Source: a virus
IMG/VR virus record: IMGVR_UViG_3300017991_000319
Location: 1-29,855 of that record
Length of the DNA stretch: 29,855 bases
Strand: one strand, 5' to 3'
Of the stretch, positions 1 through 29,855 are shown piece after piece. The notes beneath the pieces are model-generated. The model was not told the DNA's origin and searched no databases. It was given only the letters and a program-made list of their open reading frames with translations. Both the position numbers and the translations under genes were made by a program. The stretch's first letter is position 1; every line of letters starts with the position of its first letter.

Positions 1-72
1 GCTGCCGCGTACCTTGCCAGGAAGGACCCACTCAGAAATGCGGGCGCTGTAGCGTGGCAGGTGGTTGGCCAC
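1..72 (-). CDS. 5' end of an unidentified late gene (partial)
   Basis: A GTG start follows directly on the TAG stop of the upstream gene, and the frame stays open for 24 codons to the window edge (MANHLPRYSARISEWVLPGK and onward). Stop-to-start junctions this tight are the rule in this genome, which is the main support. The fragment is too short to assign a family. No strong Shine-Dalgarno is visible, so translation would rely on coupling to the upstream gene. Confidence 0.5.
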   Translation of the reverse strand, partial: MANHLPRYSARISEWVLPGKVRGS

Positions 73-393
73 CTACTTCAGCAGGCTGGGTTTCAGGGTT
101 CCATCTGGCAGGCACAAGCCAGGCTTGAGCTTTCCACCGTCGTCTACAAGGCTGCCCCGTAGTTCGCTCGCAGCTGAAGGCGTGCCTCCGCTGTAGCTGT
201 CTGTTACCAAAGCGTGCCGCAGATTGCCCGCTCCGTCTGTGAGCGAAGGCTTAAGCAATGCGGGGTTGAGCAGTGTCACTGCCCGATCTCCACTTGGTGG
301 CGGCTCAGGCGGCGTATAGCCCGCCCGATCCGTTACCAGATCGCCGTTGCGCTGGATGACCTGATTGCCTGCTCTGTCGATGACCAGTGCCAT
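73..393 (-). CDS. small repeat-containing phage structural/accessory protein, 106 aa
   Basis: I do not recognise the family. The protein has no signal peptide or membrane segment. It has a proline stretch (TPPEPPPSGD) and a loosely repeated motif in its second half (ALLKPSLTDGAGNL, KLKPGLCLPDGTLKPSLLK), suggesting short beta-type repeats like those in phage fibre or adhesin accessory proteins. The ATG lies two bases after the TAA of the preceding gene (396-716), so the two are probably translationally coupled. Its position after the tail fibre gene suggests a tail-tip or fibre accessory role, which is inference from context only. Confidence 0.7.
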   Translation of the reverse strand: MALVIDRAGNQVIQRNGDLVTDRAGYTPPEPPPSGDRAVTLLNPALLKPSLTDGAGNLRHALVTDSYSGGTPSAASELRGSLVDDGGKLKPGLCLPDGTLKPSLLK

Positions 394-395
394 GA

Positions 396-716
396 TTACG
401 CCTCGGGCTCAGGCTCGACCAAACTGGCCTGATACTCCACCGTCGCGGCCACTGCGGCAAGGATGGCGCCCATCGCTGTCTGTAGCTCAGGCACGGTCGC
501 CACGGCAGCCCACAGCGGCACGCGCACTTCGATTGCTTCGGCGGGCAGCATCTCGCCCGTGCTGGCGTCGTACGGCAGGACGCGGCAATACAGCGTGTCC
601 GCGTCGCCGTTGCTGCGAGCGTTGATGTTGAGGTCCGTCACGTAGGCGTCGGGGAACGTCTTCTCAGGGATGGCGGGCGTGGTGGGGGCGGTGCCAGGGA
701 AGGGGATGACTGTCAT
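396..716 (-). CDS. hypothetical protein downstream of the tail fibre, 106 aa
   Basis: The ATG is preceded by a good AAGGAG about ten bases upstream, one of the clearer ribosome sites in this late block. The N-terminus is proline/threonine-rich (PFPGTAPTTPAIPEKTFPD). It is followed by a compact predicted beta region and an alanine-rich helix near residues 75-100. There are no Cys pairs, signal peptide or catalytic motif that I can identify. It sits between the repeat-bearing tail fibre (736-1842) and another 106-residue protein, so a fibre-associated role is likely but unproven. Confidence 0.75.
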   Translation of the reverse strand: MTVIPFPGTAPTTPAIPEKTFPDAYVTDLNINARSNGDADTLYCRVLPYDASTGEMLPAEAIEVRVPLWAAVATVPELQTAMGAILAAVAATVEYQASLVEPEPEA

Positions 717-735
717 GGGTATTACTCCTTATTTT

Positions 736-1842
736 TTATCCTGCGGAAACTTTGAGAGTGCCGCTGTCGTTCCAGAGCTGGCCTGCGTTGACCGGATCGG
801 AAGTCGGCAAGGCTGATAAAACAATTACGCTGTTAGTCAGTTCAACGTCTCCGACAGTCCCCGTGCCCGCTGCTTCCGTGCCGATCTTCAGCACGCCCGC
901 ATCCCACCGCAGGAATGCCCGCTCGTAGTTGCTGCCGTCGGTGTTGTAGATGTTGAACGACTGCGGGTTGGCCCCATTGCGAAGCGCCAGCGTCCCTGCA
1001 GCGTCACGACGCAGGCGCACGTCCTGAGTCGGAGCAGTACCATAGCTCGTACTAGAAGAAAAAGCGTAACACCCGTCTGAGGTGGTAATTATTTCGCCCC
1101 CGTACTGGCCATAGACCAAAAGTTTCGGGCCAACTCGCACCTTGTATGCAGAAGGCGCTAATTCCAAATCTTTAGACGGTGGACAGATTATGCTTACAGC
1201 GCGATCTGCGCCTGTTCCAGCTTTTTCCACGCCAATTTCAAATACGTCCGCATTCCAGCGAGCGAACCCCCGCTCGTAGTTGCTGCCATCCGTGTACGTG
1301 TTGTAGACGTGCAGCGACTGCGGGTTCTCTGCATTGCGAATCGCAATTTGTCCGGCGGCGTCGCGGTAGATATAGGTGTCTTTTGTGCCAACACCTGCGT
1401 TGCTGGAGTTGCTGGCCCACATCACCGCGCTATTAGACGACAAGGACAGTCCGGCGGGTGAACCGTTGGTTATCAACGCACAATGAGCGCCCCCCGCACC
1501 CATCGAAAACTGCAATCCAGCGTTACCGAGCGCAGTTACAAGATGATTCCGCCCCGCCCCGTTGCCCCAAATCTGGAGTTGATGATTGCGCCCGGCTGCC
1601 TCTGTGCCGAACTCGGCAACCAGATTCTCAGTACCGGAGCCGCCAGCGGTTAGCTTTCCGCCGCTCAACGTCACTATGCCCGTCTTGTCCACGCTGAACT
1701 TCGACGCACCGCCCACCTGCAGGTCCAGCAGCTTGCTTGCCGCCGCACTCGCCGTGTCGGTCACATCCAGCTCGATGCCCGCGAACGTGGTCGCACCGTC
1801 GTTCCACGTATCGGTCAGCTCGTAGATTCCTACGTTAGCCAT
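736..1842 (-). CDS. tail fibre protein with two internal repeats, 368 aa
   Basis: The sequence is Gly/Ser/Thr/Asn-rich and low in charge, as is typical of trimeric phage fibres. Two homologous blocks stand out at about residues 155-212 and 274-328. Each runs from RDAAG through an IRN/LRN-x-x-NPQS core and DGSNYER to an aromatic ARW/LRW segment and a final (E)KAGTG or EAAGTG. Such blocks are frequent in phage tail fibres and in the adhesin-like proteins of prophages. The C-terminus (LPTSDPVNAGQLWNDSGTLKVS) matches the common fibre ending. The ATG overlaps the stop of the preceding 57-residue ORF by 8 nt. The role, host surface binding, is inferred from composition and context. Confidence 0.8.
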   Translation of the reverse strand: MANVGIYELTDTWNDGATTFAGIELDVTDTASAAASKLLDLQVGGASKFSVDKTGIVTLSGGKLTAGGSGTENLVAEFGTEAAGRNHQLQIWGNGAGRNHLVTALGNAGLQFSMGAGGAHCALITNGSPAGLSLSSNSAVMWASNSSNAGVGTKDTYIYRDAAGQIAIRNAENPQSLHVYNTYTDGSNYERGFARWNADVFEIGVEKAGTGADRAVSIICPPSKDLELAPSAYKVRVGPKLLVYGQYGGEIITTSDGCYAFSSSTSYGTAPTQDVRLRRDAAGTLALRNGANPQSFNIYNTDGSNYERAFLRWDAGVLKIGTEAAGTGTVGDVELTNSVIVLSALPTSDPVNAGQLWNDSGTLKVSAG

Positions 1843-2008
1843 TTTCCGGCGTCTCCGTTTCTGCGTCGCCCTCGGCGTTTGCCGCTGCCACGATCAGGTC
1901 TGTGATTGAAACGGCAAATTTCGCCGCCTGGATGCCGCCCGCTTTGACTGCCAAATCAATTAGGTTGATCAACCCGTCTGCCTGCTGCTTCGTCAGTTCA
2001 ATCTGCAT
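1835..2008 (-). CDS. small hypothetical protein, 57 aa
   Basis: The ORF starts MQIELTKQQADGLINLIDLA and ends in an acidic tail (EGDAETETPENG). It is preceded by AGGAGG at good spacing. That ribosome site is embedded in the Arg-rich C-terminal codons of the upstream PEP-CTERM gene, which overlaps this ORF by 16 nt. Its own stop overlaps the start of the tail fibre gene by 8 nt. The protein looks amphipathic and helical with an Ala-rich centre (AAKFAVSITDLIVAAANAEG). I do not recognise a family; a fibre chaperone or a small assembly factor is possible from its position. Confidence 0.7.
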   Translation of the reverse strand: MQIELTKQQADGLINLIDLAVKAGGIQAAKFAVSITDLIVAAANAEGDAETETPENG

Positions 2009-2604
2009 GCTCGCCTCCTAATTACGCACAGTGCTACCGCCAGCCACCACGTTGCTGGCTCCGGCACTGCGCTCGCCAGTAATGTCATTCCCCAGTCCAT
2101 GCCGTCAGGCACGGCGCCACGCACGCCCTCTGCAGTCTCATAAGTTGCAATCCGATCCAGCCTCGACGCATCGGCCAGCAACGTGCTGCCGCTGATGCGC
2201 ACAGGCTCAGTGGCATGCACGCCCACCAACCACTGCCCAGCGTCTAGGGTCAGCCTCACAGGCAGCGTGCCGAGGTAAGTGCTCTCATAGGCTCCCGCGA
2301 GCCCTGCGTTGCCCCACGACGCCCATTCCGGCTGGTCGGTCCACACTTCGGTGATCGCATCGCCGCCGTTGATCCAAGTTTTCAGTTCCCAAATTCGGAG
2401 CGAGTATTGCGCCTCGGTTACCGGCCCAAACGCGACCAGGCCTAGCTGCTCTAGCGTCGTTGGTTGCGTCACGTGCAATGCGATTCCAGGCGTGCCGTAA
2501 TGCGCCGACAATCCGCCGTTGTCGCTGGTCGCCGCAGGGTCGGAGCCAATCGCATCGCCGCCCACGGGCAGCAGCAGTGCGGCCAGTAGCGTTAATCCGT
2601 ACAT
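1993..2604 (-). CDS. secreted protein with signal peptide and PEP-CTERM sorting tail, 203 aa
   Basis: The chosen start gives MYGLTLLAALLLPVGGDA, a standard signal peptide. The C-terminus carries VPEPATW, then a hydrophobic stretch (WLAVALCVI) and an Arg cluster (RRRACR). This is the tripartite PEP-CTERM architecture that exosortases process in Gram-negative bacteria. The middle is beta-rich (IWELKTWINGG, GTLPVRLTLDAGQWLVGVHA) and resembles secreted planctomycete proteins in style, but I cannot name a domain. The start overlaps the end of the upstream 101-residue gene by 13 nt. A phage gene with this tail implies use of the host exosortase to place the product at the envelope. The function could be surface modification or superinfection interference; that is inference. 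Confidence 0.8.
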   Translation of the reverse strand: MYGLTLLAALLLPVGGDAIGSDPAATSDNGGLSAHYGTPGIALHVTQPTTLEQLGLVAFGPVTEAQYSLRIWELKTWINGGDAITEVWTDQPEWASWGNAGLAGAYESTYLGTLPVRLTLDAGQWLVGVHATEPVRISGSTLLADASRLDRIATYETAEGVRGAVPDGMDWGMTLLASAVPEPATWWLAVALCVIRRRACRLN

Positions 2605-2897
2605 GGCATCCACTCGGTCAGGTTTAGTTTGCGTCGCAACGCAGGGTCGCGCCTGCTCTGCTGCACTTGCCACACTCGCGACTCTAGCTCTACCTCATCC
2701 GGCCAATACGCAAGTTGCGCCGCAGGTGCGTTGCGCAACTGGCCCGATGCCGTCATTCGCACCAAGTAGTGCCGCGGCCCGTTGCGCCCCACAATCATCG
2801 CGAGGCGTCCCTGCCAATAAACTCGGTCGCCTACCTCCAGTTGCGTTGCGCCGCGATGCCAGCGACTCCACTGCAGTGGCCCGACTGTCGGAATCAT
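2592..2897 (-). CDS. hypothetical protein with SH3/KOW-like fold signature, 101 aa
   Basis: The start overlaps the preceding stop as ATGA. The core LEVGDRVYWQGRLAMIVGR followed by HYLVRM has the spacing of a small SH3-like or KOW beta barrel. The C-terminal third is Arg-rich and helical (ESRVWQVQQSRRDPALRRK). There is no signal peptide or membrane segment. It lies between a holin-like membrane protein and the PEP-CTERM protein. The same kind of GDLVEL-type barrel recurs in 11629-11988, so two unrelated or distantly related small barrel proteins exist in this genome. Function unknown. Confidence 0.7.
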   Translation of the reverse strand: MIPTVGPLQWSRWHRGATQLEVGDRVYWQGRLAMIVGRNGPRHYLVRMTASGQLRNAPAAQLAYWPDEVELESRVWQVQQSRRDPALRRKLNLTEWMPCTD

Positions 2898-3265
2898 TGC
2901 TTGGTCGCTCGGTCGATCGCCTGTTCCAAATCTGCCAAACGGTCCCGAAAATCGCACAATGTTTCGCTGTGCGTTTGTAAAGCTTTGGTAAGGTTTAATA
3001 TGGCCTCGTGCATCGCCGATTGGATAAACTCCTGCAGCTTCGCCACTTCCGCAGCTTGGCGCTGCTCTCGCTCCTCGTACTGCTTGTCAAGGTAACTGAT
3101 GCGTGATTGCGTCCAGTACAGCACCAGCAGCAACAGCCCTGCAAAACTGGCGTACTCAATCCCCGGCATGCCAACCGTCTGGCCCAGCACATAGCACGCG
3201 CTGCTGATCGCGCCGGCGGCAACGGCAACGGCTGAATCTGCGGCGGCAAAGAGGCGCGGGTGCAT
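2894..3265 (-). CDS. holin-like membrane protein with coiled coil, 123 aa
   Basis: The ATG overlaps the stop of the tailspike gene as TAATG. The N-terminal half holds two hydrophobic segments, roughly residues 7-30 (SAVAVAAGAISSACYVLG) and 36-54 (EYASFAGLLLLVLYW). The C-terminal half is a charged heptad-like helix (KQYEEREQRQAAEVAKLQEF, then RDRLADLEQAIDRATK). Two membrane helices plus a charged cytoplasmic tail is a common holin or spanin-partner build, and the gene lies in the late block. No endolysin partner is obvious next to it, so holin is a hypothesis. A membrane anchor for a tail or lysogeny function is also possible. Confidence 0.75.
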   Translation of the reverse strand: MHPRLFAAADSAVAVAAGAISSACYVLGQTVGMPGIEYASFAGLLLLVLYWTQSRISYLDKQYEEREQRQAAEVAKLQEFIQSAMHEAILNLTKALQTHSETLCDFRDRLADLEQAIDRATKQ

Positions 3266-6200
3266 TACTGGAAGTCCGTGCGCGAGGTTTCGTAGGCTAC
3301 GCTTGCTGGGGCGTCGCTGGTGGTCAGTAGATAGCTCGCTATGCCGCCGCCAGTCTTGGGGTCGAAGGTTCCAGCGCCCTTGATAAAATTGCCGTCTGCC
3401 ACCTTGAAAGATCCGTCCGTGATCCACAGACGAAAATGGTCCCCGCTGGATACTCCCAAGAACCGAGTTATTAGCATTGGCTTAGCAAGCACTCCCGCCG
3501 ACACGTCGCTTCCCAAGTCCACCGCAGAACCGCCAGAGCTTGTCGCAAGCTGCAAAGTATCGGTGGCCGCATTGACCACGTAATAGGTTCTGCCAAGTTC
3601 TAGGTTAGATCCGCCCGTCAGAGACAGCAGCACCACCTCGTTTCCGTTGCTCAGGCCGTGTGCTGTGGACGTGAACGTGTCGGTGCTATCTACGCCGGTA
3701 ATATCGTAGGTGTCGCCTCCATATCGCGACGTGCGACTCGTCTTAAAAGTGCGGTCCTTGCTGTTGCCAGGCAAAATTGCAGCGCCGCCGTTGTTGACCA
3801 AAATCGTTGGTATCGTCAAGTCGATTGGCGCCCAATCTGGGCCGTATTGCTCGTAATCCACGCCGGGGCCATCAAACGTGCTCAGGTTCCGCATTGCCGT
3901 GCCGCGGTTACCCTCGATGCGAGTCTCCTGCGGACGCGCGTATGGCCGATCGGTCCACGGTTCCCACATGGTCGGCGGCGTTTCGCTCCAGTAGTCAGCC
4001 GCGACCATGTACGTATAGCCCAGCTTGTTATCGGTGATAAACAAGCCATTGGGAATCTTGCACAGCAGTGCTATGCAGGCGTGGCCAGTCTCAGTCAATC
4101 CCTTACGGTTACTGCCAATAGTACAGTCCCGAATAGTAAGCTCTCGCTGGAGCATCACTGCATTCTGTATTTGGTCTGGAGTAACGTCCCAGATTACAGG
4201 TGTAAATCCGCCCGATTCTCCCCCAAAAAGCACGTCGCGGAAATTCATGTCCACCCAACTGGAAATGCTGCTATCCGTAACTGCAGTCCAGTTCGCCGAC
4301 TCAGACGCCCAAGTGGCAGAGGCGTGCGCTGTGCTGCACCAGTAAAGAGTCTGCTTGCGAAACGTGCCTGAAGAAATGTCGCTGCCAAGATCGACTGCTT
4401 GGCTGGAGGATGTCGAGGAATACAGCTTAAAGGTGTCGGCAGTCACATCGCGCACGTAATAGATGCGGTCCACGACAAGTCCCGATCCGCCGCTTAGAGC
4501 GGTGATGAGCACCTTGTCGTTGTTTTGTAGACCGTGCCCTGCTGAGGTGATCACGTCGGTAGACGTAACGCCGGTCACCGACAGGTCCGTGTTGTAGTTG
4601 ACGATGTCGCCGAGTATGTAACTTTTTCCAGCCTCCCAGTTGTCAAAGTCGGCGGCACGGAACCACGCCAGCGGATACTCTGCCGATTCCGCAATTTTGA
4701 AGTTGGCGCCAATATACGCCTCATCGAACGCCTGCCCTGCACTGGCCGTGTGAGCATTAACGCAGGAATACCATCGACTTCCTTTGTCTGGCGAGTCATC
4801 TGTCGAATCGCCCGAGACGTTTTGCCAAAGTGAGTAGCTTTTCGACGTCGCGCTATTGAACGCCGTAACTAAGTTCGGATTGAAGGTCGATCCACGATCC
4901 ACAATTAATTTGCCGCTTCGGAGCGTAAAGTAACCGTGAATTGGGTCGCGATTGGTGATGTCGTAGGGAGGTATGCGGCGGGTTTGGCACCGGCATTGGT
5001 CGAGAAACACGCCGTCGCAGCTCTGGATGTCCATTGCCTTGATGACGTTGTCCCATTGGCAATTGGAGAATGTGATTTCTGAGGACCGAGAAAAGATCCG
5101 CACGGCAAATCCGGTCTGGTCTTCGTTGCCGAAGAAATCGCAGTCCTGTACGTACATGCGGCCGAGGTTGATGTTGTTGTCGACCCCTCCTATGCGCACT
5201 CCATAGTTGAACCCTCGAAAAGCTAAATTGCGCATGTAGAAGAACATGGGCGCTTCATTTTCAATTGTCCCGTGCGACCCAATCTCCAAGAGCCATCGCC
5301 CTACGGGAAACTGTGAGCCCTGCCGAAGGACTGCGCCGTCGCCGACAATATTCAGGTCTAGCGAATCCGTCGCAATCACCAACGGGTCGTCGATGACATA
5401 CGTGCCAGGCGGGAAGAAGATCGTTGGCGAGTAGCGGCGATTAATCGAACTGCCGAGGCCTGCGTTGGTTGCTGCCTTAACGGCCACTGCGGCGTCGATG
5501 CAATTTTGGATCTCTTGCGCACAGTCGCTTTGGCCGGTTGGGTCGGCTCCGTAATCAAGAACGCTAAATGCCTTGCTCGCCACGAGTTTGTCTAGCGAAT
5601 CTTTGTCCGCCGCCGACATGGAGCCCGCCGCAGAAGTCGTGGCAGCGTTAATCCCAATACTCGGAGTTGCGCCGCCGCTGGAGGTGATCGGGGCTGCGCC
5701 GGTCACTCCAGTAACCCCCGAACTGGTCACGTAGCCTTGACTTTTGACGTAGGCAGTCGTAGCGATCTGCGTCGTGTTGGTCGCGGCAGCGGCAGTCGGC
5801 GCCGTTGGCGTGCCTGTCAGGCCTGGAGAGGCGAGCGGCGCAGCGCCCGTAATGTCTGCCACGCCAAGCGTCACCACGCCCGTCTTGCCCGCCACGCTGT
5901 CTACGGGAGCTGCTGCCGCTGCCGCAGCGTTGAAGTCGGTTACGTCGCTAGCAGTGTGCGTGTGCGCAACTGGCGTCCTGGCGTCGCTTAGCCGCGAATC
6001 GTTGCCTACGCATGCCGTACCAGCTGACGTGCCGTAGGTCACATTGAGCGTGCGGTCAGCGGTCAGGTCGCCGCCGCCCGATAGCCCCGTGCCTGCCGTA
6101 ATACTGCGTGTCGCAGGCGCCTGCGCGACGTTGGTGACGTTGCCGAGGCCCACGTCTCCAGGCGCTAGAGTGACGGCGCCCGTCTTGCCCGCCACGCTAG

Positions 6201-6939
6201 AAACGGCTGCTGAGCTTGGGATCTTCTCCCAGACCGTGCCGTTGAAACGCACCTGATCGCCAATGGCCCACGACGAAATGCCGTCGATGGTCGTGCTGCC
6301 CGCCGTGCCGACGAAATAAAAGTCGCCATTAGTGCCGCTGCTAGAGGTGATCGTCGGCGTGTTCGTGCTGGCGTTCCATGTTCCGAGATAAGATCCGCCT
6401 GCGGAGCTGACAATCGACTCTGCGTAGGCTTCCAGCTCGGCAAGCGCCTGCTTAACCGTAGCGTCATTGCTGATCGTAGTTCCGTCGAAAGCGCCTAGAT
6501 CGCCGTCAGCAACCGCCACGCCAAGAACTGTCCCGACCTGCGACTCTAAGGGAGAGGTCGGCCCTACTGCAGATTGCCCAGCCGTCGCAGAGGAGACCTG
6601 CATTGCGACAGCGTCTTTGATAAGAACATACAGGCGATCTGTGCGTATCGTGCCCGCCGCAGTCGTGTACGCGAAGTCGATGTGCGATACCTGCCCAGAC
6701 GCCCCGCCAGCCAGAGCGCTGGGCACCTGCAAATCAAAAACAACCCCCTGCCCAGGCCCGTAGGTGATGCCGTTGAGCACAAAGCTCGACGCATTGATCG
6801 CCAGATTGTTTACGCTGAAGTTCGCGTGCGACTTAGTAACCGTGATATTGCCCAGCGCAACGGTATCGCCGGCAGGCACTCGCAGGCCCGCCTGCAGGTT
6901 CTTTTCTAGCCCTGGAGCGGATATTTCGTAAGCGTCCAT
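3265..6939 (-). CDS. tailspike/tail fibre with pectate-lyase-like beta-helix, 1224 aa
   Basis: The start MDAYEISAPG is chosen because its ATG overlaps the preceding stop as TGATG; upstream in-frame codons belong to another gene. Residues about 240-400 hold classic fibre repeats (VAGKTGAVTLAPGDVGLGNV, then VAGKTGVVTLGVADITGA, and the TPTAPTAAAATNTTQIATTA block). At about residue 457 FSVLDYGADPTGQSDC begins the Pectate_lyase_3 type right-handed beta-helix seen in phage depolymerases. FFPPGTYVI and repeated short beta rungs follow to about residue 680. A module of about 75 residues occurs twice, at 788-861 and 1078-1152. The likely role is receptor binding and cleavage of host polysaccharide; the catalytic residues cannot be assigned from sequence alone. 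Confidence 0.88.
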   Translation of the reverse strand: MDAYEISAPGLEKNLQAGLRVPAGDTVALGNITVTKSHANFSVNNLAINASSFVLNGITYGPGQGVVFDLQVPSALAGGASGQVSHIDFAYTTAAGTIRTDRLYVLIKDAVAMQVSSATAGQSAVGPTSPLESQVGTVLGVAVADGDLGAFDGTTISNDATVKQALAELEAYAESIVSSAGGSYLGTWNASTNTPTITSSSGTNGDFYFVGTAGSTTIDGISSWAIGDQVRFNGTVWEKIPSSAAVSSVAGKTGAVTLAPGDVGLGNVTNVAQAPATRSITAGTGLSGGGDLTADRTLNVTYGTSAGTACVGNDSRLSDARTPVAHTHTASDVTDFNAAAAAAAPVDSVAGKTGVVTLGVADITGAAPLASPGLTGTPTAPTAAAATNTTQIATTAYVKSQGYVTSSGVTGVTGAAPITSSGGATPSIGINAATTSAAGSMSAADKDSLDKLVASKAFSVLDYGADPTGQSDCAQEIQNCIDAAVAVKAATNAGLGSSINRRYSPTIFFPPGTYVIDDPLVIATDSLDLNIVGDGAVLRQGSQFPVGRWLLEIGSHGTIENEAPMFFYMRNLAFRGFNYGVRIGGVDNNINLGRMYVQDCDFFGNEDQTGFAVRIFSRSSEITFSNCQWDNVIKAMDIQSCDGVFLDQCRCQTRRIPPYDITNRDPIHGYFTLRSGKLIVDRGSTFNPNLVTAFNSATSKSYSLWQNVSGDSTDDSPDKGSRWYSCVNAHTASAGQAFDEAYIGANFKIAESAEYPLAWFRAADFDNWEAGKSYILGDIVNYNTDLSVTGVTSTDVITSAGHGLQNNDKVLITALSGGSGLVVDRIYYVRDVTADTFKLYSSTSSSQAVDLGSDISSGTFRKQTLYWCSTAHASATWASESANWTAVTDSSISSWVDMNFRDVLFGGESGGFTPVIWDVTPDQIQNAVMLQRELTIRDCTIGSNRKGLTETGHACIALLCKIPNGLFITDNKLGYTYMVAADYWSETPPTMWEPWTDRPYARPQETRIEGNRGTAMRNLSTFDGPGVDYEQYGPDWAPIDLTIPTILVNNGGAAILPGNSKDRTFKTSRTSRYGGDTYDITGVDSTDTFTSTAHGLSNGNEVVLLSLTGGSNLELGRTYYVVNAATDTLQLATSSGGSAVDLGSDVSAGVLAKPMLITRFLGVSSGDHFRLWITDGSFKVADGNFIKGAGTFDPKTGGGIASYLLTTSDAPASVAYETSRTDFQ
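3484..3708 (-). repeat. tailspike module, copy 2
   Basis: This codes for about 75 residues starting YDITGVDSTDTFTSTAHGL and ending SAVDLGSDVSAGVL. It aligns along its length with the copy at 4357-4578: (T/I)TGV-x-STD-x-(F/I)TS-x-(A/G)HGL, then GG(S)-x-L and YYV, and finally AVDLGSD-x-S-x-G. It lies after the beta-helix region. Confidence 0.7.
4357..4578 (-). repeat. tailspike module, copy 1
   Basis: This codes for the first copy of the module (SVTGVTSTDVITSAGHGL through AVDLGSDISSGTF) and is inserted in the middle of the spike after the main beta-helix. The two copies are clearly related in protein but diverged in DNA, so the duplication is old or the copies were acquired separately. A carbohydrate-binding or trimer-stabilising role is possible. 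Confidence 0.7.
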
Positions 6940-7196
6940 CAGCTCTGCTGCTCCCACCACTGGTGCAAAAAATAGAACAGCACTTGCAGCGCCAGCCACA
7001 TTGCCGCATTCCAGCCGAAGAACTTAATTTTCTTGCACTCAGCCCTAGCCTGGGCGTGGTCGTAACCGCAACTACGCGCATGCCAATAGCAGAGCGCGAA
7101 TTTTTGCCGCGTACTGCGACTGATCGGCAGCCAAGTAACCTGCGGCTGCTCGTCCAGCCACCGCCAGCCTTTCACTAAGTCGTAATCTGCGCTCAC
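6939..7196 (-). CDS. small membrane protein, 85 aa
   Basis: GTG is taken as the start because it overlaps the stop of the thioredoxin-like gene as GTGA; longer in-frame extensions run back through that gene. The N-terminal half is soluble and aromatic (VKGWRWLDEQPQVTWLPISR) and has two Cys in the segment CYWHARSCGYDHAQARAEC. The C-terminus is one hydrophobic segment (WNAAMWLALQVLFYFLHQWW) that could span the membrane. The gene is coupled to its neighbours on both sides. Family unknown; its place between a thioredoxin lipoprotein and the tailspike suggests a late envelope role. Confidence 0.7.
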   Translation of the reverse strand: MSADYDLVKGWRWLDEQPQVTWLPISRSTRQKFALCYWHARSCGYDHAQARAECKKIKFFGWNAAMWLALQVLFYFLHQWWEQQS

Positions 7197-7705
7197 CGTT
7201 TGCCCCCCGCTGCCCGCCATGCAGCGTCTAGCTTGCGAGCGTAGTCCGCGGCCGAAACCACGTAGCCAAATCGCATGATCTCCTTGCCTCCAGCGATTAC
7301 TACGTGCGTCGGCGTGCGGTACACGTCGTACACGCTGCCGGCCTGGCGGATGTCCAGCTTGCGGAAGTCGAAGCCGTTGCGGAGCCACTTTGCTATGTTG
7401 GGCTCCTTTTGAAGCTGCTCGACCTTCTTGCATGGACCGCAGCCCGCCTGCGTGAAGTACAGCATCGTCGGCTTTTGAAAAACCGCGAGCGGAGCGGACG
7501 AGGCGGCGGCGTCGCGCTCCGTCGCGGCGTCCTGCGCGCCGGTGAGGGGCGACGACGCAGGTAGGGAGTAGCATTGGTCGCCTACGCATAAAGCAACGTC
7601 ACGATTCGACACGCGCGCAATGCAGCGATCGATCCCAGCAGCGAATTCGCCGCCGCAGGCAGTCGTGCCGATCACAACCAAAATAGTCACCAGTGCGTGT
7701 CGCAT
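7193..7705 (-). CDS. thioredoxin-fold lipoprotein/secreted protein, 170 aa
   Basis: The start MRHALVTILVVIGTTAC gives a signal peptide ending in a plausible lipobox Cys. The ATG lies 2 nt after the stop of the peptidase gene. At about residues 90-105 the segment TMLYFTQAGCGPCKK carries the thioredoxin CGPC active site, and the later RTPTHVVI supplies the cis-proline position. The fold and redox motif are well supported. The product would be exported and reduce, oxidise or isomerise disulfides in the periplasm. That is notable because the neighbouring late proteins are Cys-rich (papain-like peptidase, 85-residue membrane protein). The substrate is unknown. Confidence 0.82.
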   Translation of the reverse strand: MRHALVTILVVIGTTACGGEFAAGIDRCIARVSNRDVALCVGDQCYSLPASSPLTGAQDAATERDAAASSAPLAVFQKPTMLYFTQAGCGPCKKVEQLQKEPNIAKWLRNGFDFRKLDIRQAGSVYDVYRTPTHVVIAGGKEIMRFGYVVSAADYARKLDAAWRAAGGKR

Positions 7706-7707
7706 AG

Positions 7708-8739
7708 TCACCAGCCCGGGTTGTAGTCGGGGAGTTGCTTGCGGACCCAACCATTGGCACCAGCCATGACGATCACCCCGCGGCGAGACACGTCCCGCCA
7801 GCGAGCCCAGAATGCACTATGCGGAATCTCGACTTCCGTGCCGTGAATCTTGCGCGGTCCCGAATACTGCGATGCTGGCCAACTGTTCTGCACGAGCACC
7901 AGCGGTCCGCCGTATGTCTGGTGCGCCCACGGCCGGTCATCCACGCCGATGTAGGCCATCGCGTGTGCCCACGAGCCGCGGCGGCTGTCTACGCCATTCT
8001 GGTCGCGGCGGCAGGCAAATCCTTCGGAGCCGCAACTACTCGCGCCGAAGCCGCGGGCCAATAGGTCGCGAAGTGCTTCGAAGCTTCGAACCTCGGTCGC
8101 CTCGCGGATCACGTTGTCGTCCCAAGCCTCTTGCAGGCCGGACGCCACTTGGCGGCGGTTCCACCAGTTCACGGTGGACTCGCTGTAACGGGTCAAGTCG
8201 ATCCCGTCGTACTGCTTACGCAGGACGCAGCCTGCCTTCGTCTGCGACACGCGGGCCGCTTCGTGGCAGTACCAGCCATGCCCTGGCTTGGTCGTCCGGT
8301 ACGCGTAGATCGCCTCGGTGGAAAGGACTCCGTTTCGAATCGCGTCCTCGGACACCTCGGGCAGGCCTTCGACCTTGCCGCTTACCTCATCCGGCACGCC
8401 CGAAACCGCTTCGCAAACCAGAGTGAGCAGATTGGCATTCCGCTGGGACCACGACACACAGTCGCCTTCGAACTGGTAGCCGCCAGGCAAGCAGCCAGGG
8501 TAGGCCTTCATGCACTCGACGAAGGGAATCACCAGCTTTCCAGCCGCTGAGTCTTCGTAGCCGAACATGCGGCACACTTCATCGCCACTATGGATCGCCA
8601 CGCCGTCGAGGAAACGCTCGCGAGCCTCAGGCGAGTACAAGGCCCCAGCGAATCCGCGGTCGTACTGGCGCGCGACCTCCTCACCCGAATTGATCTGGGG
8701 GGACTCCCACGCCTTGAATTGTTGTGGCAGGTCAGGCAT
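7708..8739 (-). CDS. papain-like (C1 family) cysteine peptidase, 343 aa
   Basis: The three papain landmarks occur in order. These are a Gln/Cys block YQFEGDCVSWSQRN (Cys at about residue 94, with Trp at +3), a His block GSWAHAMAYIGVDD (His about 259), and an Asn block VLVQNSWP (Asn about 285). The spacing fits C1 peptidases. No signal peptide is visible. At least eight further Cys occur. The start overlaps the stop of the HNH gene by 8 nt. Papain-like peptidases are rare as phage genes. Possible roles include structural protein processing, lysis, or attack on host proteins. The upstream HNH gene may be an insertion next to it. Confidence 0.78.
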   Translation of the reverse strand: MPDLPQQFKAWESPQINSGEEVARQYDRGFAGALYSPEARERFLDGVAIHSGDEVCRMFGYEDSAAGKLVIPFVECMKAYPGCLPGGYQFEGDCVSWSQRNANLLTLVCEAVSGVPDEVSGKVEGLPEVSEDAIRNGVLSTEAIYAYRTTKPGHGWYCHEAARVSQTKAGCVLRKQYDGIDLTRYSESTVNWWNRRQVASGLQEAWDDNVIREATEVRSFEALRDLLARGFGASSCGSEGFACRRDQNGVDSRRGSWAHAMAYIGVDDRPWAHQTYGGPLVLVQNSWPASQYSGPRKIHGTEVEIPHSAFWARWRDVSRRGVIVMAGANGWVRKQLPDYNPGW

Positions 8740-9388
8740 TTTTTAGCACCCTGTAAACGGTGCCCTTGCTGGTGCCAAGCGCCTGGCAAATCTGCGGCTC
8801 GGTCGCGCCGTTCCGCCGCATCTCAACGATCTGGCGTTTGATTATTTCTGGAACACGATTGCGCGGAGTGCCTTTGATTGGCGGCAATCCGAGAGACTTC
8901 CATTTGCTGCCAGTCAGCATGTTTCGAAGGCTGTGCAGTGACACGCCGACCTTTTCGGCCGCGTCCGCCGCGTGGACTCCCGACGCGACCAACGCGTAAG
9001 CCGCCTTCATTTGTGCGTTAGAAGCCTTGGCGGCCGGGTTGTCTTCGCCCTTCCGCCGCATCAACCCAAGCTCAGCCGCGTGCAGAGTGTTGCCGCGGCG
9101 CGTCACGTATTCGAGGTTGTCGGCCCGATTGTTTTGTTTGTCTCCGTCGATGTGGTTGACTTCCATGCCATCGGGAATCGGCCCCAAAAACGCCTGAGCT
9201 ACCACCCGATGAATTAGTTGGTGCCTGTGGCCACCAGGCGAAACGGTCACGTAGCCCTGGCTGTGCCGACTCGGCTTCAGGACGTACTCTCGCCCCCAAA
9301 CCAAGCTCTTAACTCGGCCCATGTTCGAAACTTCGTACTTGCCTTCGAACCCAACCACAGGACGCCATTCTTCGTGTACAATTCGCAC
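8732..9388 (-). CDS. NUMOD4-HNH homing-type endonuclease with HTH tail, 218 aa
   Basis: Domains in order are a NUMOD4 motif near the N-terminus (EEWRPVVGFEGKYEVSNMGR), an HNH nuclease core (LIHRVVAQAF then EVNHIDGDKQNNRADNLEYV), and two helix-turn-helix regions (GVHAADAAEKVGVSLHSLRN; ATEPQICQALGTSKGTVYRV). This is the usual build of free-standing phage homing endonucleases. I chose the GTG at 9388 because AAGGAG lies 8 nt upstream; a GTG at 9397 is in frame but would abut that site. The gene lies between 9455-10138 and the peptidase gene. The cleavage target is unknown but may be an allele of a neighbouring gene. Confidence 0.88.
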   Translation of the reverse strand: MRIVHEEWRPVVGFEGKYEVSNMGRVKSLVWGREYVLKPSRHSQGYVTVSPGGHRHQLIHRVVAQAFLGPIPDGMEVNHIDGDKQNNRADNLEYVTRRGNTLHAAELGLMRRKGEDNPAAKASNAQMKAAYALVASGVHAADAAEKVGVSLHSLRNMLTGSKWKSLGLPPIKGTPRNRVPEIIKRQIVEMRRNGATEPQICQALGTSKGTVYRVLKNA

Positions 9389-9418
9389 GTCTGTCACTCC
9401 TTCTCAGTGATAGTCCAC

Positions 9419-9452
9419 GCCCTCGGCTGGTCGCACAGCGCGAGGGCCTTTT
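9419..9452 (+). terminator. hairpin with T-run, plus-strand orientation
   Basis: A perfect 7-bp stem (GCCCTCG at 9419-9425 with CGAGGGC at 9441-9447) is followed on the plus strand by CTTTT. The orientation is odd, because the flanking genes are on the minus strand; there is no T-run in the minus direction. It could stop antisense transcription, or be a remnant that arrived with the HNH gene. Confidence 0.45.
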
Positions 9453-9454
9453 CG

Positions 9455-10138
9455 TCAGAAGTCCTCCGAAATACGCCGCAAGGCGGCGACTAGCTCAGCC
9501 TTGAGCGCCGCATCCATCAGCCGGTCGTCCATCCCGATAGCCGCCGCAATGCGGTCGCTGATCGGCTTATTGATCGCCGGCGCATCCGGCAGCCGACGCT
9601 CGATCTTGAATTGCTCCACAGCCTGCTGCTGAATCTCGCGGAATTGGCTAGTCGTCAGCGGCGACTCAGTCCGCTCGATCGAAGCTGCGAGGTCGCGATA
9701 GAACTCCGCAAACTTAAGTCGATTCGCTCCAGTTGGTAGCAGTTCTGCCAGCGGCCCTCGCTCATCCACTGGGACCGGCGTCGGAGGCGGCACCGGCTGC
9801 GGCTCGGGTTCAGGCCGCGGCTCGCCCACCGTAAACGTGGCGTTGTGTCGCTCGACGCGGAACTGCTTAGACTCCCAGTCCACCTCAAACACGTCGCACC
9901 GCAGCGTGTGCGTGCCTGGCGGCGCCCATGCAAACAGGCGTCGGCCCTCCTCGACGATTTGAATGGCTACGCCTGGCGATGCCTCCCACAGCACTTGCAC
10001 CGAGCCAGCGTCAGTTGCCCCGATCTCAACGCTCGCAACGATCGGCGCAAACGGTTCAACCTGCTGTGGAGCCGTAATCTGGCCCCACAGCGGAGAAACA
10101 TCAGCGGCAGTAGGAGGCACGCCAGTCGCATTACACAT
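9455..10138 (-). CDS. proline-hinge protein, probably exported; 5' end may be frameshifted
   Basis: The main frame encodes an N-terminal beta domain (PIVASVEIGATDAGSVQVLW ... LFAWAPPGTHTLRC), a proline-rich hinge (PRPEPEPQPVPPPTPVPV) and a C-terminal helical domain. The frame's own start (10138) gives no signal peptide. A second frame starts with ATG at 10131, overlapping the upstream stop as TAATG like many junctions here. It encodes MRLACLLLPLMFLRCG, a good signal peptide, which would run into the main frame if one base were added in the G-run at 10083-10086. Either a sequencing/mutational indel or a -1 shift is possible. Function unknown; planctomycete-style secreted proteins show this beta-domain plus hinge build. 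Confidence 0.7.
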   Translation of the reverse strand: MCNATGVPPTAADVSPLWGQITAPQQVEPFAPIVASVEIGATDAGSVQVLWEASPGVAIQIVEEGRRLFAWAPPGTHTLRCDVFEVDWESKQFRVERHNATFTVGEPRPEPEPQPVPPPTPVPVDERGPLAELLPTGANRLKFAEFYRDLAASIERTESPLTTSQFREIQQQAVEQFKIERRLPDAPAINKPISDRIAAAIGMDDRLMDAALKAELVAALRRISEDF

Positions 10139-10796
10139 CCAGGTTTTCGCGCAGGTCTTGGATCCATTTTCTCGCGTATCTCGCCACCGCAGGCCCTGCC
10201 ACTTCTCGTAAATGCCGCTCGATAAAAGCGTCCAGCCTTGCGCGCCCCGTCAAATCCAATTCGTTTATCACATCCTGCGCGAGCAGTTCGCTAAGTCTGG
10301 CCAAGTCGCTTTCGTCAAGTTGCCACAGCAGCTTTGCCAGCATGTGCCGAATCAGCTGTCGTTCTTCGAGGCCCATCTTCTCGCCTTTGCGTTTGGCAGC
10401 ATGGTAGCGACGGTGGCAGTTCGCACACAGCACGACGCACTTTTTCAGTTCGGCCTCTAATTGCCTTGCTTTGATCGTGCGAGATCGCACGCCATTGCTG
10501 ATGGCAAAGGTCTTTCCGCGCACGTGGTGAAAATCCAAAACCCCGACGTCTTTTTCTCCGCAGACCACGCAGCCGTCCGCTGCTGCGGCTCGACACATCT
10601 CCCTTTTGGCTGAGCGTCCCTCCTTTGTGCGCATCGCAGACAGTGCGCGTTGTCTTTCGCGATTCTTCCTATATCTCGCGCGCGATTGCCTTATGCACGA
10701 GTTGCACGTCTTCGCAGTTCGCGACGCAAACTGCAAAGCGCTTTTTACCGCTTTGCAGCCACTGCATTTTCTTTTAGCGCCCAAGAGGGGCTGCAT
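10131..10796 (-). CDS. HNH endonuclease, 221 aa
   Basis: The N-terminus has a small CxxC zinc knuckle pair (RKCSGCKAV ... TCNSC) in a very basic region. It is followed by the HNH core with GCVVCGE, VLDFHHVRGK and KKCVVLCANCHRRYH: two Cys pairs for zinc, the catalytic His doublet and the terminal N...H. A basic helical C-terminal domain follows. The start overlaps the stop of 10774-11001 by 23 nt, and its own stop overlaps the next ATG. HNH proteins of this kind serve in phage packaging or as homing nucleases; there is no terminase nearby in the window, so a homing or mobile role is somewhat more likely. Confidence 0.85.
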   Translation of the reverse strand: MQPLLGAKRKCSGCKAVKSALQFASRTAKTCNSCIRQSRARYRKNRERQRALSAMRTKEGRSAKREMCRAAAADGCVVCGEKDVGVLDFHHVRGKTFAISNGVRSRTIKARQLEAELKKCVVLCANCHRRYHAAKRKGEKMGLEERQLIRHMLAKLLWQLDESDLARLSELLAQDVINELDLTGRARLDAFIERHLREVAGPAVARYARKWIQDLRENLDV

Positions 10797-11001
10797 GGAT
10801 CATTCGGCCAACAAGCTCTGCCTCAGCCTCTGTCAGCTCAGGCGCATGGCCATTGCTAGCAAAGGTTGGCCGCAGAACTCGCCAAATCGCATCCATGACT
10901 TCCGGCAGTCGGTCATCCAGTTCGTTGGGCGTCAGCTTGGAAACTTCGCGCGCCACAATAATTCCGAACTCAACCCACTGTTCGATCTTGTCCCAGTCCA
11001 T
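10774..11001 (-). CDS. small hypothetical protein, 75 aa
   Basis: The protein is acidic and helical (WDKIEQWVEFGIIVAREVSK; ELDDRLPEVMDAIWRVLRP). It has no Cys motif, signal peptide or membrane span. A GCAGG lies at suitable distance from the ATG. Upstream (11002-11159) is a gap of about 157 nt, in which I see only a weak inverted repeat (CTTGCA ... TGCAAG) and no convincing gene or promoter. A small phage accessory or DNA-binding partner is possible; I do not recognise a family. Confidence 0.65.
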   Translation of the reverse strand: MDWDKIEQWVEFGIIVAREVSKLTPNELDDRLPEVMDAIWRVLRPTFASNGHAPELTEAEAELVGRMIHAAPLGR

Positions 11002-11159
11002 GATTAACCTGCAAAAAGAAAGGCATGCACTAAGCGAGAAACGCCTTTGCAGCGAGTCGCGCCCTGTGCCTGCCTGCAGGTGGTGGGTCGTGCCGATCAG
11101 ATTGCAGTTTTTATTCTTGCATTGAATTGCCTTCGTGCAAGCGCCAATTTGGCTGCTCG

Positions 11160-11375
11160 TCAGGCGTCCTTGCGACGCGCTGCGGAAACCCGTTGCCTGT
11201 CCTGGCTCGCCGCAACCCGCAGCTCCTCGTCCGTCAGCAGCGGCCAGCTAAATTCGTCGACAGGCTCGCACAGGCTGGTAACAATGCGCAGTCGCTTGTC
11301 GCGCGACCAGCTGACTACGCCCCGTACATCCACCAAGTCGCCTTCGCGGAACTGGATGACCCTCGCGCCCCTCAT
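11160..11375 (-). CDS. small hypothetical protein, 71 aa
   Basis: The start MRGARVIQFREGD is chosen because its ATG overlaps the upstream stop as ATGA. The N-terminal half looks like a short beta barrel (IQFREGDLVDVRGVVSW, then LRIVTSL). The C-terminal half is a helical basic tail (EELRVAASQDRQRVSAARRK). Nothing identifies a reaction. It is coupled to the HExxH protein upstream in the early operon. Confidence 0.6.
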   Translation of the reverse strand: MRGARVIQFREGDLVDVRGVVSWSRDKRLRIVTSLCEPVDEFSWPLLTDEELRVAASQDRQRVSAARRKDA

Positions 11376-11656
11376 ACCACCTCCCACTGTTCCAACGTGC
11401 CCCGCAACACTGCTAGGTAGTTGTGTTCCATCCGCAAAACTGCTTCCTCGGCCAGGTCGGGCGCCGACTGGTGCAACACTTCATGCGCCAGCACGGCCAA
11501 TACGTCCGCCTCATCGCCCTCCGCAGCGACTGCTATCACCTTGCGGTTGTAGTCGCAAATGCCGAGGGTTCCTTTAGGCAACTTGCCGCAGCGCACAGTC
11601 CAAACGGCGTTGCCGCCGATCGGTTCCATCAGTGTGACTTGGAACGACCTGAACAT
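11372..11656 (-). CDS. HExxH-motif putative metallopeptidase-like protein, 94 aa
   Basis: The segment DVLAVLAHEVLHQSAPDL contains HEVLH, the zincin zinc-binding and catalytic signature, followed after a short loop by an acidic helix (EEAVLRMEHNYLAVL) that could give the third ligand. This resembles minimal SprT/ImmA-type metallopeptidase domains, but the protein is much shorter than typical family members. AAGGA precedes the ATG, which overlaps the end of 11629-11988 by 28 nt. In temperate phages such small zincins sometimes act with repressors; none is adjacent here, so the role is open. Confidence 0.7.
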   Translation of the reverse strand: MFRSFQVTLMEPIGGNAVWTVRCGKLPKGTLGICDYNRKVIAVAAEGDEADVLAVLAHEVLHQSAPDLAEEAVLRMEHNYLAVLRGTLEQWEVV

Positions 11657-11988
11657 GCGAATTCCTTAGCAGTGCGCTTTGGCCCGCCCGCGTCTAGGTT
11701 GCGCTTTGGAAGCCGCATTTTCGCGCGCAATGCGTCGTCGGTCCAACTGGCCCGCACCATCGCCATGCGATCGGCCAGCACTTGGCCGCACGGAATGTAA
11801 GTTACCTTTGCGCGCCTGCGCACTACAGTCGTTCCGTCCTGCAGCACCACGCAAACAGAATTGCCCGCGATCTTCGCCACTCGTCCAATTGGCACTTCGC
11901 GCCGGTGATTGCTGTGCAGCTCGACCAAGTCGCCCACTTCCAGCGGCGGAACGCGGCTTACGGCAAATGCGTCATTGAGCACGCTCAC
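11629..11988 (-). CDS. hypothetical protein with KOW/SH3-like barrel, 119 aa
   Basis: The start is GTG overlapping the upstream stop as GTGA. PPLEVGDLVELHSNHRREVP followed by IGRVAKIAGNSVCVVLQDGT has the beta pattern of a KOW or SH3-like barrel of the kind seen in nucleic-acid-associated proteins. The C-terminal third is basic and probably flexible (RLPKRNLDAGGPKRTAKE). It lies among early DNA-metabolism genes. Function unknown. Confidence 0.65.
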   Translation of the reverse strand: MSVLNDAFAVSRVPPLEVGDLVELHSNHRREVPIGRVAKIAGNSVCVVLQDGTTVVRRRAKVTYIPCGQVLADRMAMVRASWTDDALRAKMRLPKRNLDAGGPKRTAKEFACSGRSKSH

Positions 11989-12305
11989 AGCTGACCTGCA
12001 ATCGCCGAAAGCACATCAACGACCCATTCATCAGCCCGGGAGCGGTCTGTCGCGGGAAAGCGGAACACCCGCCAGCCTGCTGCCGTCGCCGCGTTGTACT
12101 TTTCGCAGTCCGATCGCACGCCTGCCACAGTTTGGTGCCGACCTCGCCCCTCGATCTCAACTGCCACTCTCAGCCGCGGACTGGCGAAGTCAAATCGCCA
12201 TTTCCTCGTCGGATGAAACCGAAACTCCCGCACCATATCGGATCCGCTGGGCGCGGCGTCCTGCCACGCAGCCCAGAATGCGTCTTCAGCGATCGATTTA
12301 CTCAT
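11985..12305 (-). CDS. DUF559/Vsr-like nuclease, 106 aa
   Basis: The start MSKSIAEDAFWAAW is preceded by GGAAGGA at about 10 nt. The segment EFRFHPTRKWRFDFASPRLR, then VAVEIEGRGRH and the closing YNAATAAGWRVFRFPA, follows the Vsr/DUF559 fold of the PD-(D/E)XK group. The FDFASP Asp, the acidic VAVEIEG strand and the WRVFRF strand are all present. These small enzymes are found in phages as nicking or Holliday-type nucleases. The activity (Mg-dependent DNA cleavage) is known for the family but its substrate here is unknown. Longer in-frame starts overlap the upstream gene and lack a better ribosome site. Confidence 0.82.
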   Translation of the reverse strand: MSKSIAEDAFWAAWQDAAPSGSDMVREFRFHPTRKWRFDFASPRLRVAVEIEGRGRHQTVAGVRSDCEKYNAATAAGWRVFRFPATDRSRADEWVVDVLSAIAGQL

Positions 12306-12333
12306 CCGTTGCGGTCCTTCCGTAGATCCACGC

Positions 12334-13017
12334 TCACCGACCAACCTCCCAGTAAACCACCTCCGCTGGCTCCGTCTGCTCGTACCACTTTTGCAGCGTT
12401 TCGCGCATGCGCGCCTTGCTGTGCAGAACAGGCTGCCGCGTTGGGTCCAGCGTAGACATAGATTCCTGCCGAGGCTGCCCCGCAGCGCACGCACAAGCCA
12501 CTGCATAGTCAATTTTCCCGCTGCCTGACTCCCTACGCCACCACGATTTCGCACGGTGATACCAGCTCCCGCCGCAGTCAGCAAAATCGTCGCCTGTCAT
12601 GGACGAAAACAGCGTTCGATAGCGTGACGTAAAATCTGCGTCTAGAACCCACGCAGTGCCTGTGTCGCGACAGTGCAGGCACCTAAAGCGCGGCTCGTCG
12701 GCAAATTGCAGCTCCAGCCGCTGCTTCGCCCTGTCCGGCCTGGTCGCCAACGATTCGCGCCGCAGGAACACTGGCAGGTCGCTGTATGGCGGCAACTTCA
12801 GGCGTCCCACAGCCACCCTGTCGAGCACCTGCATGGCCTCCTGCTCCTCTACGTCGAGCAGGTTGCGACGCCAAATTTCCCGCATCGCTCTCGCCGAGGA
12901 ATCTAAGTCCCCGCTGAATTCAGCCTGCTTGCGTAGTGCCTCTTCGCGCCAAGTCAGCCATGCCGGAACCACTTCGCCCAGTCGGGTGCAGACGCGCTGC
13001 ACTGCTGCAACTTCCAT
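12334..13017 (-). CDS. Zn-motif replication-associated protein, 227 aa
   Basis: The gene follows the replication protein gene with 9 nt between. The N-terminal half is helical (WLTWREEALRKQAEFSGDLD). In the centre FRCLHCRDTGTAWV at about residues 112-124, together with a later VACAC at 173-177, forms a C-x2-C ... C-x-C zinc pattern. DnaC-type helicase loaders and phage replication partners often have a CxxCxDTG ... CxC knuckle of this kind. No Walker A motif is visible, so it is not an ATPase loader by itself. A role as an adaptor in phage DNA replication is inferred from the motif and the neighbour. Confidence 0.7.
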   Translation of the reverse strand: MEVAAVQRVCTRLGEVVPAWLTWREEALRKQAEFSGDLDSSARAMREIWRRNLLDVEEQEAMQVLDRVAVGRLKLPPYSDLPVFLRRESLATRPDRAKQRLELQFADEPRFRCLHCRDTGTAWVLDADFTSRYRTLFSSMTGDDFADCGGSWYHRAKSWWRRESGSGKIDYAVACACAAGQPRQESMSTLDPTRQPVLHSKARMRETLQKWYEQTEPAEVVYWEVGR

Positions 13018-13026
13018 GCTCAGCCC

Positions 13027-13794
13027 TCAAAACGGTGTGATTTTTGTCGACCTGCCATTGCTCTGGCAGACGCTCCACGCTTGGTCGTCGTCGTCGTAAC
13101 TGCCAGCATTGAGCCAACTGGCAGGCATCTTGGAGAATTCGCCGCTGCCAAGTTCGCTGTCTGCGTACTGCTTGGCCCTGCGGATCAAGAACGCTGCGGG
13201 ATCGTCGCCGCCTGGACCGTCGCGGCCGCGAATGGCCCTCACTGCCTTGTCCCATGCTTTCCTGGCAGCCTTCGCGTCACGGCGGCGCACCCTCGGATAG
13301 GCCGACCAAAACTCCTCGAACCTGTCGCTTGCACTGATCTTCTTGTTGCTTGTTACTTGTTGCTTGTTACTTGTTACTAGTACGTTGCTTGAGGCAACGT
13401 TGCCGCATGCTTGACTCATGCTTGACTCATGCTTGGCAAGTCGTTGCCCCTCCACGACTTCTGGCAACTCTGGCAAATCCGATTCCGCTTCTTTGTGGTG
13501 CGGCGACTGGTGGTCGTGCCACTTGGCGATCTGCACCACCGCCACGCCCTCTGCCTCGTAGCGGACAATAAACCCCGCGCCAAACAGGTCACCCAGCATG
13601 CCGTCGACGTCTGCGCCAGTCAGTTCGTCGTACGGGAACAAGTCCGCCCGAATCCGTTTTGGTCGGTCTTCCAGCCGGCCCTCCTTGTCGGCAAGCGTCC
13701 ACAGTCCTGCGAACAGTAGTCGCGTCATCGGCGGCAGTTCGGCTAGGTCTTCGTTTCGGAAGAACCCTGGCTTGAGTATGCGGCTTCGTGCCAT
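13027..13794 (-). CDS. phage replication initiator/organiser protein, 255 aa
   Basis: The N-terminus (MARSRILKPGFFRNEDLAEL ... LFAGLWTLADKEGRLEDRPK) is the winged-helix domain found in phage replisome organisers. It is followed by FIVRYEAEGVAVVQIAKWHD. Residues about 120-155 are a low-complexity linker with a VTSNKQQVTSNKK repeat. The C-terminus begins FEEFWSAYPRVRRRDAKAAR, a motif typical of phage replication proteins. The linker DNA carries heptamer repeats and palindromes, listed separately, giving a lambda-O-like layout in which the origin could sit inside the gene. It is presumed to bind the origin and recruit host helicase. Confidence 0.82.
   Translation of the reverse strand: MARSRILKPGFFRNEDLAELPPMTRLLFAGLWTLADKEGRLEDRPKRIRADLFPYDELTGADVDGMLGDLFGAGFIVRYEAEGVAVVQIAKWHDHQSPHHKEAESDLPELPEVVEGQRLAKHESSMSQACGNVASSNVLVTSNKQQVTSNKKISASDRFEEFWSAYPRVRRRDAKAARKAWDKAVRAIRGRDGPGGDDPAAFLIRRAKQYADSELGSGEFSKMPASWLNAGSYDDDDQAWSVCQSNGRSTKITPF
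13342..13376 (-). repeat. five tandem heptamers CTTGTTR, candidate origin iterons
   Basis: On the plus strand five consecutive units read CTTGTTG, CTTGTTA, CTTGTTG, CTTGTTA, CTTGTTA. They lie within the linker of the replication gene and are AT-rich compared with the surroundings. They encode the VTSNKQQVTSNK repeat, so selection on protein cannot be ruled out. Confidence 0.75.
13382..13435 (-). repeat. palindromes plus 11-bp direct repeats next to the heptamers
   Basis: ACGTTGC (13382-13388) pairs with GCAACGT (13394-13400). GGCAACGTTGCC at 13393-13404 is a perfect 12-bp palindrome. From 13406 the unit CATGCTTGACT is repeated twice, with a third partial copy (CATGCTTG) ending at 13435. Together with the heptamers this gives a dense iteron/palindrome cluster inside the replication gene. 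Confidence 0.65.
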
Positions 13795-13804
13795 CAGTCA
13801 TTCC

Positions 13805-13972
13805 CTATCGCAACTTGCGCTTATTCCTCGGCGGCGCCTCCCGCTTGGCTCGCATAGCCTTAGCGCGTCGCTTCCCAATGCGGGTTAGCGAATCCAAATC
13901 CAGCACAGGCAACATGGCCTGCAGTTGTGCGTCGCGTATCGCCAGATCGATCAGGTAATGCAGCCGTTTCAT
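13805..13972 (-). CDS. small basic protein, 55 aa
   Basis: The start overlaps the upstream stop as ATGA. The N-terminal half is helical (MKRLHYLIDLAIRDAQLQAM). The C-terminal half is strongly basic (GKRRAKAMRAKREAPPRNKR), as in small nucleic-acid-binding proteins. It sits directly upstream of the replication initiator in the operon. I do not recognise a family. Confidence 0.6.
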   Translation of the reverse strand: MKRLHYLIDLAIRDAQLQAMLPVLDLDSLTRIGKRRAKAMRAKREAPPRNKRKLR

Positions 13973-14148
13973 CCTTCCTCCTCCGCAATCTCTTTCTGCA
14001 GAAACAACATCGCTAGGTTTTCACTGAGGCAGTCTAGGTGATCCCATCGACCTAGTTCCTGCAGCGATTCCACGCAACCCAACGCTTGATCAAGCAGGCA
14101 ATCTGCATACCCAGTCGATTGCTCTTCTGTGTGGCCAGTAACGCTCAT
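13969..14148 (-). CDS. small acidic protein, 59 aa
   Basis: The start overlaps the upstream stop as ATGA, and GGAGG lies upstream at usable spacing. The protein is acidic and helical (LLDQALGCVESLQELGRWDH; LENLAMLFLQKEIAEEEG type pattern at the end). It ends in an ATGA overlap with the basic 55-residue protein, so an acidic/basic pair is made from overlapping genes. They could be a complex or a toxin-antitoxin-like pair, but nothing specific supports the latter. Function unknown. Confidence 0.6.
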   Translation of the reverse strand: MSVTGHTEEQSTGYADCLLDQALGCVESLQELGRWDHLDCLSENLAMLFLQKEIAEEEG

Positions 14149-14336
14149 CGCAATGCCTCCTCTGCGACCATTCGTTCCGCCAAGGTAATTACCTTGCGAA
14201 CGCTGTCATGCTCGCCACGATGTGCCAGGCGACAAAGAAAGTTCCAGGCTTGCACGCGGAGCCACCTGTTGACCTCTTCGCGATCGTTGGGGTCTGGGAT
14301 GTCTGGAGTCTGGTAGGCTAGATTGATGCGCGGCAT
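14145..14336 (-). CDS. small hypothetical protein, 63 aa
   Basis: The start MPRINLAYQTPDIPDPNDRE is chosen for its TAATG overlap with the preceding stop. A proline-rich N-terminus is followed by helices (EEVNRWLRVQAWNFLCRLAH; DSVRKVITLAERMVAEEA). There is no motif that I recognise. It belongs to the chain of coupled small genes between the exonuclease and the replication gene. Confidence 0.65.
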   Translation of the reverse strand: MPRINLAYQTPDIPDPNDREEVNRWLRVQAWNFLCRLAHRGEHDSVRKVITLAERMVAEEALR

Positions 14337-14641
14337 TACTTGGCCTCCTTTACTCGGATGCACGGCGTCATTCGGCCCTTGAAGTCCGTTTCTGTCGGGA
14401 AAATTGCGATCTGCTTGCCAATCCAGTTGTCCGTCTCGTTGCCATGCAATGCGATAATGCTCTTAACGTTGGTTCGATTGAGCACCATCCCTCGCGTATA
14501 CTCATTGAAAAAAAGGATGGCGCGCGTTTCTTTTTGCTCACCGACTTCACCATGATCAATCGCTCGCATGGTAACCTTCGTGTCACCGTGCAAGTCAGCA
14601 GCTTCCAAGTATCTGCCGGGGCACAGTTCGTTCGCGTTCAT
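14336..14641 (-). CDS. conserved phage OB-like protein, 101 aa
   Basis: The pattern YLEAADLHGDTKVTM, then RAILFFNEYTRGMVLNRTNV, then NWIGKQIAIFPTETDFKGR matches a small protein found in many phages next to recombination genes. The beta strand alternation and the closing KGRMTPCIRVKE suggest an OB-type fold. By context, directly downstream of the exonuclease with a TAATG overlap, it could bind single-stranded DNA or modulate recombination. The family's activity is not established to my knowledge. Confidence 0.78.
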   Translation of the reverse strand: MNANELCPGRYLEAADLHGDTKVTMRAIDHGEVGEQKETRAILFFNEYTRGMVLNRTNVKSIIALHGNETDNWIGKQIAIFPTETDFKGRMTPCIRVKEAK

Positions 14642-15510
14642 TACAACCTCACAGTCTTGTTACCGATTACCAATTCCAAACCACCCTCGTCTTGCATCGC
14701 CCATTCCGGCAACCGCCACGCATCAGGCGACTCCGGTCCAGGCCAATGGTCCTTAGCCAGGCATTCTGCGTACTGCCGCAGCAACCGCTGGTATTCCTGC
14801 CTGCCATACTCCAGCGCGTCGTCGGCAACGGGAGCTGCCTGAACGCAGTACGGCGGCTTTTTCTCCACCGCAACAATCCACGGTTCCAGAATCTCGCCAG
14901 TGATCTTGGCGTAACCGTCCTGATAAAACGCCATTTGGCGGTAGTAGCCGTAGTTGCGAAAAGAATGTCGGAACTTATTGAGATCCTCCGACGTTTTGAG
15001 ATCGGCAAACCGTGGCAAGCAGAGGCGGTCCATTCTTCCCTTACATAACAGCCCCGTCTCTTCGTCCTCCCAGACTATTGTCACCTCCGAGTCGCCATCC
15101 GAGTGCAGCAGCTTCCTCGCCTTTGCGTGTTCCGCTACGGACTGCGCGACGCCGAGCATCTCGTCGTACGCTGCCTGAGAAATCATTTCTTTGCCAACAT
15201 GCAACGCGCGGAACTGTTCCTCCTGCTCCTGCACCCACTTCGTTCGACTTGTACTGCGTTCCCCGCTCGCCGCGACGTTCTGTTCGTGTTTGGCGAACTT
15301 TGGCATAACAACGTGACGCTGCAGAACGTCGAGCGGCTCAAGGACGGCAATGTGCGCCAACCTGCCGCTTTGAAGCGCATTAGTCTCTTCTTGAGCAGGG
15401 TTCTTACAGTGCTTTGCCGACCGTGCCATCAGCGACAGCTTGCCGTTGTTCACCGCGTCCAATTCGCGGTAATCGTCGAACGGCAGGTTGTGGTAAATGC
15501 CTGGCTTCAT
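14641..15510 (-). CDS. RecE/YqaJ-like PD-(D/E)XK exonuclease, 289 aa
   Basis: The sequence starts with the typical MKPGIYHNLPFDDYRELDAV (small-substrate recognition of DUF3799/RecE C-terminal type). The motifs then follow in order: SGRLAHIAVLEP (Gly/His), a glutamate strand SEVTIVWEDEETGLLCKGR leading to MDRL (Asp), PRFADLKTSED (Asp-x-Lys catalytic pair), and YYRQMAFYQDG (Gln/Tyr motif). The activity is processive 5'-3' degradation of double-stranded DNA, which feeds an annealing protein. No RecT/Red-beta sequence is obvious next to it, so the partner may be one of the unassigned early proteins. AGGAGG precedes the ATG. Confidence 0.88.
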   Translation of the reverse strand: MKPGIYHNLPFDDYRELDAVNNGKLSLMARSAKHCKNPAQEETNALQSGRLAHIAVLEPLDVLQRHVVMPKFAKHEQNVAASGERSTSRTKWVQEQEEQFRALHVGKEMISQAAYDEMLGVAQSVAEHAKARKLLHSDGDSEVTIVWEDEETGLLCKGRMDRLCLPRFADLKTSEDLNKFRHSFRNYGYYRQMAFYQDGYAKITGEILEPWIVAVEKKPPYCVQAAPVADDALEYGRQEYQRLLRQYAECLAKDHWPGPESPDAWRLPEWAMQDEGGLELVIGNKTVRL

Positions 15511-15537
15511 GCCGCGTATGCCTCCTATGTAAAGCCC

Positions 15538-15640
15538 GCCTCAGCCAGCGGCAGCCACGGCAACCACTGGCTGAGTGCAGGCAAACTCCCCGAAGGGTCA
15601 TGGGGAGTGCGTCGCCGCGCTACGCCGCGCAGCGATGATG
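15538..15640 (-). promoter_or_regulatory. structured leader upstream of the exonuclease gene
   Basis: Within a gap of 204 nt three inverted repeats lie close together. CTCAGCCAG ... CTGGCTGAG has a perfect 9-bp stem with an 18-nt loop. ACTCCCC ... GGGGAGT has a 7-bp stem. A third lies in the GCGTCGCCGCG ... CGCGCAGCG area. The first ends about 20 nt upstream of the exonuclease ribosome site. This may be a terminator-like or RNA-level control element; no clear T-run follows. Confidence 0.4.
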
Positions 15641-15714
15641 CTTCCTTCTACCTGCGTGCCCGCTTGTCGCTGAACAGACAGGCTGAGACACACGCGGACT
15701 GGGTTGGGTTGTTG

Positions 15715-16347
15715 TTATTTGTGCGGCGCAGTCGACATCACACCAGATGATGTTTCGCAGCAAATTATTTCGTCAAAACAGTCCCGCCAGTGTGGTAGTT
15801 GCTGGACGTAACAATTGTCGATGACCACAAACATGTCGCCGCTGCCGTTAGACTTACATTTGCTTATGGTGTGATTCAAATCAAAAAGGCTTGCACAAGC
15901 ACGCGACACGTCGGCCCACGACTCAAAAGAATTACTGCGCCGCGACGGGATCATTGTTCTGGATGCGATCTGCATTGCATCGACGCCAGCAATAATGCCA
16001 AACTCTTGTCCACTTCGCGTCCTTTGGCACACAAACACATGCGGCATCCCAAACACAGCCGCCTCGCAACACGCACTCCAGAAAGGCACTGCTTCGATTG
16101 CAAAGTCGCTGTCGTCTCCCCATCTGCATGTTTTTGCGTCGAACCGAATGACATGTTGCTGGTTATAAGCGACTCGATCCGCGCGTGTCCGTATCAGGTG
16201 GGCGCCGACCGTATCGACGAACCGCAGGTCTTTAGCGCATTCGTTCTGGTGATATTCCAACGAGCAGACGGTGTAGCCAAACGACTTTAGATATTCGCTA
16301 GCTCGCAGTTCCAACTTTGCGTGGTTTGGGTCACTCGTCGACGGCAT
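15715..16347 (-). CDS. putative PD-(D/E)XK-type nuclease-like protein, 210 aa
   Basis: The protein starts with a helix containing LELRASEYLKSFGYTVCSLE. The block RTRADRVAYNQQHVIRFDAK then gives an Asp, a beta strand and a D-A-K-T pair in the arrangement of restriction-like nuclease cores, and WGDDSDFAIEAVPFW follows. The match is suggestive, not complete. AAGGAG lies upstream at good spacing, and the start overlaps the methyltransferase stop by 17 nt. Next to a methyltransferase it might be a restriction-type partner, or a recombination nuclease acting with the exonuclease downstream. Confidence 0.6.
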   Translation of the reverse strand: MPSTSDPNHAKLELRASEYLKSFGYTVCSLEYHQNECAKDLRFVDTVGAHLIRTRADRVAYNQQHVIRFDAKTCRWGDDSDFAIEAVPFWSACCEAAVFGMPHVFVCQRTRSGQEFGIIAGVDAMQIASRTMIPSRRSNSFESWADVSRACASLFDLNHTISKCKSNGSGDMFVVIDNCYVQQLPHWRDCFDEIICCETSSGVMSTAPHK

Positions 16348-17566
16348 TGAAACGCTCCTTCGCTACGTTCAACGCCTCAGCGTCCACGTCGCACGTAAGA
16401 AAGTTGCGGCCGACAGATCGGCATGCCATTGCCGTCGTCCCGCCGCCACAAAACGGGTCAAACACTATTCCGTCCGGCTCCGCTAGTAAGTCGACGTAGT
16501 ACGCCGCCTCGACGACGGACTGCTGCCAGTCGTGTGCAGACTTCTCGCGCTGTGACACCACCGAGTCGTTGACGAAGACCTGGGTGTTGAATCTCGTGCC
16601 ACCCTTGACGAACCACAGCATCGGTTTCCAGGTGACGACGATGCCGCTGCGTTGCATGCGGGAGCATTGGCCGGTGTGGATGCACCCAAGTAGCCAGAAG
16701 AATCGCAGGCCAGCGGGCTTCATTGCCTCAAGAATCTGCGGCACTAAGGCGTGTCCGCAGTAGGCAATCAGACTTCCTCCATCGACCAAGACCCTCGCTG
16801 CCACCTCAGCTAGTCGTCCGTAGTCTGGCACGTACTCCGTGAAGTAGGGCGGATCGGTAAAGATCAGGTCGACAGAATTGTCTTTGAGGTGGTCCGTCGC
16901 CACCTGCACAAAGTCGCCGGGCACGAACCGTTCGTCGGCAATGGCCTGGCCAACCGCCGCAATCTCCTTGCGTGCCTCCTTGCGTTCTTGTTCCTTTTTG
17001 GCGCGGCGAACGACATTGGAAATCGCCATCTGGCTAACCTTAAGGTCAGCCGCCACCTTCTGTTGTGGTTCCCCCGCAGCAACACGCTCTGCGGCAATTC
17101 GCTGCGCGTCGGCGTTGAGCTTGACCCTAGCGTCAGGTTTAAAAGTAATATGACCCTTCATAATACTTTTAAACCATTTGGAAACAGTCGTTTGATCAAC
17201 GCCCAACGACCTGGCGACTTTCTCTTGCGTCCAAATTTTCGGGTCTGATTCGCGCCACGCTTTCGCCATCCGTTTCATTTTAGATAGCGTTTCGCGCTTC
17301 TGATCTGGCGACAGGTTGCGTCGGGCAAAGTTGGACCGAATCACAAACGCCTGCTTCTCCTCGTCCGACAATCCCGCAATCACTTTGTGCGGCGCGTTCT
17401 TGTCGATCCTGAATCGGTTATGCCCGTCAAGTATCGTGCCGCCCTCGTCCACCAGGATTGGCGCGACGACGCCATTCTGTTTAATGTCCAACTTCAGTGC
17501 GTCGAATTCCTCGGTCGACAGTGGTGGCAGCAACGCCTCAAAGTCAGGATTCACCTTAATATTCAA
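16331..17566 (-). CDS. ParB-domain DNA methyltransferase, 411 aa
   Basis: The N-terminal ParB/Srx-like domain has FDALKLDIKQNGVVAPILVD and GTILDGHNRFR (residues 43-53). It is followed by two helix-turn-helix regions (EKVARSLGVDQTTVSKWF; QQKVAADLKVSQMAISNVVR). The C-terminal domain has TDPPYFTEY (motif IV, residues 237-245) before FDPFCGGGTTAMAC (motif I, about 369-382), the beta-class order of N4-cytosine/N6-adenine methyltransferases. TTG is the start, with GAAAGGA upstream. Methylation could protect phage DNA or regulate transcription. It lies directly downstream of the longest NNGCC array, so its DNA-binding part is one candidate reader of the array. Confidence 0.88.
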   Translation of the reverse strand: MNIKVNPDFEALLPPLSTEEFDALKLDIKQNGVVAPILVDEGGTILDGHNRFRIDKNAPHKVIAGLSDEEKQAFVIRSNFARRNLSPDQKRETLSKMKRMAKAWRESDPKIWTQEKVARSLGVDQTTVSKWFKSIMKGHITFKPDARVKLNADAQRIAAERVAAGEPQQKVAADLKVSQMAISNVVRRAKKEQERKEARKEIAAVGQAIADERFVPGDFVQVATDHLKDNSVDLIFTDPPYFTEYVPDYGRLAEVAARVLVDGGSLIAYCGHALVPQILEAMKPAGLRFFWLLGCIHTGQCSRMQRSGIVVTWKPMLWFVKGGTRFNTQVFVNDSVVSQREKSAHDWQQSVVEAAYYVDLLAEPDGIVFDPFCGGGTTAMACRSVGRNFLTCDVDAEALNVAKERFNAVDE

Positions 17567-17642
17567 CTGTGCGTCCTTTCGTGTTATCTCCGCGACACAA
17601 CAACTCAGCGGATGCCTGAGCTGCGTCAGTCATTGTCATCCC

Positions 17643-17981
17643 CAGCCCGGCCCTGCCGCGCCACGCCCTGCCCCGCCTGCCACGCCACGCCAAGCCTGCC
17701 ATGCCCTGCCCAGCCTTGCCAGGCCCTGCCCCGCCCAGCCGCGCCCGGCCGCGCCGCGCCCGGCCGCGTCATGCCAGGCCTGCCTCGCCAAGCCCTGCCA
17801 AGCCCTGCCAGGCCCAGCCGCGCCGCGCCTGGCCTGCCGCGCCCCGCCATGCCGCGCCATGCCTCGCCTGGCCCAGCCAGGCCTGCCGTGCCCCGCCCGT
17901 GCCCTGCCCCGCCTGCCACGCCACGCCAAGCCGCGCCGAGCCACGCCAAGCCTCGCCCGGCCCAGCCTCGCCACGCCTGCC
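17643..17981 (-). repeat. NNGCC (GGCNN) degenerate pentamer array 1, about 69 units
   Basis: The whole stretch parses by hand into pentamers NNGCC with seven TGCC tetramers and one six-base unit. Only one unit has a damaged core (GCGTC). GCC is constant while NN varies. The array begins 3 nt after the TGA stop of 17985-18470 and ends about 75 nt before the methyltransferase start. A 32-nt block occurs twice exactly (17665-17696 and 17901-17932). The rest of the 418-nt gap (17567-17642) holds the methyltransferase ribosome site and no gene. It is stop-free in most frames, so translated frames here are not evidence of genes. Confidence 0.9.
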
Positions 17982-17984
17982 ACA

Positions 17985-18470
17985 TCACACCTGGATCGTT
18001 TCCTGCGCCTCCGCAGCAGCACGGAACACGATCGCCAGCTCTTGCAGGTCGCGATAACGACGCTGCCACCCCACCAACTCTCGCAATGCCCGCGACAAAC
18101 GCTCCGCTCGAGCGTCTGGGTCCGCCATGATCTCGTCGATCGAGCGGTACACGTTCCGCGTCTTCAACTCCGCGCTGGGAGCTCGCACCACCTCGTAGAC
18201 GCGCTGCGGACGGTCTGTCTTCAGCTCGGAGCGAATCACATGGATCGAACGCAGCAGACTGCGCGCTTGAGTTAGGCGGTACTCGTGAGCCGCCGTCGGG
18301 TCGTCCCACTCGAATTCATGGTGCAGCGGGTTGCGCTTAGCTGCTGCCGCTTGCAGTACCGTCTCCGCAGTCGCCTCGCCGTCGTGCTTGGCGCGCACGC
18401 GCTCCACTTCGCGATAAGCCGTTTCTGCATCCACCTTGAACTGTGATCCAGACTTCCAAACGATCTTCAT
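17985..18470 (-). CDS. conserved phage protein of unknown function, 161 aa
   Basis: The ATG at 18470 is chosen because GGAGG lies 5 nt before it; a GTG one codon upstream is also in frame. Sections such as AKRNPLHHEFEWDDPTAAHE and EYRLTQARSLLRSI, and the C-terminal VYRSIDEIMADPDARAERLS, are of a type that recurs in phages beside recombination or early genes. The protein is helical and charged. It is flanked by pentamer arrays on both sides, and array 1 begins 3 nt after its stop. Function unknown. Confidence 0.78.
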   Translation of the reverse strand: MKIVWKSGSQFKVDAETAYREVERVRAKHDGEATAETVLQAAAAKRNPLHHEFEWDDPTAAHEYRLTQARSLLRSIHVIRSELKTDRPQRVYEVVRAPSAELKTRNVYRSIDEIMADPDARAERLSRALRELVGWQRRYRDLQELAIVFRAAAEAQETIQV

Positions 18471-18499
18471 CACTTCCTCCTGTTAGTGAAAAACAATCC

Positions 18500-18748
18500 T
18501 TGCCCGCCCCGCCTGCCCCGCCAAGCCACGCCACGCCCAGCCACGCCCTGCCACGCCGAGCCTGGCCGAGCCCTGCCCCGCCTGCCACGCCCTGCCAGGC
18601 CCCGCCGCGCCACGCCCGGCCCCGCCTGCCACGCCATGCCGCGCCAAGCCACGCCCTGCCAAGCCCTGCCGTGCCAAGCCATGCCTGCCACGCCATGCCG
18701 CGCCAAGCCAAGCCCGGCCTCGACAAGACTCGCCGCGCCTGCCAAACC
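18500..18748 (-). repeat. NNGCC (GGCNN) degenerate pentamer array 2, about 50 units
   Basis: It has the same build as array 1: NNGCC pentamers, five TGCC tetramers and one CGCC. Three units close to the stop codon of 18749-19429 have decayed cores (TCGAC, AAGAC, AAACC), and the stop codon itself lies in the phase of the repeat (CTAGCC). A 28-nt block is duplicated exactly (18624-18651 and 18683-18710). The far end stops about 30 nt before the ribosome site of the next gene. The leading TTGCC unit is shared with array 3. Confidence 0.9.
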
Positions 18749-19429
18749 CTAGCCGATCTCTTCCTCAGTTACCGGCTCTGTCGTGTCCACTTCGAAACGC
18801 CCATAGTCGCCGCCCTTCTCAGGCCGCCACTCGCCGATGCCCACGCCAAAGCCTGCGCGGTTCACCAGGTTGATGAGCTCATTCACCGTCAGCAGTTCGC
18901 GGTCCAACTCCCACGTTACGCCTGCCGACCAGCGGTAGAAGTAGGGCCGATAGCGCAGGTCCGTCGAACCCATGCCCACGCGAACGCAGTCCTCGCGAAT
19001 CTCCGGTTCGTCGCAGTCCATTGGCAAAACGGCGTTACGGTCCTTCACTTCAAGGAACAACGCCTTACGCACCAGCGTTTTTTCCACGCCGATGTCCTTG
19101 TGGGCCGCACTGATCACCGCCGACTTCAACGCCATAGCCGGGATGCCGTACTTGCCGTCCTCTGTGTAGTAGGCCGCCCGCTCGCCCTCGCCTTGCGGGT
19201 CACGCACGTCGCGGTTCTTCGACTTCTTGCCGGCGTGCTTGTCGCGCATCATCTGTTTTGCCTTCTCGTCCCAAGCGTGCTGGATCAGCGGCGACGTGCC
19301 GACGATCCGCATGTGTACGCGGGCCTTTTTGATCGGCTTTAGCTTCGCCTGCCCATCGCCGTTGTCGCTTGGCAGCAACTTTGCGATGCGATTCTGCGTA
19401 ACAGCCGTCTTGTTTTTGCTCGTAGCCAT
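18749..19429 (-). CDS. conserved early phage protein, 226 aa
   Basis: GAGGGAAG precedes the ATG. The N-terminus is basic and disordered (MATSKNKTAVTQNRIAK). A beta-rich core follows (KKARVHMRIVGTSPLIQHAW; KYGIPAMALKSAVISAAHKD). The C-terminal GFGVGIGEWRPEKGGDYGRF is a Gly-rich loop typical of a conserved phage family that I have seen near recombination genes but cannot name functionally. It is a candidate for the missing annealing or DNA-binding partner of the exonuclease, on context alone. It is flanked on both sides by pentamer arrays; its stop abuts array 2. Confidence 0.78.
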   Translation of the reverse strand: MATSKNKTAVTQNRIAKLLPSDNGDGQAKLKPIKKARVHMRIVGTSPLIQHAWDEKAKQMMRDKHAGKKSKNRDVRDPQGEGERAAYYTEDGKYGIPAMALKSAVISAAHKDIGVEKTLVRKALFLEVKDRNAVLPMDCDEPEIREDCVRVGMGSTDLRYRPYFYRWSAGVTWELDRELLTVNELINLVNRAGFGVGIGEWRPEKGGDYGRFEVDTTEPVTEEEIG

Positions 19430-19491
19430 CGTTCTTCCCTCAGTTCAAAATGCGCTGCGAATAAATGCGGCTCGCAGCTTGCCGCGTTGTA

Positions 19492-19668
19492 TTGCCTGCC
19501 ATGCCACGCCCGGCCCCGCCCAGCCGCGCCAAGCCACGCCATGCCCAGCCGAGCCAAGCCACGCCATGCCAAGCCACGCGCGGCCGCGCCTGGCCTGCCT
19601 CGCCGCGCCTCGCCACGCCAGGCCTGGCCTCGCCCCGCCCAGCCGCGCCGCGCCGTGCCTGCCATGCC
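19492..19668 (-). repeat. NNGCC (GGCNN) degenerate pentamer array 3, about 36 units
   Basis: This is the shortest of the three arrays. It parses as NNGCC pentamers with three TGCC tetramers and one damaged unit (ACGCG). A 15-nt block AAGCCACGCCATGCC occurs twice. It starts 3 nt after the TGA that ends the small membrane-peptide ORF at 19672, exactly the spacing seen for array 1. It ends about 62 nt before the start of 18749-19429; the 19430-19491 interval holds that gene's ribosome site. Confidence 0.9.
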
Positions 19669-19671
19669 GAA

Positions 19672-19752
19672 TCAAACAGCCTCCCACACCCAGCCAATCA
19701 GCTTGAAGATTCCGGCCCAGAGACCGGCGGCCCAGAGGCAAACGACCAGCAT
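19672..19752 (-). CDS. tiny membrane peptide, 26 aa
   Basis: The ORF encodes MLVVCLWAAGLWAGIFKLIG plus a short WVWEAV end, a single Trp-rich hydrophobic span with one Lys and one Glu. It overlaps the end of 19698-19994 in another frame and has no strong ribosome site, so it would depend on coupling. Its reality is supported by the array: array 3 starts 3 nt after its TGA, just as array 1 starts 3 nt after a gene's stop. Without that, chance would be a fair explanation. It could be a small holin-like, superinfection or regulatory membrane peptide. Confidence 0.5.
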   Translation of the reverse strand: MLVVCLWAAGLWAGIFKLIGWVWEAV

Positions 19753-19994
19753 CCCGACTGCGGGTCCAAAGTCGCGTTGGGAAGAGTGCCGGTCTTGGAA
19801 TTCAAGAAATCGACAAACTCCCGGCCGACCAAATCGCGCGCCATCCTGACGTACTCCCACGCCAGCCCGCTGCGCTCGTCGTCGCTTACCGACATATGCC
19901 ACGCGAACAGTTCCTGCAGCTCGTCGTGGTGGTGCTGCGTAGCGTCGAGGCTCGCTGCGTAGTCTTCCCAAATTGCGCGTGCTCGATCGTCCAT
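19698..19994 (-). CDS. hypothetical early protein, 98 aa
   Basis: The start overlaps the upstream stop as TGATG, with AAGGAG at 9 nt. The protein is helical and acidic (DRARAIWEDYAASLDATQHH; LAWEYVRMARDLVGREFVDF). It has a Ser/Pro-rich tail (ASGPPVSGPESSS) that is encoded where the hydrophobic peptide ORF overlaps in another frame. The low-complexity tail suggests that this end is constrained by the overlapping frame. Family unknown. Confidence 0.7.
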   Translation of the reverse strand: MDDRARAIWEDYAASLDATQHHHDELQELFAWHMSVSDDERSGLAWEYVRMARDLVGREFVDFLNSKTGTLPNATLDPQSGCWSFASGPPVSGPESSS

Positions 19995-20296
19995 CAGTTA
20001 TGCTCCTTTCGTTTTTTGGCATTTGCTTCCCACTCCTTTGCCTCTTCCAGCGTGATCCAATCGCAAAAGTTGGCGTGAACAACTTCCACCGAATGGCCGT
20101 TTTTTATGAGTCCGCGCGCAACGCCCACATAGCCTTCGCCAAACGCGGTGCGCTCAATCGCGGGACGTGGCTTGCGCGGAAAAAGAATGCTGCGTACCGT
20201 CGCAGCGTCGAGCCCGCGTATCTCGCAGATCGCGTCGACATGAAAACCGACCGCGTAGTCGCGGCGCACTGCCGCCGCAGTTGCTGGGTGCGTCAT
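19994..20296 (-). CDS. hypothetical early protein, first gene of the operon, 100 aa
   Basis: The start MTHPATAAAVRRDYAVGFHV is preceded by GGAGG at good spacing; upstream in-frame codons lack a better site. The centre (ICEIRGLDAATVRSILFPRK) looks like a helix-turn-helix with a basic flank. The C-terminal part reads FCDWITLEEAKEWEANAKKR. It may bind DNA. It is the first gene after the repressor terminator, so it is probably the first early gene; a promoter between 20297 and 20440 is required but not certain. Confidence 0.7.
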   Translation of the reverse strand: MTHPATAAAVRRDYAVGFHVDAICEIRGLDAATVRSILFPRKPRPAIERTAFGEGYVGVARGLIKNGHSVEVVHANFCDWITLEEAKEWEANAKKRKEHN

Positions 20297-20368
20297 CGTG
20301 CCTCCGTGCCGCAGTCCGCCCAACTGCTGGCGTCGATCAGTGAAGGCTTTCCGATTTGCAAGACGCGC

Positions 20369-20408
20369 AAAAAGAAAGCCGACGTGCCACTATTTGCGAC
20401 ACGTCGGC
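20369..20408 (-). terminator. intrinsic terminator downstream of the repressor gene
   Basis: GCCGACGTG (20378-20386) pairs perfectly with CACGTCGGC (20400-20408) around a 13-nt loop, and on the minus strand the stem is followed by TTTCTTTTT. This is a textbook rho-independent terminator for transcription coming from the repressor gene. Confidence 0.8.
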
Positions 20409-20411
20409 AAG

Positions 20412-20439
20412 TCTATCGGATGATTGACTAGACAATCAA
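20412..20439 (-). promoter_or_regulatory. 18-bp near-palindrome with possible minus-strand promoter
   Basis: TGATTG and CAATCA flank a TCTAGT centre at 20421-20438, symmetric at 16 of 18 positions; it is a candidate operator for the repressor. On the minus strand TTGATT and TAGACT are 18 nt apart, a plausible -35/-10 pair, but such a transcript would start at the edge of the terminator hairpin. That is an unusual arrangement, and early transcription may be controlled here by repression and termination together. Confidence 0.4.
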
Positions 20440-20442
20440 TAG

Positions 20443-20673
20443 CTAGACGCGAATTTTTTCAGAAATTAGGTCTTTGGGGTCGACGCCCAGCGCCTCAGCC
20501 GCCTTTTCCAGGCTGTCAAAACCAGGGTTGCGAAACCCGGTCAGCAAGTGCGACACGTACTGTTTCTTGACGCCCATTGCGTTGGCGAGGTCAGTCTGCG
20601 ACCACTCCAGCTCGCTCAGCCGCTCGCGCACACGCATGCGAAATAGCTCTGCTAATTTAGTTGCCATATCCAT
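20443..20673 (-). CDS. XRE/Cro-CI family repressor, 76 aa
   Basis: The protein is a single helix-turn-helix domain. RERLSELEWSQTDLANAMGV gives helices 1-2, and VKKQYVSHLLTGFRNPGFDS gives the recognition helix and turn. It ends EKAAEALGVDPKDLISEKI as in small XRE proteins. There is no C-terminal dimerisation/peptidase domain, so it would not be RecA-cleaved in the lambda way. It may be Cro-like or an HTH-only immunity repressor. The start could be the ATG at 20673 or the one at 20667. Its promoter overlaps one of the palindromes upstream, suggesting autoregulation. Confidence 0.85.
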   Translation of the reverse strand: MDMATKLAELFRMRVRERLSELEWSQTDLANAMGVKKQYVSHLLTGFRNPGFDSLEKAAEALGVDPKDLISEKIRV

Positions 20674-20680
20674 GCCCCGA

Positions 20681-20708
20681 AGTATATCATTGGATTGACG
20701 ACATGCAA
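20681..20708 (-). promoter_or_regulatory. candidate repressor promoter
   Basis: On the minus strand TTGCAT (20708-20703) and TATACT (20686-20681) are 16 nt apart. Transcription would start at or next to the repressor ATG, so the mRNA could be leaderless or very short-leadered. The -35 region overlaps the palindrome GACATGCAATGTC (20700-20712), which fits autoregulation. Confidence 0.45.
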
Positions 20709-20747
20709 TGTCCAGCAATGGACTGGAAATGTTGTCCGTTGGCGGAC
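20700..20747. promoter_or_regulatory. cluster of three palindromes, candidate operators or integrase arm sites
   Basis: Three palindromes lie within 48 bp: GACATGCAATGTC (20700-20712), GTCCAGCAATGGAC (20710-20723) and GTCCGTTGGCGGAC (20734-20747). The last two share GTCC-x6-GGAC with centres 24 bp apart. They lie between the repressor start and the tRNA-like element, so they may be repressor operators or arm-type sites for the integrase. Confidence 0.5.
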
Positions 20748-20752
20748 CGGAG

Positions 20753-20827
20753 TGGGGATGACAGGAATCGAACCTGTCACCCTGCCAGCCGGAAAACCCA
20801 GCAAATCGCGATATTTGCCACACCCCC
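20753..20827 (-). other. tRNA-like sequence, candidate attP core
   Basis: Read on the minus strand, GGGGGTG can pair with CATCCCC (7-bp acceptor with one G-T). GCAA ... TTGC forms a D-like stem and ACAGG-TTCGATT-CCTGT a canonical T arm with TTC and A58, with 75 nt in all. The anticodon arm does not form properly (candidate anticodon CCG in a broken stem) and the D loop lacks GG. It is therefore unlikely to be a working tRNA. It fits phages that carry part of a host tRNA 3' half as their attachment site, about 130 nt from the integrase gene. Confidence 0.5.
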
Positions 20828-20959
20828 CTTCGTAGGGGATTCCCGCAAAATTCGCGACCTGATGCCGCGATTGGCTTTCGTCAATAAGCATGCATGAGGG
20901 GCAGCGGTTAGGAGGCCGCACGGAAATGCCACAGGGACGTCAGCAGAAAATGGCGTTCA

Positions 20960-21799
20960 GTGTTTCGCCCGTTGTCGCTGCCAGAACTGGCAGCAGATTA
21001 TCTGTCCGCACGCGACGTGTGCCCGCGATATGCTCGCGGGTTCGCGCACAAGGTGTCTGCGTTCTGCGAGTGGTCTGGCAGCACGTCGCCTGATTGCCTG
21101 TCCGAAGGGCGGCTCAACGATTACCTGCGCAGCCTGCGAGCTGCGGGCAGATCGCCTGCGACGGTGAGAAACCACCGCAACGACTTATTAGTGCTCTGGC
21201 GATGGCTGGCCGACGCTGGGCAAGTGCCGCAGCCAGCGGCGCGAGAAGTGATGGCGGTTCGCGTGCCTTACAGCGTGCCCGATTGCTGGATGCTTGACGA
21301 GGTGCGAGCTCTGCTGTCTGCCGCTGAGTCGCTGGCGGGCGACCTGCCCAACGGCGTGCCGGCTGCGGCGTACTGGTCGGCTGCGATCCGCGTAGGATGG
21401 GAAACGGGCCTGAGGCTAGGCGACATGCAGCGGCTGAAAATGTCGCAACTGTCCGGCTGCCAGCTCGTAACTGTCGCCAGCAAAACCGGGCAGAGGCAAA
21501 TCCACACGCTTACCGCAGATTGCGTTGGCTCGCTGGAGGCCCTAGACCGGCCTGTGCCGCTGGCGTGGCCTTATCGGCCAAATAGATTTGGCATCCACTT
21601 TGAGCGCCTGCGCAAGGCAGCAGGCGTGCGTCGCGGGACGTGGAAGTGGTTCCGCCGCGCGTCAGGATCCTACGTCGCTGCGAAGCATGGAGAGGCAGCC
21701 GGTGCGGCGCATTTGGGACATACCAGCGTGGCGACGTTTCGGAAGTTTTACGACGCGCGGCTTGTTGCCGAGGCGCGGCCGATGCCGCCGAAGTTGTAG
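20960..21799 (+). CDS. int: tyrosine recombinase (phage integrase), 279 aa
   Basis: The N-terminal SAM-like core-binding domain covers about residues 8-90 (ELAADYLSARDVCPRYARGF; SPATVRNHRNDLLVLWRWLA). The catalytic domain has Arg at about 152 in WETGLRLGDMQRLK, Lys 175 in ASKTGQ, Arg 232 in WKWFRRASGSYVA (the usual preceding His is Lys), the HLGHTS motif and the nucleophile Tyr 264 in FRKFYDARL. The start is GTG, the only start codon between the upstream stop and the conserved domain. It is the only well-supported plus-strand gene and opposes the structural operon. Together with the tRNA-like site it marks a temperate phage. Confidence 0.9.
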   Translation: MFRPLSLPELAADYLSARDVCPRYARGFAHKVSAFCEWSGSTSPDCLSEGRLNDYLRSLRAAGRSPATVRNHRNDLLVLWRWLADAGQVPQPAAREVMAVRVPYSVPDCWMLDEVRALLSAAESLAGDLPNGVPAAAYWSAAIRVGWETGLRLGDMQRLKMSQLSGCQLVTVASKTGQRQIHTLTADCVGSLEALDRPVPLAWPYRPNRFGIHFERLRKAAGVRRGTWKWFRRASGSYVAAKHGEAAGAAHLGHTSVATFRKFYDARLVAEARPMPPKL

Positions 21800-21820
21800 C
21801 AAGCAACGCGAGGAGACAAA

Positions 21821-21943
21821 ATGACACACGCACCGCTGCGGACGAAATTCGACCTCGCGTCGTGTGGGCGGCAACGCTCCTATATCCGCCGGTGCGCTTA
21901 TTCCACAGCCCGGAAGCTCTCGCACCCGTGGCACAGGTGGTAG
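21821..21943 (+). CDS. possible small ORF downstream of the integrase, 40 aa
   Basis: The ATG follows GAGGAGACAAA, a strong ribosome site, 21 nt after the integrase stop. The peptide (MTHAPLRTKFDLASCGRQRS and onward) is Arg-rich and has no family match that I know. It overlaps the end of the opposing gene 21898-22215 by 46 bp. ACGCGAGG at 21806-21813 can pair with CCTCGCGT at 21853-21860, which could hide the ribosome site. It may be a real small gene, a decayed gene, or chance. Confidence 0.3.
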   Translation: MTHAPLRTKFDLASCGRQRSYIRRCAYSTARKLSHPWHRW

Positions 21944-22215
21944 ATAGACGCCTCAGGCTGCCTCTGGCGCCACTGCACCAGCGCATCGCCCTGCGGGTTG
22001 TAGCCAGGGAGGCACCTGCCAAATCGCTGGCAGACAAACGCAGGCTCGTCCCGCTCGCGGCCCCCGCAGCATTGCACTTTGATCGGCGCGACCTGAGTCG
22101 ACCGCCAACCGCAAGCATCAGGGGCCTTGCACTCCTGCACAACGCGGCCAGTTCGGCTAGCCGGCTTCTGCTGGCCGCACTGCGTGCAACGATCTCCGCC
22201 CCAAACGCACCACAT
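21898..22215 (-). CDS. Cys-rich putative zinc-binding protein, 105 aa
   Basis: The start overlaps the upstream stop as TAATG. Cys pairs are spread over the whole length: CVWGGDRCTQCGQQ, KAPDACGW, VQCCGG, FVCQRFGRC, and HLCHGC near the C-terminus. Thirteen or so Cys in 105 residues suggests two or more zinc knuckles or disulfides. It is the last gene of the head-tail operon and converges on the integrase. I do not know a family; small Cys-rich proteins at this place may be virion decoration or host-interaction proteins. Confidence 0.75.
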   Translation of the reverse strand: MWCVWGGDRCTQCGQQKPASRTGRVVQECKAPDACGWRSTQVAPIKVQCCGGRERDEPAFVCQRFGRCLPGYNPQGDALVQWRQRQPEASIYHLCHGCESFRAVE

Positions 22216-22778
22216 TAGACCGACTCAAATTCGACGGCAGGGTTAGCGTCCCAGTCGCACAGGCAATCGCCGTTGGGGAAGCCACCGCAGTCTGTCTTGG
22301 GCGTCAAGCTGTAGACCGTGCCAGTCTCGATTGTGCTGAGCCCTGTGATCTCGGCAATGAGCGAATCGAACTCCACCACGCCTTTGGCTCGTACGTACAG
22401 CTGCACCTTGCCATTGCCGCCGCCGCCAGAAGGGCAGACAACGTTGACTTTATACTGCAACTTATACCAATACCCGAAATACGGGTTGCCCCCCAAGCAT
22501 CGCGCCTCGTCAGTGCCGCTGCCGTAATTCCATCGATTGTCGCCCGAGACCCAGCCTGCAACAACGTCTGTCACGTTGATGGCGTCGCACGCTACGTCTG
22601 CGCCGATCGGCACGGGATCGCATGTGGTGAAGTCGACCGTTAGCCTGGCCTGCCACAGCGAGCCGTCGAAAGTGCCGTCGCAAATGTCGGTTGCGTCGCA
22701 CGGGCAGTCTGCGCACCTTTCGCGTGCGCCTGCCACCCGCACTCGTTGGCCACTTGCATTGCGCCATCGGCTTGCCAT
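22215..22778 (-). CDS. Cys-rich minor structural candidate, 187 aa
   Basis: TAATG overlaps couple it to both neighbours. The N-terminal part carries CADCPCDATDICDGTFDGS, a compact Cys cluster, and the C-terminal part TDCGGFPNGDCLCDWDANP. The middle is beta-rich with a Gly loop (VNVVCPSGGGGNGKVQLYV), as in virion or adhesin proteins. No signal peptide. It is probably a tail-tip or fibre-type protein from its place downstream of the tape measure genes; planctomycete genomes hold similar Cys-rich beta proteins. Confidence 0.75.
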   Translation of the reverse strand: MASRWRNASGQRVRVAGARERCADCPCDATDICDGTFDGSLWQARLTVDFTTCDPVPIGADVACDAINVTDVVAGWVSGDNRWNYGSGTDEARCLGGNPYFGYWYKLQYKVNVVCPSGGGGNGKVQLYVRAKGVVEFDSLIAEITGLSTIETGTVYSLTPKTDCGGFPNGDCLCDWDANPAVEFESV

Positions 22779-24532
22779 TAGCAGCTACCGTCGTCTTGCC
22801 ATTCCGGCGTGTCGCTGGCGTCGTGGCCGATCGATTGGTTATTGCCTGCGGTCCAGCCAGCCAGCTCTTGCAGCACGCTTTCTACCGAAACCCACTTAAT
22901 GTCGGATTCCGTGTTACCATCCGCGACCAGCACGCGAAAGCTGGCTGAAGTAAAGCCTTCTCGCCCACGCAAAAACCAGTGATGGTTCGCGCCGTCGCCG
23001 CAGTCCCAGTGGCTCGTCTCGTCGCTGCCTACCTCGTCATTCCATTGTGCGTAGATCCAGTCGGTTGCGCCGCTTGGTATGTCGACCTTGGCGGTTACTG
23101 GCACGCTAACCGTAATTTCTGAAGCTGCAGTTGCTGCTGGCGAAGCGCCTGAAACAGCTTCTACGTTGTCTAGCACGAACGACGTAGACGATCGCGTGAC
23201 AGACGACCCTTTTAGCTTGCCGCGTATGCGGTGAAACTTAGCCCCTGTGATTGGGTGTAGGAAGTTGTAGTGATCGTCTGCCTCGTCGTACAGCACCATC
23301 CATTTGTCGCCAGACTCCGCGAATTCGATGACCCCCAAATCGTCGTGGCACTCAAAAGCGCCAGTGCCCGAATCTGCCGCGGGATAGCGGCCGCGGGTTG
23401 GATTGCCATATTGCAGCTGTGCGTCTGCGTCCAGTGGCGCGACAGTCGTAGTCCCACTCGATTGCCCGTCTTCCGAGAGCGTCACGGCAATCAGCATCAT
23501 CGGGCCTTCTTGGTTGATGATGCGATAGCCAGCTACGCCAGTGCTGTTGTAGTCGTCGGTAAACTTGTAACAGTAGCCCCGGTAGCCGTTTTGAGCGCCG
23601 ATCGCGTCGGTAAACGCAGCCTTGCCGACATACTGTTGAGCCGAATCGACGACGTAGAACGCGGCAGCCGCAGCGTTCATGGTATCGTCCGCCAGAACAG
23701 GCTTTGCCAGCTTAGCAGCATCGGCCAGCGCCATATCCTGCGTCAATTCGTAATAGACGTTGTTTGCAGCTGGAGATCCGCCGGCCCCGCTGCCTTTGCG
23801 ATCTGGCTCGTACTCTCCGTCTGCGTCGCGCTTCCAAAGTATGAGCGTGTCGCCAGTGCTGAACTCCTCGGCAAAACTGTTGCGCACCGTCAAAGTCGTG
23901 CCAGTCTCTTCGCCAAACACAACCTCTGTTTTCGTCGCGTTGAAGGTGGTCGCACTGGTCGCGACGTCTGAATCGACGGTTGCCTTAACGCAAGTCGCCG
24001 ACTGGCCAACGCCTGGCAGGAAAACAGTCGCCCATTGCACGCCTGTGCCCGTTTCGGCCGGCGTCATCGGGATAGCGCCTGTGCTGCCCGACGCTAGTTC
24101 GGCTGTGTCGCCCGTTACGATGTTGGCGTATCGGTGGCCCGCATTGGTCACATTGACTTTTGCCGCAGCCACGCCAACAACGACTGCCCTGCGTATTTTG
24201 CCAGCGGGAATTGGCTCTAAGGCGACGCAAACCCTACCGCTGTGCTGGTCTTGGTTGGGTGCCACTCCAATAACGTGCTGCGCATTGGCTGCGAAGGTAT
24301 TGGCCGAGTTGCTCGCAGTAACGATTGCCCCGTCGATGCCCAAGACGCCGCCGCGAGGAACTTCCGAAACCGTCGTGTTTTTTACGAGCACCACGTTAGC
24401 GGGCAGATCGGATGCCTGCCGCTGCGCCTGTGGCGCTGGCAACGACTGGTCGTGCGTGACGTAGTTGTACCAGCGAGCTGTAAGATTGCCCTTCAGCTCG
24501 TCGCCTGGCGAGACGCGATCAAATTCAGGCAT
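22778..24532 (-). CDS. large minor tail/virion protein, 584 aa
   Basis: The sequence is beta-rich, with many Gly/Thr/Ala stretches (VPRGGVLGIDGAIVTASNSA; GIPMTPAETGTGVQ type; SGTTTVAPLDADAQLQYGNP) and few charged helices, as in phage tail-tip or capsid-decorating proteins. Residues about 245-350 hold a segment (NVYYELTQDMALADAAKLAK) that may form a separate domain. It lacks a signal peptide. It is coupled on both sides (TAATG, ATGA). The role is inferred from its position downstream of the tape measure; I do not recognise a named family. Confidence 0.78.
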   Translation of the reverse strand: MPEFDRVSPGDELKGNLTARWYNYVTHDQSLPAPQAQRQASDLPANVVLVKNTTVSEVPRGGVLGIDGAIVTASNSANTFAANAQHVIGVAPNQDQHSGRVCVALEPIPAGKIRRAVVVGVAAAKVNVTNAGHRYANIVTGDTAELASGSTGAIPMTPAETGTGVQWATVFLPGVGQSATCVKATVDSDVATSATTFNATKTEVVFGEETGTTLTVRNSFAEEFSTGDTLILWKRDADGEYEPDRKGSGAGGSPAANNVYYELTQDMALADAAKLAKPVLADDTMNAAAAAFYVVDSAQQYVGKAAFTDAIGAQNGYRGYCYKFTDDYNSTGVAGYRIINQEGPMMLIAVTLSEDGQSSGTTTVAPLDADAQLQYGNPTRGRYPAADSGTGAFECHDDLGVIEFAESGDKWMVLYDEADDHYNFLHPITGAKFHRIRGKLKGSSVTRSSTSFVLDNVEAVSGASPAATAASEITVSVPVTAKVDIPSGATDWIYAQWNDEVGSDETSHWDCGDGANHHWFLRGREGFTSASFRVLVADGNTESDIKWVSVESVLQELAGWTAGNNQSIGHDASDTPEWQDDGSC

Positions 24533-25338
24533 CAGGCTGGCAGACCAAGAAAAGTGGGGAAATTAACCGAGTCGTAGATGCGCTCGCAGTAGACCGCCAG
24601 CGGCAGTTCGACCAGAAATTCTGCAGTCTCGTCCTCGCTCGGCTCGGTGAGTACCCAGAGGTGTTCCCAAGAGCCCTTTTCCACGCCTGTGATTGTCCCG
24701 AAGGTCAAGCCAGTCTCCGGGGCCACGCTCAAAAACTTGAAGCTGATGGCATAATCGTCTTCATTGCGCTTGCTGCCGCTGGCGCCCATGAACATGCAGC
24801 TTTCCGCAGGCTGGTTGCGCCAGAGCGCGTCGTTAACCTTAAAGGCCGCCGCCCGAAGATTGGCGACAAACACATTATTGACAGTTGCGATCGGCAAATA
24901 CTTGGTCACGCTGAACGACAGCTGCGGGACAAACTTTTCCGTCCCCAGAAACTCGCCTTTGCGGTAGCCAATTCCTCCGCCAAACGATGGGGCGTCGGTG
25001 CCGTAAGTCGCCACCGTTTGCTTGCTGTGCGTTACGTGGACCTGCCGCGGCTCGATGTCGAAAGAGACAATCTCCTCGCCGGTGCCTGGCACGCTCAGCC
25101 TACGCGCCTTGCGGTAGCTGACTGTAATTGAATGCACCGACTCGTCGCCATCTGTCGGTGTAATGCTGATTTGATCTCGCACCAATCCTGCGAAGATCGG
25201 CGGAGATGCGGCAAGGACATTCAGTTCGACGACCTCAGGATCGCTCGAACCATACGCCGCATAGTGGATTGCCCCAGTCGGCTGGTCTGACGCAACTAGG
25301 CTGCGGCTGCGGGTTAGCTCTTTGACGAAAACGCTCAT
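24532..25338 (-). CDS. putative distal tail/tail-associated protein, 268 aa
   Basis: It follows the tape measure directly with an ATGA overlap, the place of distal tail proteins in siphoviruses. The protein is beta-rich and about the length of a Dit-type hub protein (TRSRSLVASDQPTGAIHYAA; VSFDIEPRQVHVTHSKQTVA; FLSVAPETGLTFGTITGVEK). I cannot identify signature residues, so distal tail protein is an inference from position and size. Confidence 0.7.
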   Translation of the reverse strand: MSVFVKELTRSRSLVASDQPTGAIHYAAYGSSDPEVVELNVLAASPPIFAGLVRDQISITPTDGDESVHSITVSYRKARRLSVPGTGEEIVSFDIEPRQVHVTHSKQTVATYGTDAPSFGGGIGYRKGEFLGTEKFVPQLSFSVTKYLPIATVNNVFVANLRAAAFKVNDALWRNQPAESCMFMGASGSKRNEDDYAISFKFLSVAPETGLTFGTITGVEKGSWEHLWVLTEPSEDETAEFLVELPLAVYCERIYDSVNFPTFLGLPA

Positions 25339-26597
25339 CCAAACACCAAACCTGTGTTATCGCGCAGCAAATCCAACAACGCTTCCTGCTTCACAAGTTG
25401 CCGCTCATTGACTTTGACCAGCTCGTCCATTTCCATTGGCGGCATCGCCGGATTAGGCATGATCGGCGGCCCGATGCTAGCGCCTGGCATGAACCCGCCC
25501 GGCAAAACATCCTCAAACCCTCCCATCATTTTTTGCGAGTCGGCCTCCATGTCTCGAGTCGACTCGTACTGCATCAAATTCCGCACCGCACTGCCAATCG
25601 CGTTGGAGACGTCTTCCCACGCCGCAGCAAGTGCAACTACGGATGCCGTAATGCCAACGATCGCCGCGATAAGCGGATGCGCCATGATTGCAGTCATGCC
25701 CGCCGTAATCGCACTGATAGCCAAGCTGATTGAACCAAGCGCCGCCAGTAGCCCGCCGCCAGCCAATAGACCAGTAGCTAGCCCCTGATTCGCCGCCAAA
25801 AACTCGCCAGCCGATTTTGCAACCGCAGCCAACTTGCCAACCAGGGGCGTAATGGCTGGCAGCAATCCCTTGCCTATAGCCACTGCGGCATCCTGCAAAG
25901 TTCCTTCCATAGCCTTAAGCTGGTTGGCGAAACTGCCGCTTGTCCGCTGCGCATCGCCTTGCGCCTTAGTAGTCCCCCGCAGAATGATGTTGTACCGAGC
26001 CATTGCCTTTTGAGCTTCAGTCGCGACATCAGGATCAAGTTGCATGTTCAGCAACTCTTGCTCTACTGCAGCCGCGCTGACGATAACTCCATACTTCTTC
26101 ATCGTCTCGCCGCTTCCAGTCATCGCGGCTTGCAAGTCCCGAATAACGTCGGCTGTGCGCATGTTATTGAAACTGCCCAGATCCTGCGCGAGCTGAGTAA
26201 CTGATTTTGTAAGCTCAAACGCATCTTCCGCCGCCATGCCCATTGGCACAAACAAGTCCTGAAAAGAGGCCATTTGCCCAGCGATCTCTCCTTTCGATCG
26301 GCCAATCGTTGAAGCCAGTCCGTCGGCAAAAGACTTGGCGTCTTTTTCTAGATCGCCAAACACGACTGAGAACTTTGACATGGCCTCCTGCGCGTCGCTG
26401 GCTGCCTTGATTGGGCCGGCAAACGCTGCAACAACCGACCCCCCAAAGGCGAGAGCGCCTGTGCCGAATTGCCGCATTTGGCGGCCTGTTTGCTGCAGGT
26501 TCTTTTCAAGATTGCGCAACCCTTGCTGCAGTTTCGCATCGCTAAGAGTTAGCTCGATGTAGGCGCGGCCTGCCCTGATTGCGTTACCTATTGCCAT
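25335..26597 (-). CDS. tape measure protein, 420 aa
   Basis: The pattern is that of a TP901-type tape measure. An N-terminal helical region (AKLQQGLRNLEKNLQQTGRQ; AFAGPIKAASDAQEAMSKFS) is followed by KGEIAGQMASFQDLFVPMGM and MTGSGETMKKYGVIVSAAAV. A long hydrophobic Gly/Ala-rich segment covers residues 272-327. At 420 residues it is short for siphoviruses, so the tail should be short. The ATG overlaps the chaperone T end by 14 nt. It sets tail length and exits with the DNA during infection. Confidence 0.88.
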   Translation of the reverse strand: MAIGNAIRAGRAYIELTLSDAKLQQGLRNLEKNLQQTGRQMRQFGTGALAFGGSVVAAFAGPIKAASDAQEAMSKFSVVFGDLEKDAKSFADGLASTIGRSKGEIAGQMASFQDLFVPMGMAAEDAFELTKSVTQLAQDLGSFNNMRTADVIRDLQAAMTGSGETMKKYGVIVSAAAVEQELLNMQLDPDVATEAQKAMARYNIILRGTTKAQGDAQRTSGSFANQLKAMEGTLQDAAVAIGKGLLPAITPLVGKLAAVAKSAGEFLAANQGLATGLLAGGGLLAALGSISLAISAITAGMTAIMAHPLIAAIVGITASVVALAAAWEDVSNAIGSAVRNLMQYESTRDMEADSQKMMGGFEDVLPGGFMPGASIGPPIMPNPAMPPMEMDELVKVNERQLVKQEALLDLLRDNTGLVFG

Positions 26598-26892
26598 TGC
26601 GTTTTGCCCACGCTCTCAGTTTGGCCTGCACCAACGCAGGGTCGGGCTTAGGACGCGAGACTGCCGCAAAAGGGTTGATGTCCCACGGCTGAATGGGCGT
26701 CCTCGGTTTGCGTGAAAAATTAGGCTGCGAGTTGACCACCCAAGCAGTTTGCACAGACATCCGCCCCCAGTTGTCCTGCTGCTTGCACTTCGCCGCTGCG
26801 TGCAGCTCGCGCAACGACCAAGGCCATGGTTCTAGGCCAGCGATCGCCGCATACTGGGCAACTAGCTGCCAGAACGTCGGTTGATTTGCATG
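26584..26892 (-). CDS. tail assembly chaperone T extension (reached by -1 frameshift)
   Basis: The frame has no good start of its own (TTG at 26814 only), but it is open upstream into the end of the G gene. Read from about 26892 it gives HANQPTFWQLVAQYAAIAGL, then EPWPWSLRELHAA and NWGRMSVQTAWVVNSQPN, the typical T half of the G/GT chaperone of siphoviruses. It lies in the -1 frame relative to G. The GT fusion would bind tail tube and tape measure during assembly. A clear slippery heptamer is not evident; the shift would lie near the end of G (about 26860-26910). Confidence 0.72.
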   Translation of the reverse strand, partial: HANQPTFWQLVAQYAAIAGLEPWPWSLRELHAAAKCKQQDNWGRMSVQTAWVVNSQPNFSRKPRTPIQPWDINPFAAVSRPKPDPALVQAKLRAWAKRNGNR

Positions 26893-27329
26893 TCCGCCTC
26901 CCGCTGCGCCCGCTGAAGGATCTGAGGAATCTGCTGCACCGTCTGGTCTGCAATCGCCTCCAGCCCCTGCTCTACCGCTTCCATCGCCCCGCTGAGTATT
27001 TTGCGGACAGCTGGCCTCATCGGGGCACGGGTAAAATGGATAACGGCCTCCTGCATCGCCATATAGGCCGCGTCGCTGGCGTCGCCGGTCAGGGATTCGC
27101 CAAACTCTTCTGGCGTAACCTGCATTTGCTCAGCCTGTGCCTCGCAAATCACGTACAACACTGCGACAAACAAAAAGGGGTCGGCGGCCATTTGCAAAAA
27201 CGCTTGCCCGTCCTGAACCTTCCCAAAGTCTACGCCAAGGCTGTCGCGAATGCGGCGTGCCATGCCGATGGTCAGCAGCAGGCGCCAAGTGCGGCCTGCA
27301 TTGTCGGTAAACTGCGGAGCGTCAGTCAT
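26862..27329 (-). CDS. tail assembly chaperone G, 155 aa
   Basis: The gene lies between the major tail protein and the tape measure, the usual chaperone place. The sequence is acidic and helical (WRLLLTIGMARRIRDSLGVD; QVTPEEFGESLTGDASDAAY; AVRKILSGAMEAVEQGLEAI). It ends at 26862, where a -1 frame continues into T-like sequence. G proteins bind the tape measure and keep it soluble. The start follows the major tail gene's stop by 1 nt. Confidence 0.8.
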   Translation of the reverse strand: MTDAPQFTDNAGRTWRLLLTIGMARRIRDSLGVDFGKVQDGQAFLQMAADPFLFVAVLYVICEAQAEQMQVTPEEFGESLTGDASDAAYMAMQEAVIHFTRAPMRPAVRKILSGAMEAVEQGLEAIADQTVQQIPQILQRAQREADMQINRRSGS

Positions 27330-27330
27330 G

Positions 27331-27783
27331 TTACGGCGCCGAGACGGTCACCTCTGTCAAATCGTAGTCGCTGTTCATGTGGCGAAATGCGCTGACTGCG
27401 AAAGTAGCGGGGCCAGAAGTGGGCGCGGTCATTGCGCGGCCCATGAGCACGCACTCCATTTTGTGGTAGACCGTCCCCGTGGTGTCAATTGGCCCGTCCG
27501 CCACTGCCAACGTGATCACGTCGCCGCTGGTCATTGCGTCGACGATCGCCGTCACAGAGGCGTCGCCTTTGTCGTACGCCAACGTAAAGTTGATCGCGGG
27601 ATCGCTTTGGCCCCGCAAATGGCCCATCGCGATTCCTCGCACTGGGAAGCTGATGTCGTCCGGGTTTTCGTTGACGTCAATATCGCCAGCTGCATTGACT
27701 TCCGTCCATGTGGGCGTGCTCCAGCTTCCACTACTCATGTGGTACAGCTTGAGATCGATGCCTCGCTTGTAATCCTTGGCCAT
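27331..27783 (-). CDS. major tail tube protein, 150 aa
   Basis: GAGGAG precedes the ATG at about 9 nt, the strongest ribosome site in this operon, as expected for a highly made protein. The sequence is beta-rich with the typical tube features: MAKDYKRGIDLKLYHMSSGS at the N-terminus, DISFPVRGIAMGHLRGQSDP (compact beta hairpin), and KGDASVTAIVDAMTSGDVIT. Length and position match siphovirus tube proteins. Confidence 0.82.
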   Translation of the reverse strand: MAKDYKRGIDLKLYHMSSGSWSTPTWTEVNAAGDIDVNENPDDISFPVRGIAMGHLRGQSDPAINFTLAYDKGDASVTAIVDAMTSGDVITLAVADGPIDTTGTVYHKMECVLMGRAMTAPTSGPATFAVSAFRHMNSDYDLTEVTVSAP

Positions 27784-27789
27784 TTCGCG

Positions 27790-28314
27790 TTATCTCCTCG
27801 CCGTTAACGGCAGTTTGGCAATGCGGTCTGCAAATTTCTCATATGCTTTCTCGAACGCCGGCGCAACGAACGGAAACGCACGGTAGTTGGCTGGCTTCTG
27901 GTCAAGCATTGCTGGTCCGCCTTTGTCCAACAATTCTGGCACGGTTTTGGCTGCGATCGGGACTGTCTTGCTGCGGAAATTTGCAATCGAAGGTCCGGCG
28001 ACGAGGCTCCCCTCTTTTTCGAACACCTGAAATCCCACCAGCCTGGCCAACGCGCCTGCGTGCCCGTTTTTGGTTCGATGGGTGTAGGGTGGTCGCACTT
28101 TGCCAGCATGGGTTTTTGCACGCTTCGGGGGGTTCTTGTTAAGCATGCGATACATTGTCTTGCGAGCGTAGCCGCCTGTCTGAAAGAGCACTCGCCGCCG
28201 CTTGTCGTCGATTGCGGCCATTAGTCGGTTCGTCTCCAAGACAACCGTAGCAAATCCATTGGCCTTGCCGCCCATGAGCGTGCGCTTCGTCGCCAATCGG
28301 CTCATTACGCCCAT
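27790..28314 (-). CDS. HK97 gp10-like tail component, 174 aa
   Basis: The N-terminus is basic (SRLATKRTLMGGKANGFATV; NRLMAAIDDKRRRVLFQTGG). The central PYTHRTKNGHAGALARLVG is the KPPR/PY-x-HR-type region of gp10-like proteins. The C-terminus YRAFPFVAPAFEKAYEKFAD is the family's typical ending (P-F-x-PAFE). It forms part of the head-tail interface between tail tube and head. The start overlaps the previous stop as TAATG. Confidence 0.82.
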   Translation of the reverse strand: MGVMSRLATKRTLMGGKANGFATVVLETNRLMAAIDDKRRRVLFQTGGYARKTMYRMLNKNPPKRAKTHAGKVRPPYTHRTKNGHAGALARLVGFQVFEKEGSLVAGPSIANFRSKTVPIAAKTVPELLDKGGPAMLDQKPANYRAFPFVAPAFEKAYEKFADRIAKLPLTARR

Positions 28315-28727
28315 TATTCTATCGCCTCGTAGCTAGCCCGCATGCTGCCGACGTATTGCTTGCGGTTGCGCTCTGCTTCGCCATCCCACAGCGCAAGCAC
28401 TTCCGTGCTGCGATGCCGAGCTCCTGCAACGCTGCTGCCACGCAACGCCTCGCGTAGTTCTGTTAGGAGGGTCATCATTTCTGAGCGTCCGCGAGATGCG
28501 GTTAGCGGGGCCTGCACAATGATCTGTACTTCGCACGTTACTTGCCATCCGCCGGCCCGGTCTATCTCCTCTTCCGTCAGCGCGTAAGGCCACACTTGCA
28601 CTGTCAGCCCGTCGACTTCCCTCGCCGTGTTGGGGTTCTCTGCGTTGACTGCTGTAAACGCCTGCGACGGTGCGGCAATGGCATTAAGCAACGCCACTAC
28701 GCCGTCTGCAATGTCTTCGCCAGTCAT
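28314..28727 (-). CDS. tail completion/tail terminator-like protein, 137 aa
   Basis: The start overlaps the connector stop as ATGA. The pattern DIADGVVALLNAIAAPSQAF followed by LTVQVWPYALTEEEIDRAGG and WQVTCEVQIIVQAPL is the alpha-then-beta layout of tail completion (gpU/gp11-like) proteins. The position between connector and gp10-like protein agrees. It would cap the tail and join it to the head. Confidence 0.75.
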   Translation of the reverse strand: MTGEDIADGVVALLNAIAAPSQAFTAVNAENPNTAREVDGLTVQVWPYALTEEEIDRAGGWQVTCEVQIIVQAPLTASRGRSEMMTLLTELREALRGSSVAGARHRSTEVLALWDGEAERNRKQYVGSMRASYEAIE

Positions 28728-29089
28728 GTTTCCACCGCATAAACGCGGATCAGTAACTTAAATTGGTCTGAGTAGCGAAAGCATCGCTCGCCAGTGCGAT
28801 TGGCCACTACGTATGTCGTGGTTGCGCCAGACTCAGTGACGTCGATTTCGTCGCCCAGTTCTGGCAAAACTGCAACTCCGCCTAGCACTAAGTCGGACGC
28901 CTTCAGAATGAACGACCATTCTCGCGCTGTGACGCTGCCTTCGTCATCTCCATAGTCTTGATCGTCGGAGCGACCTCGAACTGCGGACAACGCAACCGTA
29001 GCGGCGCCGCGGCGGTAAGTGACCGTTACCCCCGCAGCAGCCGCCAGGGTTGCGTGCAGATTCGACATCAGCTTGGAGCCGAAAAGCAT
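28724..29089 (-). CDS. head-tail connector/head closure protein, 121 aa
   Basis: The sequence contains MSNLHATLAAAAGVTVTYRR, DQDYGDDEGSVTAREWSFIL and LPELGDEIDVTESGATTTYV. The middle and C-terminal parts have the beta layout of phage head closure/stopper proteins, which often contain a V-T-Y-RRG entry and an oxidised D-x-(I/V) strand. The ATG at 29089 follows the MCP stop by 5 nt; the next ATG (about 29068) is also possible. It connects portal/adaptor and tail. Confidence 0.75.
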   Translation of the reverse strand: MLFGSKLMSNLHATLAAAAGVTVTYRRGAATVALSAVRGRSDDQDYGDDEGSVTAREWSFILKASDLVLGGVAVLPELGDEIDVTESGATTTYVVANRTGERCFRYSDQFKLLIRVYAVET

Positions 29090-29094
29090 TAAGG

Positions 29095-29855
29095 CTAGAC
29101 CTCGATTGCCTCGGTGCTGGAAATCTGGTCCGTAACGACAATCGGCACGCCGAAGGCCTCTTCGGGGAATGGAGCAGGCGCACCGGTCGGGTTGTAGGTT
29201 GTGCGACTCTGCTGCAACTGCTTCAGGCTGCGACGATTCATGACCACCAGGTTAGGCATCTGATCCGTAGGATGCAGGCTCATCGCTTCAGAGATCAGGT
29301 CATCTGTCAGTCCCTTGCCATCCTGAGCCGTCAGGTTGCAAATCCGGCTGACGCTGTACGCACCGCCCAGCTGCACGCCGAGCCACGCACAAGCAGACGT
29401 CGCGTAGGCCGGGAACCACTCATCGGCCCCGTCGACCTTGTGCATGGTGTCGAACGATTCGCCGATTTCCAGCGGCGAACCGTCGCCCTTGTACACGCCA
29501 GCGGTTCCCACGTCCTCGCCCACTCGCACCAAATAGACGCTCGACGCAGTGTTGGCTGTGGTGCCGGTTGCGTTGACCACCATTGCGTCGGCCAACGCAT
29601 CGAGCTTGGTGCTGGTCAGGAATCCGACAAAACCGGCGTTGTCAGATCCGTTAATGATCTGCGATTCCAGCTTTGCCAGGGCAGCCCGCAAGTGCCGGCG
29701 GGCCTCGCGTGCAATCAGCGCCTCAGGGCCTCCCTGGCGCCAAGTGTCGGCAGTTCCCTTGTCGACGACGAAACTCCAATCCAAGAGCTTCAGCGTGGCA
29801 GTTTCCACCGTGTCGCCCGACTTGCTCAAAGCCCGGCCTGCGTTTTCCGCGCGGA
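29095..29855 (-). CDS. major capsid protein, C-terminal part (partial)
   Basis: The frame is open through the window edge, so the start lies outside; the TTG at 29829 is internal. The sequence includes TLKLLDWSFVVDKGTADTWR, an N-arm/E-loop-like region with RHLRAALAKLESQIINGSDN (RxxE...I-x-GSD type, with a scaffold/E-loop function). It ends PNLVVMNRRSLKQLQQSRTT and PFPEEAFGVPIVVTDQISST, the P-domain/A-domain pattern of HK97-fold capsid proteins. It heads the structural operon, followed by the connector. Confidence 0.85.
   Translation of the reverse strand, partial: RAENAGRALSKSGDTVETATLKLLDWSFVVDKGTADTWRQGGPEALIAREARRHLRAALAKLESQIINGSDNAGFVGFLTSTKLDALADAMVVNATGTTANTASSVYLVRVGEDVGTAGVYKGDGSPLEIGESFDTMHKVDGADEWFPAYATSACAWLGVQLGGAYSVSRICNLTAQDGKGLTDDLISEAMSLHPTDQMPNLVVMNRRSLKQLQQSRTTYNPTGAPAPFPEEAFGVPIVVTDQISSTEAIEV

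What the first reader, a model, noticed from the sequence alone, without database searches (positions are those of the whole stretch)
17643..19668. Three intergenic arrays of degenerate pentamers NNGCC (GGCNN on the transcribed strand)
By hand, arrays 17643-17981, 18500-18748 and 19492-19668 parse into about 150 units with GCC fixed and the two N positions freely variable. TGCC tetramers recur (about 15) in place of a pentamer. Ordinary tandem repeats have near-identical units; here only a 3-nt core is kept with a 5-nt step, across three separate loci. That implies something reads GGC (or GCC) at a 5-nt step and ignores the two positions between. TRAP's (G/U)AG triplets separated by 2-3 nt are the nearest analogy for an RNA reader. 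A DNA or strand-annealing filament (RecT-type proteins bind a few nt per monomer) is an alternative. The encoded ParB-domain methyltransferase, the 226-aa and the 161-aa proteins are local reader candidates.
Basis: partly seen in the sequence, partly recalled or inferred. Interest (0 to 1): 0.93.

Follow-up and report, generated by a model that had tools for sequence, protein, structure and literature searches.

The report
VIPR RNA-guided system in a phage
The odd five-letter repeats are the guide-RNA arrays of a recently described virus-borne, CRISPR-related targeting system called VIPR: the fixed GGC is what the protein grips, and the two 'free' letters are the address of the DNA to be silenced.

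Summary
Three arrays (17643-17981, 18500-18748, 19492-19668) hold about 150 GGC cores on the minus strand at a 5-nt step with variable NN. No dinucleotide shuffle of the window gives even one six-unit match; the window has 71.

The arrays are the guide-RNA (vrRNA) loci of a VIPR system (Viral Interference Programmable Repeat; preprint of April 2026, PMC13142463). The neighbouring 226-aa protein (18749-19429) is a Vipr: its family profile matches the solved SUSP1 Vipr at E=2.8e-41, and its predicted fold matches Cas7-type RAMPs. A blind DNA search for (GCCNN)n found this protein family beside the arrays in most phage loci, against 0 of 50 control contigs. GGCNN lies on the vipr sense strand for 211 arrays and antisense for 6.

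The window belongs to a clade distinct from the characterised SUSP1 type. Its arrays are cut by GGCA tetramers into modules of about 7-13 units, and it carries its own accessory protein (17985-18473). Sister mycobacteriophages differ by whole modules. No natural target of five tested window guides was found. Verdict: new member of a known kind.

The parts
18749..19429 (-). vipr gene: 226-aa Vipr (RAMP-family) protein, phrog_4652
   Evidence: phrog_4652 E=1.7e-35; profile of 81 relatives matches PDB 36pp_D 'SUSP1 Vipr protein' E=2.8e-41; AF2 pLDDT 91.8; Foldseek hits are nearly all Cas7-type RAMPs
19492..19668 (-). vrRNA array A3, upstream of vipr; two long modules between GGCA tetramers (12 and about 19 units)
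18500..18748 (-). vrRNA array A2, between vipr and the accessory gene; modules of 10, 11, 8 and 13 units between GGCA tetramers; two imperfect cores near 18725-18735
17643..17981 (-). vrRNA array A1, downstream of the accessory gene; modules of 12, about 5, 9, 10, 16 and 3 units, then about 7 without a closing GGCA
17985..18473 (-). candidate VIPR accessory protein (vap) of this clade: 162 aa, phrog_15946, possible winged-helix fold
   Evidence: homologue in 29 of 34 loci of the window's Vipr clade and 1 of 53 outside; no BLASTP match to SUSP1 vap1; AF2 pLDDT 91.5; only weak winged-helix hits, best E=0.24

Best explanation
This is a phage-borne VIPR system. The arrays are transcribed from the minus strand as GGCNN RNAs. 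Vipr subunits (18749-19429) assemble along the RNA, each gripping one GGC, and expose the NN pairs. The NN pairs base-pair with double-stranded DNA in which each pair is followed by one skipped base (the 1-nt skip rule), usually the codon wobble position, and binding represses the target gene, typically in a competing phage or mobile element. In the window's clade the arrays are further divided by GGCA tetramers into modules of about 7-13 units, each probably one guide, and a clade-specific accessory protein (17985-18473) takes the place of SUSP1 vap1. Shown here: protein family, predicted fold, array form, orientation, association, modularity. Taken from the paper: RNA binding, the skip rule, repression. 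Inferred: that this copy is expressed and works the same way.
For: Vipr homology E=2.8e-41 and Cas7-like fold. A protein-blind DNA scan found the family in 90 of 138 array loci, against 0 of 50 IMG/VR contigs found with unrelated patterns. Array orientation relative to vipr is 211 sense to 6 antisense within 2 kb. SUSP1 itself has the same layout. Close isolates (Gordonia phage UmaThurman, Mycobacterium phage Saal) carry the same GGCA-cut arrays beside vipr. NN in 329 modules fit codon positions 1-2 best (log-likelihood -9837, against -10018 for 2-3, -10557 for 3-1, -10230 for reversed 1-2, -10207 for plain dinucleotide frequency). Spacing of 117 GGCA gaps: 71% at 7-13 units against 25% expected, 0 of 20,000 simulations. 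Sister phages gain or lose whole modules.
Against: No natural target was found for five window guides in IMG/VR, nor for one of them in 392 Planctomycetota genomes (4 three-mismatch hits, control 1). A pooled test of skip rules on held sequence was not discriminating. The window's own NN do not separate codon phase 1-2 from 2-3 (-310.8 against -311.2). No structured 3' tail was seen at the array ends. 28 array-bearing viral records have no recognisable Vipr, and eight of nine Vipr-encoding loci found protein-first in Planctomycetota genomes, scanned within about 1.5 kb, lack an array of at least eight GGY units.
Confidence: 0.94

Rival explanations
1. Neutral microsatellite: slipped-strand expansion of a GC-rich pentamer followed by drift, with no function.
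For: Arrays are tandem and GC-rich, and some neighbouring modules are partial copies of each other. Most hits in bacterial genomes are perfect, low-entropy microsatellites.
Against: Drift would erode the core as fast as NN; here the core is kept and NN entropy is 3-3.8 bits in most viral loci with more than about 20 units. Strict association with one protein family and fixed orientation; regular GGCA spacing.
Confidence: 0.02
2. Autoregulatory leader: the arrays are binding sites in the mRNA or DNA through which the 226-aa protein controls its own operon (TRAP-like), and NN is irrelevant.
Against: NN would then be unconstrained, yet it fits codon positions 1-2 better than genome composition. 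Whole modules are exchanged between sister phages. The relative SUSP1 uses NN as guide (PMC13142463).
Confidence: 0.03
3. Substrate for a strand-annealing (RecT/Red-beta type) filament.
For: The window has an exonuclease VIII homologue (14641-15510), and single-strand annealing proteins bind a few nt per subunit (general knowledge).
Against: The 226-aa protein has a RAMP, not a RecT, fold and belongs to the Vipr family.
Confidence: 0.01

Closest known systems
VIPR of Escherichia phage SUSP1 (type II in the paper; PMC13142463, PDB 36pp)
   Same: Vipr homologue (phrog_4652), GGY/NN arrays on the sense strand before and after the protein genes, one small accessory gene
   Different: SUSP1 has four separate ~100-nt vrRNAs with a structured 3' tail and vap1 (phrog_5926). 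The window has long continuous arrays cut by GGCA, no structured tail seen, and an unrelated accessory protein (phrog_15946). Its Vipr lies in another well-supported clade.
VIPR-like loci of Gordonia phages UmaThurman, Pipp, Ecliptus, ODay and Mycobacterium phages Saal, ByChance, BobaPhett, Gorge, Donkeykong, Brocalys, Pippy
   Same: Vipr 38-42% identical to the window's, GGCA-cut GGY/NN arrays, homologue of the 162-aa accessory protein where tested (UmaThurman, Saal, Ecliptus)
   Different: Different guides; Gordonia arrays mix GGT and GGC cores; annotated as hypothetical proteins
Class 1 CRISPR-Cas (Cas7/Csm3 backbone, crRNA)
   Same: RAMP fold of the RNA-coating subunit; modular guide array
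   Different: No cas operon or CRISPR repeats seen at the locus; guide interrupted every 2 nt; borne by a phage
TRAP (11-mer ring on (G/U)AG triplets)
   Same: Protein reads a short triplet at a fixed RNA step
   Different: Unrelated protein; in TRAP the spacer bases carry no information

Membership tests
VIPR system | Vipr protein, an early-branching RAMP with RRM core, G-loop and thumb | tested here: met
   Profile match to the solved SUSP1 Vipr E=2.8e-41; Cas7/Csm3-like fold, E about 5e-6; glycine-rich C-terminal motif with invariant G210 and near-invariant G193, G197, G199, R202
VIPR system | Flanking RNA of alternating GGY/NN, NN hypervariable, core constant | tested here: met
   14 of 16 NN types used
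VIPR system | GGY/NN read from the strand that vipr is on | tested here: met
   All three window arrays are GGCNN on the minus strand, as vipr; 211 against 6 over 90 loci
VIPR system | 9-16 repeats per vrRNA | tested here: inconclusive
   The long arrays are cut by GGCA into modules, 71% of gaps at 7-13 units over all loci; window modules range from 3 to about 19 units. RNA ends not observed.
VIPR system | Invariable 3' tail with secondary structure (shown for SUSP1-type vrRNAs) | tested here: not met
   Three array ends fold no better than shuffles (z 0.31, -0.47, 0.89) and share no obvious tail. The paper describes other array architectures, so this bears on type, not on the system.
VIPR system | Adjacent vap gene | tested here: met
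   162-aa protein conserved beside vipr in 29 of 34 clade members; identity with any of the published vap2-6 not testable (supplement not readable)
VIPR system | Targets matching NN with a 1-nt skip | tested here: inconclusive
   No target found for the guides tried; pooled NN composition fits codon positions 1-2, as expected if the skip is the wobble base
VIPR system | vrRNA expressed and bound by Vipr; DNA binding and repression | not testable with these tools
   Needs small-RNA sequencing, pull-down and reporter assays
VIPR type II (SUSP1 type) | Vipr within the SUSP1 clade, with vap1 | tested here: not met
   Window Vipr lies in a separate clade of 34 (support 100/98) that excludes SUSP1; accessory protein has no BLASTP match to vap1

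The most novel reading that the evidence does not exclude
In the window's Vipr clade, guides are stored as one continuous GGCNN tract in which a single missing base (GGCA in place of GGCNN) marks every guide boundary, without the folded tail of SUSP1 vrRNAs. Such modules are gained and lost whole between sister phages, much as CRISPR spacers are. This would be a second way of punctuating a VIPR array, perhaps with its own means of processing and of acquiring guides.
Probability: 0.35. Interest if true: 0.65.

Novelty: new member of a known kind. Interest (0 to 1): 0.5.

Why it matters
It shows from raw sequence that a VIPR system sits in an uncultivated, probably planctomycete-infecting, phage, and that the characterised SUSP1 type is only one clade among many. 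The GGCA-cut arrays and the whole-module differences between sister mycobacteriophages give a tractable laboratory model (M. smegmatis phages) for asking how VIPR guides are delimited and acquired, which bears on how CRISPR-like memory could have begun.

Tried and rejected
Searching for targets of five window guides (8-unit seeds checked by flanking units) in IMG/VR: flanking matches at about chance. Full 12-unit guide A3-1 with up to 3 mismatches in 392 Planctomycetota genomes: 4 hits against 1 in the control. Pooled guides of all loci against held sequence under skip 0-3 with reversed and shuffled controls: no clear signal. Hammerhead or other Rfam RNAs in 16000-21000: none but a sub-threshold tRNA and a chance-level 5.8S match. 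Other triplet cores in Planctomycetota vipr loci: none. TRAP, RecT-type and microsatellite readings rejected as given under rivals. The paper's supplement (types, vap families, staggered arrays) could not be read, so the type number is left open.

Full report
WHAT IS THERE. The three arrays are as described. Read on the minus strand, the strand of the neighbouring genes, they are GGCNN repeats; strict parsing gives 148 cores, 127 pentamer steps and 15 tetramer steps, 14 of them GGCA on that strand. A six-unit pattern matches 71 times, against 0 in 100 dinucleotide shuffles and 0 for the reversed pattern. The window is a virus record of 29,855 bases.

HOW COMMON IT IS. Most have highly variable NN, and those with more than about 20 units reach 3-3.8 bits. 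The same kind of scan of bacterial genomes returned mostly perfect, low-entropy microsatellites. The imperfect kind is thus largely a feature of phage contigs.

THE LINKED PROTEIN. Among these loci, 90 of 138 with arrays encode a relative of the window's 226-aa protein, nearly always within a few hundred bases of the arrays. In 50 IMG/VR contigs found by unrelated patterns the family occurs in none. Arrays within 2 kb of the gene carry GGCNN on its sense strand in 211 cases and on the other in 6. All 81 aligned members are phrog_4652, of unknown function in PHROGs. Their profile matches one solved structure, 36pp 'SUSP1 Vipr protein', at E=2.8e-41. The predicted model (pLDDT 91.8) matches Cas7-type subunits of type VII and type III CRISPR complexes.

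WHAT IS KNOWN. The paper PMC13142463 (bioRxiv, April 2026, version of June 2026) describes VIPR: a phage-borne RAMP protein, Vipr, with vrRNAs of alternating GGY/NN. NN pairs with double-stranded DNA under a 1-nt skip rule, the skipped base usually falling at the codon wobble position, and binding represses genes of competing phages. It names seven types, six accessory families, and staggered and hammerhead-interspersed arrays. Its supplement was not readable here. The window meets the main defining features that could be tested; expression, RNA binding and repression could not be.

WHERE THE WINDOW DIFFERS FROM SUSP1. The SUSP1 locus has the same general layout, and its arrays are GGY/NN. A tree of 87 Vipr proteins places the window in a clade of 34 with support 100/98, with SUSP1 outside it. 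Of this clade, 25 have GGCA tetramers and 29 carry a homologue of the window's 162-aa protein, against 2 and 1 of the 53 others. That protein has no BLASTP match to SUSP1 vap1. It is phrog_15946, while vap1 is phrog_5926. Its fold has only weak winged-helix matches (best E=0.24), so a DNA-binding role is a suggestion only.

GGCA PUNCTUATION. Over all loci 172 of 196 tetramers are GGCA. The 117 gaps between successive GGCA have mean 8.5 and sd 4.3 units, 71% at 7-13, against sd 9.0 and 25% if placed at random; no simulation of 20,000 came near. Among Cheoctovirus mycobacteriophages, ByChance lacks exactly one 11-unit GGCA-bounded module that Saal, BobaPhett and Gorge have, and Donkeykong has two modules that Brocalys and Pippy lack. 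Where modules are shared the cores are intact and the differences are in NN (one or two bases in the first shared module) or a single inserted unit. The Gordonia phages UmaThurman and Pipp keep the array position but hold different guides. I infer that GGCA marks the boundary of a guide. The paper's 'staggered arrays with overlapping vrRNAs' may be the same thing; I could not check.

DOES NN CARRY CODING INFORMATION? For each of 329 modules NN was scored against codon-position dinucleotides of the same contig's genes, letting each module be sense or antisense. Positions 1-2 fit best in total (log-likelihood -9837, against -10018 for 2-3, -10557 for 3-1, -10230 for reversed 1-2 and -10207 for plain dinucleotide frequency) and in 72 of 99 loci. 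This is what guides against coding DNA with the skip at the wobble base would show, and it does not depend on finding targets. The window alone cannot separate 1-2 from 2-3 (-310.8 against -311.2). The test rests on composition and on simple gene calls, so it is supporting evidence only.

TARGETS. None was found: five window guides in IMG/VR gave flanking matches at chance, and one guide in 392 Planctomycetota genomes gave 4 three-mismatch hits against 1 control. The host is unknown. A PEP-CTERM-like protein in the window and weak relatives of a structural protein in 31 of 392 Planctomycetota genomes point that way without settling it; no other phylum was searched for comparison.

JUDGEMENT. 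The finding is a VIPR system with confidence 0.94. What is left open is the GGCA-punctuated architecture, the accessory protein, how guides are acquired, and array-bearing phage contigs that have no recognisable Vipr.

Noticed in passing
L041, L051, L065, L105, L110, L114, L120, L125, L139, L140, L146, L149 and others (28 viral records): High-entropy GGCNN arrays in viral records without a recognisable Vipr anywhere in the record: orphan guide RNAs (the paper reports satellites encoding vrRNAs), diverged Viprs, or incomplete records.
   Followed up: partly
L300-L307 (Planctomycetota genomes): Genuine phrog_4652 homologues found protein-first with no GGY array of seven or more units within about 1.5 kb and no other triplet-core array; they may use another repeat consensus, have distant arrays, or lack guides.
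   Followed up: partly
L083 2041-3413: A 158-kb phage contig with about 230 GGY units and 31 tetramers beside vipr, the largest array seen here.
   Followed up: no
L141 3641-3973: Two successive modules differ in one NN pair only (CA AA TT TC AA AT GG AC and CA AA TT TC AA CT GG AC), as if a guide had been duplicated and retargeted.
   Followed up: no
L222: One alphaproteobacterial locus with two different Viprs, one from the window's clade with its accessory protein and one from outside it.
   Followed up: no
window 16331-17566 -: ParB-like N-terminal region, helix-turn-helix and N6/N4 DNA methylase in one 411-aa protein, just downstream of array A1; relatives lie kilobases away from arrays in most other loci, so no VIPR link is apparent.
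   Followed up: partly
window 1993-2673 -: 226-aa protein ending in a PEP-CTERM-like sorting signal (VPEPATWWLAVALCVIRRRACRLN) in a phage record; unusual and suggestive of an exosortase-bearing host.
   Followed up: no
window 20752-20827 -: tRNA-Glu (TTC) call next to a tyrosine integrase (20960-21799 +), possibly the attachment site; it scores below the Rfam threshold, so it may be a remnant.
   Followed up: no
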